This document shows positions 1 to 64,000 of a DNA stretch of 64,000 nt, piece after piece. Each line of letters opens with the position of its first letter. The stretch's first letter is position 1. The stretch is from Clostridium sp. 'deep sea' (lineage in GTDB: Bacteria; Bacillota; UBA994; PWPR01). The stretch is taken from the NCBI RefSeq assembly GCF_014931565.1, contig NZ_CP063353.1, positions 2,294,001 to 2,358,000 of the forward strand. The letters are read 5' to 3'. A program made the position numbers and the translations under genes. The notes beneath the pieces were generated by a model. That model worked only from the letters and a program-made list of their open reading frames with translations, ran no database searches and was not told the origin of the DNA.

Positions 1-682
1 CAAGCTTAAATTTATTTATGTAATTTTTTTGCCAATTATAAGATATAATATCTTTTAATCCTTGAATTCCATCTATAACTACTGCTATTATGGTGGAATT
101 TTTTTCTCTTACTTTAGCGCCCTGCTCATTGGCCTGTTTCTTAAATATACGAGGAATACTAACCACTGCTATAATCCAAGGAACTATCACAGCTGCAATA
201 AGCGGATTTATATTGTAAAGTACCACAAAAGTAGTACCTGGAATGATAATAGCCAATAAGAATACCCCTACTACATGGGCATAAAACCACTCTAGTAGCT
301 CTACATCATTCATAGCTGTATTTATTAATTTACCAGTTCTTTTTGTTGATAAATATGAGGGTGACAGCCTTGCTATTGCTTCATATAACATAACCCTAAA
401 TTTTGATAAAATTTTATAGGCTATATCATGCGATATTATGCAATCAAGGTAGCTAAATAATCCTCTTAATGCGGCCAAAACTATAATAAAAGCTACTAGG
501 TATATTTCTATTTTACCACCTGCAAAAACGTGGCCAACCATATAGGCTGTTAGTCCACTAGTTACAATTGGTAGTACTCTAAATACTCCCCCACAAAATA
601 GGTATAATATCATTTGCCAAATAAATTCTTTAATATATGTTAATAATTTTATAACATAATACAACCTACTACTTGTTTTCAT
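1..682 (-). CDS. ABC transporter, exporter-fold half-transporter, partial (membrane domain only)
   Basis: The frame is open from an ATG at 682 to the window edge (about 227 codons), so only the N-terminal membrane domain is seen. It has several hydrophobic spans (for example IIVLAALRGLFSYLD and GVFLLAIIIPGTTFVVLY) and the coupling-helix region typical of type-1 exporter-fold ABC half-transporters (CydD/CydC-like). The nucleotide-binding domain would lie outside the window. The ATG overlaps the stop of the preceding half-transporter by 14 nt, so the two are translationally coupled and presumably form a heterodimer. Together with the binding protein at 2407-3396 it belongs to an operon behind a Fur box. 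The substrate is not shown by the sequence; iron-siderophore transport is inferred from the neighbours. Confidence 0.8.
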   Translation of the reverse strand, partial: MKTSSRLYYVIKLLTYIKEFIWQMILYLFCGGVFRVLPIVTSGLTAYMVGHVFAGGKIEIYLVAFIIVLAALRGLFSYLDCIISHDIAYKILSKFRVMLYEAIARLSPSYLSTKRTGKLINTAMNDVELLEWFYAHVVGVFLLAIIIPGTTFVVLYNINPLIAAVIVPWIIAVVSIPRIFKKQANEQGAKVREKNSTIIAVVIDGIQGLKDIISYNWQKNYINKFKL

Positions 683-2353
683 AGTTTATACTCTCTTTTA
701 TATTCATTAATTGGTTATATAATTCGCTATTTTTAAGTAGCTCATTATGACTACCTTGAGTATTTATAACTCCATTTTTTAATATTGCAATATTATCAGC
801 AAAGTTAATGGTTTGTAATCTGTGACTTATAATTAAGATAATTTTACTTTTTGCTAACTCTTTAAGAGTTTTTTGAATAATAATTTCATTTTCTCCATCT
901 AAAGCTGATGATGGTTCATCCAAAATAATTACAGGAGAATCTCTTAATAAACATCTTGCTAAAGAAATTCTTTGTTTTTGTCCACCAGATAATGTCATTC
1001 CTCTTTCACCCACAAAAGAGTTATACTGCTGCGGTAAACTCATAATATAATCATGTATATTAACTCTTTTAGCAGCCTGCACAACTTCTGCTATTGTGGC
1101 GCTAGGTTTTCCTACCATAATATTTTCTAAAATAGTTCCATAAAACATATAAGGATCTTGCCACATTACAGAAATACTGTTTCGATAAGATTCTTTTTCA
1201 AAATCTGTTATAGCTATGTTATTTATTAATACCTCACCACATTGTGTAGTAATAAACCCTAAAATAAGATTAACAATTGTGGATTTACCTTCGCCAGATT
1301 TACCAACAATGGCGGTTATTGATCCTGATTTTAAACTCAGGTTAATATTTTTTAAGACCTGCTTATCATTACCATAAGAAAATGAGATGTTTTTTAATTG
1401 AATGCTTTCTACCTGGCTTAATGATTTTTTATTATTAAAGATATTCATTTTTTCTTGTACATTTAATATTTCTAATAAAAAGTTTGAGGCAGACACACCC
1501 CTAAAACCTAAATGCCAGGTATTTATTAGGGTATAAATTGGTGAAAAACAGCTAGAAACTAAAAACAAAATTATAAATAGGTATTCACTACTTATAATGC
1601 TTTTTCCAGCCAAATAGGCTGCTACAGCAATTGCCAAGCTTGCTCCTATTGCTGCTGAAAACTGTAAAAATCCAGATTCAACTTGTGATACCGCTAAGTG
1701 TTTCATAGTACCACGATGAATGTCATATGATTTCTTTTTCACCTCTTTTTTGATATTTTCAGTAGCGTTAAAGGATTTAATTGTTTCCATTCCCTGAAAA
1801 ACATCAAGTAAGTATGCAGATAGCTCCGAAAACATTTTCCAATCATCAGTTCCTCTTTTTTTCATTAGCTTCATCCAAAAATTTGGTAACAGTAATACTC
1901 CTAAATTATTAGCAATAAAGATCCCAAAACTGTTGCTATTAAGTGTGGCAGGTAGGTAGCAAAATAAGGAGCTAATGCCTCTACATAGGAGCTCAAAACT
2001 GTTGCTACATGTCCTGTTTTACCATCATCAAAATAAGAAGGTCCAATAGCATAAATTTTATTAAACAGCTTTACTCTCAAGTTAGTTTTTACTATTGAAC
2101 CCACTTTAGCATCGTAATAATTATCTAGTTTAGTTAATAAGGCATTTAATATAATTAATAAAAATATACCTAAAATATAATATGCAGTTTTTTGGTAAGT
2201 AATATTATCGTTAAAAAATGAGTTGAGAAAAAAAGCTATTCCTAAAAACTGACCTGCGTTTACTAACCACATAAAAAACTGTAACAAAGTTTTTTTAGCA
2301 ATATAGTAATAACTACCCGATACTAAATACAGCATTTTTATATTTATTAACAT
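669..2353 (-). pseudogene. ABC transporter ATP-binding/permease, frameshifted
   Basis: Two reading frames make up one exporter-fold half-transporter of about 560 residues. The first (2353-1901, 150 codons) holds the first membrane spans and stops at LLLII. The second frame resumes at once with L-G-V-L-L-L-P-N-F-W and runs to 669, with the remaining membrane spans and a complete ATPase domain: Walker A GKSGEGKS, signature LSGGQKQR, Walker B VIILDEPSSALD and switch His in ISHR. One extra T in the T run at 1903-1905 (coding strand) would restore a single frame. This is either a true inactivating mutation or a homopolymer sequencing error. It is followed, with a 14-nt overlap, by a second half-transporter, its likely heterodimer partner. 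Confidence 0.82.
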
Positions 2354-2406
2354 GTTTCACCTCTATTAAATCAGCTTTAGGACTCTGCTTAACAGTCGTC
2401 ATATTT

Positions 2407-3396
2407 TTATTTTTCTTTATTAATTGCCTCACTTAATATTTTAATTGCATCAATATTCTTCATTCCAGGAAATGAATAATCAAGTGGTACTATAATAAAG
2501 TTATTGTCTTTAACTGCATCTACTTCTTTTAGTGCTGCATGATTTTTTAAGACCTCAATTTTTTGCTCAGCAGTAGTACCCTCGTAGTCGTTAATTACTA
2601 TGTAAGATGGATTTGCTTCTGCTATTGCTTCCCAATTAACTTGGGTAAATTGTTTATCGATATCATCAAAAATGTTTTTTCCGCCAACTGTTTCTATTAA
2701 AGAGGTTATTAAAGCACATTTACCTGCTGTACTTGGCTTTTCTGTTCCATTATCATATACAAATACTGTTTTTGGTTGGTCATATTCTTTTTTATATTTT
2801 GTTATTTCATTTTTCATTTTTTCAATAACTGTAGTAGCTTTTTCTTCTTTATTAAATATTTTTCCTATATTCTCTATGTCTTCATATACGTCGTCTATCG
2901 TAACTTCAGTTTCATAGGTACCTTTTGTTACATAGGTATTAATATTTAATTCATCAAAATCCTTTTGTGATGCAATACCATAATTAGCATTAAACGCAAA
3001 GGCAGTGCCATATACAAAATCAGGCTCTACTTCAATAATTGTTTCTAGGGTAGGTACACAAGATGTTCCATATCCCTCAGCCAATACTGGTAGTTTTTGA
3101 ATTTTTTCATCGTAGTCCTTAGCATAACCCTCGGCTATTACAATGCCCACTATTTTATCCTCAAGGCCTAATTCTAAACATATCTCTAATTCACCAATGC
3201 TTAATGTAACTATTTTTTCTGGTACTTTTTTATAGATTGTGTCTTTATTAAAGTTATTTATGGTAACCTCGTATTGGTTATTATCTTCATTGTTATTTTT
3301 TTGATTGTTTACTTGTGCCCCATTATTACAGCCGAATAAGCTTATTGTTAATACACTTATTAATAATAAACACATAATTTTCTTTTTATTACTCAT
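2407..3396 (-). CDS. Iron-siderophore/cobalamin-type ABC substrate-binding lipoprotein
   Basis: 329 residues. The N terminus is a lipoprotein signal with lipobox LFGC (Cys23), followed by an Asn-rich linker and a FecB/BtuF-like periplasmic-binding fold: KIVTLSIGELEICLELGLE, a central helix, and a C-terminal lobe with NWEAIAEANPSYIVINDY. Such proteins capture ferric siderophores, haem or cobalamin at the cell surface. It is the first gene of an operon with two exporter-fold ABC subunits, and it sits directly behind a Fur box and a consensus promoter, which favours iron. FecB-type proteins normally work with FecCD-type permeases; none is seen here, though the operon may continue past the window edge. 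SD AAGGAGG supports the ATG. Confidence 0.88.
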   Translation of the reverse strand: MSNKKKIMCLLLISVLTISLFGCNNGAQVNNQKNNNEDNNQYEVTINNFNKDTIYKKVPEKIVTLSIGELEICLELGLEDKIVGIVIAEGYAKDYDEKIQKLPVLAEGYGTSCVPTLETIIEVEPDFVYGTAFAFNANYGIASQKDFDELNINTYVTKGTYETEVTIDDVYEDIENIGKIFNKEEKATTVIEKMKNEITKYKKEYDQPKTVFVYDNGTEKPSTAGKCALITSLIETVGGKNIFDDIDKQFTQVNWEAIAEANPSYIVINDYEGTTAEQKIEVLKNHAALKEVDAVKDNNFIIVPLDYSFPGMKNIDAIKILSEAINKEK

Positions 3397-3412
3397 TTAA
3401 ATCCTCCTTTTA

Positions 3413-3467
3413 TGATAATGATTATTAATATCATTGAGATTATACTATTCGGTCTTACTCATGTCAA
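3413..3467 (-). promoter_or_regulatory. Sigma-A promoter with Fur box, iron-uptake operon
   Basis: On the minus strand there is TTGACA (3467-3462), a 17-nt spacer and TATAAT (3444-3439), a perfect consensus promoter. Just downstream, 3413-3427 reads TGATAATGATTATTA on the plus strand, one mismatch from the Bacillus Fur 7-1-7 consensus TGATAATNATTATCA. The inverted pattern extends to 3433 (…ATATCA), giving overlapping sites. A repressor bound here would cover the transcription start region, so iron-dependent repression of the binding protein and ABC genes is the natural inference. Confidence 0.87.
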
Positions 3468-3599
3468 TACAATTTGCTTTACCTTATTTTTAGCTTATAT
3501 ATGATAATACTAAAGGTGTCATTTTTAATTATTTTTTTTCGGTAATGGAAGGATTTTATTACAAAGTACCGAATTGAGTTTTAAAGGGAGGTTTTATAA

Positions 3600-5009
3600 G
3601 TGCAAATTTTTGATAAACTTATTGATAGCTATAGAGATGTTATGATAAAAGATATTCAATCTTTAGTTAGAATAAAGAGTGTAAAAGAGGCTCCACAAGG
3701 AGATATGCCATTTGGTAAAGGTATTCAATTAAGCCTTGAAAAGGCCTTAGAAATTGCCGAACGTATGGGATTTAAAACAGAGAACATTGATAATTATGCT
3801 GGTGAGGTTAGTTACGGTGAGGGTAATGAGAGTATTGCTATGCTTGGACATTTAGATGTTGTTCCTGAAGGAAACGATTGGACCTACCCTCCATATGCTG
3901 CTGAGGTTCATGATGGAGTTATTTATGGTAGGGGTGTTAGTGATAATAAAGGACCTGCGGTAATGAGTTTATATGCAATTAAAGCAATTATGGATTCTAA
4001 ACTACCCATAGCTAAAGAGTTAAAGGTTATATTCGGTACAGATGAAGAGTCTGGCATGACAGACGTTAAATATTATGTTGATAAAAAAGGTGCGCCAACC
4101 ATGGCCATAACCCCAGATGCTGGTTTTCCATTAATTCATGGAGAAAAAGGTATTATGACCTTTACATTAGTAACTAAAAGTGAAAATCACGAGCTAAAAA
4201 AAGGTACTTATCTTGTATCAGGAAATGGTGGTAATGCAGTAAACTCTGTTCCTGATATTTGTAAAGTAGTGATTAAAACAGAAGAGAAACAGGATTTAAT
4301 TAAGCTCTTAGAAGAGTTTAAAGAGCAACCTAATTTTGATTTTGTTTGGGAAGAGCAAGCTGACAACATTTCCATAACAACTTACGGTGTATCTTACCAC
4401 GGAAGTTTGCCTCAAAATGGCAGAAATGCAGTTAGTTATATGTTTAATATTTTAGGTGAGTTTGCTAAAGACTCTCATACACCTATAGCTGAATTTATTA
4501 AGCTTTATAATAATCGTATTGCTTTTAAACACTATGGTGAAGATATAGGCTGTTTCTTTAAAGACGAAAAGTCTGGTGATTTAGCCTTTAACCCGGGTAT
4601 TTTTGCTATTACTGCAGAGGGTATTGAGGTTAAGGTTAATATTCGTTATCCTGTTACATTTACAGGTGAGCAGGTTTTCTCTAGTATTGAAAAAAATATT
4701 GAGAACACTGTTGTAACCTTAATTAGGGGTAGCGATAGCGCGCCTATGTATGTAGAGCCAGACAGTCCCCTCGTTGTAAATTTAATGAGTATTTACAGGG
4801 AGCAGACCGGTGACCTAGATGCTAAACCAAAGGTAATTGGTGGCGGAACATATGCTCGCAAGCTACCTAACGCTGTTGCTTTTGGACCTGGTTTTCCGGG
4901 CGCAAAATCTAATGCTCATCAACCAAATGAACAATATATTATTGATGATATGATAAAAGCAACAAAAATTTATGCTAAGGCATTATATAAGTTAGCTCAA
5001 GATAAATAA
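3600..5009 (+). CDS. pepV: Dipeptidase PepV, M20 family
   Basis: 469 residues with a GTG start preceded by AGGGAGG. It matches the M20A dinuclear zinc dipeptidases of the PepV type: metal ligand His84 in GHLDVVPEGN, bridging Asp115 in SDNKGP, the general-base pair Glu149-Glu150 in TDEESG, Asp173 in TPDAGFP, and a C-terminal His in NAHQPNEQY. The lid domain lies at about residues 190-380. PepV is a cytosolic broad-range enzyme that hydrolyses dipeptides, often with an N-terminal D- or beta-amino acid. It is monocistronic and convergent with the ABC-F gene, with a hairpin between them. Length fits the family. Confidence 0.92.
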   Translation: MQIFDKLIDSYRDVMIKDIQSLVRIKSVKEAPQGDMPFGKGIQLSLEKALEIAERMGFKTENIDNYAGEVSYGEGNESIAMLGHLDVVPEGNDWTYPPYAAEVHDGVIYGRGVSDNKGPAVMSLYAIKAIMDSKLPIAKELKVIFGTDEESGMTDVKYYVDKKGAPTMAITPDAGFPLIHGEKGIMTFTLVTKSENHELKKGTYLVSGNGGNAVNSVPDICKVVIKTEEKQDLIKLLEEFKEQPNFDFVWEEQADNISITTYGVSYHGSLPQNGRNAVSYMFNILGEFAKDSHTPIAEFIKLYNNRIAFKHYGEDIGCFFKDEKSGDLAFNPGIFAITAEGIEVKVNIRYPVTFTGEQVFSSIEKNIENTVVTLIRGSDSAPMYVEPDSPLVVNLMSIYREQTGDLDAKPKVIGGGTYARKLPNAVAFGPGFPGAKSNAHQPNEQYIIDDMIKATKIYAKALYKLAQDK

Positions 5010-5034
5010 GTAAAAGGGTTGAGAGGTTTAAAAA

Positions 5035-5069
5035 ATAGGTGGCTCCAAAACAATTTTGGAGCCACCTAT
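5035..5069 (-). terminator. Rho-independent terminator between pepV and the ABC-F gene
   Basis: A perfect 15-bp stem (5036-5050 with 5054-5068, plus one flanking A-T pair) around a CAA loop. On the minus strand the stem is followed by a T-rich tract, so it terminates the ABC-F gene; it could also act weakly for pepV on the plus strand. Confidence 0.85.
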
Positions 5070-5082
5070 GGTATTATTATAC

Positions 5083-7002
5083 TTATCTATTTTTTATTAT
5101 CTTTTCAAGATCTTCATGTTTCTCTATTAAATCCATTAACAGTTCTTCGGTTTCATTTTGATTCTTATATAGTTCTTGTAACTTCTGCACATTACTAACA
5201 CTGCTTTTCATTAAGTTCTCAATCTCTAATAATCTATTTTCAGCCTCTTTTATTTGCTGTGTATAGCTTTTAAGCTGTTTGTCTTGTTTTCGCATTTCGC
5301 TTTGCAAAGCTTTATGTGATTGATAATCTTGTTTACTTTGTGACAGTTTATTATGCTCACTTTTACCTACAGTTTTAGCTTGTTTTTTTTCAAGTTGTTT
5401 TAAGTAGTACTGATAGTTACCTTTGTATATATCTATTTTACTATTTTTAATTTCTAAAATTTTACCAGCCATAGTGTCTATAAAGTATCTATCATGTGAT
5501 ACAAATATTACTGTACCTTCATACTTTTGCAAGCTGTTCTCTAGCTCTTCACGTGAATCTATATCCAAATGATTAGTAGGCTCATCAAGTATTAGTACAT
5601 TAGCTCCTCCATACATCAATAAACAAAGCTTTAATCTACTACGCTCCCCACCCGATAAGGTATTAACACTTTTAAATACATCATCACCTGTAAATAACAC
5701 TCTGGCAAGCTCATGTCTTACCTCTGTAGCCGTTATTTGATACTGACTTTGAAATACCTCTATTAGATTACTATTGGGGTTGTCAAACTCAACCTCTTGA
5801 GGTAAATAGCCAATTTTTACTCTTGAACCGATTTCTACTTTGCCATAACTGGGTTCAATTAATCCCATTATTATCTTGAGCAAAGTAGATTTACCAGTAC
5901 CGTTTGAGCCCAGTATTCCTATTTTTTCTTGATAAAAAACTGTTAAATCAAAGTTGCTAAAAAGCCTTTTATTTTCAAATTGATGACCCAGACTTTTTAC
6001 TCTAAGTACTTCTTTAGCTGTTCTGGTCACATTGTTTTTTAAGATTCTTATTTTTTTATTTTCCATACGGGGTTTATCAGGCACAACTATTTTAGCCAGC
6101 CTTTTTTTTAACTCTTTAGCCCGTTTAAACATTTTTTCACTATCACGAGCTCTGCCCCAAATTAAGAATTGCTCAATCTGTTCTTCTAGCTTGTCTACTT
6201 GCCTTTGTTTTGCCTGCCACATATTAAATTTCTCTTCTAGTCTTCTTTGGCTTTCTACTTGGTAGTAGCTATAATTTCCATTATAAATTTCAGCACAATC
6301 CTGCTCTATTTCTACAATTTTATTTACAGCTCTATCTAAAAACCAACGGTCATGAGAAACTATTACAACAGCACCTTTGTAGTCTTGTAAATATGCCTCT
6401 AACCAAGCCATAAAACTTAAATCTAAGTGGTTTGAGGGCTCATCTAGTAACAATATATCTGGCTCTTCTAACAGAATCTTACCAAGTATAACTCGTGATT
6501 TTTCTCCACCACTAAGCATTTCAAATGCTCGTTGTTGCATGTTTTCATTAATGTTTAAACCTATTACTATTCTGTTTAACCGTTCATGCATGTCATAGCC
6601 ACCCATTTGCTCATAGCTATGCTCTAATTCTCCATATAATTTAACTATTTTGTTTAACTCTTCACCCTTACATAAAGACATTTTTTGTTGCATATTTTCT
6701 AGTTGTTTTTCAATTTTTAAAATACTAGAAAATGCCTCAAATAAAACATCTATGGTTTTTAAGCTATCTGGATAAACCGGTATTTGATCTAAGTAATCTA
6801 ACCTTATATTTGAACGTTTAAATATAGTTCCTTCTTGATAATCCTCTTGCTCCATTAATATTTTAAGTAGAGTAGTTTTACCTACTCCATTAGGACCTAT
6901 TAAGCCAATTCTTTGCCCCTTATCTATCTCAAAGGTTATATTTTGAAACACTAAATCTGCTCCATAATATTTTGCTAAATTGCTAACTGCACATAATGCC
7001 AT
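5083..7002 (-). CDS. ABC-F family ATPase with C-terminal coiled coil
   Basis: 639 residues, two fused ATP-binding domains and no membrane span, so an ABC-F ribosome-associated ATPase, close in length and layout to B. subtilis YdiF/Uup. Domain 1: Walker A GPNGVGKT (36-43), signature LSGGEKSR, Walker B ILLLDEPSNHLD. Then a charged P-site-tRNA-interaction linker (about 240-320). Domain 2: GSNGTGKS, LSGGERSR, VLILDEPTNHLD. Residues from about 545 form a Lys/Glu/Gln-rich coiled coil like the Uup C-terminal domain. The family acts on stalled or antibiotic-bound ribosomes; which role applies here cannot be told from sequence. Confidence 0.9.
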   Translation of the reverse strand: MALCAVSNLAKYYGADLVFQNITFEIDKGQRIGLIGPNGVGKTTLLKILMEQEDYQEGTIFKRSNIRLDYLDQIPVYPDSLKTIDVLFEAFSSILKIEKQLENMQQKMSLCKGEELNKIVKLYGELEHSYEQMGGYDMHERLNRIVIGLNINENMQQRAFEMLSGGEKSRVILGKILLEEPDILLLDEPSNHLDLSFMAWLEAYLQDYKGAVVIVSHDRWFLDRAVNKIVEIEQDCAEIYNGNYSYYQVESQRRLEEKFNMWQAKQRQVDKLEEQIEQFLIWGRARDSEKMFKRAKELKKRLAKIVVPDKPRMENKKIRILKNNVTRTAKEVLRVKSLGHQFENKRLFSNFDLTVFYQEKIGILGSNGTGKSTLLKIIMGLIEPSYGKVEIGSRVKIGYLPQEVEFDNPNSNLIEVFQSQYQITATEVRHELARVLFTGDDVFKSVNTLSGGERSRLKLCLLMYGGANVLILDEPTNHLDIDSREELENSLQKYEGTVIFVSHDRYFIDTMAGKILEIKNSKIDIYKGNYQYYLKQLEKKQAKTVGKSEHNKLSQSKQDYQSHKALQSEMRKQDKQLKSYTQQIKEAENRLLEIENLMKSSVSNVQKLQELYKNQNETEELLMDLIEKHEDLEKIIKNR

Positions 7003-7022
7003 TTATTTATACCTCAATTAGC

Positions 7023-7604
7023 TTATTTCTTTTTACGCTTTTTCTTTTTCTTTGTTCCTCTTTTTTTTGCTATATCTTTTTCTTTATCAGCTTTTCTGGC
7101 TGCTTTTTCTTTTTTCACTAAGTATAGTTGATGAATTAAAAACATAACACTAAGTGGTAAACAGATATACATTAAAGGGCGATATTTAAAGTAGCCTATA
7201 ATTGCTAATAATGTAGCTGTAAAACCATGCCACGTTCTTTCACCTGAGTTTACATCAAATTTAAACCAAAACTGTCCAAGCCCTGCTACAATGGTTAATG
7301 AAGCTATTAGGTAGGAGTTAAAAAGATAAGCTAATGCTGAGCCTGTTAAACACAGTGCAAAAATTAACCATCTATTTGCGTTTACAACATCAAACTCTTC
7401 TGCTTCACTCTCTTTATACTTATCTCTTAAATATACCCACTGAGCTGGTCCAAATAAAGCTCCAGCTAAGGCTATTGCCATTTCATTATAATTTTGAGCC
7501 ATTGAAAACCTCACACTTACAGCTCCTAATAACAGGCATAACACAAATCTCCATAGAGTAAAAAATGATTTTAGTGAAAAGTGATTACTATTTTTTTCTA
7601 CCAT
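7023..7604 (-). CDS. Membrane protein of unknown function with Lys/Arg-rich tail
   Basis: 193 residues, not recognised. There are about four hydrophobic segments (FVLCLLLGAVSVRFSMA, MAIALAGALFGPAQWVYL, WLIFALCLTGSALAYLF, and paired spans around residues 125-160), then a highly basic C-terminal tail of Lys and Arg that would lie in the cytoplasm and may bind RNA or phospholipid. The stop is 20 nt before the ABC-F start, so the two genes probably form an operon. SD TAGGAG supports the ATG. Confidence 0.75.
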   Translation of the reverse strand: MVEKNSNHFSLKSFFTLWRFVLCLLLGAVSVRFSMAQNYNEMAIALAGALFGPAQWVYLRDKYKESEAEEFDVVNANRWLIFALCLTGSALAYLFNSYLIASLTIVAGLGQFWFKFDVNSGERTWHGFTATLLAIIGYFKYRPLMYICLPLSVMFLIHQLYLVKKEKAARKADKEKDIAKKRGTKKKKKRKKK

Positions 7605-7667
7605 AATACGCTCCTATAGCTTGGTTTTTATACTATAATTATAACTTAATTTAGTTATTAAAACACC

Positions 7668-8489
7668 TTATTTATTACCCTTAACATATTCTTTAATACC
7701 GTTTAGATAGGCATTTTGCAATAACTCTATTGTGGTGTTTTGTACAGACTCAAATAATAAATCATCAATACTAGTGATAGGTAAAATGTCATTAGAGGTC
7801 GAGGTCATAAATACTCCCTCAAAACTCATTAGTTCTCTGGTACTTATATCTCTCTCTATTACCTTAATATTGAGTTTTTTGGCATGCTCTATTACTTTAT
7901 TTCTAGTTATTCCAATTAACACTTTTCTATTTGGAGCCGTATATAGTGTTTTATCTTTTACAAAAAAAATATTTGACCTACTACCCTCAGTAACGTTTTT
8001 ATGTTTATTTACTAAAAGTGCCTCAAACGCAGCTCGCTCTAGTCTATATTCTTTGATATGTTTACGTAGTTGGTAATCGTTAACTTTTGCATTAGGGTTA
8101 TACCTAACAACATCATATAAAACAGTATGAATGCCTTTTTTATACATCTCCTGTGAGGGATAAAAAGTGTGCATAAAGTAAAGAAAATAGCTTGCACCAT
8201 CTTCACTAAACAATAGTTTTATATTACTGTTGAACTCATTATTAACACTCATCAACTTTGCCATTAGTTGTTTTATTTTTTGTTTGGTTAAACATAATTT
8301 TATATTTATAATTTCTGCTGACTTATATAATCTATCTATATGTTCTTCAAAAAACAAAGGCACTGCATCTATAGCTCTAATTACCTCATAAACAGATTTC
8401 TTATTCATACTCTTTACAATACTTTCATCAGCGGTACTATAAACTTCACCATCATGTATTAAGTATTGAAATATTGCTTCATTGTTCAT
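7668..8489 (-). CDS. Class IV aminotransferase (PLP fold type IV)
   Basis: 273 residues. The family signs are YEVIRAIDAVPLFFEEHIDR near the N terminus, the probable PLP lysine in NAKVND, the phosphate-binding EGSRSNIFFV, and ITRNKVIE followed by TSTSNDILPI. This is the branched-chain aminotransferase / D-alanine aminotransferase / aminodeoxychorismate lyase superfamily; the exact substrate cannot be assigned by eye. No folate or branched-chain gene lies nearby. SD AGGAAGG precedes the ATG. The divergent kinase gene begins about 100 nt away. Confidence 0.85.
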   Translation of the reverse strand: MNNEAIFQYLIHDGEVYSTADESIVKSMNKKSVYEVIRAIDAVPLFFEEHIDRLYKSAEIINIKLCLTKQKIKQLMAKLMSVNNEFNSNIKLLFSEDGASYFLYFMHTFYPSQEMYKKGIHTVLYDVVRYNPNAKVNDYQLRKHIKEYRLERAAFEALLVNKHKNVTEGSRSNIFFVKDKTLYTAPNRKVLIGITRNKVIEHAKKLNIKVIERDISTRELMSFEGVFMTSTSNDILPITSIDDLLFESVQNTTIELLQNAYLNGIKEYVKGNK

Positions 8490-8538
8490 GTTTTCGCCTT
8501 CCTTTTATGAAACTACTAGCATTTTACCATATAAACTA

Positions 8539-8576
8539 ACGACAAGGTAATAACTATGCGTTATAATATAACGCAT
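8539..8576 (+). promoter_or_regulatory. Promoter overlapped by a perfect palindrome (operator candidate)
   Basis: A TATAAT -10 (8562-8567) lies 17 nt from a weak -35 (ACGACA, 8539-8544). The -10 is embedded in a palindrome with 10-bp arms ATGCGTTATA (8556-8565) and TATAACGCAT (8567-8576) around one central A. The SD and start of the APH-like kinase follow within 15 nt. A dimeric regulator binding the palindrome would block RNA polymerase. Confidence 0.65.
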
Positions 8577-8589
8577 TGGAGTGATTTAG

Positions 8590-9603
8590 ATGAAATACTG
8601 GCAAGAGATAGACTTTTGGAATACTAAATTACACTGGAATGTAGAAGATATAAAGCTAACTACTCTGCACGAAGGTAATAGTGGTAGTTATGTATATAGA
8701 GCCGAGCTAAAGGGTAAAAATATCCCTAAATCTGTAATTATAAAACAGACCTTTATTCCAAAAAAACGTTCAATACTATCTTTGGATACAAATAGTTGGA
8801 AGAGAGAGGTGCTTTTTTATAAACAGGCTTCTCAGCTTAAAGTACTAGATACAGCCAAATTATATCATTTTGAAATTGATGAAGTTAATAAACAAAGTTT
8901 ACTTATTATTGAAGACTTAGTGCATAAATATTATTTACCTAAGCCTAACCATATATTTAACAAAGCTGAGCAAGGGGTAATTTTTCAAACTTACCTGCAA
9001 CTCGAGTCATTATCTAAACAACTTAAACATTTAAAACTTAATACCTCATATTTAGCAAAACCAGAATTTACTCATGTGACTCCAGTGGATATTGTAGAGG
9101 CTGTTCACAAATTAGATAATTGGGAACCTACAAAAATGTTAGTAGCATATATTAAACCAAATATAGACTCTATAATTAACAAGCTGAATACGATATACCA
9201 AGAATATAAAAAGCTTAGCCCTGTATTAAGCTATAACGATTTTTATCCTGGAAATATTGCTATATCCTTAAATATAGACAAAGCTATATTATTTGATTTT
9301 CAAGCCATAGGTTGGGGCAATTCTCTTAATAACATGTTAAATGCCTTTGGTAATAAGGCCTTTGCAGACAGTAAGAAAGACCTGCAACTACGGTATTTAG
9401 AGGCAGTTAAGTTTAAAAACACTAGCTCTTTTAATCTTACTCAATTATTAACCATTAATGAGTTATTATCTTCTTTGTATATGGTATGGGTTATGGCAAG
9501 CTATGCAAGCTTATTTCCAACTAATACTCAATTACCTAAATGGTTTGATTATGTTATAAGAGATTTACCAAACCAATGTAAACAAGTAACACGCTTTATT
9601 TAA
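8590..9603 (+). CDS. Aminoglycoside/choline-kinase-like phosphotransferase
   Basis: 337 residues of the APH/choline-kinase fold. The N lobe has EGNSGSYVYRAEL (glycine-rich loop) and SVIIKQTFIP (ATP-binding Lys). The catalytic loop is LSYNDFYPGNIAI, where Asp replaces the usual H-G-D by N-D, followed by the Mg-binding DFQ in LFDFQAIGWG. The family phosphorylates small hydroxyl compounds such as choline, methylthioribose, fructosamine or antibiotics; the substrate is unknown. It is a single gene with its own palindromic promoter. TGGAG lies just upstream of the ATG. Confidence 0.8.
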   Translation: MKYWQEIDFWNTKLHWNVEDIKLTTLHEGNSGSYVYRAELKGKNIPKSVIIKQTFIPKKRSILSLDTNSWKREVLFYKQASQLKVLDTAKLYHFEIDEVNKQSLLIIEDLVHKYYLPKPNHIFNKAEQGVIFQTYLQLESLSKQLKHLKLNTSYLAKPEFTHVTPVDIVEAVHKLDNWEPTKMLVAYIKPNIDSIINKLNTIYQEYKKLSPVLSYNDFYPGNIAISLNIDKAILFDFQAIGWGNSLNNMLNAFGNKAFADSKKDLQLRYLEAVKFKNTSSFNLTQLLTINELLSSLYMVWVMASYASLFPTNTQLPKWFDYVIRDLPNQCKQVTRFI

Positions 9604-9679
9604 CATTTAATAATGCCCAGAGTGTCATCTTAGTGAAATGAATTTTATGCTGAAAATCAATCATGATTTTTACTTATGT

Positions 9680-10066
9680 TTATTCAATAGAGGCAATAGC
9701 TTCTGCCTCTATTTTAAACCCATAGTGGATATTTGCTATTTCAAGTACACATCTAGCTGGTGGTTCATAATTAAAGAATTGCTCGTAAACAGCATTTACT
9801 TTACTCCAATTATTAATATTACTTAAATAAATAGTTACTTTAACTATATCCTGTAGGCTACCACCAGCCTCTTCAACTATAGCCTTAATATTATTTAATA
9901 CCCTATGGGTTTGGTCTGTTATATCTTTATTTACTAACTTATGTTTACTTTCAGGCTCAATGGGTAGTTGTCCTGAAATAAATAAAAATCCATTAGCTAA
10001 AATACCCTGTGAATAACAACCATTAGCACTGGGAGCATTTTTTGTTTTAATTATTTTTTTAGGCAT
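9680..10066 (-). CDS. ridA: RidA family enamine/imine deaminase
   Basis: 128 residues, the full family length. Signature residues are visible: APSANGCYSQGI, FISGQLPIEP, the YLSNINNW strand-helix, and the catalytic Arg in PPARCVLEIA with the terminal IEAEAIASIE. RidA proteins hydrolyse reactive 2-aminoacrylate and related imines made by PLP enzymes. It is 8 nt downstream of the phosphatase-fold gene and likely co-transcribed with it. SD AGGAG supports the start. Confidence 0.93.
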   Translation of the reverse strand: MPKKIIKTKNAPSANGCYSQGILANGFLFISGQLPIEPESKHKLVNKDITDQTHRVLNNIKAIVEEAGGSLQDIVKVTIYLSNINNWSKVNAVYEQFFNYEPPARCVLEIANIHYGFKIEAEAIASIE

Positions 10067-10074
10067 TATATCTC

Positions 10075-10875
10075 CTATTCTTGTTTTTTATATAGACCCC
10101 AGTAGTGTCTTACATTTAGATCTTCAGGCATATCTGTACCATGATTGCCTTTATTTTTAATTGTATCTAAATGAGCTCCATGATCTGGAGTAAAGGCAAT
10201 AACTCTATTATATTTAGCCCAGTATTTATTAAACGCTTGTGCCAAAATGTTAAAGGTTTTTAAGTGATTATGCATGGCATTAATACATTCAGTACTAAAC
10301 GGTTTAGTTCTATGTAACAAGTCATCGTACTCTTGATTATATGCAACTATCACATCTAGCTCATTTTGTTTTAACAACTCTATTGTTCTATTAGTTACCT
10401 CTAAATCGTATGGCTCAGAATAGTATTCAATATCTCTTCCTCTAAATATTATATCTATACTGCAATCCTTAACTGCAACTAAGGCCACTTTTTTACCTGC
10501 CTTTGCTAAAACATCAAACATCGTTTCTACTGTTAATACAGGCTTTTCATATTTTTTAATTCCAGTTGTCTCTGGCAATGCTCCACTAAACATAGAGGCA
10601 AAACAAACTGGTGTATATGTTTTCATTACAGCCTCTAAATCTGCTGTAATTGGTGCAATTTCTTTTACTTTATTAAACTCAGCTGTGTAGTTATTTAGTA
10701 AAAAGGAACCTAACGCATCAGGTGCATAAATTAAACACTTTTCTACAGGGTTTTCTTTAAATAGATTTTTAGCTTCTCCTAATACTTGAGGTAAAGCATG
10801 AGCTTGAGTAGTTTTTGGAGTCACTACCTGCATTAATTCGCAGACAGTTGGTGTTAATACTGTAATTTTGGCCAT
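10075..10875 (-). CDS. Alkaline-phosphatase-superfamily protein, function unknown
   Basis: 266 residues. The C-terminal AFTPDHGAHLDTI and GNHGTDMPEDLNVRHYWG have the Asp-His...His metal-site pattern of the alkaline phosphatase / phosphodiesterase superfamily, and TPVCFASMFSG resembles the nucleophile region of nucleotide pyrophosphatases. The usual N-terminal metal-binding Asp motif is not obvious; LIYAPDALGS may supply it. It is cytosolic (no signal peptide) and coupled with ridA. The substrate is unknown. SD AGAGGAG precedes the ATG. Confidence 0.7.
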   Translation of the reverse strand: MAKITVLTPTVCELMQVVTPKTTQAHALPQVLGEAKNLFKENPVEKCLIYAPDALGSFLLNNYTAEFNKVKEIAPITADLEAVMKTYTPVCFASMFSGALPETTGIKKYEKPVLTVETMFDVLAKAGKKVALVAVKDCSIDIIFRGRDIEYYSEPYDLEVTNRTIELLKQNELDVIVAYNQEYDDLLHRTKPFSTECINAMHNHLKTFNILAQAFNKYWAKYNRVIAFTPDHGAHLDTIKNKGNHGTDMPEDLNVRHYWGLYKKQE

Positions 10876-10947
10876 ATTTATCTCCTCTATTTTATAGTTA
10901 GCAGTTTTCTATTACTATTAAAATATAAATCAATTAAAACCTAAAGT

Positions 10948-10983
10948 CAAAAAAGGTGTAAGTTACTACTAACTTTACACCTT
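10948..10983 (-). terminator. Terminator of the MFS gene
   Basis: Inverted repeat AAGGTGTAAGTTA / TAACTTTACACCTT with one bulged base. Read on the minus strand it ends in a T run, just past the MFS stop codon at 10997. Confidence 0.75.
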
Positions 10984-10996
10984 AATTAGCTATACT

Positions 10997-12229
10997 CTAT
11001 CTACTTTTATTTTCTTTCAATACTGCTACTTTTTGACCTATAGGTAGTGGTTTGCTTAAATCTATAGTTACAGTTCTCAGCCAAAAAATCACAGCAAGTA
11101 AGCCTACAGCGGTAAAAATAAATACTATATTTAAACCCCAAAAACCCGCAATTGCTCCGCCTAACATAGGTCCTATGGCTGCCCCTAATTGACTAAAACT
11201 AGAGTTTATACTTAAAACTCTACTCCTAAAGTTATTTGGCACAGATTTAGATAAAATAGCAGTTGCAGAGGGACCTACAGCAGCCAAAAACAAGCCAAAA
11301 GCAAATCTAGTTACTGCTAAATAAGCAATATTAAATGAAAATGCAATTGCTATACTTATAACTATACCACCTATTAATCCTATAGTCATAGCCTTTTTAT
11401 AGCCATGTTTTTGCCCATACTTACCCCAATATGGTGCGCCCATTACGGTAGCAAATCCTGCTAAAGAAAATATTAAGCCTGTCATAACTTTAGGATCACT
11501 ATTACCTGATATTGCTAATTTTTGCACCATTAAGGGCAGTATTGGCTGAACTATCATTAATGATAGGTTATAAATCATCATTACAACAAACATCATTGCT
11601 AAAATTTTATATGAAAAACTTTCTTTTATATCTCTTACTACATTAAACTGTACTGTTCTATCTCCTTTATTTTCCTCTTTTGTGCCAAATATTATTACAA
11701 ATGTGGCGGCAAAAAGTACTAACCCTGCAATAATTAAAGTCTGCTTTAATCCAAAGTAATGGCTCATATAACCGCCCACCATTGGACCAGCTATTGCACC
11801 AAATGAGTAACCTGTATTTATTATTCCTAAAGCTCCACCTAACTCTTCTTCGGGTGTATTGGTAGCTACCATAGCAATTGCTGATGGTATAAAACCATTA
11901 AATACCCCTAGTAATAAACGAGCCAAAATTATATGCACCGCATTTTGAGAAAACGCCATTAAAATATAAACCAAGCCAATTCCTAATCCTGCTCTAAAAA
12001 TTTGAGGTTTTCTCCCATACTTATCAGCTAGGGTACCCCATATAGGTCCCATAATAGCTCCCGTAATAAAGGTTACACCAAATGCTAACCCAGACAAAAA
12101 CTCTATATTATCTGTTGTTCCAACCTCTTGTAATAACATTGGTAAAAATGGAGATACCAATGAAAACGCTATACCGCCTATTACACAGCCTAACCAAAGA
12201 ACATAAAGGTTTCTTTTCCATAGTGGCAT
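10997..12229 (-). CDS. MFS drug:H+ antiporter-like transporter (12 TM)
   Basis: 410 residues with about 12 hydrophobic spans in two homologous halves. The loop between TM2 and TM3 reads GTLADKYGRKP, the classical MFS motif A, and the second half has the matching GKYGQKHGYKK. Motif C-like GAIAGPMVGG in TM5 marks it as a DHA1-type exporter (TetA/BmrA-like). It probably exports a small drug-like or metabolic compound. It stands alone with its own terminator. SD AAGGAG precedes the ATG. Confidence 0.88.
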   Translation of the reverse strand: MPLWKRNLYVLWLGCVIGGIAFSLVSPFLPMLLQEVGTTDNIEFLSGLAFGVTFITGAIMGPIWGTLADKYGRKPQIFRAGLGIGLVYILMAFSQNAVHIILARLLLGVFNGFIPSAIAMVATNTPEEELGGALGIINTGYSFGAIAGPMVGGYMSHYFGLKQTLIIAGLVLFAATFVIIFGTKEENKGDRTVQFNVVRDIKESFSYKILAMMFVVMMIYNLSLMIVQPILPLMVQKLAISGNSDPKVMTGLIFSLAGFATVMGAPYWGKYGQKHGYKKAMTIGLIGGIVISIAIAFSFNIAYLAVTRFAFGLFLAAVGPSATAILSKSVPNNFRSRVLSINSSFSQLGAAIGPMLGGAIAGFWGLNIVFIFTAVGLLAVIFWLRTVTIDLSKPLPIGQKVAVLKENKSR

Positions 12230-12442
12230 AATCTATTGCTCCTTCCCCCATTAGCCTATAAGCATACAACCATAATATACACCTAAAATTAATTTGGCAA
12301 GCTAAATTTTAGTATTACAAAAGATAATAAAAATAAACTTGTTTATACACAAATAAAATTATTAATTATAATTATTTTAGGGAATTTAAGGAATAATAAG
12401 TATGCTAAATATGTTAATTTAAATATTTTTTTTATGTATATA

Positions 12443-12470
12443 TTGATTAATGTTATAATAAGAGTATAAT
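12443..12470 (+). promoter_or_regulatory. Sigma-A promoter of the mrp-like gene
   Basis: TTGATT (12443-12448), a 16-nt spacer and TATAAT (12465-12470), 46 nt upstream of the ATG. The rest of the 12230-12516 intergenic stretch is AT-rich with nothing else I can name. Confidence 0.7.
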
Positions 12471-12516
12471 CATATTTGACATATGTCTATAACTTTTTTG
12501 AATGGAGAAAATAACT

Positions 12517-13305
12517 ATGATTCAAAAAGAAACTACCAATGGAAATTCCAATATAAAAAAAGTAATTGCAGTTATGAGTGGTAAAGGTGGAGTTGGTAAA
12601 TCTTCTATGACATCTTTAATTGCCACTACGCTAAATGAACAGGGTTATAAAGTTGGCATTATGGATGCAGATATTACCGGACCAAGTATTCCTAAAATTT
12701 TTGGGGTTAATACTATGAGAGCTATGAGCGACGGAGAATCTATTGAACCTGTTACTACTAAAAAAGGTATTAAAGTTATTTCATTAAACTTATTAATAGA
12801 TAAAGAAGACGCTCCTGTAGTATGGCGTGGTCCTTTAGTTGCCAATGCTGTAAAACAATTTTTTACTGATGTTAATTGGGGAGATTTAGACTATTTAGTG
12901 ATTGATTTACCACCAGGAACAGGTGATGTATCTATTACTTTAATGCAATCTATTCCTGTAGATGGTGTAGTAGTGGTTTCATCTCCACAAGACCTTGTAA
13001 AACTAATCGTAAAAAAATCTGTAAACATGGCTGAAATGATGAATATAGCTGTTTTAGGATTAATTGAAAATATGAGCTACTTTGTTTGTCCTCACTGCGG
13101 CGAAAAAACCCATTTATTTGGTGAAAGTAAAACAGAGCAGGTTACCAAAGAGCTTAATATAGAACTTATTCATCAGGTTCCTATTGATCAAAAGCTGGTA
13201 GAGTTATGCGATCAAGGTAATGTTGAAGATTATCCACAAGCCAACAGTGAATTCTTTAATAAATTTAAAGAGTCGGTAAATAAAACAATTAGTAAAATTA
13301 AATAA
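12517..13305 (+). CDS. Mrp/NBP35-family Fe-S cluster carrier ATPase
   Basis: 262 residues from the ATG at 12517. An in-frame ATG 15 nt upstream exists, but GGAG (12504-12507) lies between the two at proper spacing for the second. Deviant Walker A MSGKGGVGKSS, switch regions DADITGPSIPKIFG and DLPPGTGDVSITLMQ, and the C-terminal CPHCGE Cys pair that holds the bridging Fe-S cluster are all present. Mrp/ApbC proteins assemble and deliver 4Fe-4S clusters to apoproteins in the cytosol. It is monocistronic with its own promoter and terminator. Confidence 0.92.
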   Translation: MIQKETTNGNSNIKKVIAVMSGKGGVGKSSMTSLIATTLNEQGYKVGIMDADITGPSIPKIFGVNTMRAMSDGESIEPVTTKKGIKVISLNLLIDKEDAPVVWRGPLVANAVKQFFTDVNWGDLDYLVIDLPPGTGDVSITLMQSIPVDGVVVVSSPQDLVKLIVKKSVNMAEMMNIAVLGLIENMSYFVCPHCGEKTHLFGESKTEQVTKELNIELIHQVPIDQKLVELCDQGNVEDYPQANSEFFNKFKESVNKTISKIK

Positions 13306-13320
13306 CTTACTATAACCAAA

Positions 13321-13357
13321 AAAAGGCTACTCACTACAAGTGAACAGCCTTTTTTTA
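13321..13357 (+). terminator. Terminator between the mrp-like gene and htrA
   Basis: Interrupted stem AAAGGCT..TCAC / GTGA..AGCCTTT followed by a seven-T tract on the plus strand. A-rich sequence on the other side allows bidirectional use for htrA. Confidence 0.85.
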
Positions 13358-13393
13358 TATTTCTTAATTGTTTATATACTTTAATTTCTTGTT

Positions 13394-14602
13394 TTACTCG
13401 TTGGAGTCTAAAACAACTCTTAGCTTAATATTCTTATTTTCACTCATTCTATATACTTCTACTTCTATTTGATCGCCTTTTTTATGTTTAAAAAGTTCGC
13501 TTTGCAAATCTGTGAATCCGGTAATTTGTTTATCATTAATAGCAACAATTATGTCACCAGCTTTTATGCCAGCTTTTTCAGCAGGTTTACCCTTCATAAC
13601 TTCGCTTACATATACTCCACTTTCAACTTTACCTTGTAAAAATTGATTTGAGCCTGGACTAAATCCAGCTCCATGTATACCCAATAATGGTCTAATTACT
13701 TTTCCATAACTTATTAACTGCTCTATAATAGGCTGAGCTTGTTTAGATGGTATTGCAAAACCAAGTCCCTCAACACCTGAGCTTTTAATTTTTATTGTAT
13801 TAATGCCAACAACCTTACCGTTAAGATCTAATAATGGACCACCACTATTACCTTCGTTAATAGCGGCATCTATTTGTAATAGTGAGTATTGTTTTCCATC
13901 TACAGTTAATACTCTATCTACAGCACTTACAATTCCGTGGGTAGTTGTTCGGGCAAACTCTGCTCCTAACGGATTACCTATTGCTAATACAAAATTACCG
14001 ACCTGCAGTGTTGAAGAATCACCAAAAGTTACATAGGGTAAATCTTGTTCATCTTTTGATAAATCATTTAAGTTTATTTTTAATACTGCTAAGTCTGAGT
14101 ATTCATCTGAGCCTACTACTTCGGCCTGTACTTTTGTACCACTAGATAGTGTTACTACTACCTCTTTAGCACCAGAAATAACATGCTCATTAGTTACAAC
14201 ATAACCCTTTTTTGGATCCACAATAAAGCCTGTCCCACTTGATTTTTCTGTTAAACTGGTGTTACCAAACCAGTCTTTAACATATCCCTTGTTAGTTATA
14301 CCAACTACAGCAGGGCCAACCGATTTTGCTACCTGCGAAAACTGATTACCTAAGCCTTCTATATCTACTTTAATTTGACTTACACTAGTGGGAGGCTCGC
14401 TCGGTAACTGATAACCTCCACTATTTGATAAGTGATTTGGCCATGGAATAATTTTGCCATAAATAAACTGGGGTGCGATTACTGCCATCACTACTGCACC
14501 TATTAAAGCACTTATTAATGCAACGACAACTATGGTATATTTACTCTTTGATTCAGTATGTGAATCTGAATAATACCTATTGTTATCAAAACTATTATAC
14601 AT
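13394..14602 (-). CDS. htrA: HtrA/DegP-like membrane-anchored serine protease
   Basis: 402 residues: cytoplasmic N terminus, a single TM anchor (about 23-43), a trypsin-like protease domain with catalytic His140 (VTNEHVIS), Asp170 (YSDLAVLKI) and Ser253 (GNSGGPLLD), and one C-terminal PDZ domain (about 300-395) with GVYVSEVMKGKPAEKAGIKAGD. The family degrades misfolded exported proteins outside the membrane. It follows yycJ, as htrC/yyxA does in B. subtilis, supporting descent from the walRK locus, although walRK itself is not next to it here. SD AGGAGG precedes the ATG. Confidence 0.93.
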   Translation of the reverse strand: MYNSFDNNRYYSDSHTESKSKYTIVVVALISALIGAVVMAVIAPQFIYGKIIPWPNHLSNSGGYQLPSEPPTSVSQIKVDIEGLGNQFSQVAKSVGPAVVGITNKGYVKDWFGNTSLTEKSSGTGFIVDPKKGYVVTNEHVISGAKEVVVTLSSGTKVQAEVVGSDEYSDLAVLKINLNDLSKDEQDLPYVTFGDSSTLQVGNFVLAIGNPLGAEFARTTTHGIVSAVDRVLTVDGKQYSLLQIDAAINEGNSGGPLLDLNGKVVGINTIKIKSSGVEGLGFAIPSKQAQPIIEQLISYGKVIRPLLGIHGAGFSPGSNQFLQGKVESGVYVSEVMKGKPAEKAGIKAGDIIVAINDKQITGFTDLQSELFKHKKGDQIEVEVYRMSENKNIKLRVVLDSNE

Positions 14603-14686
14603 AAGTCTACCTCCTTCTCTTTGTTTTATAGTACTTTACCAAACAAATGTCAAAAAAATATGTGATTTTGATCATCTTTTTGTGGT

Positions 14687-15480
14687 TTAGCAAATATTAA
14701 TCATTGGGGTAGCCACATTTCGTTTGGCTACTTTTAAGGCAAAATCCTTATTTGGTCTTAAGCCAGCTTCACATAAAGTTTTTTCATTTACTCTTAAAGC
14801 AATCTCTGGAGTATTGTTTTTATCGCTAAGATGGGCTAATACTACAGCCTGAGTTTGCCTACTAATTACTCTTTTTAGTAATGCAGCAGTTATATTATTT
14901 GCTAAATGTCCTTTTTTACCCGCTATTCTTTGTTTTAAAAATAGGGGTAGGGACCCTTTTGTAACATTTCGGGGTCATGATTTGATTCAATTACTAATGC
15001 GTCAATGCCTAATAAATGATTATAAACATCTTCACTTACAAAGCCTAAATCTGTTGCTACTACTATACTTTTACCATCTACTTCAAATTTATAACCTACA
15101 GGATCTGCCGCGTCATGAGATATTGCAAATGGAGTAATATTAATATTATCGATTGAAAACTGATTTTGTGTTTGGGTAAACTGACGCTGATCATTTATAA
15201 CTCTGTGTAAAAATTTATTGCCGGACTTCCACGTTGCTTTATTAGCAAACACTTTTACTTTTGGGTGAGACCTTGCCAATACATCAATTCCTCTTATATG
15301 GTCAATATGTTCATGGGTAATAAAAACTGAGTCAAGCTGGGTATTATCTACACCAATCGACTCTAATTGTTTACATATAGCTCTATTACTTATGCCAGCG
15401 TCTACTAAAAAGTGTTTGCCTGCTAACTCTAGGTAAACACTGTTTCCAGAGCTGCCGCTTGCTAAAACCGCAAACTTCAT
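14687..15480 (-). pseudogene. yycJ: YycJ/WalJ-type metallo-beta-lactamase-fold protein, frameshifted
   Basis: The first frame (15480-14935) encodes ASGSSGNSVYLE, the metal-binding THEHIDHIRG, and ESNHDPEMLQKGPYPYF before a stop. The next frame continues at once with L-K-Q-R-I-A-G-K-K-G-H-L-A-N-N and runs to a stop at 14687, matching the YycJ C terminus including VLAHLSDKNN. Together this is about 264 residues, the normal length. One extra T in the run opposite 14937-14941 would restore the frame. YycJ is a Zn-dependent nuclease-like protein linked to the WalRK cell-wall/DNA repair locus. It may be truly broken or a homopolymer read error. Confidence 0.88.
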
Positions 15481-15505
15481 GTTGCTCCTCCGTCCTAAGT
15501 ATCTG

Positions 15506-15706
15506 TTATTCAGATATTTGGCTTTCTAATATTTCTTTTACTCTACTCTCAAATCTCCTGCGAGGCAACATAACTGATCTTCCGCATTGCAGACATTTAA
15601 TTCTAAAATCAGCACCAACTCTAATTACCTGCCAAGTATTTGCACCACATGGATGACCTTTTTTCATGCGAACAACATCACCAACTTGGTATTCATGTTT
15701 TATCAT
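15506..15706 (-). CDS. DUF951 family small protein (YyzM-like)
   Basis: 66 residues, the usual family length. The hallmark pattern is VGDVVRMKKGHPCG, then WQVIRVGADFRIKCLQCGRSVMLPR. The single Cys in HPCG plus the CLQCG pair suggests a metal or nucleic-acid binding fold, but the function is unknown. In many Firmicutes it sits near the replication origin, next to mscS or ychF. It begins exactly where the mscS stop ends, so it is co-translated with the channel. Confidence 0.9.
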   Translation of the reverse strand: MIKHEYQVGDVVRMKKGHPCGANTWQVIRVGADFRIKCLQCGRSVMLPRRRFESRVKEILESQISE

Positions 15707-16872
15707 TATTTATCCTCCGCATCCTTATTAATAATAACTCGATGTGGGAAAGGAATAGAAATTTGCTCACGATCTAACCTATTTTTTATGCTGTATCTTA
15801 ATAGCCGCTCTGCCTGCCATTGCTCATTAGGTTCTGTAAGGGCAATTATTCTAAAGACTACCTCAGATTCTCCAAGATTCTGCACTCCTAAAACCGTAGG
15901 CCCCTCAACTATATAAGAGTTTTCACTTCTTAGTTCTAAACAGAGCTTCTCAAGCACCGCTTGTACATCATCTAAGTTTTCACTGTAAGCAACACCTATA
16001 TCAACCATTGCTCTTCGATAATTTCTTGATAAGTTACTTACTATTTTTAACTCTCCATTAGGAACATAATGCTGTGCACCATCAAATCCTTTTAAAACAG
16101 TGCTTCGTAAGCCTATTCCTCTTACTACGCCCTTTATACCACAAGCCTCTACATAGTCACCAACATCAAACTGATCCTCAAACATAATAAAAGCCCCAGA
16201 AATAACGTCTCTAACAAGGTTCTGAGCGCCAAATCCAATCGCTACGCCCAATACTCCAGCTCCTGTTATAACTGTGGAGGTTGGGATATTAAAAACGGCT
16301 AGAATGCTTAAAGCGGCTGCGAAATATACAGCATATTTAAATATACTAAGGGTTAATGTTTCTAAGGTTCTTAATTTAGATTGCTTAATTTCAACTCGCT
16401 TAAAAATACTCTTGTTTTGCTTTGTTAATTGCTCTTGTCTTTGTTTTTCAAAGCCAACTTTAATCGCTAAACTTCCGGCCTTTAGGGCCAAATATGCTAA
16501 TAAAATGACTAATACTAGTTGAATTACAATACCTAAAAGTGGAATAGATAAAATGCTTTTTTGAAAATCACCATAAGAATCTAGTGAGAGATTAAACACA
16601 GTAATAGCGATTGGAATACCTAACACCAATACTGCATATCTCCAAACCTTTTTTACAGATGAGTGCATATTATTTATTTGGGTTACATGTGACTCAGAGT
16701 GCTCTTTTGCTTCTACTAACTTACGCCATCTTTTAAATATTCTATGAATTATAAATAGTCCAATCCTTGAAATTACAAGCATAATTGCAATAACTAATAT
16801 TATTTGAAGGATTACCCCTAATACAGGGTCTTGGGCTTTTAATTGCTGATAATAATCTTTTATAAAACTCAT
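15706..16872 (-). CDS. MscS family mechanosensitive ion channel
   Basis: 388 residues with about four to five TM helices in the first 220 residues. The pore-lining TM3 region reads GAGVLGVAIGFGAQNLVRDVI, with the Gly/Ala packing typical of MscS. The beta domain follows: FEDQFDVGDYVEA, GVVRGIGLRSTVLK, HYVPNGEL. The C-terminal alpha-beta vestibule ends near IPFPHRVI. It opens on membrane tension to release osmolytes during hypo-osmotic shock. It lies in an operon with DUF3343 upstream and DUF951 downstream. Confidence 0.92.
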   Translation of the reverse strand: MSFIKDYYQQLKAQDPVLGVILQIILVIAIMLVISRIGLFIIHRIFKRWRKLVEAKEHSESHVTQINNMHSSVKKVWRYAVLVLGIPIAITVFNLSLDSYGDFQKSILSIPLLGIVIQLVLVILLAYLALKAGSLAIKVGFEKQRQEQLTKQNKSIFKRVEIKQSKLRTLETLTLSIFKYAVYFAAALSILAVFNIPTSTVITGAGVLGVAIGFGAQNLVRDVISGAFIMFEDQFDVGDYVEACGIKGVVRGIGLRSTVLKGFDGAQHYVPNGELKIVSNLSRNYRRAMVDIGVAYSENLDDVQAVLEKLCLELRSENSYIVEGPTVLGVQNLGESEVVFRIIALTEPNEQWQAERLLRYSIKNRLDREQISIPFPHRVIINKDAEDK

Positions 16873-16893
16873 TCTTACTCTCCCTAAATTGTG

Positions 16894-17148
16894 TTAACTT
16901 TGTAATTCACTATAAACAATATTATTATTTTGCTGTTGACACACAGCATATTTACAGTTATTTATATTATTGTTTTTTAAGAGTTTTATGAGCTGACCTC
17001 CATTTTCACTATTAACTCTTATAGATAAACCACAGCTACTACTAAATACCCGTGGAGTAGGTAATATTCTTAGCTTATACTCATTATCTTCAAGTACTTG
17101 CTCTGCTGCCAAGGCATCATGAGTTGATTCAAAAACTAGTAAAATCAT
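16894..17148 (-). CDS. DUF3343 protein (putative Se/S carrier-like)
   Basis: About 84 residues from the ATG at 17148, chosen because AAGGAG sits 7 nt upstream; a longer frame from 17178 would overlap the previous gene. The family pattern LLVFESTHDALAAEQVLED then RILPTPRVFSSSCGLSIRV is clear. DUF3343 proteins are small ferredoxin-fold proteins proposed to carry sulfur or selenium through the Cys in SSCG. A second Cys pair occurs in CKYAVC. Its stop is 22 nt before mscS. Confidence 0.85.
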   Translation of the reverse strand: MILLVFESTHDALAAEQVLEDNEYKLRILPTPRVFSSSCGLSIRVNSENGGQLIKLLKNNNINNCKYAVCQQQNNNIVYSELQS

Positions 17149-17159
17149 CTTTAATCTCC

Positions 17160-18305
17160 TTAAGGCTTTTGATACCAAGATAAAGAGTTATCTTTGGTTA
17201 TTATATACACAATATCATTAAGAACAGCTGAACTCAGCACCTCTTTTTCGCTTGAGGCATACCAAGTACCCTTTGAGTCTTTAATAGCATAAATACCTTT
17301 ATTAGTTGACACAAATAGCGTATTTACCTGTGGAACTTCACTACCAACTAAATAACCAGGAAGTTTAACCTTAAGCGTAGTTTTACCTGCAAGGTTTGTT
17401 TCACACACATATACTCTCCTGCCATAGGGAATCAGCCCTGTTTGGTTACTGATGATATATAGTTTGGTATCTGATAAAAAACCACAAGATACTACACCCT
17501 TGTGTTTAATACTAGTTAGCTCATTTGTTGAGGTGTTAAATTTTTTTACAATATCATTTTCACTCCATACTATTATATCACCACTAGGAGATACATTAAT
17601 ATCACCCATAGAGTTATCTACCTTATTTTTAAGAAGTTCTTCGCCATTGTTATTTATAACAATTATATACTGGCCTTTTTCTGAGGAGCTAGTATTATAA
17701 ATCAAAGCAACAATGCCATCTCTCCATTGTTTTACATCTATAAATTCTGTATCTCTAAAATCCTTGCTAAATTGCTCTTTATTTCTGTAGTCTGATCCTC
17801 TTTCAGTAATTTTTGAGACTGTTAAATTCGTTAACCACTGGGTATTCTGTTTGCCCATAATATCTGAAATTACTATATTTGTACCCTCATTATCTATAGT
17901 ACAAAGTAAAGGATTTCCTTTGGCTTGCCAATCTAATAACTCTTGACCAGCTGTATTTATAATCTTAACTTCTTTGTCATCAGACTCACCTATTATAGTA
18001 TAATATTTTGAGCTATTTACGTTTAGATTAGGTTCAGTATAAACATTCTGCCAACTCTTATTTCCTTGCTTGTCCAAAAACGAAACTACTGTTTGACCTG
18101 TTTTTAAATATACAACCCATGCCCCGTTATCACTACCACTACTATATAACAATTTTCCAGGACTAATGTATGACTTAGAACCCGAAAGAGCTAGCTTTGT
18201 GCCCTTATTAAAGAACATTCCTTGGCTTACCATTGTATATAAAAAGAAGGCAATTAATACTAATGAAACAGCCAATATAGCTATTACCTTTTTGTTTTTT
18301 ATCAT
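17160..18305 (-). CDS. DUF5711 family membrane-anchored beta-propeller-like protein
   Basis: 381 residues from the ATG at 18305, which has AAGGAG 9 nt upstream; a TTG six codons earlier overlaps that SD. One N-terminal TM (VIAILAVSLVLIAFFLYTMV) anchors a large extracytoplasmic domain of repeating beta units with patterns such as KTGQTVVSFLDKQGNKSW and TNKGIYAIKDSKGTWYAS, as in PQQ-like propellers. No enzyme motif is seen. It is conserved in Clostridia near yyaC/cvpA. Role unknown. Confidence 0.75.
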   Translation of the reverse strand: MIKNKKVIAILAVSLVLIAFFLYTMVSQGMFFNKGTKLALSGSKSYISPGKLLYSSGSDNGAWVVYLKTGQTVVSFLDKQGNKSWQNVYTEPNLNVNSSKYYTIIGESDDKEVKIINTAGQELLDWQAKGNPLLCTIDNEGTNIVISDIMGKQNTQWLTNLTVSKITERGSDYRNKEQFSKDFRDTEFIDVKQWRDGIVALIYNTSSSEKGQYIIVINNNGEELLKNKVDNSMGDINVSPSGDIIVWSENDIVKKFNTSTNELTSIKHKGVVSCGFLSDTKLYIISNQTGLIPYGRRVYVCETNLAGKTTLKVKLPGYLVGSEVPQVNTLFVSTNKGIYAIKDSKGTWYASSEKEVLSSAVLNDIVYIITKDNSLSWYQKP

Positions 18306-18380
18306 TGCTGCAAACTCCTTCAATTATATCTTCAATATATTATAACTTATACTACTAAGAAAGAAAAATATCTTATTACA

Positions 18381-19028
18381 TTATATGCCAAATCCCGAGT
18401 AAAATATTTTAGCTAAGAATTGTAGTATTCTGCTACCCTGCCAAATATAGGCCAAACCAATTTTATCGAACAGGATAATAAACGGCCATAATATGCCACT
18501 TAACAACATTGCACATATTAATGCATTGCCAATAGCGGGAATAACTCCTGTTATGCTGTTATCGTAAAACCCACTAGTATTTACTTTTATTACAAATGTG
18601 TTAGCAATAAAAAAAACCAATCTTACGGCTGCCCAAATGAGCAAATAACAGGCTAAGCCACCTAAAATATTAACAATTATTTTTTCTGACACTGCCCATA
18701 TATTTTCTTGTTGATTGCCAAGTAATTGAAAGTGTTCTTTAAAAATAGCATTTAGCTCTTCTGGTAGGTTAGTGTTTGGAAACTTAGCTCCACCTGTAAC
18801 ACTTATATCTACAATTAAATTGGAGTTCACTAGAGCTTGAGATACAGATTGTTTTATTTTTAGCAGAATTAATCCTTTATTTAGTGTTGTTGCAAAAATT
18901 GATGCTAAGCCTACCCCTAAAACATTATAGCCTAAGCGTAACCAATTATTAATATTTCCTCGTTTATAACCCTTGTACACCATAAAAATTATAGCTGCAA
19001 TTATTACAATGTCAATATAATTTGCCAT
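18381..19028 (-). CDS. CvpA family membrane protein
   Basis: 215 residues, four to five hydrophobic segments. The N-terminal motif YIDIVIIAAIIFMVYKGYKRG is the CvpA family start, and the last span follows NALICAMLLSGILWPFIILF. CvpA proteins are needed for colicin V production in E. coli; in Firmicutes their role is unclear, possibly envelope-related. SD AAGGGA precedes the ATG. It is the first gene of a minus-strand run toward htrA. Confidence 0.82.
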   Translation of the reverse strand: MANYIDIVIIAAIIFMVYKGYKRGNINNWLRLGYNVLGVGLASIFATTLNKGLILLKIKQSVSQALVNSNLIVDISVTGGAKFPNTNLPEELNAIFKEHFQLLGNQQENIWAVSEKIIVNILGGLACYLLIWAAVRLVFFIANTFVIKVNTSGFYDNSITGVIPAIGNALICAMLLSGILWPFIILFDKIGLAYIWQGSRILQFLAKIFYSGFGI

Positions 19029-19171
19029 GTTTGTCCCTTCTTTCGTCAGACTTCTCTACAATTTATTATTTAATATTAAAAATTATTCTGAAAAACGAAT
19101 ATTTGAGGGTACCACGGTAATAATTACTATTACTAGGCAATAAAAAACTTATGCGTTAAAGGAGTAGTTAT

Positions 19172-19744
19172 ATGTCTATAGATTTTAATCCTCAAGTTAT
19201 TCCAATAACCGAAAGATTATGTGCAAAATACGATGACAAGTATGGCTGTTTGTACTTAGCTAAGGTTATTAAACAAATTATAAAACAAGCAACCATAGTA
19301 AATAAGGATATTATAGTTTTATGTATAGGCACTGACCGCTCTACAGGTGATGCTTTAGGCCCTTTAATCGGCAGTGAACTTCAAAAAGTCTCTTTACCTA
19401 AAAAAGTTCATGTATTTGGAACCCTAGATCAACCTGTTCACGCTATTAATTTACCCAGTGTAAAACAAACTATTAATGACACGTTTCCTAACAACTTCAC
19501 TATTGCTTTAGATGCAAGCCTGGGCAATGCTAAAAATGTAGGGGTAATTAATGTGGGGTATGGCTCAATAAGACCTGGTTCTGGAGTAAACAAACAGCTA
19601 GCACCTGTAGGTGATTTTTATCTAACAGCCACAGTAAATATTGGTGGATACATGGAATACACTGTATTGCAAAACACTAGGTTATCTTTAGTAGTTAAAA
19701 TAGCTAATACCATAGCTAAAATGTTAGAATACGCGTTAAAATAA
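19172..19744 (+). CDS. yyaC: Spore protease YyaC family (DUF1256)
   Basis: 190 residues. The family signature IIVLCIGTDRSTGDALGPLIG, the GTLDQPVHAINL loop and IALDASLGNAKNVGVINVG are all present, and NIGGYMEYTVLQNTRL closes the fold, related to germination protease (GPR). YyaC is made in sporulation and expected in the forespore or spore. It is the clearest sign that the organism forms endospores. In B. subtilis it lies next to the origin-proximal parAB genes. AAAGGAG precedes the ATG. Monocistronic with a terminator downstream. Confidence 0.92.
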   Translation: MSIDFNPQVIPITERLCAKYDDKYGCLYLAKVIKQIIKQATIVNKDIIVLCIGTDRSTGDALGPLIGSELQKVSLPKKVHVFGTLDQPVHAINLPSVKQTINDTFPNNFTIALDASLGNAKNVGVINVGYGSIRPGSGVNKQLAPVGDFYLTATVNIGGYMEYTVLQNTRLSLVVKIANTIAKMLEYALK

Positions 19745-19814
19745 AGGCTTAAAGTGGGGTTGATTTTTTAATAATCTAAACCCACATAAACTATGCAAAA
19801 TACAACTGCACAAC

Positions 19815-19845
19815 AAAGGTCACTCATGTACAAGTGACCCTTTTT
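19815..19845 (+). terminator. Terminator of yyaC
   Basis: Perfect 7-bp stem GGTCACT (19818-19824) / AGTGACC (19833-19839) followed by CTTTTTATT. A-rich upstream side makes it usable for the convergent DUF948 gene. Confidence 0.87.
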
Positions 19846-19846
19846 A

Positions 19847-20140
19847 TTATAATTTTTTTATTAATTTACTTACTACATTAGCAGCTACTTTACCTGCTGC
19901 ATCTGCTTTTGAGGTTAGCGATGTAACATGCTCACTAATATGACCTGCCTCACGCGTTACTTTTTCTACATTTTTGATAGTACCTTCTAATTCGTATTCT
20001 GATTTTTCAATTATTTTATTCACATTAACAACTGTCTCTGCCATTTTTCTTAAAACTTTTATAATAAACACACCTACTACTACTATTACAATTGTTATTA
20101 TTAATAAACATACACTGTCAAAATCTAGGTATAAAGACAA
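19847..20140 (-). CDS. DUF948-like small membrane protein
   Basis: About 98 residues from a TTG at 20140, which has AGGAGG 7 nt upstream; a TTG at 20161 overlaps the sigma-factor stop and lies before the SD. One TM (VCLLIITIVIVVVGVFIIKVL) is followed by an amphipathic coiled-coil-like stretch with repeated hydrophobic residues (VVNVNKIIEKSEYELEGTIKNV), as in DUF948/YtxG general-stress proteins. It sits directly behind the sigma factor gene and is probably part of that operon. Confidence 0.72.
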   Translation of the reverse strand: MSLYLDFDSVCLLIITIVIVVVGVFIIKVLRKMAETVVNVNKIIEKSEYELEGTIKNVEKVTREAGHISEHVTSLTSKADAAGKVAANVVSKLIKKL

Positions 20141-20154
20141 GTCTTCTCCTCCTT

Positions 20155-20922
20155 TTAGCAATACATTTCACTGCGTTTTTTATGAAGTTTAGTTATTATT
20201 CTTTTAATACTACGAGAAACTTGCATTTGAGTCATATTCATTATTTCGCCTATTTCTCTTTGGGTTAAATCCTGTTCAAATCTTAGGTTTATAATTTTTC
20301 TTTCTTCATCATTTAGCACAGCAAATAGTTCTTGTATTTCGCTATGTTCTTCAACTTTACGTAGGCTTAAATCCTCTTTACCTAAAGCGCTTTTTAGGGT
20401 TAAATCACTATCATCTTCAGCTGTCTTAACAACACTATCTAAAGATGCTGCTTGGTACGCTTGTCCCCATTCAAGTGACTCTAATACATCTTCTTCACTC
20501 ACATCCAAATATATGGCCATATCTTTGGGGTTAGGAGTTCGCTGTAGTTTTTGAGTTAAAATTGGCATTGCTTTATAAATCTTATTACCCAATTCTTTAA
20601 TTCTACGTGGAACATGAACTGCCCACTGGCGGTCTCTAAAATAATGTTTTATCTCACCAATTATTGTAGGAGTAACAAAGGTTATAAACTTAGCAGCTTT
20701 ATTCATATCGTATCTTTTTAAAGATTTAAGTAAGCCTATGCTACCAACCTGTACAAGGTCATCAAAAGATACCGCCTCTCGTACAAATCTCTTAGCTAAG
20801 TACTTTACTAAAGGTAAAAATTCATTAACTAATTTTTCTAATGCTGCTGAGTCATTACTTTGCTGATAAAGCAAAATAAGCTCATTTATCTCTACAGTGG
20901 TAAGCTTCTGTGTTTCCTCCAC
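20155..20922 (-). CDS. sigB: SigB-type alternative RNA polymerase sigma factor
   Basis: 255 residues: sigma-70 region 2 (SFDDLVQVGSIGLLKSLKRYD, PTIIGEIKHYFRD), region 3 (VHVPRRIKELGNKI with RTPNPKDMAIYLDVSEEDVLE) and region 4 HTH (TQREIGEIMNMTQMQVSRSIKR). The AVHVPRRIKELG stretch and QAYQAASLD match B. subtilis SigB more closely than SigF, which has KVSRSLKELG there. The GTG start has AGGTGG 9 nt upstream. Encoded 2 nt after the RsbW-like anti-sigma factor. SigF cannot be excluded by eye, but general stress or envelope stress control is more likely. Confidence 0.87.
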   Translation of the reverse strand: MEETQKLTTVEINELILLYQQSNDSAALEKLVNEFLPLVKYLAKRFVREAVSFDDLVQVGSIGLLKSLKRYDMNKAAKFITFVTPTIIGEIKHYFRDRQWAVHVPRRIKELGNKIYKAMPILTQKLQRTPNPKDMAIYLDVSEEDVLESLEWGQAYQAASLDSVVKTAEDDSDLTLKSALGKEDLSLRKVEEHSEIQELFAVLNDEERKIINLRFEQDLTQREIGEIMNMTQMQVSRSIKRIITKLHKKRSEMYC

Positions 20923-20924
20923 AA

Positions 20925-21392
20925 TTATTTACCACCTAGCTTTTTCATCATTACAATGCATGTTCCTTGACCTACTGTTGTATCTAAATTTACTTCGTCC
21001 ATTAAACTGCGAATAATAAATAATCCTAATCCTCCAGATTGTAGTTTACTTATATCTGGTATTTTAATATGACTTGAATCAAAACCAGGACCCTGGTCTT
21101 CTATTTTAATAGTTAATTGTTTTGATAAATAATTAAAACTACTTTCAATATTAATTTTACTTGAGCTATTGCCTCTTGTATGAACCACAGCATTAGTTAC
21201 AGCCTCAGTAATTGCTACCTTAATATCTTCAATTGATTCTATATCAAAACCACACCTACTTGCCATAGCAGAAACTGTTAAACGTACAACACTTACGTAC
21301 GCAGGTAAAGAAGGAACTGTTAAATTAACTATTTCATTTAATGCCATATCAACACTAGAATCTATAAACGCTGATTCATGCACCTCAGTCAT
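20925..21392 (-). CDS. rsbW: RsbW-like anti-sigma factor (serine kinase)
   Basis: 155 residues of the GHKL kinase fold. VPSLPAYVSVVRLTVSAMASRCGF followed by IEDIKVAITEAVTNAVVHT is close to RsbW (VPAQPEYVGIIRLTLSGVAS in B. subtilis) rather than SpoIIAB. N box EAVTNAVVH, G1 DQGPGFD and G2 GGLGLFIIRSLMDEV are intact, so it should phosphorylate its RsbV partner and bind the sigma factor. It overlaps rsbV by 8 nt. A GTG at 21383 with GGGAGG at 9 nt is an alternative start. Confidence 0.88.
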   Translation of the reverse strand: MTEVHESAFIDSSVDMALNEIVNLTVPSLPAYVSVVRLTVSAMASRCGFDIESIEDIKVAITEAVTNAVVHTRGNSSSKINIESSFNYLSKQLTIKIEDQGPGFDSSHIKIPDISKLQSGGLGLFIIRSLMDEVNLDTTVGQGTCIVMMKKLGGK

Positions 21393-21705
21393 CCTCCCTT
21401 CTTACTTCAAAAACGGTGTTAAGTCCTGTTGTCTCAAGAAGTTTCATTACTTGAGCCTTTGGACTAATTAATACTACATTACCATTTTTCCCTTTTAAAT
21501 CACGGACTAAACCAATTAACATACTTAATCCAGTACTATCTATAAAATTTAATCCTTTTAAATCAATTTCAACAACACTATAGCCATTTGTTAACTCAGC
21601 CAATTTTTCTCTTATATCAGTTATATTAAAAATATCTATTTCACCGTTAATAGCTATTTTAACTGTCTTTTCATTTAATTCTTTAACAAAACTCAACTCA
21701 TTCAT
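21385..21705 (-). CDS. rsbV: RsbV-like anti-anti-sigma factor (STAS)
   Basis: 106 residues from the ATG at 21705, which has AGAGGTGA upstream; the GTG inside that SD is less likely. STAS domain with the regulatory Ser in LNFIDSTGLSMLIG. When unphosphorylated it binds RsbW and frees the sigma factor; RsbW phosphorylates this Ser. First gene of a V-W-sigma operon. No RsbU/RsbP phosphatase or RsbX lies in the window, so the input signal is not visible. Confidence 0.9.
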   Translation of the reverse strand: MNELSFVKELNEKTVKIAINGEIDIFNITDIREKLAELTNGYSVVEIDLKGLNFIDSTGLSMLIGLVRDLKGKNGNVVLISPKAQVMKLLETTGLNTVFEVRREDD

Positions 21706-21937
21706 AAATGTCACCTCTTATACTGATTTAATTAAACATAATAAAAATAAATCCTGCAAAATAGCAAGATAATAGAGCTACTATCATTTTACTATAATTA
21801 CACCTTTATTTCTAACTTTTAGCCCTAATGATTTTAATTTTTTGCACTTTTTTTTATATTAAACACTAAAAATGATCGTTTTTTAGTTAACTTAATCAAA
21901 TTAAGCTATTGCCGCACTACATATTTATAATTAAATA

Positions 21938-21971
21938 AAAAACAGCTTACATTACCAATAGTAATGTAAGC
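21938..21971 (-). terminator. Terminator of metK
   Basis: Perfect 11-bp stem GCTTACATTAC (21945-21955) / GTAATGTAAGC (21961-21971), loop CAATA, then TGTTTTTTATT on the minus strand right after the metK stop. Confidence 0.9.
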
Positions 21972-21978
21972 CGCTATT

Positions 21979-23172
21979 TTATTGATTTTTTAATAATTTT
22001 TTAAGCTCTTCAACTTTATCTAATTTCTCCCACGGCAAATCTAAATCGTCTCTGCCAAAGTGACCATAAGCAGCTACATTCTTATAAAGTGGGCTTCTTA
22101 AGTTGAGTTTATCTATAATAGCCTCAGGGCGCAAATCAAAAATTTTATTAATTGCCTCTTGCAATTTTTTTTCACTAACCTTACCAGTACCAAATGTATC
22201 TACCATTATTGATACTGGGTTAGCTACTCCAATAGCATAAGCTATTTGCAATTCGCAACGCTCTGCTAAACCTGCTGCTACAATATTTTTAGCAACATAA
22301 CGGGCTGCATAGGCGGCAGATCTATCTACCTTAGTGGGATCCTTACCAGAGAATGCTCCACCACCATGACGTGCCGCTCCTCCGTAAGTATCTACTATTA
22401 TTTTACGACCAGTTAAACCACTATCTCCCATTGGTCCACCAATTACAAAGCGACCAGTAGGATTTATAAAATACTTTGTATTTTCATCAAGCAAGTTATG
22501 TGGTACAACCTCTTTGATTATTTTTTCAATTATATCTTTTCTAATTGTTTCGTTTTCTACATCAGGCATATGTTGAGTTGATACAACTACTGTATCGATA
22601 CGAACTGGTTTATATCCCTCATACTCAACAGTTACTTGGGTTTTACCATCTGGCCTTAAGTATGGAATGGTTTTTTGAACACGAGCATCGTGCAATTTAC
22701 GTGCTAAGTTATGAGCTAAATAAATAGGTAGAGGCATAAAGGTTTGTGTTTCATTACATGCAAAACCAAAAATTAAACCCTGATCTCCTGCACCCGTTGT
22801 ATACTTATTCATTTCATCTTCTCGTGCCTCAAGTGCTTGATCTACACCTACAGCAATATCTGGTGATTGTTCATCAATTGCAGTAACTACTGCACATGTA
22901 TCACCATCAAAACCAAACTTAGCTCTAGTATAACCAATATCCTTTATGGTTTGGCGTACAATACTTGATATATCTACATAACATTTAGTAGTTATTTCCC
23001 CTCCAACAACTACCAAACCTGTTGTAACAAATGTTTCACACGCTACCCGAGCCATTTTATCTTGAGCTAAAATAGCATCTAAAATAGCATCTGAAATCTG
23101 ATCTGCAACTTTATCAGGATGACCTGCAGTAACAGATTCTGAGGTGAATAAATATCTACCTCTATTTCGCAA
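21979..23172 (-). CDS. metK: S-adenosylmethionine synthetase
   Basis: About 397 residues from the TTG at 23172, selected because AAGGAG lies 9 nt upstream and the protein then starts [21 protein letters not shown] like other MetK proteins; an ATG at 23190 precedes the SD. Motifs: [46 protein letters not shown] without gaps, and [19 protein letters not shown]. Makes AdoMet from Met and ATP in the cytosol. I see no SAM riboswitch upstream; a CTAGTA-N4-TACTAG repeat (23221-23236) lies in the leader. Confidence 0.95.
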
Positions 23173-23220
23173 ACCAATCATCTCCTTCATGAACTAGATT
23201 ATTATATGTTTGCAATTTCC

Positions 23221-23236
23221 CTAGTACTTATACTAG
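23221..23236 (-). promoter_or_regulatory. Inverted repeat upstream of metK
   Basis: CTAGTA (23221-23226), CTTA, TACTAG (23231-23236), 49 nt upstream of the TTG start. On the minus strand it contains TATAAG, with TTGACT 20 nt further up; the spacing is long for a standard promoter, so this is only a candidate operator or weak promoter. Nothing else is recognised in 23173-23380. Confidence 0.4.
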
Positions 23237-23381
23237 TTCACTTAATAATAAAAGTCAATAATTACTGTAAATAATTCCTAATTAGTTCATTTTTAGTTCA
23301 TAACTTTTACTAACTTTTATTCTCTAATTTATTTTAAATAAAGTAAGTATAGTGATGCGCCTAAGATATGTAATTTAATTT

Positions 23382-23406
23382 AAAAAAGGCTGACACGAGG
23401 TCAGCC
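23382..23406 (-). terminator. Terminator of the copper-amine-oxidase-like-domain gene
   Basis: Stem GGCTGAC (23388-23394) / GTCAGCC (23400-23406), loop ACGAG, with six T on the minus-strand side. It lies 84 nt beyond the stop at 23491. Confidence 0.82.
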
Positions 23407-23490
23407 ATCGAAATAGTTATTATAGAATTAATTTTAATGGGTTATATTTATACTAATCATATTAACTATATTATTTATAACTAGCTATAA

Positions 23491-24489
23491 TTAATTACTA
23501 CCATCTTCAATAATATCATTATTATTTGACTCATCAGCAGTAGTATCCTTTTCATTTTTTTCAAGATAAATAGCTTCATCTATAAGTACAACTGGTTTAT
23601 TTTTTATGGGTAAACTAATCATAATACTATCGGTTACTTCATCCCATAACACTTCAAATCCCAAATGTTCACTAACATCACGTGTTGGTATAAACGTACG
23701 AGAGTTAAATATTAACATAGGTACTGATAGAGTTATTTTTTTAACCTCTTTTGAATTAGCAACAACCATGATATTAGAGTTTTCTCGTAGTACTACAGTT
23801 GTATCTCCATAAACCATAGTTACAACGCCAACATCATTAACACGCTCGAAATAGAATTTTACACCAAGCTTTTCTAATAATCTTATGGACATTAAGGTAG
23901 TAAATGGACCTTTCCTAAAGGTTGTTTGGGCATTAAATTTATGTAAATCCTCATTTACAGTAAAACTATTACTGCCAATTATAGTTTTTACTTTGGTTTG
24001 TCCATAATATAATAGATTCATTTCCTTATATAATTCTTCTCGTAACAATACTAATGCTTTATATAATTCATTTACATCATTCATTTGTTTAGCATAAATA
24101 TTATCTAAACCGTTTGCCAGAACTTCCATATTATAATTAATTCGTTCAATTTCACTTTTAATCCAATTATCATTATACGTTGTTTTGCTAACATGGTATT
24201 GAGGTCGTAAGTTGTTGAGTCCCTCACCATTAATATATACCTGTGAATGTACCCCTGTATCTACGTTTATATTAGACTCATCTCCAGTATCAACTCCTAC
24301 ATTAGATTCATTGCTGTCAACGTTAATATTGGTATTAACTTGGTCAGCAATATTGGTAATTGTAGAGTTTAAGATACTTTCACTGCTAACATCCTCTGAT
24401 TCATCAGCATAGGCAAAACAAGGGCAAAGAACTAAAATTAGTGATATACTAATTAAAAGCTTATGTGCTATTTTTTTTATTATAAACAC
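23491..24489 (-). CDS. Secreted protein with copper-amine-oxidase-like N-terminal domain
   Basis: 332 residues. Signal peptide with LLISISLILVLCPCFAYA then cleavage before DES. Next comes an Asn/Asp-rich section with three near-repeats of about 10 residues (NINVDSNES, NVGVDTGDES, NINVDTGVHS), a helical stretch (about 105-165), and a C-terminal pair of beta units of the copper-amine-oxidase N1 / stalk type (FRKGPFTTLMSIRLLEKLGV, SRTFIPTRDVSEHLGFEVLWD). Such domains are common on clostridial surface proteins and are not enzymes. Tail acidic. Role unknown. Confidence 0.75.
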   Translation of the reverse strand: MFIIKKIAHKLLISISLILVLCPCFAYADESEDVSSESILNSTITNIADQVNTNINVDSNESNVGVDTGDESNINVDTGVHSQVYINGEGLNNLRPQYHVSKTTYNDNWIKSEIERINYNMEVLANGLDNIYAKQMNDVNELYKALVLLREELYKEMNLLYYGQTKVKTIIGSNSFTVNEDLHKFNAQTTFRKGPFTTLMSIRLLEKLGVKFYFERVNDVGVVTMVYGDTTVVLRENSNIMVVANSKEVKKITLSVPMLIFNSRTFIPTRDVSEHLGFEVLWDEVTDSIMISLPIKNKPVVLIDEAIYLEKNEKDTTADESNNNDIIEDGSN

Positions 24490-24497
24490 CTCTTTTT

Positions 24498-24528
24498 AAA
24501 GCAAGAGCAGTAAAACTACTCTTGCTTT
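24498..24528. terminator. Hairpin between two secreted-protein genes, possible terminator
   Basis: Perfect 10-bp stem AAAGCAAGAG (24498-24507) / CTCTTGCTTT (24519-24528). The T tract is better on the plus strand (TTTTTATTTATT) than on the minus strand, where the upstream gene (24589-25494) ends. It may be a terminator for that gene or a leader hairpin of the next one. Confidence 0.55.
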
Positions 24529-24588
24529 TTATTTATTGTAATTTTATGAGGTAGCAATTTGCTTTAGCAAATCGCTTAATTTTACCTA

Positions 24589-25494
24589 TTACTTTCTTGT
24601 ATCAATTAAGTAAGATTTAAAGCCAATATCTACACCATCTACTACATATTCTTTTTGGCCGTAAATTAATTCACTTCCATCACTATTTGATTTGTACTCA
24701 CCATTTATCCAAACAGATTTTCCTTTACCTTCTGCTGTGAGTTCAGCATATCCTGTAAAATTATTGCTACCCGCATCTGTTCTAATAAAAGCCATAGTCT
24801 GTTTATTTTTTCTTGAGTTTAAAAAGGCATTACCATATGAGTACTCTGCCATTCCACTACCTTCAACAGTAACTTTACTATATGAGTTATTTTTGCTAAC
24901 AATAACTTTACCAAATGAGTAATTGCATGCAGTAGCTTTAAAATTATTTCCTTCTGCATATAGAGTTCCTTGACCCAAATCTTCGGTAACCTCTTTACCA
25001 CTATTATCTAATTTATTAGAAATACACGAATAGTAAGAACTTTGTTCATTACTTTTAATTTCATTACCTGTACTAATGGCACCATCACCACCATCAACAT
25101 TCATAAAGTTAATTATGCTACCCTTTTTAGTTATAAGGTCATTTCTAATAAAAGCCTGCTTACCATCGTTATACTCAGTATCACAAACCATACTATTATT
25201 CACAAACTCTAATCCCTTGCTTATTCCATTAATAAAGCTTCCTTTAAAGGATCCTTGAATAATATCTCCTTGGCTTTCAAATATGTTTTTAGCTTTTTTA
25301 CTATTTCCCTTAAACATCTCTGTGTGAACAGATGCATTTAATCCTGAATAATCGACTTGGGCTGAAGCCCCAGAGAAACTAACACTGTGACTTCCATTTT
25401 CACCTGCATATGAACTTGATCCATCAATAGCACCCGCATATGCTACAGAGCAAAACATCATCAATACTAGGCCTAATACTGCTAATTTTTTCAT
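24589..25494 (-). CDS. Secreted protein of unknown function, Asn/Gly/Ser-rich
   Basis: 301 residues, not recognised. The signal peptide MKKLAVLGLVLMMFCSVAYA is followed by a mature domain rich in Ser, Gly, Asn and aromatic residues with short alternating strands (SFKGSFINGISKGLEFVNN, GKVIVSKNNSYSKVTVEG), consistent with a beta-solenoid or beta-sandwich. Three Cys may form disulfides. No catalytic motif seen. It has good codon structure, a signal peptide and SD AAGGAG, so it is a real gene. The neighbouring secreted protein may be functionally linked. Confidence 0.72.
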   Translation of the reverse strand: MKKLAVLGLVLMMFCSVAYAGAIDGSSSYAGENGSHSVSFSGASAQVDYSGLNASVHTEMFKGNSKKAKNIFESQGDIIQGSFKGSFINGISKGLEFVNNSMVCDTEYNDGKQAFIRNDLITKKGSIINFMNVDGGDGAISTGNEIKSNEQSSYYSCISNKLDNSGKEVTEDLGQGTLYAEGNNFKATACNYSFGKVIVSKNNSYSKVTVEGSGMAEYSYGNAFLNSRKNKQTMAFIRTDAGSNNFTGYAELTAEGKGKSVWINGEYKSNSDGSELIYGQKEYVVDGVDIGFKSYLIDTRK

Positions 25495-25871
25495 TTATAC
25501 TCTCCTTAAAAACTTATAGAATAATTGCTTACATCTTGCACTTATGTGCTTTTTATGATAACCCCCTTTTCATTTATTAGTAAACACCAATCTATTATTT
25601 GCCAATAGCTCTATATTTATGTGAAATTCTAGACTATATAATAACTGGTGCAAAATCATTTAACCATATTGCACTAAACAAAACTAAAGAATGTTGTCGC
25701 TTCAATTTTATGGTTTAATTTTACAAATTTGTTGATTTAACAATGCTTTTAATGTATTTTTAAGGAGAATAAGAGCTGTAATTTTTGTTTAAAGTAAGTT
25801 GCTGACGAAAATAAAAAAACGCTAACTTTTTTATGTTAGCGTTTTTTGACGACGAATGTAGTTACAAGACA
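25495..25871. other. Intergenic stretch without a gene
   Basis: AT-rich. Apart from the strong hairpin at 25814-25847 I see no gene, repeat or known RNA motif. The promoter of the secreted-protein gene must lie near 25500-25600. Confidence 0.6.
25814..25847. terminator. Bidirectional terminator, M20 amidohydrolase gene
   Basis: Perfect 13-bp stem AAAAAACGCTAAC (25814-25826) / GTTAGCGTTTTTT (25835-25847) with an eight-base loop; T runs on both strands. Used by the amidohydrolase gene on the minus strand. Confidence 0.88.
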
Positions 25872-27188
25872 CTACTTGGCATTAAAAAAATTGTTCCACA
25901 TTTCTAAATAGCTATCTTTATTATAAATTGGTTTGTAGTTTTCTACTACTTGTTCTGCTTTTTCAGCGTTATCTATTAATAAATCTATCACTGTCATTGC
26001 CATAGCTTTTGCTCCAGCAACGTAAGCTAATTCTTCATCAACAATTTCATAGTGTTTTGAATGTGCTATGCCATCCACACCACCAATGTAAGGATGTATT
26101 GCTGGTATAACATGCATTATATCACCAATATCAGAAGATCCTGCACCATGTCTATTTAATTCTGTAACAGCTTCATCACCTAAAACAGTACTTAGGTTTT
26201 CTTTCATTAAACCACCCATTAAAGCATTATTGTTGCGTGGCAAATAACCAGGTATTTCAGTAATTTCAACCTCTGCTCCTACTGCCATAGCACCAGCCTT
26301 TAAGGCTCTGTTAACTTTAGCACTAGCATCTACAATAGCATCCATGCTCTTGCCACGCACATAGGTCTCCATAACTACTTCTGCAGGAACTATATTAACT
26401 AAGTCCCCACCCTTAGTAATAATGGGATGTACTCTTATATGGTCACTATCCTGAAATGTTTCTCTATTAGCATGAATAGCCATCATACCTACCATAGCAG
26501 CATTAAGAGCATTAACACCTTTATGAGGAGCTCCACCAGCATGGGCCTCTACCCCTTTATAGGTAACCAATTTACCAACAAAGCCATTACTAGTACCTCC
26601 AACTAACGCTTTAATACCATCTTCAGTGGAGGCACTATGATACATCATTAACATATCTACATCTTCAAGCTCGCCTAAGGCAATCCACTCTTGTTTACCA
26701 CCTAAAAATTGAATTTTGCCTTCTTCTCTTAACTTTTGGCGATATCCTATTTCTACATACTCTTCTGCAGGAACTGCCATAAAAGAAACATCACCATCTA
26801 ATTCAGACATAACTCCACTTTTAACTAAACCAATTGCTGCTCCTAACATTCCTGCAATTTGAGCATTATGTCCACAAGAATGGGCTGCACCTGTTTGTGG
26901 GTCAGCATGAGGATGGTCAGGGCAAACAACTGCATCAAGTTCTCCCATAACAGCTACTTTTAATTTGCTTTTTCGGCCTTTTACATCAGCTCTCACGCCA
27001 GTTACACCAATCTTATCACGGTATTGTATACCTAAATCTCCAAAAACACGTTTAACAATATCAGCAGTTCTAAACTCTTTGTAACCTAGCTCAGGGTGAG
27101 AGAAAATATCATTTCCGATAGCAATAATTTCATCCTTATGGTTCTCTATAACTTTACAAACCTGTTGCTTTAACGTTTCTTTATTCAT
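25872..27188 (-). CDS. M20 family amidohydrolase (aminobenzoyl-glutamate / N-acyl amino acid hydrolase-like)
   Basis: 438 residues from the ATG at 27188, which has GGGAGG 7 nt upstream; the TTG at 27203 lies before that SD. M20D-type features: FSHPELGYKEFRTADIV, GELDAVVCPDHPHADPQTGAAHSCGHN, PAEEYVEIGYRQ, and dimerisation-domain GVEAHAGGAPHKGVNALNA. C-terminal HKHYEIVDEEL-like HSKHYEIVDE holds a late metal ligand. It removes acyl groups from amino acids or p-aminobenzoyl-glutamate; exact substrate unknown. Stands alone. Confidence 0.87.
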   Translation of the reverse strand: MNKETLKQQVCKVIENHKDEIIAIGNDIFSHPELGYKEFRTADIVKRVFGDLGIQYRDKIGVTGVRADVKGRKSKLKVAVMGELDAVVCPDHPHADPQTGAAHSCGHNAQIAGMLGAAIGLVKSGVMSELDGDVSFMAVPAEEYVEIGYRQKLREEGKIQFLGGKQEWIALGELEDVDMLMMYHSASTEDGIKALVGGTSNGFVGKLVTYKGVEAHAGGAPHKGVNALNAAMVGMMAIHANRETFQDSDHIRVHPIITKGGDLVNIVPAEVVMETYVRGKSMDAIVDASAKVNRALKAGAMAVGAEVEITEIPGYLPRNNNALMGGLMKENLSTVLGDEAVTELNRHGAGSSDIGDIMHVIPAIHPYIGGVDGIAHSKHYEIVDEELAYVAGAKAMAMTVIDLLIDNAEKAEQVVENYKPIYNKDSYLEMWNNFFNAK

Positions 27189-27328
27189 AACTATCCCTCC
27201 CAATATATTGTGTTAGTAACTTCGCTAAATGATCTAATATTCCTGTATTCTAAATAAATTTTATTAGGCTGTTTGAAATCATAAATTAAAAGTTATTAAA
27301 TTTTAAAGCCTGACCCCATTTTGTTTAA

Positions 27329-27361
27329 TAAAAAAGACCGCTGATTTGATCTCAACAGTCT
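27329..27361 (-). terminator. Terminator of rho
   Basis: Stem 27335-27344 / 27352-27361 of 10 pairs including two G-U pairs, followed on the minus strand by six T. It starts 8 nt after the rho stop, so it closes the fba-tal-glpX-rho cluster. Confidence 0.8.
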
Positions 27362-27368
27362 CTTCTGT

Positions 27369-28634
27369 TTATTTCTTTTTTGCAAATACTTTATTTATTA
27401 TTTCAATAAAGTCATCGTTATTTTGAGTAAATCTTAGGTTTTTTAGTATCTCTTGAATATTATCTATTGCGTTATCTGGATTTAACGATCTTCTTAACTT
27501 CCACATTGTTTTTAGTTCATTATCGTTAACCAGTAATTCTTCTCTTCTAGTACCAGAGCGTAATATATCTACGGCAGGGTAAATTCTACGTTCGGCTAAC
27601 TTACGTACTAAATGTAACTCCATATTACCAGTGCCTTTAAATTCCTCGTAAATAACATCATCCATTTTACTTCCTGTATTAACAAGTGCTGTTGCAATTA
27701 TTGTTAAACTACCGCCATCCTCTATATTACGTGCGGCACCTAAAAAACGTTTGGGTCTGTATAAAGAAGCAGGATCTAAACCACCAGAAAGGGTTCTACC
27801 ACTTGGGGCAACTACTAAGTTACTTGCACGTGCGAGTCTTGTAATACTATCTAAAAGTATAACTACATCTCTGCCGTGCTCAACAAGTCTTTTAGCACGC
27901 TCTATAATCATTTCGGCAAGTTTTAGATGATTTTCGGGTCTTTCATCAAAAGTAGAAGCTAATACCTCACAGCGAGAGCTTACTGAACGCTCCATTTCAG
28001 TAACTTCTTCTGGACGTTCATCAATCAGCAATATTATTAAGTGCGCCTCTGGATTATTTATTTCTATACTTTTTGCTATACTTTTTAGTATTGATGTTTT
28101 ACCAGCCTTAGGAGGAGATACGATTAATCCTCTTTGTCCTTTACCAATAGGACTTATTAAATCTATTAAGCGAGTTGAGATATCATTATCGGCTCTACCA
28201 AGCTTCATACGAATATCTGGATGAATTGGGGTCAGGTTTCTAAAGTCTATTCTTCTGGCAGCTCTATTGGGATCATCACCATTTATTGCTTCAACATATA
28301 ATAAAGCATAGAATTTTTCATTTTCTTTTGGTGGACGAACTTTACCAGCTACATAGTCACCTGTATGCATACTAAATCTTCTAATTTGAGAAGGAGAAAC
28401 ATAAATGTCTTCAGAACTAGGCAAGTAATTTATTGGTCTTAAAAAGCCAAAACCATCTTGCAAAATTTCTAAAACCCCCGATGCAAATATAGACCCATCT
28501 TTCTCAACAGTTGCTTTTAAAATCTCAAAAACCAATTCTTTTTTTCTTAGTCGAGAATATCCTTCAATTGTTAAATCACGAGCTATATCAATAAGCTCCT
28601 GAATATTTTTTTGTTCTAACTCACGTATATGCAA
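27369..28634 (-). CDS. rho: Transcription termination factor Rho
   Basis: About 422 residues from the TTG at 28634 (AGGAGG 7 nt upstream; an upstream TTG precedes the SD). The N-terminal domain HIRELEQKNIQELIDIARDL is followed by the RNA-binding cold-shock fold (SGVLEILQDGFGFLRP) and the RecA-like ATPase: Walker A SPPKAGKTSIL, ILLIDERPEEVTEM, VVILLDSITRLARASN, Q-loop SGRTLSGGLDP. The hexameric helicase ends unstructured transcripts. It lies last in the spo0F-fba-tal-glpX-rho order but has a 230-nt leader containing a long perfect inverted repeat. Confidence 0.95.
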   Translation of the reverse strand: MHIRELEQKNIQELIDIARDLTIEGYSRLRKKELVFEILKATVEKDGSIFASGVLEILQDGFGFLRPINYLPSSEDIYVSPSQIRRFSMHTGDYVAGKVRPPKENEKFYALLYVEAINGDDPNRAARRIDFRNLTPIHPDIRMKLGRADNDISTRLIDLISPIGKGQRGLIVSPPKAGKTSILKSIAKSIEINNPEAHLIILLIDERPEEVTEMERSVSSRCEVLASTFDERPENHLKLAEMIIERAKRLVEHGRDVVILLDSITRLARASNLVVAPSGRTLSGGLDPASLYRPKRFLGAARNIEDGGSLTIIATALVNTGSKMDDVIYEEFKGTGNMELHLVRKLAERRIYPAVDILRSGTRREELLVNDNELKTMWKLRRSLNPDNAIDNIQEILKNLRFTQNNDDFIEIINKVFAKKK

Positions 28635-28696
28635 AATATAACCTCCTGGGGATTTAAATAAGTTTGGCAAGAAATCTTGGATAGAATATTAGCAGG

Positions 28697-28729
28697 AAGT
28701 AAAGCTATATTTAAAATATAGCTTTACTT
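28697..28729 (-). repeat. Long inverted repeat in the rho leader
   Basis: Two 16-bp arms, 28697-28712 and 28714-28729, perfect complements around one A. There is no T tract on either side, so it is not a typical terminator. It lies 62 nt upstream of the rho start, and may be an operator or an RNA hairpin that controls rho, for instance autoregulation. Confidence 0.75.
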
Positions 28730-28868
28730 TATTGCAAAAACTAAATCTTACATCCTTATATTATTAATAATTTATAGATATTTAAGTTAATAAACCTTAC
28801 ACAATATTATTATATATGCATTGTCTATAGAAATAATAGCCAAAAACTAGAGTTATTATTCCTTTTAT

Positions 28869-29837
28869 TTAAAAGAAATCTTTTATTAATGGCTTTTTAT
28901 CTAAAAAGTGAGTTGCATTAATAAACCGAATTGTTCCTGTTTTAGATCTCATAACTAAAGTATGGGTATGAGCTCCTCCACCAAAATAACGAACACCAGT
29001 TAACGACTCACCGTCTGTAATTCCTGTTGCTGCAAATACTACATCATCACCTTTTACCAAATCATCTAATGTTAAAACCATTTGAGGATCTTTAAGTCCC
29101 ATAGATTTACATCTTTCTAGTTGTTTATCATCATCAGGAACTAATCTTGCTTGCATATCTCCACCCAAACACTTTAGAGCGGCTGCTGCTAAAACTCCCT
29201 CAGGAGCTCCTCCCTTACCAATTAACATGTCTACACCTGTGTTATCTAACGCAGCTGCAACTGCTGGAGCAACATCTCCATCAGTAATTAATTTGCAACG
29301 GGCACCTGCCTCTCTTACATCTCTTATTATATCTTGATGGCGTGGTCTATCTAGTATAACAACTGTTAAATCACTAATTTTGCAGTTTTTTCCTTCTGCT
29401 AATGCCGTTAGATTTTCTTTTACTGAGGCATCTAAGCTAATTTTACCTTTACCAGCTGGTCCCACACATATTTTATCCATATACATGTCTGGAGCATGTA
29501 GTAAACAGCCTTTTGGCGCTACAGCCAAAACTGCAATGGCGTTAGGTTGTCCTTTAGCTACTAAATTAGTGCCTTCTAAGGGATCTACAGCAATATCTAC
29601 TGCTCCGCCTTTACCACTTCCTACTCGTTCACCAATATATAACATTGGGGCTTCATCCATTTCACCTTCGCCAATCACAACTGTACCGTCTATATCAACT
29701 GTATCAAACATAGCTCTCATTGCTTTAACTGCGGCATCATCTGCCGCAATTTTATCACCTTTACCCATTAAACGGCCAGCAGATATAGCTGCAAGCTCTG
29801 TTACACGTGCTAATTCTAAGGCTAATTGTCGATTCAA
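28869..29837 (-). CDS. glpX: Fructose-1,6-bisphosphatase class II
   Basis: 322 residues, normal for GlpX. Metal and substrate motifs: VVIGEGEMDEAPMLYIGE, VDIAVDPLEGTNLVAKG, and GKGGAPEGVLAAAALKCLGG. It hydrolyses fructose-1,6-bisphosphate to fructose-6-phosphate in gluconeogenesis. It corresponds to B. subtilis ywjI in the same order between transaldolase and rho. The gap to the transaldolase gene is 17 nt, so they share a transcript. Confidence 0.95.
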   Translation of the reverse strand: MNRQLALELARVTELAAISAGRLMGKGDKIAADDAAVKAMRAMFDTVDIDGTVVIGEGEMDEAPMLYIGERVGSGKGGAVDIAVDPLEGTNLVAKGQPNAIAVLAVAPKGCLLHAPDMYMDKICVGPAGKGKISLDASVKENLTALAEGKNCKISDLTVVILDRPRHQDIIRDVREAGARCKLITDGDVAPAVAAALDNTGVDMLIGKGGAPEGVLAAAALKCLGGDMQARLVPDDDKQLERCKSMGLKDPQMVLTLDDLVKGDDVVFAATGITDGESLTGVRYFGGGAHTHTLVMRSKTGTIRFINATHFLDKKPLIKDFF

Positions 29838-29854
29838 TTAGATTCTCCCCTATT

Positions 29855-30499
29855 CTACTTATTTAATTTTTGCCAGTCAGCTAAAAACTTTTTAATTCCA
29901 ATATCAGTAAGGGGATGTTTTATCATCTTATCTAATACCTTAAAAGGAATTGTTGCAATATCAGCTCCAGCTAATGCCACATCTGTTACATGCATAGGGT
30001 GACGAATGCTAGCAGCTATGATTTCACACTTTATTTCATGTATTGAAAACATCTGTGCAATTTCATTTACTACTGTCACACCGTTATAACCAATATCATC
30101 AACCCTGCCAACAAATGGACTAACATAAGAAGCCCCTGCTCTTGCTGCTAACAGTGCTTGATTTGCTGAAAAAACTAAAGTAACATTTGTTTTAATATTT
30201 TCTTTGTTTAATATGGCAACAGTTTTTAAACCCTCACTAGTCATTGGTACTTTAATAACTATATTAGGAGAAATTTTAGCTAATTCTCTTGCTTCAAGTA
30301 CCATTCCTTCGGTATCTTCAGCAATTACCTCAGCACTTATTGGGCCCTCAATAACTTTACAAATTTGCTGTAAAATTTTAAAAGGTTCTCCACCCTCTTT
30401 GGCTAACAAAGATGGATTGGTTGTAACACCTGCAACATAACCATACTGATAAGCCGTTTTTATTTCATTTATATTTGCAGTATCAATAAATATACGCAT
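29855..30499 (-). CDS. Transaldolase / fructose-6-phosphate aldolase family
   Basis: 214 residues, the short (TalC/Fsa-like) form. Begins [35 protein letters not shown], the Schiff-base Lys in [14 protein letters not shown] and [14 protein letters not shown] are intact. It transfers dihydroxyacetone units between sugar phosphates, or cleaves fructose-6-phosphate. It lies between fba and glpX as in B. subtilis (ywjH). The two activities cannot be separated by eye. Confidence 0.93.
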
Positions 30500-30536
30500 T
30501 AAAACAACCCCTTTCTAATGTTAGCTTTATCTATTA

Positions 30537-31391
30537 TTAACATCTATTATTACTTCCAAACAATCTAATTTTTTCTCTAATAATTTCCTTCATAGCTATT
30601 TTTGCAGGAGCTAAAATTTTACGAGGATCATATACCTCTGGATGTTCTGCAATGTACTCTTGAACACCTTTAGTAAATGCTTGACGAATATTTGTGTCAA
30701 TATTTACTTTGCATACTCCTAGCTCAATGGCGCGTTTTACAGCCTCTTCTGGCACTCCAGATGCACCATGTAATACTAATGGGGTATCAACTAAAGCTCT
30801 TATTTGCTTTAATCTTTCAAAATCTAATTTTGGTTCACCTTTGTAGGCACCATGTGCGGTACCAATAGCCACAGCTAAGGCATCAACATTAGTTTTTTCA
30901 CAAAAAATCTTGGCCTCATTAGGTACAGTAAAAGTTGCTTCTCTTTCACTTACTGTAACATCATCTTCAGTTCCGCCAATTTTACCTAACTCTGCTTCAA
31001 CAGTTACGCCCATTGGATGAGCAACCTCAACTACCTTTTTAGTGATAGCTATATTGTCTTCAAATTGTCTTTTTGAACCATCAATCATTACCGAAGTAAA
31101 ACCTTTGCGTAAACAAAGCATTACTTGATTAAAATCAGTACCGTGATCTAAATGCATAACAATAGGTATATCTGCAGTTTTTTCAGCCGCACGAACTAAG
31201 CCCATTATGTAGTCTATACCAGCATACTTTAAAGCACCTTGACTTGCTTGTAGAATAACTGGGGCTTTCTCTTCAACTGCAGCTTCAATTATAGCCTGCA
31301 CAATTTCCATGTTGTTTGTATTAAATGCTCCAACTGCATATCTATTTTTTTGGGCATCTTTTAATATTTCGTTTAATGTAACAAAAGACAT
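30537..31391 (-). CDS. fba: Fructose-1,6-bisphosphate aldolase class II
   Basis: 284 residues from the ATG at 31391 (GGGAGG 9 nt upstream). Begins MSFVTLNEILKDAQKNRYAVGAF; zinc ligands are in VMHLDHGTD, GTAHGAYKG and LHGASG; VNIDTNIRQAFT binds phosphate. Splits or condenses FBP / DHAP + G3P in glycolysis and gluconeogenesis. Downstream of the Spo0F-like gene (separated by a terminator) as in B. subtilis spo0F-fbaA. Confidence 0.95.
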   Translation of the reverse strand: MSFVTLNEILKDAQKNRYAVGAFNTNNMEIVQAIIEAAVEEKAPVILQASQGALKYAGIDYIMGLVRAAEKTADIPIVMHLDHGTDFNQVMLCLRKGFTSVMIDGSKRQFEDNIAITKKVVEVAHPMGVTVEAELGKIGGTEDDVTVSEREATFTVPNEAKIFCEKTNVDALAVAIGTAHGAYKGEPKLDFERLKQIRALVDTPLVLHGASGVPEEAVKRAIELGVCKVNIDTNIRQAFTKGVQEYIAEHPEVYDPRKILAPAKIAMKEIIREKIRLFGSNNRC

Positions 31392-31463
31392 AACATAAAT
31401 CCTCCCAATAACTTTTATCACCTATGATTATAACGCAACTTTCCTTAAAACCCAATTCATTAA

Positions 31464-31498
31464 GAAAAAAAACACAGTTTCTATTTAAAGAAACTGCG
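31464..31498 (-). terminator. Terminator of the Spo0F-like gene
   Basis: Stem CACAGTTTCT (31473-31482) / AGAAACTGCG (31489-31498), nine pairs, followed by eight to nine T on the minus strand. It isolates the response-regulator transcript from fba. Confidence 0.9.
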
Positions 31499-31511
31499 TA
31501 CCCTACAAAAA

Positions 31512-31898
31512 TTATGCCCTGGCTAAAGTATTTTTATTTCCCAAACACTCATTTATTGTCTCTAATAAGTTTGTGATATTGAATGGCTTAGTTATACATT
31601 TGTATAGGTTTGGACACTTTAGTTCTTCTGAACAAAAACCTTCATTAAAAGCTGTTATCATAATAGCTGGAACTTTAATTCCATTGTTGCTCATTCGTTT
31701 TAACGTAGACGGACCATTTAGTTGTGGCATTTTATAATCAATTAAAATTAAATCTGGCTTAAATTCGGCCGCAACTTTACAGCCTACTATTCCATTAGCA
31801 GCTTCAGAAATAGTAAACCCATATGCCCCTAATATTTCTCTTAATAACATCCTTATGCCAGCATTATCATCAATAATCAGCACACGATATGAGTACAA
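31512..31898 (-). CDS. spo0F: Spo0F-like single-domain response regulator
   Basis: Receiver domain alone: acidic pocket VLIIDDNAGIRMLLREIL, phosphorylated Asp in LILIDYKMPQLNG, Thr in MITAF and the conserved Lys in ITKPF. Length (about 128 residues) and the position before fba match B. subtilis Spo0F, which relays phosphate to Spo0B/Spo0A. It is odd in having three Cys (GFCSEELKCPNLYKC) between beta4 and beta5. The start is uncertain: TTG at 31898 with GGGGGT upstream is chosen; GTG 31934 or ATG 31928 would add a 10-12 residue tail. Confidence 0.8.
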   Translation of the reverse strand: MYSYRVLIIDDNAGIRMLLREILGAYGFTISEAANGIVGCKVAAEFKPDLILIDYKMPQLNGPSTLKRMSNNGIKVPAIMITAFNEGFCSEELKCPNLYKCITKPFNITNLLETINECLGNKNTLARA

Positions 31899-32080
31899 TA
31901 TGTGCCAACCCCCGTCTTTATACTGCATTACCACTATTTGATATATAATATATTCTATTCATTATTTAAAACTCCTTTATCTAAAAACTAAATAATAAAT
32001 AAAATATTATTATATTATGACAATTTTCATCATAATATTTTATTTTTTTTTATAAAGTATTACAAATTTTTAAGTATTCT

Positions 32081-33253
32081 TTAGTTTCGTACATTTCCTG
32101 TTGAAATTGCTTCTTCTAAAACAGCCTTAGCTACCTTGTTTGCTACCCGTTTATCAAAGGCATCAGGAATTATATATTCAGCAGATAACTCTTTTTCAGT
32201 TATTATTTCTGCAATTGCCTTAGCAGCAGCAAGCTTCATTCCCTCTGTTATTTTAAGGGCTTTCGAGTCTAATGCACCTCTAAATAAACCCGGAAAAACT
32301 AATACATTATTAATTTGATTAGCAAAATCAGAACGACCAGTACCTACTACCAAGGCACCACCTTTTATTGCTTCGTCGGGGTATATTTCTGGAACTGGGT
32401 TTGCCATAGCAAAAATTATGGCCTTATTATTCATTTTTTCTACCATTTTAGCAGTTACTAAGTTACCTCTAGATACACCTATAAATACATCAGCATTAAC
32501 TAAAGCATCTGCCAGACTTCCTTTTTGACAATCTTTATTAACCTTTTGAGCTAAATTCTCTTGAGAGGCATTATTGCTTTCATCACCAGGATAGACAATA
32601 CCTTTATAATCTACTAGAGTCATATGTTTAACACCCGCAGATAAAATAAGGTTAGCAACAGCAGCTCCAGCAGCACCTATACCATTAATAACTACTTTAA
32701 CTTCTTCAATTTTTTTATTTACTACTTTTAAGGCATTAATTAAAGCAGCCAATACAACTACTGCCGTACCATGCTGGTCATCATGAAAGATAGGAATATC
32801 TAATATTTCAGTTAATTTTTTCTCTATTTCAAAACACCTTGGAGATGCTATATCTTCTAAATTAATACCACCAAAGGTTGGTGCCATGTTAACTACAGTG
32901 TTAACAATTTCATCTACATCAGTTGTGTCTAAACAAATGGGAACAGCATCTACATTCGCAAACGCTTTAAATAATGCAGCCTTACCTTCCATTACAGGAT
33001 AAGCGCCAAGTGGACCTAAATCACCTAATCCTAAAACAGCTGTGCCATCTGTTACAACAGCAACTAAATTTCCTCTATTTGTGTATTTATAAACCGCCTC
33101 GTTATCTTTGGCAATAACTCTGCAGGGCTCAGCAACTCCTGGAGTATATGCTAAGCTTAAATCGTCTTTATTTTCAATAGCTGCTTTAAGCGAAATCTCT
33201 ATTTTACCTTTATTATCTTCATGTAATTTAAGTGCGCGTTGCTTTAAATCCAC
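32081..33253 (-). CDS. NADP-dependent malic enzyme (oxaloacetate-decarboxylating)
   Basis: 390 residues, the short bacterial form. Signature: DLSLAYTPGVAEPCRVIA, VTDGTAVLGLGDLGPLGAYPVMEGK, IFHDDQHGTAVVVLAAL with Asp metal ligands, and NAD(P) site INGIGAAGAAVANLIL. It converts malate to pyruvate and CO2 with NAD(P)H. Single gene; SD GGGGGA upstream. No clear terminator seen. Confidence 0.94.
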   Translation of the reverse strand: MDLKQRALKLHEDNKGKIEISLKAAIENKDDLSLAYTPGVAEPCRVIAKDNEAVYKYTNRGNLVAVVTDGTAVLGLGDLGPLGAYPVMEGKAALFKAFANVDAVPICLDTTDVDEIVNTVVNMAPTFGGINLEDIASPRCFEIEKKLTEILDIPIFHDDQHGTAVVVLAALINALKVVNKKIEEVKVVINGIGAAGAAVANLILSAGVKHMTLVDYKGIVYPGDESNNASQENLAQKVNKDCQKGSLADALVNADVFIGVSRGNLVTAKMVEKMNNKAIIFAMANPVPEIYPDEAIKGGALVVGTGRSDFANQINNVLVFPGLFRGALDSKALKITEGMKLAAAKAIAEIITEKELSAEYIIPDAFDKRVANKVAKAVLEEAISTGNVRN

Positions 33254-33485
33254 AATAATTTTCCCCCTTTATATTAACCGTACCCATCGTATCTTAATTT
33301 TACTTTTCTTACAAGGCTTTAAACTACACTATTAAAAAATTATAGTTCAGATTTAATAATATTTTACTAAGCAAAATCTTTTTAATTGATTTAGCTTAAT
33401 GTTGCCTTACATTTAGTTCTTTATGCAGGATTTTAATCATTAACCATGAATTTATAATTATACTATATAACAAAGGAGGAGAATT

Positions 33486-35528
33486 ATGAAAAAGTTACGT
33501 ATGGATAATGTTATAGAGAATTATCATGGTACAAATATTGCTGACCCGTTTCGTTGGTTAGAAGATCCCCAAAATCAAGAAACTATTAATTTTATAGACA
33601 ATCAATTACAAGAAACTCGTGAATTTTTAGATAACAACTCGAATAGAGTAGCTATAAAGGAGAGAATTACTGAGCTTTGGAACTACGAAAAATTTAGTGC
33701 TCCTTATAAAAAGGCAGGTTATTATTATTTTTCTTATAACGATGGCATGAAAAATCAACCTTTACTTTATAGATCTAAAGGTTTAGATATTCATCCAACT
33801 AATGCTGAACTAGTTTTAGACCCTAATAGCTTTAGTAATGATGGAACAAAAGCTTTAAGTTTATATTCAATTAGTCCTAATGGAAAATATATGGCATATT
33901 GTGTTTCTAATAGTGGCAGTGATTGGCAGACTATAAAAGTAATGAGTTTAGATACAAAAGAGTTATTACCTGATACTATAGAGTGGAGTAAATTCACACC
34001 CTTACCATGGCTACCAGATAGCTCTGGCTTTATGTATTCACGTTACCCTAACCCTGCTACAGTTGCTCCAGAGGATAGCAGTCGGTTTAATAAGGTTTAT
34101 TTGCATAAGTTAAATACCGAGCAGCAAGCAGATAACCTGGTCATAGAAGATGTGAAAGATAAAAATAAAAGCTTTAGACCTCAAATTTCAGAGGACGGCC
34201 AGTATTTATTTATGTACGTTGCCAAAGGTTCGGCCTCTGGTAATATGATTTATTGCCGAAAGTTAGCTGAAAACACTGAAATAAAACCTTTAATCGCTGT
34301 TGAGAAAACTATTTCTTCATTTTTAGGCAACGATGAAAATATTCTATATTTTCTAACTAATATAAATGCCCCCCGATTCAAAGTTATTGCTATAGATTAT
34401 AATAATCCTGAGCAGGAATACTGGAGAGATATTGTTGCTGAAGGTTTAGATGTTATTGATAATGTTATTATGATTAAAGATCATTTTGTTACTGCAACCT
34501 TACATGATGCTTATTATCAAATAATTATCTACAATAAGCTTGGTCAATTAATTAAACGTTTAGATTTACCTACATTAGGTGCCATAACTGCCTTAAGTGG
34601 TAAAAGCGACAGTAATATATTTTATTTTAGTTTTTCCTCCTACTTATACCCAAACACAGTATTTAAAGTAGATGTTGAAAATCCGGTAGTTAAGGTGCAA
34701 TGGAAACCTAAAATGAACTTTAATTTTGAGAGTTATGAAACTTATCAGGTTTTTTATGAGTCAAAAGATGGCACAAAAATCCCCATGTTCATTAGTCACA
34801 AAAAGGGTTTAATAAAAGACAGTAATAATCCTACATTTTTATACTCCTATGGTGGCTTTAATGTACCTAGAATACCTGAGTTTAAGGTTCCTGATTTAGT
34901 TTGGATGGAGCGTGGTGGTATTTTTGCTGTTGCTAACCTACGAGGTGGTAGTGAGTATGGTGAGCAATGGCATGAAGCAGGCATGTTAGAGAAAAAGCAA
35001 AATGTTTTTAATGACTTTATTAGCGCTGCTGAATATCTTATAGCAGAAAAATATACTAGCCCTAAAAAGTTAGCTATTAAAGGCAGAAGTAATGGAGGTC
35101 TATTAACGGCGGCTTGTATGTTACAGCGACCTGATTTGTATGGAGCTGTAATCTCACAAGTACCAGTTATTGATATGTTAAGATACCATAAATTTACTGT
35201 TGGACGTTTTTGGATTCCTGAATACGGAGATGCTGAAAACAATGCTGAACACTTTAGGTTTATGTACCCTTATTCACCACTGCATAATGTTAGATTTGGT
35301 ACGGTTTATCCTCCACTTATGATTATGACTGCAAAAACTGATGACCGTGTAGTGCCTGCCCACTCATTAAAATTTGCTGCCACAATGCAAACCGTTAATT
35401 TAGGTAATAATCCTATTTTACTTAGGGTAGAGTTTGGAGCTGGTCATGGTTTAGGTAAACCAACCCACTTATTAATAAATGAACAAAGTGATGTATATGC
35501 TTTTATTGATAAAATGCTAAACAGTTAA
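33486..35528 (+). CDS. Prolyl oligopeptidase family serine peptidase (S9A)
   Basis: 680 residues without a signal peptide. N-terminal DPFRWLEDPQNQETINFI then the seven-blade propeller (about 75-400) and the alpha/beta-hydrolase domain. Catalytic Ser in KGRSNGGLLTAAC (about 534), Asp in KTDDRVVPAHS (about 617), His in FGAGHGLGKP (about 651). GGSEYGEQWHEAG holds conserved substrate-site residues. It cleaves short peptides after proline in the cytosol. SD AAAGGAGGAG 6 nt before the ATG. Full family length. Confidence 0.94.
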   Translation: MKKLRMDNVIENYHGTNIADPFRWLEDPQNQETINFIDNQLQETREFLDNNSNRVAIKERITELWNYEKFSAPYKKAGYYYFSYNDGMKNQPLLYRSKGLDIHPTNAELVLDPNSFSNDGTKALSLYSISPNGKYMAYCVSNSGSDWQTIKVMSLDTKELLPDTIEWSKFTPLPWLPDSSGFMYSRYPNPATVAPEDSSRFNKVYLHKLNTEQQADNLVIEDVKDKNKSFRPQISEDGQYLFMYVAKGSASGNMIYCRKLAENTEIKPLIAVEKTISSFLGNDENILYFLTNINAPRFKVIAIDYNNPEQEYWRDIVAEGLDVIDNVIMIKDHFVTATLHDAYYQIIIYNKLGQLIKRLDLPTLGAITALSGKSDSNIFYFSFSSYLYPNTVFKVDVENPVVKVQWKPKMNFNFESYETYQVFYESKDGTKIPMFISHKKGLIKDSNNPTFLYSYGGFNVPRIPEFKVPDLVWMERGGIFAVANLRGGSEYGEQWHEAGMLEKKQNVFNDFISAAEYLIAEKYTSPKKLAIKGRSNGGLLTAACMLQRPDLYGAVISQVPVIDMLRYHKFTVGRFWIPEYGDAENNAEHFRFMYPYSPLHNVRFGTVYPPLMIMTAKTDDRVVPAHSLKFAATMQTVNLGNNPILLRVEFGAGHGLGKPTHLLINEQSDVYAFIDKMLNS

Positions 35529-35575
35529 TATAAACTGTTAAAAAAACATAAATAGTACCTTAGTTAGCAAACTAA

Positions 35576-35610
35576 GAGGCTGTGCATATAACCTTGCACA
35601 GCCTTATTTT
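35576..35610 (+). terminator. Terminator of the prolyl oligopeptidase gene
   Basis: Stem GGCTGTGCA (35578-35586) / TGCACAGCC (35595-35603) followed by TTATTTTTAA on the plus strand. Confidence 0.87.
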
Positions 35611-35634
35611 TAACCTAAACTATTAAATTAAATA

Positions 35635-36438
35635 CTATTTCCATCTGGCTACATAATTGCGAGTATCTACATGTACAAAACTATTGTATAAACCTAATCC
35701 ACCAAAAGAACTTTCACTGGCTGCTTTATATACTTTGGCAGGGCTAACATTCCTTACTGAAATATCTGCTGCTTTACCATAGATATGCTGGCTGTTTTTA
35801 GCTCCGCCTATCTGTTTATTATAGGTATAATATCTAAATCCAGAGGTAACTTTAATGGGGCTATTGCCTAACTTTGTTCTTAAAGCCTCTAATCTCCACA
35901 TTAAACGACGTACATTTTCTTTTACAGCATTAGGACTAAGCTTAGACCACCCATAAGAGAGTTGTTTAGGGCTTGTTCCATACCACACACTCCAAGTATA
36001 GGGATTGCCTTTACAGGCAAACTCACTAAAGTTAAAATGGGCTGTTGAACCGTCGTTATTTTCAAGCCAATTTAGCATTTGGGCAGTACTATAAATTACA
36101 CGGTCAGTATCACCTATGCCATATGCTATATTAAAGTTTCTAATAGCTCTACGTGTTTGTGGACCCATATATCCATCTATATCCATTAATTCATCTGCGT
36201 TATTTACCCAACCCGCAACCCTAATTTGAACCTCTGCAATTAGGTCAGCTTCACGTACATTAAAGCCTTTCCAGCCTTTAAAAGCTAAATTCTGCAGTAA
36301 GTTTTTTTCGTAGCTACTTAAGGCATAGTTACTACTCTGGGCATTGGCCACCTTAACGCCTCCAGCAAATAACAGGGTGGTAGCTATAAAAAACATTAAT
36401 AAAATACTAAGAATCCGATGTTTAACTCTGCGATGCAT
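35635..36438 (-). CDS. Exported peptidoglycan-binding / M15A D,D-carboxypeptidase-like protein
   Basis: 267 residues. Signal peptide (ILSILLMFFIATTLLFAGGVKVANA), a peptidoglycan-binding domain with DIDGYMGPQTRRAIRNFN, and a C-terminal M15A peptidase domain: YTSG-like KVTSGFRYYTYNKQIGG, zinc ligands His/Asp in SQHIYGKAADI, and FVHVDTR. It is expected to cut D-amino-acid peptide crosslinks outside the cell, possibly in spore cortex or vegetative wall. SD GAGGAG upstream. Monocistronic. Confidence 0.88.
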   Translation of the reverse strand: MHRRVKHRILSILLMFFIATTLLFAGGVKVANAQSSNYALSSYEKNLLQNLAFKGWKGFNVREADLIAEVQIRVAGWVNNADELMDIDGYMGPQTRRAIRNFNIAYGIGDTDRVIYSTAQMLNWLENNDGSTAHFNFSEFACKGNPYTWSVWYGTSPKQLSYGWSKLSPNAVKENVRRLMWRLEALRTKLGNSPIKVTSGFRYYTYNKQIGGAKNSQHIYGKAADISVRNVSPAKVYKAASESSFGGLGLYNSFVHVDTRNYVARWK

Positions 36439-36560
36439 TCTCTCACTCCTCAGTTGTTTTTACAGCTTTAATCTTAGCATAAAAAAATGCTTCTCACTGT
36501 TACCATAATATTAAAAAATATGTATAATGGTAGGTTTAGGTAGCTATTCCTAAAACATAT

Positions 36561-36587
36561 TTAAGGCGAGTAAAATACTCGCCTTAA
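36561..36587 (-). terminator. Hairpin after rmuC, probable terminator
   Basis: Perfect 12-bp stem TTAAGGCGAGTA / TACTCGCCTTAA, loop AAA, 9 nt past the rmuC stop. The minus-strand T tract is weak (ATATGTTTTAG); the plus side is richer in T but has no plus-strand gene upstream. Confidence 0.65.
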
Positions 36588-36595
36588 TAATTTTT

Positions 36596-38026
36596 TTAGT
36601 TTTGATCAACAGGTACTTCAAGAAGTATTTCAACATCCGATTCGGCCTCTACCATTAATTCTGCTTTAGATATTTTGTCGAATTTATTTGATATTTTTTC
36701 GGTGGTAATATGCACATTTTTCACATCATTACTTACTCTTTCAATTCTATCTTTAAGCTTTTCCCATCTGCGTCTATAACGTAAGAACTCGTCGCCAAGT
36801 TTATTTAACTCATCGTGAATAACTGAGGCTAAACGTTCTCTTTCTATGTTTTGTAACATAACTTGTACAGTTGTTAAAACCGACATTAAAGTTGTAGGTG
36901 ATGCTAACCATATTCTATGTTTACGAGAATAGTCTACTAGGTCTTCGTGATAGGCATTAATTTCTGCAAAAATAGCTTCTGCCGGAATAAACATAATTGC
37001 CTGATTAGATGTTACCTCAGAAATAATATATTTTCGTGATATATCATCAATATGTTTTTTTACATTATACTTAAACTCACGCCTTGCTCTCTTTTGCTCA
37101 TCTTCTGTTAAATCTTTGTTTATCATTTTTCGATAATTTTCTAATGGAAATTTAGAGTCTATAGCTACCATGCCCAACGGCTCTGGAGTTTTAATTACTG
37201 CATCTACTATATAGCTATTAGGCAGTTTTTTTTGTAGTTCAAATACACTATCACTTTTGTCTCCAAATACTGATTTAAGTATTTGGTTAAGCTGTACTTC
37301 TCCAAATGTTCCCCTACTTTTTTTATCTGTTAAAATATCCTGTAATGAAACAATGTTGCTAGATAAACTTTCTATTTTTCTTTGAGCTTCATCTATTTTA
37401 CTTAAACGCTCTAAAATGCTACTAAAGGTTTTATTGGTTTGTTTAAAGCCTTCCATTAAACGCTCTTCAACTTTATTATTTATGGCATTTAGTTTGCTTT
37501 CAACAGTACTATTTAATCTATTAAAATTAATATTAAGCTCATTGCCCAAATTATCTTTAAATTCGTTCAAGCTGTTAATTTGGTTTGTTCTATTAACACC
37601 TAGTTCATTACTAAGCTTCATTTCTAGTTTACTAAATCTCTCAATGAGTTCTTTTTCAAGCGCTGCAAAACGCTCTGTAAGTATCGTTTGAAATGCCCCT
37701 ATTTTGTTAGAGATTATTTCGTTTTGTAGCCCCGAATCTTTATATATTTGCTCTCTTATAGTGCCTATATTTAAATCCATATTTCCATTGATGGCTACCG
37801 TTTGTTTATCGTTATGAGCAACAACTGCTTTTTCTATCATTTCTATTTTATTTGCAATTTCTTTTTCAAGAGAAACTAGTTTTTCACTATGTATTTGATT
37901 TTGCTTTATTGTTTCAGTGTTTGAACTCTTAGCTTTTTTAAGACTGCTTAAAAAAATAAATTGCAAAATTAAAATTAATGCCAAAGAGGCTAAAATAATG
38001 TAGTTATGGTATTCGACAGGAATCAC
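36596..38026 (-). CDS. rmuC: RmuC family DNA recombination protein
   Basis: 476 residues: an N-terminal membrane helix (IILASLALILILQFIFL), a long coiled coil (about 30-230) rich in Glu/Lys/Asn, then the RmuC nuclease-like domain: SRGTFGEVQLNQIL, VAIDSKFPLENYRKM, RREFKYNVKKHIDDISRKYI, IMFIPAEAIFAEI, ASPTTLMSVLTTV. RmuC limits recombination at inverted repeats and belongs to the restriction-endonuclease-like fold. GTG start with GGTGGTGA upstream. Typical length. Confidence 0.92.
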   Translation of the reverse strand: MIPVEYHNYIILASLALILILQFIFLSSLKKAKSSNTETIKQNQIHSEKLVSLEKEIANKIEMIEKAVVAHNDKQTVAINGNMDLNIGTIREQIYKDSGLQNEIISNKIGAFQTILTERFAALEKELIERFSKLEMKLSNELGVNRTNQINSLNEFKDNLGNELNINFNRLNSTVESKLNAINNKVEERLMEGFKQTNKTFSSILERLSKIDEAQRKIESLSSNIVSLQDILTDKKSRGTFGEVQLNQILKSVFGDKSDSVFELQKKLPNSYIVDAVIKTPEPLGMVAIDSKFPLENYRKMINKDLTEDEQKRARREFKYNVKKHIDDISRKYIISEVTSNQAIMFIPAEAIFAEINAYHEDLVDYSRKHRIWLASPTTLMSVLTTVQVMLQNIERERLASVIHDELNKLGDEFLRYRRRWEKLKDRIERVSNDVKNVHITTEKISNKFDKISKAELMVEAESDVEILLEVPVDQN

Positions 38027-38079
38027 AACAAATCACCACCAATTTTTAGTTTTACATATTAATTATACCATAGCAAAAC

Positions 38080-39195
38080 TTACTGTTGTTGAATTTGTAT
38101 TAATTCATAATCTCTTTTTCCTAAGCCTATTTCCTCTCCATATTTTAAAATATGACTGCCATCAACATGTTTATGAATGTGTTTAAATTTATCTTCTCCT
38201 AATTTTAAGTCTTTACCTATTTGACTATGGGGATTAACAGGCTCGTTATTTACTAAATCTAAACTAGCCTGATCTATAGCTACTGGGTCTGTTGAAGCCA
38301 AAATACCTATGTCTCTAACCAAAGGAACATCATTCCAAGCTACACAATCACATAGGGGTGAAACATTAGTTATAAAGTTAAAGTAAATAACCTTGTTTTG
38401 CTTATCTTTAACTGCACCATAAGCATACTCTGCCATTCTCTCTAAAAAGCTATCGCTATCTGTTTCCCAGTTAATCTTTATCGCTCTAAATGAACAAACT
38501 GTTGTACACTCTCCACAGCCAATACAAGTATCATGATTAAATATAGCTTTTTTACTCTTTATAGTTATAGCATTTACAGGACAATGACTAACACAAATTC
38601 CGCAACCTACACAATTATCGTTTAATTTGGGTTTACTTACCGAGTGTTGTTGTTGTTTACCTGCCGCACTCGCACAACCCATAGCTAAATTCTTTATAGA
38701 TCCCCCAAATCCGGCCATACCATGACCTTTAAAATGAGATAAAACTACCATAGAATTTGCATTGTAAATATCCCCGGCAATTTTAGCTGTTTTAAAGTGC
38801 TTTAATTCTATGTTTACATCTATAGAATTTTTACTATACAAACCATCAGCTATAATAATAGGAGCACCAATAGTTGCATAAGAAAAACCATTTTCAATAG
38901 CTGTTTGTAAATGGACCACACTATTTGTTCTACTGCCTGTATAAAGCGTATTAGTATCAGTTAAAAATGGTTCAACTTTACTCTCTTTTGTTTTATCTAC
39001 TATAGCCCTAACTAAAACAGGATGAATATACGCTAAATTACCTTTTTCACCAAAGTGCATTTTAATAGCTGTTTTATCGTTTGGGGATAGTATGCTTTTA
39101 GCCTCTACTTTGTCATAAAGAATTTTTAACTTATTTGGCAAACTAGATTTCTTATTTTCGCTTTTTAAATTCATAAAATAAACCTTAGAACTCAT
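38080..39195 (-). CDS. DUF362 protein with two 4Fe-4S clusters
   Basis: 371 residues. The DUF362 domain (MSSKVYFMNLKS, AIKMHFGEKGN, PFLTDTNTLYTGSRTNSV, LSHFKGHGMAGFGGSIKNLAMG) surrounds two ferredoxin motifs, CVGCGICVSHCPVNAI and CIGCGECTTVCSFRAI. Members are common in anaerobes; the exact reaction is unknown, though an electron-transfer or maturation role is inferred. No signal peptide. Single gene with SD AAAGGAG. Confidence 0.87.
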   Translation of the reverse strand: MSSKVYFMNLKSENKKSSLPNKLKILYDKVEAKSILSPNDKTAIKMHFGEKGNLAYIHPVLVRAIVDKTKESKVEPFLTDTNTLYTGSRTNSVVHLQTAIENGFSYATIGAPIIIADGLYSKNSIDVNIELKHFKTAKIAGDIYNANSMVVLSHFKGHGMAGFGGSIKNLAMGCASAAGKQQQHSVSKPKLNDNCVGCGICVSHCPVNAITIKSKKAIFNHDTCIGCGECTTVCSFRAIKINWETDSDSFLERMAEYAYGAVKDKQNKVIYFNFITNVSPLCDCVAWNDVPLVRDIGILASTDPVAIDQASLDLVNNEPVNPHSQIGKDLKLGEDKFKHIHKHVDGSHILKYGEEIGLGKRDYELIQIQQQ

Positions 39196-39413
39196 TCTTT
39201 TTCTCCTTTTATAATCTACTCTTTACGTTAATGTTGATTAATATTATATCATATTATTTTTGTAATCATTAATAATCATTTAATAACACATTTTACCTTA
39301 TATCATTACATATTTTAACAATATTCGTTTACTCAATAAGTGCAGCAATTGCAAATAGGTTTTGCTTACTTTATAATTTAAATTGAAAAAATAATGAATA
39401 TAGGGGAAGAATT

Positions 39414-40745
39414 TTGTCTATAAAATATAATTTTAAACAAAAATTAGAGAGCAAATATACAAACTTTGTTAATAAACTTTTTAAAAGTACTAATACTTCA
39501 ATGACTAACAAGTTAGCTTTGCTATGTACTGTATTTTCTGTTGTTAACTGTATGATTCTTGTTCTTATTAGTTTTGAAGCAGATTTTAAACCAGTTATTA
39601 CATTATGTATTTTAGCAATGTTATTAATGATTTTTATTTCAATTTACTTAACAATATATACTAATAAAACTGTTTTAGCAGCCAATTTAAACCTTATTTT
39701 TTTGAGTTTAATATATTTACCTATTATGTGGATTTATACAGGTGGAATAAATGGTTCCGCATCACTTATTCTTTTTATGTTAATTATTTTTAATGCCATT
39801 CTTAATTTAGGAAAAACTCGATTTTACATAGCTTTTTCGCAATTTGCAATAATTTTAGTTTTATTTTATATTGAAGTAACCTATCCTGAACATATTTCCA
39901 AAATATCTATGGCTCCTGAGGGCCAGTTAGGTGTAATGCTTAATATGTTTTATATTTTGTTTTCAACTACCCTAGTTACAGCTTATTTCATTGACCAATA
40001 TAAAAGCTCTGTTTGTAAACTACAACAAGCTAATGAAAACTTAAAGCAAGCCGCCCAATTTCGTAGAGATTTAACAGCAAATATTTCTCATGATCTTAAT
40101 ACCCCAATCACTATGATTTGTGGTTATGCTGAGGCAATTAATGATGGTTTATTAAATACCGAGCAAACAAAAAAGTACTTAAATTTAATACAGCAAAAGT
40201 CGATGGATTTAAGTGGTTTAATAGATGATTTACTACACTTAACAAAACTAGAAAATGGACAATTAGAGTTAGATTTTAATCCTATGCAACTAACCGACTT
40301 AATAGAAGAACAAGAGGTACGTTATATATATGATATACAACATAAAGGGCTAAACTTTTTTGTAAAACACCTGCCTCTTAAGCTCAAAGATGCTGTAGTA
40401 AATGTTGATGTAAATCAAATAAATAAGGTTTTTAGTAATTTAATTTATAATGCCATGAAGTTTACTGAAACAGGAAGCATTACATTAGCATGTGGTTTTG
40501 ATGACAATAAAGTTGTTATAGCAGTAACAGATACGGGTATTGGAATAGAAAAAGAAAATTTGCCTCATATTTTTCAAAGATTTTATACCGGATCTCAATC
40601 ACGTAACTCTAAACTAAAGGGTAGTGGCTTAGGGTTAAATATTGTTCAACATATTGTTGAATTACATAAAGGAGAGATATGGGTTGAGAGTGAGGTTGGG
40701 GTAGGTAGCACATTCTTTTTCTCTTTACCGCTTGCACTATTGTAG
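39414..40745 (+). CDS. Membrane sensor histidine kinase, orphan
   Basis: 443 residues from a TTG (GGGGA upstream). Five to six TM segments (about 33-195) with almost no extracellular loop, so the stimulus is probably sensed in the membrane. HisKA has phospho-acceptor His226 in NISHDLNTPITMICG. HATPase: N box NLIYNAMKFTE, G1 DTGIGIEKE, F box FQRFY, G2 GSGLGLNIV. No response regulator gene is adjacent, so it may feed a distant partner, conceivably the Spo0F-like protein as sporulation kinases do; this is only inference. Confidence 0.9.
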   Translation: MSIKYNFKQKLESKYTNFVNKLFKSTNTSMTNKLALLCTVFSVVNCMILVLISFEADFKPVITLCILAMLLMIFISIYLTIYTNKTVLAANLNLIFLSLIYLPIMWIYTGGINGSASLILFMLIIFNAILNLGKTRFYIAFSQFAIILVLFYIEVTYPEHISKISMAPEGQLGVMLNMFYILFSTTLVTAYFIDQYKSSVCKLQQANENLKQAAQFRRDLTANISHDLNTPITMICGYAEAINDGLLNTEQTKKYLNLIQQKSMDLSGLIDDLLHLTKLENGQLELDFNPMQLTDLIEEQEVRYIYDIQHKGLNFFVKHLPLKLKDAVVNVDVNQINKVFSNLIYNAMKFTETGSITLACGFDDNKVVIAVTDTGIGIEKENLPHIFQRFYTGSQSRNSKLKGSGLGLNIVQHIVELHKGEIWVESEVGVGSTFFFSLPLALL

Positions 40746-40777
40746 AATTAAACTAACATAAATAAACTTAGGTAGAA

Positions 40778-40812
40778 ATAGAATAGTTTTGCTTTAACAA
40801 AAACTATTCTAT
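40778..40812 (+). terminator. Probable terminator of the histidine kinase gene
   Basis: Perfect 13-bp stem ATAGAATAGTTTT (40778-40790) / AAAACTATTCTAT (40800-40812), followed by TCATTTGTTT on the plus strand. Confidence 0.7.
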
Positions 40813-40985
40813 TCATTTGTTTAAAAAATCTACTGTTAACAAAATAAACTAAATTAGGATAAAATCATCTTAAAAAACCTAAACAATAACACTTTTCTTT
40901 AATGTTAGTAGAAAATGTTTAAAATTAGGGAGTTAGCTGTAATTATTATTGCTTTACTTCTACGGTAATCGGATACATCTATTTA

Positions 40986-41927
40986 TTAATTTTTAGTAAT
41001 TAAATCCGATTTCATCTCTTCTCCTAAAAGTCTAACCTCTGGCTCTAATAAAATATTAAACTTTTCATACACAGTTTTTTGAATATGAGCCATTACATCT
41101 AATACATTTTGAGCCGTAGCTCCTCCAACATTTATAACAAAACCAGCATGTTTAGTGGAAACCTGAGCTCCACCAATGCTATAACCTTTTAACCCTGCTT
41201 GATCAATTAAATAGCTACCAGCCACATCAGGGGGACGTTTAAAGGTACTGCCAGCACTTGGCATTGCTAACGGTTGACGTTCTCTTCGCCACCTATTGAG
41301 TTTATTCATTTCAGCTTTAATCTTACTTTTTTCACCCTGTTTAAGTTTTATTTCAACCTTTGTTATAATGGCTTTTTCAGTAGCAACAGCTGAGTTACGA
41401 TACCTAAGATTTAGTCTTTTACTATCCCACTCTTCATAATTACCCTCATTTGTTACTACCCAACACCGTGAAACTATCTGACTCATTTCACCATCGTAAG
41501 CACCAGCATTCATAAAAACTGCTCCACCAATACTACCAGGTATTCCTGAAGCAAACTCAAAACCTGTTAAGCTATTAGCCAAAGCAACTTGAGCAACCTG
41601 AGATAATAATGCCCCAGATTCAGCTATGATAAAACAGCCCTCTGCTGAAATCTTTTGCAAATTATCTCCTATTTTTACTACTATTCCACGTATTCCTTTA
41701 TCACTAACAAGTAAGTTTGTGCCATTGCCAATTATAGTTAAAGTAAGTTTGTTTTTTTGGGCAAACTTTTTTATTTTTTGAAGTTCATATTCATTATTTA
41801 AAGTTATAAAGGCATCTGCTGGGCCACCAATTTTAAAATATGTATAATTACACATATCAACATTAAACTCAACCTGTTGTAAGTGTAAGTTATCTTTTAA
41901 CTGCTGCTGCCACAACATTAAATCCAT
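40986..41927 (-). CDS. murB: UDP-N-acetylenolpyruvoylglucosamine reductase
   Basis: 313 residues, type II MurB. FAD-binding YFKIGGPADAFITLNN, IGNGTNLLVSDKGIRG, ASGIPGSIGGAVFMNAGAYDGE, catalytic Ser in MPSAGSTFKRPP, and Glu in LEPEVRLLGE. It reduces UDP-GlcNAc-enolpyruvate to UDP-MurNAc in the cytosol. Monocistronic. Length is normal. Confidence 0.95.
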   Translation of the reverse strand: MDLMLWQQQLKDNLHLQQVEFNVDMCNYTYFKIGGPADAFITLNNEYELQKIKKFAQKNKLTLTIIGNGTNLLVSDKGIRGIVVKIGDNLQKISAEGCFIIAESGALLSQVAQVALANSLTGFEFASGIPGSIGGAVFMNAGAYDGEMSQIVSRCWVVTNEGNYEEWDSKRLNLRYRNSAVATEKAIITKVEIKLKQGEKSKIKAEMNKLNRWRRERQPLAMPSAGSTFKRPPDVAGSYLIDQAGLKGYSIGGAQVSTKHAGFVINVGGATAQNVLDVMAHIQKTVYEKFNILLEPEVRLLGEEMKSDLITKN

Positions 41928-42030
41928 TATTACTCCTCCTAAAATTACGTATTAGTTTTTTAATTTGTATTATATACATTATTGTATCACTCTTTTAATT
42001 ATATGAAACATAATTATTTTAATTATAAAA

Positions 42031-42066
42031 AAAAGAGCTATACACTATATATAGTGTACAGCTCTT
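42031..42066 (-). terminator. Strong terminator of the M23 peptidase gene
   Basis: Near-perfect stem AAGAGCT-A-TACACTA / TAGTGTA-C-AGCTCTT closed by TATA, with eight to nine T on the minus strand, 8 nt past the stop. Confidence 0.92.
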
Positions 42067-42073
42067 GATAAGT

Positions 42074-43669
42074 TTATTTGTAGTAATTAAGCGGATTATA
42101 ACGTTTTCCGTTTTTACGAATTTCTAAGTGTAAATGCGGACCAGTGCTATTACCGGTATTACCAGACTTAGCAATTACATCACCCTGAGATACCTTTGTG
42201 CCTACTTTTACTAATAACTTATTATTATGAGCATAAAGAGTACTATAACCATTACCATGGTCAATAATTATATAGTAACCATATAAATAATGATATGTTG
42301 ATGTAGTTACAACTCCTGAGTCTGCTGCAAATATATTAGTGTTTCTGGCAGTACCAATATCTAATCCGTAGTGATACCTTCTACCTGTCCAACCAAATTT
42401 ACAGGTTATTGTTCCGCCACCATCAACTGGCCATATAAATGAACCAGTACCTTGTGCTTTAGGTATCTTTGTACCCTTTGCAACAACCTCAGTAACGGGC
42501 TCTGACACAACCTTTGATGATACTTGTTCTCTTGCTACTTCACTACCATTCTCACGAACTATATCATAAACAACTTCGTTTTTACCTCTAACACCTTCTG
42601 TGAGCGTTTTAGTTTGCCATGTGTAAAGTGAACTGTCATTTTGGTAAACTGTTTTATATGGCACATACTCAAATGTTGTTAACTGTTCTTTGGTTTGAAC
42701 ATTTATAAAAGGCACTATTGGTTCAACAGCAATTTTTTGTCCTAACATTAAAACTGCGCTTTTTAAATCTGGATTACAGGACCGCACCTCTTTAACTGTC
42801 ATACCATTGTCATTGCCTATAGACCATAGCGAGTCTCCACGTTTTACAATATGGTATTTACGCTGAGTGTATCCTGTACTTAAAAGATTTAGGGCATCAA
42901 TTTTTTTCATTACAGTATTTGCAACTACTGGCATGTACTCAATTTTAACATCTTCTTTTATTGAATAATCAACTATTTGAGTACCACCTCGTGCAGTAGT
43001 ATAGCCTTTTACTATTATATCAACAATTTCATTAGCTTCTTTTTCTGTAGGTAAGCTTGCAACTTGTTTACCATCTATTAATATTACTGCTGCATTAACT
43101 TGTATCTCTACAGATTTTAAAAGTGCTCCAATTGTAAGTTCCGGAACAGTTTCAGGCTTTTTCCAAACCGTTTGCAACTTTAAGGCTGTAGTAATCTCAT
43201 ATTGAGTTTTTCCTTTTTCTTTAGAAGATATATCGCCTTCGTTAGTAGACTTAACTGCACTTTTCGTTTGTGGAGCAACATTCATTGCTAACATCGACAT
43301 TGAACTAGGTTCTGCTGTCATTGCTTTTGGTAGGGCATCTTCTTTTAACAGCATTGCGTCACAAGAAGTAGGCCCAGCTGTTTCTAATACGTTTACATAT
43401 TCTTTATACTTTTGTTGATCCGTTACATAACCAATGGCCTCACCATCAGCATAAACAACTAAAAATCTATTATTAAAGTAATGAACGCCTGTGGCTAAAA
43501 TAGCAACCATTAACATTATTGTTATACTGCTTAAAATTAACCGAGCTTTATTACATTTAATGCTAGATAAAAAGTTAAACTCTTTTTTGTTAGGTCTTTT
43601 CGTTTTTGAATATGTCTTTCCAAACTTAAAATTGTACCTACTCTTGTTAAGAGTTTTTTTTGTCTTCAT
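42074..43669 (-). CDS. M23 peptidase with LysM and G5 domains
   Basis: 531 residues. Basic cytoplasmic N terminus, TM (LILSSITIMLMVAILATGVHY), extracellular region, LysM (YHIVKRGDSLWSIGNDNGMTV), G5 domain (about 325-390, ending SEPVTEVVAKGTK), and C-terminal LytM/M23 peptidase: HYGLDIGTARNTNI, GYYIIIDHGNGYSTLYAHN, HLHLEIRKNG. The three zinc-site elements are intact, so it should cut peptidoglycan peptides. Domain order matches clostridial cell-wall endopeptidases. Residues 95-150 contain a variable low-complexity insert. Confidence 0.93.
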   Translation of the reverse strand: MKTKKTLNKSRYNFKFGKTYSKTKRPNKKEFNFLSSIKCNKARLILSSITIMLMVAILATGVHYFNNRFLVVYADGEAIGYVTDQQKYKEYVNVLETAGPTSCDAMLLKEDALPKAMTAEPSSMSMLAMNVAPQTKSAVKSTNEGDISSKEKGKTQYEITTALKLQTVWKKPETVPELTIGALLKSVEIQVNAAVILIDGKQVASLPTEKEANEIVDIIVKGYTTARGGTQIVDYSIKEDVKIEYMPVVANTVMKKIDALNLLSTGYTQRKYHIVKRGDSLWSIGNDNGMTVKEVRSCNPDLKSAVLMLGQKIAVEPIVPFINVQTKEQLTTFEYVPYKTVYQNDSSLYTWQTKTLTEGVRGKNEVVYDIVRENGSEVAREQVSSKVVSEPVTEVVAKGTKIPKAQGTGSFIWPVDGGGTITCKFGWTGRRYHYGLDIGTARNTNIFAADSGVVTTSTYHYLYGYYIIIDHGNGYSTLYAHNNKLLVKVGTKVSQGDVIAKSGNTGNSTGPHLHLEIRKNGKRYNPLNYYK

Positions 43670-43920
43670 CTTAAATCCCCTTAAAAAACCTTAATCCCGC
43701 TTTATATATTACATATTCTTACTATCTTTATAATTAATTATATACTATAGGGTAAATGTTTAAACAAAGTAACCCTATATTCTGCACTATACACTTTTTT
43801 GTAGTTCGCTTTTTTACACTCATTGCACCAAAGTTGTCATTGACTATTATAGCATAAAAATTGCTATTTTAATAAATATGACAGGCATTTAATATTTCAT
43901 AATATTTTTCTTTATTAAAA

Positions 43921-44628
43921 CTATATTTTAGACAAACAACTGTAAATCTCATTTTCGAATGCTAAAAGCACTCTACTATTAGCCGCTCTAGTAACTCTAT
44001 CTATCGGGTTTTTAAGCTGCTTTATAATGGTTGCTGGTGCATCACTTAATACTAAAACAGTATCACCCATAGTGGCCGCAACCCTAATATCGTGGGTTAC
44101 TAAAAACACAGTGTACTGTTGTTTTGAAAGCAAGGGAATTAATTCTTTCATTAATCTTTGCTTTAAATTAAAATCAAGAGACTGAAAAGGTTCATCTAAA
44201 AACATTAACCTAGAGGGTAATGCTAAGGCCCTTGCTATAGCAACCCTTTGCTGCATACCACCACTTAGCTTTAAAGGATAGTGTTCCGAAATTCCTTTAA
44301 GCTCAACCATTTCTAGGGTTTTCTGCACTCTATCTTCAATTTCAGGAGCTGGTAGTTTATCTTGCAACACAAATTTTACATTATCTCGAACAGTGCACCA
44401 AGGAAGTAAACGGGGCTTTTGAAACACATAACTGCTGTCTTGAGTAAAGCCAACTAACTCGCCTTTACTGGCTTTAATAACACCAGCTAATATTCTTAAG
44501 AGCGTTGTTTTTCCACATCCAGAAGGCCCAACTATTGAAACAATTTGTCCACTAGTTATACTAAAGTTTATGCAATTTAACGTCTCTTTGTTCTTATAAT
44601 GGTGGTGTAAATTAATTGCGCTAAACAT
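43921..44628 (-). CDS. ABC transporter ATP-binding protein, SsuB/TauB type
   Basis: 235 residues. Walker A GPSGCGKTT, Q-loop VFQKPRLLPW, signature KLSGGMQQRVAIARAL, Walker B LMFLDEPFQSLD and His in VTHDIR. The VFQKPRLLPW form is typical of nitrate/sulfonate/taurine-type importers. It overlaps the permease gene by 8 nt and forms a complete importer with the binding protein. Confidence 0.93.
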   Translation of the reverse strand: MFSAINLHHHYKNKETLNCINFSITSGQIVSIVGPSGCGKTTLLRILAGVIKASKGELVGFTQDSSYVFQKPRLLPWCTVRDNVKFVLQDKLPAPEIEDRVQKTLEMVELKGISEHYPLKLSGGMQQRVAIARALALPSRLMFLDEPFQSLDFNLKQRLMKELIPLLSKQQYTVFLVTHDIRVAATMGDTVLVLSDAPATIIKQLKNPIDRVTRAANSRVLLAFENEIYSCLSKI

Positions 44629-45379
44629 CTACTTCTCTCCATTGGCATAATCTTTTTTTAATTAACATGATTGGATACTCTAAAATTGCGGAGGTTATTA
44701 TGGCAATTGCTGCCCATGCCCAAACTTCATCCATGTTAAAATAAGCGAATCCATAATAAATACCATTACCCAAAGAATATTTCGTAGTACTGATATACTC
44801 AGCTGATATTATTACCTTCATACTTAAGCCTATTGCACCAGCTAAGGCAGCTGATAAATAAGAAACAACAGAGGGTATATATATTTTTTTAACCCTTAAG
44901 CGGTTGGGAATATTATAGATATCTGCCATTTCTAGTATTTCGGGATCTACATTACTAATACCCTCTAATACAGCTGAATATAAAATAGGAAAAACAATAA
45001 TAAATCCCACAGCAGATGGTGCTTGATAAGGACCAAGCCAAATAATTAACTGAACAGTTATTGCTATAGTAGGTGTTGCTTTCATTATTGACACTAACGG
45101 GCTTAGCGCTGCTTTTATATATTTATTATTAACACTAAAAAAGCCTAAAATCACCGCTAAAATAAAGGAAATACTTAGGCTTACTACTACTCTAAACAGA
45201 GTAAAAAAAACTGTAGCAATAAAGTCGGTTTTGGTAACTATTCTTTTAAAAGCTATTAAGACAGCTAAAGGTGTAGGAAATATATTAAAATTTCCCACAC
45301 CTGAAGCTACTATTTGCCATATTGCTAATAAAAATATTATACCAACGGCAAGCTCTAGTTTTTTGCTATTCTTGGACAT
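44621..45379 (-). CDS. ABC transporter permease, SsuC/TauC type
   Basis: About 252 residues from the ATG at 45379, which overlaps the end of the binding-protein gene by 14 nt; a longer frame to 45448 would overlap more. About six TM segments with the EAA-like motif DPEILEMADIYNIPNRLRVKKIYIPS contacting the ATPase. LSISFILAVILGFF and IKATPTIAI-like sequence match the BPD_transp_1 family. Importer of a small anion or precursor; substrate unknown. Confidence 0.9.
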   Translation of the reverse strand: MSKNSKKLELAVGIIFLLAIWQIVASGVGNFNIFPTPLAVLIAFKRIVTKTDFIATVFFTLFRVVVSLSISFILAVILGFFSVNNKYIKAALSPLVSIMKATPTIAITVQLIIWLGPYQAPSAVGFIIVFPILYSAVLEGISNVDPEILEMADIYNIPNRLRVKKIYIPSVVSYLSAALAGAIGLSMKVIISAEYISTTKYSLGNGIYYGFAYFNMDEVWAWAAIAIITSAILEYPIMLIKKRLCQWREVDV

Positions 45380-46334
45380 TGTAATAGATACTATCGTCTG
45401 GGAGCTTACCACCAATTGACTCTGGAATAATATTATATAAAGCCTCAAAATAAGCCTTTATTTCATCTTTTACATCATTTGCCTTGGTAAATTTTAAGTT
45501 GCTTGAGCCAACTGCTTTTTGCACAACAGCTGCTGGTAAACCAATCTCAAGTTCTTCGGCATATTTACCTAAATCCTCTGGGTTTTCATTTGCCCATTCA
45601 ATTGAAGCCTGATATTTCTCTAAAAAGGTGGCAACTAATTCAGGATTCTCTTCAGCAAAAGCTTTGTTAACAACTAAACTAGCTTGAGGATAGCTACTTT
45701 TTTCGGTTAATGCTTGCCATTGTTCTTGAAAATCAAGTACTGTTTTTAGCCCTTCTTTTTTTATACTTGCTGTAGTTGCTAAAGGCTCAGGTAAAACTGC
45801 AAAGCTATAACGACTAGCAATAACACTTTGTAATAGCTCTTTTGGTCCAGATAAATAAGTTAAAGTAACATCCTTCTCTGGATCAATATCATTCTCTTTT
45901 AAGATATGCCTTAACATAATATCTGGAGTTAAGCCTTTACCTATTAAGGCTATCTCTTCACCTTTTAAGGAGTTAATATCAGTTAGCTCTTCCATTCCTA
46001 CCATGTATAAAGCCCCCCACACAGATGGAGCTAAAATTTGATACTCTGTACCTTTATTGAATAACATAGCAGCTTGGTTTGTAGCTATTACTGCCATATC
46101 AAGTTCATTTGCTGTAAGTTTACCCATCATTACATTTGGAGCAGCAATTTGCTCATATGTAACAGTAACTTCTTCACCTATGCTTGGTTTATCTTTAGCC
46201 ATTTGCAACATTGTTAAGGCTGTTGGGCCAGATAAATAAGCTACCTTCATCTCTACTGGTGTTGACTGCTTTTGACAACCTGCAACCATTAAGATAGTTG
46301 CCAATACTAAAATAGCAATAGTAAATTTGCGCAT
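45366..46334 (-). CDS. ABC substrate-binding lipoprotein, NMT1/SsuA-like
   Basis: 322 residues. Lipoprotein signal with lipobox MVAGC (Cys20). VKVAYLSGPTALTMLQMAK is the NMT1-type start, and the two lobes follow with PEPLATTASIKKEGLKTVLDF. Family ligands include nitrate, sulfonates, taurine and thiamine precursors; none is preferred by context. First gene of the three-gene importer operon. The 524-nt upstream stretch shows no riboswitch I can recognise. Confidence 0.9.
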   Translation of the reverse strand: MRKFTIAILVLATILMVAGCQKQSTPVEMKVAYLSGPTALTMLQMAKDKPSIGEEVTVTYEQIAAPNVMMGKLTANELDMAVIATNQAAMLFNKGTEYQILAPSVWGALYMVGMEELTDINSLKGEEIALIGKGLTPDIMLRHILKENDIDPEKDVTLTYLSGPKELLQSVIASRYSFAVLPEPLATTASIKKEGLKTVLDFQEQWQALTEKSSYPQASLVVNKAFAEENPELVATFLEKYQASIEWANENPEDLGKYAEELEIGLPAAVVQKAVGSSNLKFTKANDVKDEIKAYFEALYNIIPESIGGKLPDDSIYYNVQE

Positions 46335-46857
46335 AGTATCACTCTCTCTTTATTTTTTTTACAATCTTCATTATTGTACACCTTTCACATCTATAACAAA
46401 AGTGTTTGTAGCAAAGAATATTTCTGTAAAGAATGGTGCTGTTGCGTAAGCCAATATCTATTTAACCTTAAAGTTGTATAAGTAGTGCATAAAGTATATT
46501 AAGAGCTTTATAAATTAAACCAAATACTATTTTTTAATATCTTTTGTAAACTACAAAGGTCACCAACAATCTGTGGTAACTTATTAAAATTATTCTTGTT
46601 TGCATTACTTCTACTAAACAATCAGCTATAGAAATAGTATTAACCTACATTAATATATTATTATCTCTTGTTTTTTACATTCTCGGCAATATGACATTAA
46701 TATTATTTTATAACTACCTAAGATATTAAATTATATAGAATACAATAAGATTAAGAAGAGGCTTTGAATGTTATTAAAACGCTGTTATAATAGGTTATAT
46801 AAAAGTAGATATTTGCAATAAATTTATATTTATTAGCTACAATTATATTAAAAAGGA
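46335..46857. other. Intergenic stretch without a gene
   Basis: AT-rich, divergent promoters for the importer (minus) and deoD (plus). Apart from the deoD promoter no ORF of coding character, repeat or known riboswitch motif was found. Confidence 0.6.
46764..46791 (+). promoter_or_regulatory. Sigma-A promoter of deoD
   Basis: TTGAAT (46764-46769), 16-nt spacer, TATAAT (46786-46791), 75 nt upstream of the deoD start. Confidence 0.72.
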
Positions 46858-46866
46858 TTGATAAAA

Positions 46867-47565
46867 ATGACTGTACACATTAATGCAAAAAAAGGAGATA
46901 TTGCTAAAACTGTTTTGCTACCTGGTGACCCACTACGAGCTAAATATATCGCAGAAACTTTTTTAGAAGATGTGGTTTGTTATAATACAGTACGTAATAT
47001 GTTAGGTTTTACAGGTACTTGGAATGGTAAAAGAGTTTCTGTACAAGGTACTGGCATGGGTATGCCTTCTATTGGCATTTATTCACATGAACTTATTGCC
47101 GAATATGGTGTTGAGCAACTTATTAGAGTTGGTTCATGTGGCTCTTTTCAAAAACATGTAGGCATTAGAGATGTTATTTTAGGTATTAGTGCCTCTACAA
47201 ACTCAAGATATGCTAGTCAATACGGTTTGCCAGGAACATATGCTCCAACTGCCAGCTATGAGTTAGTTGAAAAGGCTAAAGCAGCTGCAGATAAACAAGG
47301 TATTCCTGTACATGTAGGCAATATTTTATCTTCTGATATTTTTTATGACGCCGACCCAAATGCTTGGGAAAAATGGGCTCGTATGGGTGTATTAGCAGTT
47401 GAAATGGAAGCCGCTGCTCTTTATATGAATGCTGCTTACTTAGGTGCTAAAGCTTTAGCTATTTTAACAGTAAGCGACAGTCTAGTAACCCATGAGTTAA
47501 CTACTTCTGAAGAACGCCAAAAAACATTTAAAGAAATGATTACAATTGCCTTAGATTTGGCATAG
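46867..47565 (+). CDS. deoD: Purine nucleoside phosphorylase DeoD-type
   Basis: 232 residues from the ATG at 46867 (AAAGGA 9 nt upstream; a TTG three codons earlier is too close to that SD). Typical start [49 protein letters not shown] and SDS in [10 protein letters not shown]. Hexameric type: cleaves purine (deoxy)nucleosides to base and sugar-1-phosphate. Own promoter and terminator. Confidence 0.95.
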
Positions 47566-47570
47566 TATTT

Positions 47571-47600
47571 AAAAATGGAGCTTAAAGGCTCCATTTTTTT
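47571..47600 (+). terminator. Terminator of deoD
   Basis: Stem AAAATGGAGC / GCTCCATTTT with a short loop, followed by seven T on the plus strand. Confidence 0.9.
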
Positions 47601-48050
47601 GATTTGGGCTTACTTCGTTGTGCGGTTTGCTTATTTGATAAATCAAATAAGTGGTGGACTCGCTTTGCTCGCGGTTTGGGCTTCGCGGTATAAAAAACAG
47701 AAATCATTTTACAATAAGCAACTATAACGTATTCACTATGGATACATTGTATATGTAACATATTTTCAAAGCAAAATATCAAAGGACAATAAAATGAAAG
47801 TAAATCATTCTCTTGCCCTTTTAGATCAAATTATATACTATTTTAATTTAGGTGTAAGTTTGCTTTTGAATTACCCTTGTAGAATTAATATGACACAGTT
47901 TTATACACGCTTGTAAAACAAGTGTATCCGTATACCAAAGACATACCTACCCCGTGAACGAAGTGAACCCTCTCCGTATCTCCATAAGGAGATAGCCAAT
48001 CCGCGAAGCTAATTTTATTGAGTATTGCGAAATAAAATTTAGCTAGCCCA
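47601..48050. other. Structured, compositionally odd intergenic region
   Basis: No convincing large gene. It has GC-richer patches with short phrases such as GAACGAAGTGAAC and CTCGCTTTGCTCGCGG, the inverted pair CTTCGCGG (47681) / CCGCGAAG (48001), and four hairpins: CTTATTTGAT / ATCAAATAAG (47630-47651), ATACAC-TTGT / ACAAGTGTAT (about 47904-47929), TATCTCC / GGAGATA (47977-47994) and AGCTAA...TTAGCT (48007-48044). It may be a degenerate mobile repeat or carry a small RNA. Confidence 0.5.
47794..47916 (+). CDS. Possible 40-residue small ORF
   Basis: ATG with AAAGGA 7 nt upstream and a stop at 47914; the product MKVNHSLALLDQIIYYFNLG... ends MTQFYTRL. No homologue recognised. Its end coincides with a hairpin. 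It could be chance in AT-rich DNA, so treat as a candidate only. Confidence 0.25.
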   Translation: MKVNHSLALLDQIIYYFNLGVSLLLNYPCRINMTQFYTRL

Positions 48051-48890
48051 CTACTTGTCTATTAATTTAATTCCTCTGCTACTGGTTTTTATTAATCCTT
48101 TTTTCATTAGTCTGCCAACAGCTCTTTTAAAGGCTGATTTGCTCATGCGTAGTTGTCTTTTTATTTCCTCAGGAGATGATTTATCGTTTAAGTTAATAAA
48201 ACCATTACGTGAATCTAGTTCATCTAAAATATACTGAGAGTCATCTGTCATTTGAACATGGGCTCTTTTACGCAAGGCTAAATCAAGCTTGCCATCTTCT
48301 CTCACTCTCATTACCCTAGCATATACTACATCACCATATTCAATATCTTGATATATTTCACTTTTAGGAATTAAACCAAAATACTTATTATCTACAGCTA
48401 CAAATACTCCCCAGTTACCACTATGATCATACACAGTGCCACTTACCTCGTCATCTACTTTATAAGGAGAATCAGAGTTTAAATAAGGGTATATGTTTCC
48501 GGAGGCTAGTAGCTTTCCATCTCTATCTGTATATAAAACTACAGGGTATGATTTACCCTCTTTTACTTGATAACGCTGTTCGTTTTTGGGCCAAAATAAA
48601 TCAACATCTTTACCCCAGTCTAAAAAAGCACCCGCTGATATAGAGTTTTTTACCCGCAGTTTTTTAACCGTTTTAACATTAGCTTGTGGTACATCCATTG
48701 AGGCTATTAAAAATCCTTTTTTATCTGTATAAATAAAAGCCTCTATTTCATCACCAATCTTAAACTGTTTAGTTAAGCCACCTTTATGCAAACGGGCTCT
48801 TTCTCTGCCTCTGTTACTATCTTCAGCAAGCCAATAATGCTTAGGATGCTCATCCACTACTTTTAATTTTTGAACTATACCACTCTTCAT
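48051..48890 (-). CDS. cvfB: CvfB-like S1-domain RNA-binding protein
   Basis: 279 residues: three consecutive S1-like beta-barrels (about 1-65, 70-135, 140-210), with GAFLDWGKDVDLFWPKNEQ and GTVYDHSGNWGVFVAVDNKYFGLIPKSE, then a C-terminal winged helix (SPEEIKRQLRMSKSAFKRAVGRLMKKGLI). This is the CvfB/YitL layout, an RNA-binding regulator of virulence or metabolism in Firmicutes. It has its own promoter and an 8-2-8 palindrome upstream. Confidence 0.92.
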   Translation of the reverse strand: MKSGIVQKLKVVDEHPKHYWLAEDSNRGRERARLHKGGLTKQFKIGDEIEAFIYTDKKGFLIASMDVPQANVKTVKKLRVKNSISAGAFLDWGKDVDLFWPKNEQRYQVKEGKSYPVVLYTDRDGKLLASGNIYPYLNSDSPYKVDDEVSGTVYDHSGNWGVFVAVDNKYFGLIPKSEIYQDIEYGDVVYARVMRVREDGKLDLALRKRAHVQMTDDSQYILDELDSRNGFINLNDKSSPEEIKRQLRMSKSAFKRAVGRLMKKGLIKTSSRGIKLIDK

Positions 48891-48929
48891 ATTAAAACCC
48901 CTTTACTACAGTGTAACATCTGCTAACCC

Positions 48930-48983
48930 ATTATATAGGCAAAGTATTGATACTACAAGCTTTTCATAGAGTATTTACTCTAT
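48930..48983 (-). promoter_or_regulatory. cvfB promoter with upstream palindrome
   Basis: Minus strand TTGTAG (48958-48953), 17-nt spacer, TATAAT (48935-48930). Immediately upstream of the -35 lies a perfect palindrome ATAGAGTA-TT-TACTCTAT (48966-48983), a candidate activator site. Confidence 0.65.
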
Positions 48984-49113
48984 AAATATATAATACCACT
49001 AATCAAATATTTTAAAACTGTATTTATTAAATTAAAAAATAAACTGGCTTATAATAATGTAGCAGACCATTATTAAAGAATTTTTAACATAATAAACATA
49101 ATAGTAGTATTTA

Positions 49114-49860
49114 CTATAGTGTCACCCAATATTTACTGCCATCGTTTTCACGCTTTAAAAACTGGTACTCTATTAAATACCTTCTTAGACTAACATAGTC
49201 TTCATTAAATTTTTCAAGCTTTTCATTAACCTCTTTTTCATCATAGGTTTTATTTGTCTCAAAACTACTAGCAATTTCTCTTAACACAATTAATTTTCTT
49301 TTTTGCTTTCGAGGTATGGAGCGCAAGCTGCCATCGCTTGAAAAGTATTTTTCAATTGTTTTTTTGTATTCGGCTTCGGTTATAACATATCTATCATCCA
49401 CCATGGTAGCCTCCTTATGGTAGTCTATTAGTTTTTCATCGTCTTCTACTCTAGACTCCAAGAGTTCCATTAGGGCTAAAAATACTTTGGCTTGTTTCGC
49501 TTTTTCTCTTAATCTAAATCTATAATTTCTTACTGTTGACTTACTAACTCCTAGCTCTTTGGCGATGTCTGTATCATTAGCAAGGTTATAAAACTTTATT
49601 AACATATCTTTCTGAGATTCAGATATTCCCGTATGTTTTTTTTCAAGATTAATTAAAAAATTAAAGGTTGAGTTATGAGCTGATTTTACATGTTCTATAA
49701 TTGCTTTTTGCCCTAATAACATTCTATCATTCATGGTGTAAATAATGTCTTTTTCATATTTTTCACCACAAATCAAACAAATCATGTCGGTACTATTGTC
49801 GGGCACGATATACCCTCGTTTAAGGTCGTTTAGGCTAGCTTCATTAAAATAATTATTCAT
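49114..49860 (-). CDS. DUF2087 transcriptional-regulator-like protein
   Basis: 248 residues. The N terminus has a CLICGEKY...H...H pattern that may bind zinc (Cys28-Cys31 type). A central HTH reads DIAKELGVSKSTVRNYRFRLREKAKQ. The C-terminal DUF2087 domain has IEKYFSSDGSLRSIPRKQKRKLIVLREIAS and YVSLRRYLIEYQFLKRENDGSKYW. Such proteins are transcription regulators of unknown input. Two adjacent inverted repeats upstream with shared TTTGC halves suggest autoregulation. No enzyme gene is adjacent that would reveal its targets. Confidence 0.83.
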   Translation of the reverse strand: MNNYFNEASLNDLKRGYIVPDNSTDMICLICGEKYEKDIIYTMNDRMLLGQKAIIEHVKSAHNSTFNFLINLEKKHTGISESQKDMLIKFYNLANDTDIAKELGVSKSTVRNYRFRLREKAKQAKVFLALMELLESRVEDDEKLIDYHKEATMVDDRYVITEAEYKKTIEKYFSSDGSLRSIPRKQKRKLIVLREIASSFETNKTYDEKEVNEKLEKFNEDYVSLRRYLIEYQFLKRENDGSKYWVTL

Positions 49861-49941
49861 TCTAGCAAACCTCCTGTTTATTTATAATCAAACACACATA
49901 AATATTGTTTGAGCTAATATTATCACTATTATTATATAAAT

Positions 49942-49982
49942 GCAAATATTATTTGCTGAATTGTTTGCTTATTTGCAAACAA
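49942..49982 (-). promoter_or_regulatory. Double inverted repeat upstream of the DUF2087 regulator
   Basis: GCAAAT-ATT-ATTTGC (49942-49956) and TTGTTTGC-N6-GCAAACAA (49961-49982). All four arms contain GCAAA/TTTGC. They lie 80-120 nt upstream of the regulator start, where its promoter would be, and look like operators for a dimer. Confidence 0.6.
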
Positions 49983-50034
49983 AATATTGTTTATGACTAA
50001 ATTACCTCTAAAATGAATTATTTTAGCTTATACT

Positions 50035-50064
50035 AAAAAGTGGCTAACAAAAGTCGGCCACTTT
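50035..50064 (-). terminator. Terminator of the ABC-2 exporter operon
   Basis: AAAGTGGC (50037-50044) / GCCACTTT (50057-50064) stem, T tract on the minus strand, just after the ATPase stop at 50071. Confidence 0.8.
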
Positions 50065-50070
50065 AATGTT

Positions 50071-51045
50071 TTATCTTTCAAACAGCTTTTGAACAGCGGT
50101 TTCGATGTCGGGCTCGGCAAGATGAATATCCTCTATATCACCTAGCAAACCTAAATAATTTATAATTTTGTTTGCTTTAATTTTTTCTCTATCAAACTCT
50201 GCAATAATTCTATTATCACCATCTTGTGTAAGGCTACAAAAATTCTCTGATTGTAAATTATTTATATCAACTGAACTAGAGTAATCTACAATTAAGCTAC
50301 TATAAAGACCTATGCCTTGCCAAAGTTCTTTCATACCACCATCTAATAGTATGTTTCCATGATTAATGACAATAACTCGTTTACATAAACTCTCAATATC
50401 TTTTAAATCGTGAGTTGTTAATAAAATAGTTGTGCCCTGATTATTAATCTCTTTTAAAAACCCTCTAATAGCTTTTTTGGCTACAACATCTAATCCTATG
50501 GTGGGTTCATCAAGCATTAAGATGGCAGGATTATGCAATAATGCCGCACATATCTCACCCCTCATACGCTGGCCTAAAGAAAGCTTACGTACAGGAGTAG
50601 TTAAAAACTGACCAATACCCATAACATTATCGAATTTTTTCAGCATTTTTTGAGCGTCTGCACTATGTACATTGTACATAGCGGCTAATAGCTCAAAGGA
50701 TTCTTCTAGGGGTAAGTCCCACCACAGTTGCGAGCGCTGGCCAAAAACTACACCTAAGTTATGAACTACTTGTTTTCGTTGATGCTGAGGGCTGAGTCCT
50801 AGTACATTAACTGATCCACTTGTAGGGTGTAATATGCCTGTTAACATTTTAATTGTGGTAGATTTACCAGCCCCATTGGGCCCAATGTAACCCACAAAAT
50901 CGCCTTTATTTATCTCAAAATTTATATTATCAACTGCAACAACCTTACGTTTTTTTTGACTAAATAGGGTTCTTATGGAACTAAATGCTCCGGATACTTT
51001 TTCTGCAACGTAAAATTCTTTTTTTAAATTATTAATTTTTATCAT
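50071..51045 (-). CDS. ABC-2 type transporter ATPase (COG4586-like)
   Basis: 324 residues from the ATG at 51045 (AGGAGGG just upstream; a GTG-frame extension to 51090 overlaps the permease). Walker A GPNGAGKSTT, signature LSLGQRMRGEICAAL, Walker B ILMLDEPTIGLD, H switch LTTHDLKDIE. The N-terminal stretch LKKEFYVAEKVSGAFSSIRTLF and the long C-terminal extension mark the group that pairs with COG4587 and COG3694 permeases, of uncertain substrate. It is the only ATPase for two permease pairs. Confidence 0.92.
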   Translation of the reverse strand: MIKINNLKKEFYVAEKVSGAFSSIRTLFSQKKRKVVAVDNINFEINKGDFVGYIGPNGAGKSTTIKMLTGILHPTSGSVNVLGLSPQHQRKQVVHNLGVVFGQRSQLWWDLPLEESFELLAAMYNVHSADAQKMLKKFDNVMGIGQFLTTPVRKLSLGQRMRGEICAALLHNPAILMLDEPTIGLDVVAKKAIRGFLKEINNQGTTILLTTHDLKDIESLCKRVIVINHGNILLDGGMKELWQGIGLYSSLIVDYSSSVDINNLQSENFCSLTQDGDNRIIAEFDREKIKANKIINYLGLLGDIEDIHLAEPDIETAVQKLFER

Positions 51046-51055
51046 AGCTACCCTC

Positions 51056-51838
51056 CTAGCTTCCTGTACTATAGTAGTTTTTTTCACCAAGTTGCCAAAG
51101 TTTTAAAGCAAGAGTCATTACTACAACTGCAATTATAGGTGAGATTATTAATATGCTGGCATTATTACTGAATCCTAATAAATACTCTAGCTGTTTAAAG
51201 CCCACATAGGCAACTGGCCAAACGGTTAAAAATGCTTTTATGGCAACAGGAAATATAGATAATGGATACATTGAAGCTGTAGTTGGTCCATAGAACAAAA
51301 ATACTAAAATATCTCCTGTACGGGTAATCCAAAATGCCAATGAGGCAATAATTATTTCTATTGCTACTAAGGTAACTATTCCTGTTATGATTAATACAGG
51401 TAAATACAATAAGGTAGTATAGTTAACCTTTAACTTAAGTAGGGCAAACACTAGTACTATTAAACCCTGCAAAGACCCTGCTAATCTAAAAAGCTGTATT
51501 TTACGACTTAATAATAGTAATAAAGTAGACCATGGTCTTAAAAGCAAGTTATCGAATGTACCGTTAATAATATATTCTTGAAAGTTGTGAATCTCAACAC
51601 AAAAGGCTCTAGTAAAGCCTAATGATATGTTTATACAGCCCCAAAGAGCTGCTACATGAAACATGTTCCAACCACCAATTGATTTAAAGTGGTACAAAAT
51701 AACAAAAACAGGCAGTATATCACTTAGCATAATAAAAATATAAGAAAAACTATTCACTAAAAAGCTAAATTTATACTGCATTGCAGACCTAATACTTGCT
51801 AAAACTGCTTTTTTATAAAACTTTAAACACTTAATCAT
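51056..51838 (-). CDS. ABC-2 permease, COG3694/DUF990-like (copy A)
   Basis: 260 residues, six hydrophobic segments. Conserved positions include MQYKFSFLVNSFSY, HFKSIGGWNMFHVAALWGC, NGTFDNLLLRPWSTLL and the terminal NYYSTGS. It overlaps the next upstream permease by 4 nt. Product is paralogous to 52726-53508, with the same length and the same motifs. Confidence 0.9.
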   Translation of the reverse strand: MIKCLKFYKKAVLASIRSAMQYKFSFLVNSFSYIFIMLSDILPVFVILYHFKSIGGWNMFHVAALWGCINISLGFTRAFCVEIHNFQEYIINGTFDNLLLRPWSTLLLLLSRKIQLFRLAGSLQGLIVLVFALLKLKVNYTTLLYLPVLIITGIVTLVAIEIIIASLAFWITRTGDILVFLFYGPTTASMYPLSIFPVAIKAFLTVWPVAYVGFKQLEYLLGFSNNASILIISPIIAVVVMTLALKLWQLGEKNYYSTGS

Positions 51839-52611
51839 CCACCCTGCACCTCCAATTTTCGTTTTCCTATTTTAGTTAGCAATAAACAAGTAAAAGTTAA
51901 TGCAATTGACCAAAATATAGGCAAAACAAAAATGGTAAGGTTATAAACCCCTAAAAATATTCTGCAAGATGGATTTAACAAGCACGCCCACGGCGAGTAA
52001 TAAAGCACTTTACCTATTAAACCTGGTATAAAGCTAACAGGTATCATTACCCCAGATGCCACATTAAGTATTGAAAAATAAAGCAAATGAGACCATCTCA
52101 CATCAGTTGTCCAGAGCGCTGTAATACCCACTATATAACATAAACAAAGAGATATATACTCCCCTAACATCATGGCTATAATTAAGAGAAATATTGACTT
52201 AAGGCTGGGTATTTTATAACCAACCGTTAAGCTATACAAAATTAATATTGGTATACACCTGTACACTAAATTATATACCTGCCGACCAGTTTCTCGTGCC
52301 ATCACGTAACAAAAATAATTGATAGGCCTTAAAAACTCTAAGCTGATGTTACCAGAGCGAACTGAAAGCTGAATGCCAAGCCCAGCTTTAGGATAAACAA
52401 AATTAAATAGTATTTGAGCAAAGGCCACCCATAACATTAAATCTGTGGTGGTAAACTCACCAAATCCGCCTTTTTGCTTAGCCGCGGCTTGCCATACAAA
52501 AACCATAATATAACCAAATAAAGCACTGCCAAAGGCATTGATTAATTGGGTAAACCTATACTGTAAGTTAATGCGATAGTTTTTTTGAGCAATTAAATAA
52601 TATAATCGCAA
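51835..52611 (-). CDS. ABC-2 permease, COG4587-like (copy A)
   Basis: 258 residues, about six TM. Motifs: IAQKNYRINLQYRFTQLINAFGSALFGYI, LSVRSGNISLEFLRPINYF, CLLNPSCRIFLGVYNL and C-terminal VQGG. Partner of the 51056 permease through a 4-nt overlap. Paralogue of 53505-54281. Confidence 0.9.
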   Translation of the reverse strand: MRLYYLIAQKNYRINLQYRFTQLINAFGSALFGYIMVFVWQAAAKQKGGFGEFTTTDLMLWVAFAQILFNFVYPKAGLGIQLSVRSGNISLEFLRPINYFCYVMARETGRQVYNLVYRCIPILILYSLTVGYKIPSLKSIFLLIIAMMLGEYISLCLCYIVGITALWTTDVRWSHLLYFSILNVASGVMIPVSFIPGLIGKVLYYSPWACLLNPSCRIFLGVYNLTIFVLPIFWSIALTFTCLLLTKIGKRKLEVQGG

Positions 52612-52725
52612 ATCAACCCCTCCTTTTTAAAGAGAGATACAAGAGAATTAAATAAGAGAATAGTAGTTAAAAAAGAGTTAAAAGAGAACTAAATAATGGT
52701 TTAAACAATAGCAGCAGTTATTCAC

Positions 52726-53508
52726 TTAACTACCTGTGCTGTAATAACACTTTTCACCTATTGCCCAAACTTTAAGAGCCCCAAATAAAGCTACCATAGC
52801 CACAATAGGGGCTACATATAATACCCACCTACCATAACCTAAACCAAATAAATGACTTAACTGTAAATAGCCTAAAAAAGACACTGGCCAAACAAGCATA
52901 AATACCCTTAAAGTACGTGGATATATATTGTTGGGGTGCATTGCTGCATAAGTTGGAGCATAAGAAAGCATAGAATTTAGCTCACCTGTTCTACCAAACC
53001 AAAATGATAATGAAGCAATGATTACCTCAAGTGCAAACAGGGTTATTGTACTTGTGACTATAATAATAGGTAAATACAAAAAAGTAATATAGTTTACCTG
53101 TAGCTTAACTAAGGCCAGCAGTAAAACTATAAATCCTTGTATTACTCCACTTAACTTAAAGTACCTAATATTTTTACTCATTAACAATAATAAAGTTGGC
53201 CAAGGTCTTAGCAATAAAGTATCAAAGCTTCCATCAACTATATAGTTTTGAAATAGCCGAATCTCAACACAAAAGGTTTTAATAAAAGAAACAGCAATAT
53301 TAACACATCCCCATAAAGCAGCTACCTGGTAGATATTCCAACCCCCTAGAGATTTAAAATGATACATCATAATAAAGACAGGTAAAATATCGCACAAAAT
53401 AACAATACAATAAGTTAAAGTGTTAACTATAAAACTAAACCGGTATTGCATTTGGGCCTTAATACTGGCTTGTACTGCTTTAAAATAAAACTTAAGTGTT
53501 TTACTCAT
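52726..53508 (-). CDS. ABC-2 permease, COG3694/DUF990-like (copy B)
   Basis: 260 residues, same length and layout as 51056-51838 and clearly homologous along its full length: MQYRFSFIVNTLTY, HFKSLGGWNIYQVAALWGC, DGSFDTLLLRPWPTLL, terminal CYYSTGS. Divergence is widespread, so the duplication is not recent. Four-nt overlap with its partner. A 114-nt gap separates it from copy A. Confidence 0.9.
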   Translation of the reverse strand: MSKTLKFYFKAVQASIKAQMQYRFSFIVNTLTYCIVILCDILPVFIMMYHFKSLGGWNIYQVAALWGCVNIAVSFIKTFCVEIRLFQNYIVDGSFDTLLLRPWPTLLLLMSKNIRYFKLSGVIQGFIVLLLALVKLQVNYITFLYLPIIIVTSTITLFALEVIIASLSFWFGRTGELNSMLSYAPTYAAMHPNNIYPRTLRVFMLVWPVSFLGYLQLSHLFGLGYGRWVLYVAPIVAMVALFGALKVWAIGEKCYYSTGS

Positions 53509-54281
53509 CCGCCTTGCACCTCTACCTTTTGTTTACCTAAGTTGGTAAGGCCTAAACAGGTTAACGTTAATATAAAGGACCAAACTAAAGGTATAACTAA
53601 AATATTATTGTTATATAAACCCACAAATACACTACAAGCAGGGTTCATAAAACAAGCCCAAGGGCTTCTAGATAGTATTTTACCCACAACTCCAGGCAAC
53701 AGGTCTACAGGAATCATTGAGCCACTAGCCACACATAAAAGTGAAAAGCTAAGGGTATTAGCCCATCTTATATCAGTTGTGAAAAGTGCACTAATTCCAA
53801 CTAAATAATTAATACACATAGAGATGTAAACCCCTAACACTATAGTAAAAATAAGCAATAATATTTGGCTAAAACTTTGAATTTTAAAACTAAATAAAGC
53901 CCAATATATTAAAAATATTGGTATAGATTTAAAAACCAAAGCATACAGCTGCCTACCTAACTCTCTACTCATAACATAAGTAAAGTAGTTAATGGGTCTT
54001 AAAAACTCTAGGCTAATATTGCCTGTTCTCACAGACTTTTGAATGTTTAAACCAGTAGCTGGGTGAACAATGTTGAAGAGAACTTGAGCAAATGCTATCC
54101 AAGAAATGAGATTTGCAGTAGAATACTTACCTACTCCACCATAAGGCGTAGAGCCAGCTCTCCATACACACACCAAAATAAAGCCTATTATGGCACTTCC
54201 AAAGGCATTAATTAGCTGAGTATAACGGTACTGCAAATTTATACGATATGTTTTTTGAGCAATCAAAAAATGCATACGCAA
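53505..54281 (-). CDS. ABC-2 permease, COG4587-like (copy B)
   Basis: 258 residues, paralogue of 51835-52611 with the same length: IAQKTYRINLQYRYTQLINAFGSA, KSVRTGNISLEFLRPINYF, CFMNPACSVFVGLYNN and terminal VQGG. First gene of the cluster on the minus strand. No ATPase gene follows pair B before pair A. Confidence 0.9.
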   Translation of the reverse strand: MRMHFLIAQKTYRINLQYRYTQLINAFGSAIIGFILVCVWRAGSTPYGGVGKYSTANLISWIAFAQVLFNIVHPATGLNIQKSVRTGNISLEFLRPINYFTYVMSRELGRQLYALVFKSIPIFLIYWALFSFKIQSFSQILLLIFTIVLGVYISMCINYLVGISALFTTDIRWANTLSFSLLCVASGSMIPVDLLPGVVGKILSRSPWACFMNPACSVFVGLYNNNILVIPLVWSFILTLTCLGLTNLGKQKVEVQGG

Positions 54282-54546
54282 ACTAATCCCCCCAAAAAGT
54301 TTAGAGAGATAACATTTTAAGATTAAACAATTAGTAGAATAGGATAATTCTTAGCTGTAATTGAAAACTTAAGATAAGATACATATATAGGATTAAAAAC
54401 TTATTAGGGCTCAATCTATAAGTTAATACCCCTATTTTTGTTGTGACATAACAACATTTGAACAGTTTAGTAAATAAAATTCCGCGGATTTAAATTATAA
54501 CTCAAGGCTTTTAGGTTTGCAACGCTATTTTATATTTTACTTTAAT

Positions 54547-55290
54547 TTACTTTGTAAAAAGCTGTAAACCCCATAATTTTCTACTTATTTTTTCATTTTT
54601 CGCTTGGCTTGTTTGTTTAACTTGTTTTGGATATCTGTAATGTCCTGTTATTTGCTGTTTACTATTTATTAAATAATTACCTTCATTAGGGTATCTATAG
54701 CTATGATGAATCATAAGCGGTACTCCATTACGTAACCGTTTATTAGATACAATCCCAATATGGTTTTTAAAACAAACTATATCTCCTGCTTGCCACTGCA
54801 CTAAATTATTTATATCAGTAGGATCAACTATAGTGGTTAAACTTTGGGCATTTCTTTTTAAAAAAACAGCTAAATTTTGCACCCTTCTAAAATCTATATT
54901 AGGGTCTGGTCCACCAAACTCTAAAACTCTATAGTACTCATTTTCTGCTTTTTTTATATCTTCATCTACTAGAGCTTTTAAATCATAACCAGCGTTTTTA
55001 AATGCCCGCCAAATTAGATCTGTACAGACTCCTTCGGATTGTGGGGGATAACCACCTTTATAATATATAGATTTATATCTTGGCTTTTTCTTTATTTGTA
55101 GTCTTGCTCCTTCAACTATGTCTTGTAAATCTGTGATACCATCTTTATCTTTATCACTCGTAATTTCTATAGTGGCTATTTCTACCACCTTAGGAAATGG
55201 CCAAATGCCGTATTGGTACAATATAATACTTAAAGTAGCTCCTATTAAACTTACAATTACTAATACTTTTAACTTAGTTTTGTTTGCCAT
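54547..55290 (-). CDS. DUF1287 protein, NlpC/P60-like fold
   Basis: 247 residues with an N-terminal TM (VLVIVSLIGATLSIILYQYGIW). A calcium-type loop DKDKDGITDLQD lies near residue 47. The DUF1287 domain has GVCTDLIWRAFKNAGYDL, supplying the catalytic Cys of a Cys-His hydrolase, PNIDFRRVQNLAVFLKRN, and GDIVCFKNHIGIVSNKR with the matching His. Extracellular or membrane-anchored; the substrate is unknown, possibly peptidoglycan peptides. SD GGGGGAGATG upstream. Confidence 0.85.
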   Translation of the reverse strand: MANKTKLKVLVIVSLIGATLSIILYQYGIWPFPKVVEIATIEITSDKDKDGITDLQDIVEGARLQIKKKPRYKSIYYKGGYPPQSEGVCTDLIWRAFKNAGYDLKALVDEDIKKAENEYYRVLEFGGPDPNIDFRRVQNLAVFLKRNAQSLTTIVDPTDINNLVQWQAGDIVCFKNHIGIVSNKRLRNGVPLMIHHSYRYPNEGNYLINSKQQITGHYRYPKQVKQTSQAKNEKISRKLWGLQLFTK

Positions 55291-55428
55291 AAAATCATCT
55301 CCCCCTTATTTATTATGTAATATATATAGCTTTAATGTATATAAACTTATGTATATATGTCTAACAAATTTATGACAATTAAATAATCTACTAAAGCAAA
55401 TAATTACCTTATAGATTAATAATAATTA

Positions 55429-55892
55429 AAAAGGGGGCTGTCGCATGATAAACCTAGCAAAGTAATTTACTAATTTTAATTGCTTTATCAAAACATTTTT
55501 GTAGATGATTAATGACTTTAATGAAATACAGTTAAAATAATCCTTACAACTAAATTTTATTTTAGTTAATTATTATGTAAAGTCTCATTCTTAAACCACC
55601 AATTATGTTAAATTCTAATATCTCTTTGTGCTCTTTGTGCACTTAGTGTTTAGAATATTTTAACTAATTGGAGAGTGAAATTTATGTAACAACAATATGT
55701 GAGGCTTTAAAATCAAGCTTAAGGTAAATATTTAATGTTTTAGAAACCACCAAGTGCACTAAGTGAAATGAAGGTGTGGCAGGTTTATGATAATCCTTAC
55801 GCCTCAGCACCTTCATCTGTAGTTCTTTTATATGTTTATATTAGTTTTGATTAGGTCTTCTTTTTGTAAAGCTAGTGCAACAGCCCCCTTTT
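55429..55892. mobile_element. MITE-like element with 17-bp terminal inverted repeats
   Basis: Left end AAAAGGGGGCTGTCGCA (55429-55445) and right end TGCAACAGCCCCCTTTT (55876-55892) are inverted repeats with one mismatch, 464 bp apart. There is no ORF of transposase type. Ends with GGGGCTGTCGCA-like sequence resemble those of several insertion sequences, so this is likely a non-autonomous derivative. Flanks ATAATTA and ATAAGTTA may be a decayed target duplication. Inside are 9-nt repeats (CTTTGTGCT, CTTTGTGCA, CTTAGTGTT) near 55623-55650 and an inverted partner near 55750-55765. Confidence 0.78.
55623..55766. repeat. Short 9-nt periodic repeats inside the MITE-like element
   Basis: On the plus strand three consecutive 9-nt units CTTTGTGCT, CTTTGTGCA, CTTAGTGTT; about 110 nt later the same type appears in inverse orientation (CACCAAGTG, CACTAAGTG). 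The two can pair and fold the element's centre. Confidence 0.65.
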
Positions 55893-55913
55893 ATAAGTTA
55901 TTTTCAGTATTAC

Positions 55914-57557
55914 CTACCCTAAAATTTCCTGCAAGTCTTTCTCAGGTGTGGAGATTGCAGTTATCTTAAACTTATCTACAAGTACCTGTAAAACATTAGG
56001 GCTCAAAAATGCTGGCAATGTTGGCCCTAAATATATATTTTTAATATCTAAGTATAGTAATGATAAAAGAATAACAACAGCCTTTTGCTCATACCAAGAT
56101 AGTATTAAAGAGAGTGGCAAGTCATTAACTGTGCAATCAAAGGCATCTGCTAAAGCAAGCGCTATTTTTATTGCTGAATAAGAATCATTACATTGACCTA
56201 CATCTAATAATCTTGGTAACCCTGCAACTGTGCCAAAGTCTTTTTTATTAAAGCGGTACTTACCACATGCGAGTGTTAATATAACTGTATCTTTAGGTGT
56301 CTGTTCAGCAAATTCAGTGTAATAATTTCTACCAGGTCTCGCCCCATCACAGCCACCAATTAAGAAGAAATGCTTTATTTTACCCTCTTTTACTGCACTA
56401 ATAATTTCTTCAGCATGACTTAAGGTTGCTTTATGGGCAAAGCCAACCATAATTTTTTGCTCTGGCTCATCTTCTGTAAATCCCCCTAGCTCAAGGGCTT
56501 TATCTATAACTGCAGTAAAGTCCTTTGCGCTATCTTTTTCACAAATATGAGGCAAACCATCAAAACCTACTATACTTGTTGTAAATATTCTATCTCGATA
56601 ATTATCTCGAGGTTTCATTAGGCAGTTGGTTGTCATTAAAATAGCACCTGGTAGATTATCAAACTCCTTTTGCTGATTTTGCCATGCACCACCATAGTTC
56701 CCTACTAAATGTTTAAACGCCTTTAACTTTGGGTAACCATGAGCGGGTAACATTTCACCATGAGTATAAATATTAATACCTTTACCTTCGGTTTGTTTTA
56801 ACAACTCATAAAGGTCTTTTAAATCATGCCCCGAAACAACTATAAATGGTCCTTTTATAGTTTTAATATTAACCTCTGTTGGGGTAGGATCTCCATAGGC
56901 ACCTGTATTAGCGGCATCAAGTAGCTCCATACATTTTAAATTTACTCGACCTAACTCCATATTAAGCTTAAATAACTCCGGAATACCCAATTTTTCATCT
57001 AGGGTAGCAGCTAAACCTTTAAAAAAGAAATGATTTACCTCATCGTCATACCTTCCTAAAATATAACTATGATGAGCATAGGCAGCCATGCCTTTAAAGC
57101 CATAGGTTAAAAGCTCTCTTAAAGACCTAATATCCATATCTAAATCTTCATCTACCATTACCCCAATATGCTCACTATCTTTAAGGATTTCTTCTTTAGT
57201 TTTAGGGGCATAGTAGTTAGCTCCAGAGGGTGCATCTTTACACTCACCAACTAAATTAACAAGCTTATTCTTATAATCATTAGCTTTGTTAATATACTCT
57301 AAAAATCTTTGAGCATCAAAGTTTACATTGGTTAATGTTGCAAACATACCATCAACAACAAACTTACTTATGCCGTTAGGTAGTTGTTTATTGCTCTCTA
57401 ATGCCTTAACTGCGTAATAACCAATACCTTTTAACTGGTGCACTAAAATATCTTGCAGTTTTGCTACCTCTGGAGTTTTAGAACAAACCCCCATTTTTAC
57501 ACAACCTTTGTTACCAGCTGTTTGCTCACACTGATAACAAAACATCTTATTTTTCAA
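55914..57557 (-). CDS. hcp: Hydroxylamine reductase / hybrid cluster protein
   Basis: 547 residues from a TTG with GGAGGG 8 nt upstream. N-terminal cluster motif CYQCEQTAGNKGCVKMGVC (4Fe-4S). The hybrid-cluster ligands appear later: HGEMLPAHGYP, LMTTNCLMKP and GGCDGARPGRNYY, and C-terminal CGKYRFNKKDFG and VGQCNDSYSA. It reduces hydroxylamine or, more likely in vivo, nitric oxide-derived nitrogen species. Such genes are commonly controlled by Crp/Fnr-type HcpR regulators; one such gene lies 5.5 kb away. Confidence 0.95.
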   Translation of the reverse strand: MKNKMFCYQCEQTAGNKGCVKMGVCSKTPEVAKLQDILVHQLKGIGYYAVKALESNKQLPNGISKFVVDGMFATLTNVNFDAQRFLEYINKANDYKNKLVNLVGECKDAPSGANYYAPKTKEEILKDSEHIGVMVDEDLDMDIRSLRELLTYGFKGMAAYAHHSYILGRYDDEVNHFFFKGLAATLDEKLGIPELFKLNMELGRVNLKCMELLDAANTGAYGDPTPTEVNIKTIKGPFIVVSGHDLKDLYELLKQTEGKGINIYTHGEMLPAHGYPKLKAFKHLVGNYGGAWQNQQKEFDNLPGAILMTTNCLMKPRDNYRDRIFTTSIVGFDGLPHICEKDSAKDFTAVIDKALELGGFTEDEPEQKIMVGFAHKATLSHAEEIISAVKEGKIKHFFLIGGCDGARPGRNYYTEFAEQTPKDTVILTLACGKYRFNKKDFGTVAGLPRLLDVGQCNDSYSAIKIALALADAFDCTVNDLPLSLILSWYEQKAVVILLSLLYLDIKNIYLGPTLPAFLSPNVLQVLVDKFKITAISTPEKDLQEILG

Positions 57558-57702
57558 TAAAAAAGCCCTCCATTCACATAATATATCTTTCTTATCATGT
57601 GCTTAGAGAACTATCTATATGCAGTGTCTACAATTCATTTCTTTACAAAGAGGTTGTTAACGCTTTTAAAGTAATATGTTTTATAATTATTACTTTGCTA
57701 AA

Positions 57703-58431
57703 TTAGTAGGGTTTCCATTTAACTTTTTTTGCCTGACTTAATCTATGATTAGCAGTATCCCAATCTATTATATTCCACCACATCTCTACATATTCATCTA
57801 AATTGCTTTTATAATCTAAAAAGTAGGCATGCTCCCAAACATCTAAAACCAAAAGAGGTATACAGTCTTGTAAAACATTGTTTTGATGTAAACTAATTTG
57901 TTGTAACTCTACTCGCCATGCTCGTGGTAACCAAACTAAAACAGCCCAACCTGGCCCAGGAGTTGATTTTGCTACTGCCCCAAATTGTTTTTTAAAGCTC
58001 TCCATACTGCCAAAAGCACAATTTATTTCTGTTGCTAATGGCTCTCTAATAGTAGTTTTATTTGGGGTAATAGATTTCCACCATATAGTATGTAGATTAT
58101 GACAAGAACCAAACAACGCTAATTGCGACTCTAAACACTGTATATTTTTATAATCATTACAACTACGTGCCTCTTGCAACTCTAGTTCAACTTTGTTTAA
58201 CATATTTACACAGCGTCTATGTAATATATCATAATGTACTTTCATTGTTTCAGCACCTATGTATGGCTCTAGGGCATTAAACTCATATGATAAAGGTGGT
58301 AATTTGTGTTCTCCTATTGGCACAGTATAAGAATCATTAAAACTTCCCCAGCTAGATGTTTTTTTAGCTATTCGTTTACTTTTTTTTGATGTTTTTGAGT
58401 ACCGATAATTACTCTTTTTTATTAACTCCAC
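57703..58431 (-). CDS. Fe/Mn superoxide dismutase family protein with altered gate residues
   Basis: 242 residues. A basic Ser/Lys-rich extension (about 1-40) precedes the SOD domain starting HKLPPLSYEFNALEPYI. All four metal ligands are present: His66 (KVHYDIL), His114 (NLHTIWW), Asp197 and His201 (LDVWEHAYFLDY). The second-shell positions differ: Leu70 where His30 is usual, Cys74 in place of gateway Tyr34, and Cys110 at the Fe-SOD Gln69 position. Clostridial spore coats carry SOD-like proteins with extensions. Only a GTG inside the SD or an ATA 9 nt later is available as start. Confidence 0.82.
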   Translation of the reverse strand: MELIKKSNYRYSKTSKKSKRIAKKTSSWGSFNDSYTVPIGEHKLPPLSYEFNALEPYIGAETMKVHYDILHRRCVNMLNKVELELQEARSCNDYKNIQCLESQLALFGSCHNLHTIWWKSITPNKTTIREPLATEINCAFGSMESFKKQFGAVAKSTPGPGWAVLVWLPRAWRVELQQISLHQNNVLQDCIPLLVLDVWEHAYFLDYKSNLDEYVEMWWNIIDWDTANHRLSQAKKVKWKPY

Positions 58432-58715
58432 CTCCTAAGTGAAATACTATAACTTTTAATGTGTATAACACATAACTATTAACTAGCGTGAGATTGATGA
58501 AAATGTTTGCTGTTAAGACACTAAAACTTTAACAGAATAATGTAATACAATGCAGTATTCATTAATATGCTAAAATACGTATAAAAAGAGTTCCTACACA
58601 TAATCTTTTACCTTTTAAGCAAAAATATAGTTTTACAAAGAACATGCATTTTCAACAATCTTACTGTTATATAGTATTACTAAGCAGGTAGTATTGCTCT
58701 AACTATTTTACATTT

Positions 58716-59444
58716 TTAAATAATTAACTTATGCCCGTGCTGTTTTAACCATTTTTCACACTCTTTATAATTAGGTATATACTTAGCAACTAACAGCCAA
58801 AATTCTTTAGAGTGGTTTAATACTTTTAAATGGCATAACTCATGTACTACAATATAGTCAACTATTTTAAGTGGAGCAAGCGTTATTCGCCAGTTAATGC
58901 TTATATTACCTAAAGAAGAGCAACTTCCCCAACGGGTTTTTTGATTACGTAAAGTTATTTTATTAGGGTTTACGTTTATAATATCCTTATAGTAATTAAC
59001 CCTATCTTCAATTATTTTTAAAGCTTTGTTACAAAAGAAAGCTTCTATTTCATTTTTAACTACTAAAGCTATTTTATCTTGCTCTAGGTTACAAGGCAGT
59101 TTTACTAGTAAAATATTATCTTTAATATTTACAAGTGGAGCTAAAAAATCTGCCTTTATAACCTTAAGTTCATACTGCTGCCCTAAAAAATAAAAATACT
59201 CTCCAGATACATATAAATACCTTGGTATAGTTTGTTGCATTTCTTGTACTTGTTTTAGTTTATTAAAAATCCATTTAGCTTTTTTTAAAACTATTCTATT
59301 TACTTCTTGCTCACTAATGCCTAAAGGTGCTGTTATAATCAATTCACCTTGATTGTTTATTTTTAATGCTACTGATTTTCGTCGACTAGACCATTTAAGA
59401 TTATATTCAATTACTCTATTTTTATATTTTAAAATATGTTTCAT
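58716..59444 (-). CDS. YgjP-like metallopeptidase (DUF45/M48)
   Basis: 242 residues from the ATG at 59444 (GGGAG 5 nt upstream); an ATG at 59456 is the alternative. YgjP family: LKWSSRRKSVALKIN, KNKTRWGSCSS-like QKTRWGSCSSLGNISINWRI, zinc motif VHELCHLKVLNHSKEFW with HExxH-type H-E-L-C-H and third His. Cytosolic. Usually linked with type I restriction loci or standing alone; function unclear. Length typical. Confidence 0.87.
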   Translation of the reverse strand: MKHILKYKNRVIEYNLKWSSRRKSVALKINNQGELIITAPLGISEQEVNRIVLKKAKWIFNKLKQVQEMQQTIPRYLYVSGEYFYFLGQQYELKVIKADFLAPLVNIKDNILLVKLPCNLEQDKIALVVKNEIEAFFCNKALKIIEDRVNYYKDIINVNPNKITLRNQKTRWGSCSSLGNISINWRITLAPLKIVDYIVVHELCHLKVLNHSKEFWLLVAKYIPNYKECEKWLKQHGHKLII

Positions 59445-59511
59445 TATTTCTCCCATTGTTTTATGGTTTAAAAAAAGTTAGCTATTACTAGCTAACCCTC
59501 TATTATTATAA

Positions 59512-60717
59512 CTATCTATTGTGCAAAATTCTACTGAGTTTTTCATTGCTTGTTCTATTAAATATAACATATCTCTTTAGTTGATATATACCATGCGTTA
59601 AACAGGAGCTTCCTGGTTTCACAGTTAACGCCATATCATAATTTAATTCTGTTAATAAATTAACTACTTTATTATTATAATACCCATAAGGATAGGCGAG
59701 TATTTTTACATTATTATAATTTCTACTTCGTAAAATCTCATCAGACTTTATTAAATCTTCTTTAATTAAGGATAAAGATTTTTCTTTATAATACGGTCCT
59801 ATATCGCCTTTTCTGTGAAAATTATGGGTATGGGAATGAAATGAAAATACATCTCTCATACTGTTCATTGAGTTCCATGTTAAATAAGGTAGTGCCTCAT
59901 ATTGAAATTCTTTTGCTAAACCATATGGATCATCTTCATAAACAAACCTTGTTATAACAAAACTACTAGCTACATAACCATACTTTTTTAATATTGGATA
60001 GGCATATTTATAATCACTGTAATAACCATCATCAAAGGTTATAATAACACTTTTTTCGGGAATTTCTTTTAAGCCATTGTAAGCAGCAACATAATCTTTA
60101 AAGGAAATTGTTTTATAGCCTTGTTTATAAATAAAATCAATCGTACGTTCAAAATTTTCTACTGTCATGATTGAATCATTATGCCAATATTCTTTCTTCA
60201 TATCTTTTTCTGGTAATAAATAGTGATATAAAAGTATTGGAACTTTTAAATTTGAATTCTTAGAATTAACAGAACTAACCTCTTCAACATCAACTCTATA
60301 ATCTGTAATATTAAAGTAAGCTAATACATCTTCAAGTTGAATATAGAATTCATTATTTTTTACAAAAGACGATATGTAGGTTTCTTGCCAATTATCATTA
60401 TAAACACAGGTATAATTATCTTTTATTTCACTTTTTTCAGCTAAGTACAATACTCTACTTTTACCTTTAATTGTATGAAATGAATCTTTATCATTATGCT
60501 GTAAGCTTAAATTAAAATATTTAGCTAAATAATCAATTTTAATAAAATTTGCTTCTGCCTTATTTACTATATCACCTTGCTTAATTGTAACAGATTTCAA
60601 TTGCTGATGGCTATCTGGATCATCAAGCATTTTACTACTATATTCATTATTACATCCACAAAATACTACAAAAAATAGAATTATTATAAAGCCTATATTA
60701 AATACATTTTTTTTCAT
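59512..60717 (-). CDS. Polysaccharide deacetylase lipoprotein (CE4/NodB)
   Basis: 401 residues. Lipobox FCGC. A stalk-type beta domain (about 40-145, ITKQGDIVNKAEANFIKIDYLAKYFN style) precedes the CE4 domain: KSVIITFDDGYYSDY (metal Asp), FSFHSHTHNFHRKG (H-x-x-x-H), and AYPYGYYNNKVVNLL. It removes acetyl groups from peptidoglycan or other surface glycans outside the membrane. SD AAGGAG; monocistronic, divergent to the FAD lipoprotein. Confidence 0.9.
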   Translation of the reverse strand: MKKNVFNIGFIIILFFVVFCGCNNEYSSKMLDDPDSHQQLKSVTIKQGDIVNKAEANFIKIDYLAKYFNLSLQHNDKDSFHTIKGKSRVLYLAEKSEIKDNYTCVYNDNWQETYISSFVKNNEFYIQLEDVLAYFNITDYRVDVEEVSSVNSKNSNLKVPILLYHYLLPEKDMKKEYWHNDSIMTVENFERTIDFIYKQGYKTISFKDYVAAYNGLKEIPEKSVIITFDDGYYSDYKYAYPILKKYGYVASSFVITRFVYEDDPYGLAKEFQYEALPYLTWNSMNSMRDVFSFHSHTHNFHRKGDIGPYYKEKSLSLIKEDLIKSDEILRSRNYNNVKILAYPYGYYNNKVVNLLTELNYDMALTVKPGSSCLTHGIYQLKRYVIFNRTSNEKLSRILHNR

Positions 60718-60876
60718 AGTTCTCCTTAAAACTTATTCTTTTATCGTACATTGGTAATCAAATTAGCTATATTTTACAATATTAAAATTATATTATTTTT
60801 TATTTGCATAATCAACTACAATGTGCAATACTAAATGATGGCATTATCTATGAACTTTAACAGATGGAGGTAAATG

Positions 60877-62676
60877 ATGCATATAAAAAAAATAATTATG
60901 GTAGTATTATTACTTTTAATTTTAATAGGATGTACTAAACAAAGTACAGTACCACCTCTTAGTGAATCACGCCAACAAAAAATACCAGCTATTCACGAAG
61001 AATACAATGATAACGAATTTAGTGTAATTGTGGTTGGTAGTGACCCAGAGGGAATATCTGCCGCAATTGCAGCTGCTAGAGCAGGAGGTAAAGTTCTTTT
61101 AATAGATAAAAGAGATAAAGTAGGGGGATTATTTACCTTAGGTTGGCTAAATTTTTTAGACATGAACTATAACAAAAATAAAGTATTAGTTACCCAAGGT
61201 ATATTCAAAGAATTTTACAAACAAATTGAGGGAATTGCTTTTAGTATAAAAACAGCAGATAAAGTATTTAACAACCTGTTATCTAAAGAAAAAAACATTA
61301 CCCTAATGCTAAATATGAACGATATAAAGCCTCAATTAAAAGACAACAAAATAATTGGCATAACTGCAAATAATAACAACGAAGAATATACATACTTTTG
61401 TAATACTTTAATAGATGCAACCCAAGACGGAGATATAGCTGCGCTAGCTGGTGCTCCTTTTACCCTTGGTTATGAAGACATTGGTGGAGCAAAATTCGGA
61501 ATGGCTGTAACTCAAGTATTTAGCCTTAAAGGTATGACCAATAAAGGCTGGTCTAAACTAAGAAAACATCTAAAAAATGATGGAGATAAATACAGTTCAT
61601 CAACTAATAATACAGCTTGGGGTTTTAAGAACTTTAATAAATTATATAAACCAATAAATAAAAATGCAGAATTGCGTGGACCAAACTTTGCTAGGGAGCC
61701 AGATGGCAGGATTATGATAAATGCCTTAAGAATTTTTCAAATTAATCCTTTGGACCCTATAAGCATAGAGAGTGCTAAACAAATAGCTAAACAAGAAATA
61801 GCAGAGATAATACCCTTTTTCAGAGAACAAGTTCCGGGAATGGAGAATATTAAACTTGATGCAATTGCCCCTGAGCTATACATAAGAGAGTCTCGCCATT
61901 TTGTTACAGAGTACCGATTAACTATTACTGATGTTTTAGAGAATAGAGACCAAGAAGATAGAATCGCCTTAGGCTCTTATCCTGTAGATATGCAGGGTAC
62001 AGCACCCAAAACTTATGCCTTAATACTGGGTAACCCCAACCAGTACGCTATACCATTTAGGTCTTTAGTTCCACTAAATATAGACAATTTACTAATTGTT
62101 GGCAGAAGTGCTGGTTTTGATTCACTAGCTCATGGTAGCGCTCGAATGGTTCCTGTAGGAATGTGTACTGGTGAAGCCGCTGGTGTTGCTGCAATTATTG
62201 CCAAAAACAATAATGTAAATGTACGTGCACTAAGCAAAGATAGCACTCTCGTTAAATCACTACAAGACCAGTTGATTAACAATGGCGCATACTTGCCAGA
62301 GTTTGAAATAAAGGATAAATTTCTAAACCATAAATACTATACAGGTATAAGTTTTATAAGACAATATGCTTTAGTATGTGGAAACTATAACAATGATTAC
62401 TTAGTAGATAGAATAATTAATACAGGTGAATATAATTGGCTGGTTCAAGAAATAGTTAAACGCAGAGAGCTAACACTAGAGGGCGAATATCTACCTTGTA
62501 AAACAGTTAAAGATCTACAAAAAACCGATATAAATAATAGCTTTGCTAATAATCCTAAACTTTTAACATACCTTAACAGCTTAGAGATATATCAGCAAAC
62601 TACAGAAGATGAATTTATAAGTATAGGTAAAATGGCAACACTGCTTTACCACATTGATGAGTATTTAAATAAATAA
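60877..62676 (+). CDS. FAD-dependent oxidoreductase lipoprotein
   Basis: 599 residues from the ATG at 60877 (GGAGG 6 nt upstream; ATG 60874 is too close). Lipoprotein signal with LILIGC. FAD site VIVVGSDPEGISAAIAAARAG and LLIDKRDKVGGLFTLGW; C-terminal NLLIVGRSAGFDSLAHGSARM closes the FAD-binding fold (PF12831 type). The second Gly of GxGxxG is Asp, as often seen in this family. It is expected on the outer face of the membrane, with unknown substrate. Own terminator. Confidence 0.85.
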   Translation: MHIKKIIMVVLLLLILIGCTKQSTVPPLSESRQQKIPAIHEEYNDNEFSVIVVGSDPEGISAAIAAARAGGKVLLIDKRDKVGGLFTLGWLNFLDMNYNKNKVLVTQGIFKEFYKQIEGIAFSIKTADKVFNNLLSKEKNITLMLNMNDIKPQLKDNKIIGITANNNNEEYTYFCNTLIDATQDGDIAALAGAPFTLGYEDIGGAKFGMAVTQVFSLKGMTNKGWSKLRKHLKNDGDKYSSSTNNTAWGFKNFNKLYKPINKNAELRGPNFAREPDGRIMINALRIFQINPLDPISIESAKQIAKQEIAEIIPFFREQVPGMENIKLDAIAPELYIRESRHFVTEYRLTITDVLENRDQEDRIALGSYPVDMQGTAPKTYALILGNPNQYAIPFRSLVPLNIDNLLIVGRSAGFDSLAHGSARMVPVGMCTGEAAGVAAIIAKNNNVNVRALSKDSTLVKSLQDQLINNGAYLPEFEIKDKFLNHKYYTGISFIRQYALVCGNYNNDYLVDRIINTGEYNWLVQEIVKRRELTLEGEYLPCKTVKDLQKTDINNSFANNPKLLTYLNSLEIYQQTTEDEFISIGKMATLLYHIDEYLNK

Positions 62677-62679
62677 ATA

Positions 62680-62711
62680 AAAGCCAATGAATTTTTGTTC
62701 ATTGGTTTTTT
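62680..62711 (+). terminator. Terminator of the FAD lipoprotein gene
   Basis: CCAATGAA (62684-62691) / TTCATTGG (62698-62705) stem followed by six T on the plus strand; it lies 14 nt from the CRISPR unit. Confidence 0.88.
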
Positions 62712-62724
62712 ATTACCTTAAATA

Positions 62725-62820
62725 AAAATAATTCCACTATGGTTATATTTCAACCAAGAGTTTATACTTTGCCGAAGATCAAACAAAATCATTTACATTC
62801 CACTATGGTTATATTTCAAT
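62725..62820 (-). CRISPR. Minimal CRISPR: two 30-nt repeats, one 36-nt spacer
   Basis: A 23-nt core is identical at 62731-62753 and 62797-62819, with a 66-nt period; taking 30-nt repeats (62725-62754, 62791-62820) leaves a 36-nt spacer (62755-62790), typical of I-B/III arrays. On the minus strand the repeat reads G/A-TTGAAATATAACCATAG... and ends GGAATGTAAAT in the leader-proximal copy. The other copy ends TATTTT, a decayed leader-distal terminus, which sets the orientation. No cas gene is in the window, so the array may be orphan or served by a distant locus. Confidence 0.8.
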
Positions 62821-62997
62821 AGCGCAGCCATTTTTCATTATAAATACAATGCTTTTATGTGTCAAATCTGTCGATGTCAGGGTATTTTTTAAAAGTTTTA
62901 ATTTATAAATTTAAATAATTATTAAATTCATTATAATCACAATAAAAAAATAATCTGTCGTACCCCTAGGGTTTTTACACTATTAGGGGTCGACAGA
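62821..62997 (-). other. Leader-like AT-rich region upstream of the CRISPR unit, with GC-rich hairpin
   Basis: Reading minus strand toward the array: a GC-rich hairpin (62997-62954), about 70 nt of AT-rich DNA, then a second copy of CGACAGATT (near 62874) before the first repeat. The hairpin end also carries CGACAGATT, so the two form a direct repeat. AT-rich leaders with GC-rich hairpins precede some CRISPR arrays. It is non-coding between the array and the Crp/Fnr stop. Confidence 0.55.
62954..62997 (-). terminator. Hairpin after the Crp/Fnr gene (also part of the CRISPR leader region)
   Basis: TCTGTCG-TA-CCCCTA / TAGGGG-T-CGACAGA stem, on the minus strand followed by TTATTTTTTTATT, 11 nt past the stop at 63008. 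Works as terminator for the regulator gene. Confidence 0.82.
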
Positions 62998-63007
62998 TGT
63001 TTTTATT

Positions 63008-63706
63008 TTATACAAAGCTCTTTAAACCCTCAATATCTATAATCTTTACGGTAGATTTATAGAAGTCTATTAAACCCTCATCTCTCATTCTGCCCATTTC
63101 ACGAGACATTGAGGGTCGTGAAACATTTAGGTAGTCTGCTAGTTCATTTCGTTTTAGTGGTAATTCAAAGGTATTTTTTAGGCATTTGTTATATTGCTCT
63201 AATATATAAGTACTTAGTTTAACTCTCATGCTTTTTATGGTTAAATACTCTACTTGCTTATTGAGTTTTAGTGCTCTCATAGAGGTTATTTTAAGCATGT
63301 TTTGAATCATTTGTTTATGCCATGGGCAAACTTTATCACACTCGCCTATTATTTTGGTTTTAGATAAAAAGAAAACTGTACAATCTTTTTGTGCCTGCAC
63401 AGTTGCAGGCCACTTGCTTTTTTCCGAAAATACTACCATTTCACCAAACATATCACTTGGTTTAAGGGTCATCATAATTACTCTGTTTCCAGCGGCATTT
63501 TCTTTTATAACTATTGCTTCACCTTTTAGAATAATCCCTAACTCTTTAAAGGTATCTCCTGCCATTGTAATAAAATCATATTTTTTAAAGTGTTCTATAC
63601 GTGGTTTTAAACAACTAACCATACCATGAATATTATAAGGCTCTATATCGCTAAATAAAGTTGCTTTTTCAAGTACTTTAGAGTATAACTCAATTATTTT
63701 AACCAC
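63008..63706 (-). CDS. Crp/Fnr family transcriptional regulator
   Basis: 232 residues: cAMP-binding-like beta-roll (about 20-125) with GIILKGEAIVIKENAAGNRVIMM and LKPSDMFGEMVVFSEKSKWPATVQA, dimer helix (about 130-150) and C-terminal HTH LPLKRNELADYLNVSRPSMSREMGRMRDEGLIDF. Cys residues in GECDKVCPW could bind a cofactor but the FNR Fe-S Cys set is not evident. Probable HcpR-like role in nitrogen-oxide or redox response, from proximity of hcp and the divergent 4Fe-4S gene. The GTG start lies in the SD; ATA four codons in is at normal spacing. Confidence 0.88.
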   Translation of the reverse strand: MVKIIELYSKVLEKATLFSDIEPYNIHGMVSCLKPRIEHFKKYDFITMAGDTFKELGIILKGEAIVIKENAAGNRVIMMTLKPSDMFGEMVVFSEKSKWPATVQAQKDCTVFFLSKTKIIGECDKVCPWHKQMIQNMLKITSMRALKLNKQVEYLTIKSMRVKLSTYILEQYNKCLKNTFELPLKRNELADYLNVSRPSMSREMGRMRDEGLIDFYKSTVKIIDIEGLKSFV

Positions 63707-63718
63707 CTCTTACACTTG

Positions 63719-63792
63719 GTAGCTATAGCTACCGATTAGCTACTATTATTATATTATACTAACAGTAACAACACAACCTTGAGATTACTCAA
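63719..63792. promoter_or_regulatory. Divergent regulatory region: two palindromes
   Basis: GGTAGCTATAGCTACC (63719-63734) is a perfect 16-bp palindrome, 12 nt upstream of the Crp/Fnr GTG. TTGAG-ATTA-CTCAA (63779-63792) has the 5-4-5 geometry of Crp/Fnr sites and lies 46 nt before the 4Fe-4S start. The regulator probably acts here on itself and on the ferredoxin gene. Confidence 0.6.
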
Positions 63793-63838
63793 CGTAATTG
63801 ACCTAAAAATATGACTATTCCTTAATGGAGGTATAAAT

Positions 63839-64000
63839 ATGAAAAGAAAGATTATTCAAATTGATGAAGCTAAGTGTAATGGCTGTGGTTTATGTGTAGA
63901 TGCCTGTCACGAGGGTGCTTTGCAAATGATAAATGGCAAAGCCAAGCTTATATCCGACTCTTATTGTGATGGTTTAGGTGATTGTTTGCCCGAATGTCCT
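63839..64000 (+). CDS. 4Fe-4S ferredoxin-type protein, partial
   Basis: 54 residues to the window end, cut at the 3' side. ATG at 63839 with GGAGGT 6 nt upstream. [20 protein letters not shown] then [18 protein letters not shown] gives the first cluster motif (C-x2-C-x2-C-x3-C), and [13 protein letters not shown] starts the second. Such proteins often lie near hcp and a Crp/Fnr gene in Clostridia; electron transfer for Hcp is a reasonable inference. Divergent to the regulator. Confidence 0.88.

Follow-up and report, generated by a model that had tools for sequence, protein, structure and literature searches.

The 9-nt periodic repeats inside a 464-bp intergenic element of Clostridium sp. 'deep sea' are, in the reading that we prefer and to which we assign a probability of about 50%, the characteristic, cognate ends of a widespread and apparently undescribed family of elements whose sole gene encodes a GxxExxY protein, and the copy described here is a decayed MITE that carries one unit of them. 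The arms formed by these repeats, their specificity for one gene family, the matching of the two arms within a locus, their co-occurrence with the gene at the genome level, and their copy number in this genome were all directly observed.

The element occupies positions 55429–55892 of the 64,000-nucleotide stretch of DNA that was analyzed (the window), between a DUF1287 gene (PF06940) on one side and hcp (Prismane, PF03063) on the other, and no ORF of ≥ 60 amino acids overlaps it. It is bounded by terminal inverted repeats (TIRs) of 17 nt that are 94% complementary, the left one (AAAAGGGGGCTGTCGCA) at 55429–55445 on the plus strand and the right one at 55876–55892 on the minus strand. These results agree with the initial annotation, which described a non-coding element between the same two genes with 17-bp TIRs containing one mismatch. 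The flanks and ends read ATTA / AAAAGG...CCTTTT / ATAA, in which no clear target duplication is apparent. Alignment with the other genomic copies, in which the same left TIR end (AGGGGCTGTYGCATTAG) recurs, defined a left sub-terminal part (55446–55558, plus strand) and a conserved right end (55811–55892, plus strand) that is 96% identical over 81 bp to the right end of the other copies. The same alignment shows a gap in the window copy at 55445/55446, where it lacks 128 bp that the left part of the 96% identical copy contains (G000:189.7 kb; G000 is the genome of this organism). The interior (55559–55823, plus strand; element positions 131–395) is a single, circularly permuted unit of a 285-bp array repeat. 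This unit contains an F arm of three 9-nt units, CTTTGTGCT CTTTGTGCA CTTAGTGTT (55624–55650, plus strand), an R arm (55745–55765, plus strand) that consists of ACC followed by the two inverted 9-nt units CACCAAGTG CACTAAGTG at 55748–55765, and an internal hairpin, GAAGGTG...CACCTTC (55768–55816, plus strand), which is the module "hp" of the array unit. The three units and the inverted pair are therefore present as originally described, and they form tandem 9-nt units in both orientations, with a conserved heptamer and a free 2-nt linker.

This 9-nt pattern is not due to chance, because tandem heptamers of the F/R-arm type occur in the 64-kb window only inside the element, and 20,000 first-order simulations of 464 bp yielded any such heptamer pair 3 times and pairs in both orientations 0 times. 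The suggestion that the arms could fold into a long hairpin in the transcript was not borne out for the window copy, for which the fold prediction gave 0.0 and 0.27 expected pairs between the F and R arms on the two strands. The whole element folds better than shuffled sequences (z about −4.5), mainly through the TIRs and the internal hairpin. The order of the arms in the window copy is F–R, versus R–F around genes; this order fits a permuted array unit and counts against our preferred reading.

The 3.83-Mb, single-contig genome of the organism contains one near-complete relative of the element at 96% identity and two at 84%, together with several fragments. Thus, the search for copies in the same and related genomes, as initially proposed, succeeded for the organism itself, where the copies are diverged, and failed for 40 other genomes, one of the same genus among them, in which no copy was found. 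In the same-genus genome, hcp is present with different neighbors, and neither an empty site nor conservation of the sequence at this locus was found. A search of a plasmid collection with the element DNA gave no match, and an Rfam scan of the element gave no family at the gathering score and nothing near the threshold. The parent insertion sequence (IS) that was expected to share the ends of the element was not found in this genome: there were 10 matches to the end AGGGGCTGTYGCATTAG with ≤ 1 mismatch, and none were paired around a transposase-sized interval. A diverged parent IS, or one in another genome, may exist. A 659-bp relative of the TIR element with a different interior lies at G000:1747522–1748180. 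The MITE-like character of the element is thus borne out by its TIRs, the absence of ORFs, its several diverged copies, and the lack of conservation in relatives, and it represents an old MITE-like family in decay, with no recognized parent. The window copy is best read as a decayed, internally deleted, small TIR-bounded non-autonomous element carrying one foreign repeat unit. It resembles IS-derived MITEs in being TIR-bounded, non-coding, and multi-copy, and differs from them in the lack of a detected parent IS and in the foreign unit. The TIRs and the several copies would also be explained by a plain MITE of an IS with the ends GGGGCTGTYGCA, in which the 9-nt pattern is an incidental part of the interior. 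We consider this highly improbable, because the 9-nt unit also occurs in tandem arrays and at loci without those TIRs, which contradicts such an origin, and around GxxExxY genes of other phyla. The initial remark that transposition alone does not explain the pattern was correct, as the pattern is that of a distinct repeat family linked to GxxExxY nuclease genes.

In long matches, element positions 131–395 are 72–77% identical to the units of tandem arrays elsewhere in the genome. One array, at G000:114.5–118.6 kb, has a period of about 285 bp and is divided by an IS110 element; a second, at G000:49.6–51.1 kb, has periods of 285 and 340; and a third, short array lies at G000:3345.7–3346.4 kb. 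Every array unit has a forward set of 9-nt units and an inverted one, so that R and F alternate along the array, and the pattern CTTNGTGNNCTTNGTG had 144 matches with ≤ 1 mismatch in the genome, versus 10 for the reversed pattern. A GxxExxY gene (TIGR04256/PDDEXK_3) ends about 150 bp before the start of the array at G000:114.5–118.6 kb. The identity of the element interior with the 285-bp array unit, and the position of one array beside this gene, support the interpretation of the arms as ends of GxxExxY elements; the absence of an upstream arm at the same gene argues against it. The second GxxExxY gene of this genome is a pseudogene with matching inverted arms (AACCGCAAAGTTCGCTAAG / CTTTGCGCTCTTTGCGGTT) and a different heptamer. 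A second type of arm array, with a period of about 235 bp and its own heptamer units, CTTTGTGTCCTTCGAGTCCTTTGTGGT and ACCACAAGAACACCAAGAACACGAAG, was found near flagellin genes at G000:122951–123443.

A REP-associated tyrosine transposase (RAYT) of the same genome, mobilizing the array unit as a BIME, was also considered. The genome gave 12 RAYT-profile matches, from about 11 genes, and one RAYT gene, at G000:48.2 kb, lies about 0.9 kb from one array; the array unit also contains hairpins. However, this RAYT gene is flanked not by 9-nt arms but by several palindromes of its own, GTAGGGGCGAACCTCGTGTTCGCC, which are probably its REPs, and no RAYT gene adjoins the other two arrays. The window unit shares no GTAG/GGAG-marked palindrome with the RAYT locus, where the palindromes are different. 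We therefore rejected RAYT as the mobilizer, since the REPs at its locus differ from the 9-nt arms, and regard a RAYT/REP origin as very improbable. As a system, REP/BIME sequences with RAYT (REPtrons and REPINs; PMC2817692; PMC3116915) are similar to the GxxExxY loci in that dispersed, non-coding hairpin repeats are tied to one small nuclease gene. However, RAYT is a Y1 HUH enzyme acting with GTAG/GGAG-marked palindromes, whereas the GxxExxY protein is Cas4-like and its arms are 9-nt periodic and unmarked.

An alignment of 45 members of the GxxExxY family showed invariant E26, Y29, D66, E76, K78, and Q90, with Y94 near-invariant. We take D66 and E76-x-K78, together with Q90...Y94, to be a PD-(D/E)XK core with an intact RecB/Cas4-type QxxxY motif. 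The best PDB match of the structure model (pLDDT 97.4) was Cas4 SSO0001, with lambda exonuclease also among the closest, and no solved structure of a sequence relative was found in the search. The model indicates a minimal PD-(D/E)XK fold of the Cas4/lambda-exonuclease/RecB type, and the conserved catalytic-type residues, together with the proximity of the model to Cas4 and lambda exonuclease, make it likely that the protein is an active nuclease. Searches of phage and viral-contig collections with the protein gave no relative.

Relatives of the GxxExxY gene from many phyla are flanked by inverted arms of one design, 8- or 9-nt periodic and of the ACC-RYN-RAG type. In the complete layout, an R arm (ACC-ACN-RAG-NN..., with units ACCAC-NRAG) lies upstream of the gene and an F arm (...CTY-NGT-GGT, with units CTYN-GTGGT) lies downstream. 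The heptamer differs among loci, but the two arms of any one locus share it (CACAGAG, CACGAAG, CACGGAG, CGCAAAG, CATGAAG, CACAGAT, CGCGGAT, and others). Using a motif-free test, we compared the upstream 300 bp with the inverted downstream 300 bp at 78 GxxExxY loci, with the flanks of different genes as the control. Flank pairs from the same locus had a median score of 36 and mismatched pairs one of 19 (p = 1.8e-31, for 78 loci that are not phylogenetically independent), and 33 of the 78 loci were above the 99th percentile, versus 1 of 63 for far flanks about 1 kb away. One batch of loci was picked by closeness to the GxxExxY protein of this organism, and arm matching was also seen in a batch picked by the family profile only. 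Convincing arms were absent at about a third of the loci, which weighs against the preferred reading. Measured with a 16-nt window, periodicity at lag 9 was present in 27% versus 3% of flanks, and at lag 8 in 16% versus 3%. Within the runs, the heptamer was conserved at 0.92–1.0 except at position 4, and the 2-nt linkers were free (0.41 and 0.31). In two genomes (G181 and G108; loci L261 and L262), the GxxExxY gene lies directly 3' of a gene ending that resembles a reverse transcriptase; between the two upstream arms, the CACAGAG heptamers are conserved and the linker bases are not.

Co-occurrence was examined in 149 genomes of one phylum, centered on a Planctomyces sp. record, of which 70 had a GxxExxY gene and 79 did not. 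The former contained 752 copies of CTYYGTGNNCTYYGTGG and the latter 119 (p = 1e-6), a 6-fold excess, whereas the reversed pattern occurred 16 and 13 times, respectively. Eight genomes without the gene had ≥ 4 motif copies, a point against the preferred reading, although several of the eight may be incomplete. Arm similarity also tracked protein similarity, including among pairs with < 50% identity (Mantel r = 0.225, p = 0.0015), a correlation that may reflect the common descent of gene and arms.

Genes of the four-helix-bundle family TIGR02436, to which the ORF of 23S rRNA intervening sequences (IVSs) belongs, have the same inverted-arm layout with quite different arm sequences, and 17 of 27 such loci were above the 99th percentile. 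Within the same phylum sample, the arm core was present in 19 of 24 GxxExxY arms and in 0 of 17 TIGR02436 arms. As the arms of the two families share no core, each protein family seems to be paired with a cognate repeat, which speaks against a single generic hairpin as the target of both. The shared layout, on the other side, indicates that a nuclease is not required for it, which weighs against the preferred reading. The TIGR02436 loci (L182–L211) have inverted 7–9-nt periodic arms such as GGGGTTA, GAACTCAAG, AGTTGATAG, and GGAATTAG, among others. The presence of a second, unrelated protein family with this layout could also mean that the arms are independent hairpin repeats, and that the GxxExxY or four-helix-bundle gene, as a homing-type passenger, enters their loops in the way that IS elements enter REPs. 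Gene-less R–F hairpins, some almost loop-free, and the IS110 element inside one array are also consistent with this explanation, but each protein family has arms of its own, arm similarity tracks protein similarity, and genomes that lack the gene contain far fewer motif copies, so we regard it as rather doubtful. Compact, almost loop-free hairpins of inverted CACAGAG arms were seen, for example, in G095 (L265 and L267).

GxxExxY genes are inserted in the sense orientation between co-directional neighbors (++ 28, −− 3, p = 4.6e-6), which suggests a dependence on host transcription. This orientation, and the layout shared with the IVS ORF family, would also be expected of an IVS-like RNA element, in which the arms pair in the host transcript and enclose the ORF, RNase III excises it, and the insertion is harmless. 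In the 23S rRNA IVS of Coxiella, a 28-bp terminal stem is cleaved by RNase III (PMC4990558). However, among the mismatches between the arms, those compatible with G-U pairing on the sense RNA were not enriched (88 versus 85), the number of arm units varies freely, and the arms of the window copy are not predicted to pair with each other. We therefore consider such an element unlikely, although RNA processing at the arms is possible. The 23S rRNA IVSs with an S23/four-helix-bundle ORF (PMC4990558) are similar to the GxxExxY loci in having a small ORF inside terminal inverted repeats, in their sporadic occurrence, and in an inferred horizontal spread. The GxxExxY loci differ in lying outside rRNA, in encoding a PD-(D/E)XK nuclease, in having variable 8/9-nt periodic arms, and in the lack of an RNA-pairing signature. 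The window element itself was rejected as a 23S rRNA IVS, as it lies between DUF1287 and hcp, is ORF-free, and has no Rfam family at the gathering score.

A second MITE family encloses arms of this kind. In one unrelated genome, from the Planctomyces-centered sample (G063; L254–L259), dispersed MITEs of 185–274 bp with the TIR GAGCYTGTTTAAAA and TNA-type flank duplications surround inverted CACAGAG arms, and the upstream arm has two to eight units in near-identical copies. Taken with the window family, this indicates that a TIR element around such arms arose at least twice, and the variation among near-identical copies indicates that the number of arm units changes fast.

Under the preferred reading of the arms as cognate ends, and judging from the sequence patterns, the GxxExxY nuclease would recognize or cut the sequence of its own arms, either as dimer sites or as a cruciform, and repair or replication of the cut could then generate copies of gene-bearing elements, gene-less R–F units, and tandem arrays. 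Ordinary MITEs would then pick up arm units passively, as in the window copy. For gene-bearing elements, neither an empty site nor a target duplication was found, and we therefore infer the mobility of GxxExxY elements, like the binding and cutting of the arms, rather than observe it. More tentatively, the GxxExxY and TIGR02436 genes might together define a new class of mobile element, in which the ends, rather than being fixed sequences, are tandem arms of short period that evolve together with the protein and are regenerated by slippage. Each lineage would then have its own "end code," and the scattered heptamer repeats of many bacteria would be the footprints of this class.

Short tandem repeats described previously include the STRR of cyanobacteria, TAACTGA of Beggiatoaceae (PMC4679880), and GGGNATC of Xanthomonas and Nostoc (PMC4692102). 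Like the GxxExxY arms, they consist of intergenic, short-period tandem units of variable number in distant phyla. They were reported, however, as direct repeats with no cognate gene, whereas the GxxExxY arms are inverted around a specific gene. In PMC4679880, a repeat-binding protein is put forward as the possible mobile element, but no such protein is identified. In the open-access papers searched, we found neither the motif strings in a bacterial context nor a link between them and GxxExxY, and no gene linked to STRR-type repeats; GxxExxY was mentioned in passing only, and PF13366 in an unrelated context only. For decades, short tandem or heptamer intergenic repeats have been described with no known maker, and two small protein families are now candidate makers. 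If this is true, it would provide the first function for the very widespread unknown family TIGR04256/PF13366, and our results suggest that the puzzling 9-nt repeats have been left by a type of mobile element not yet described.
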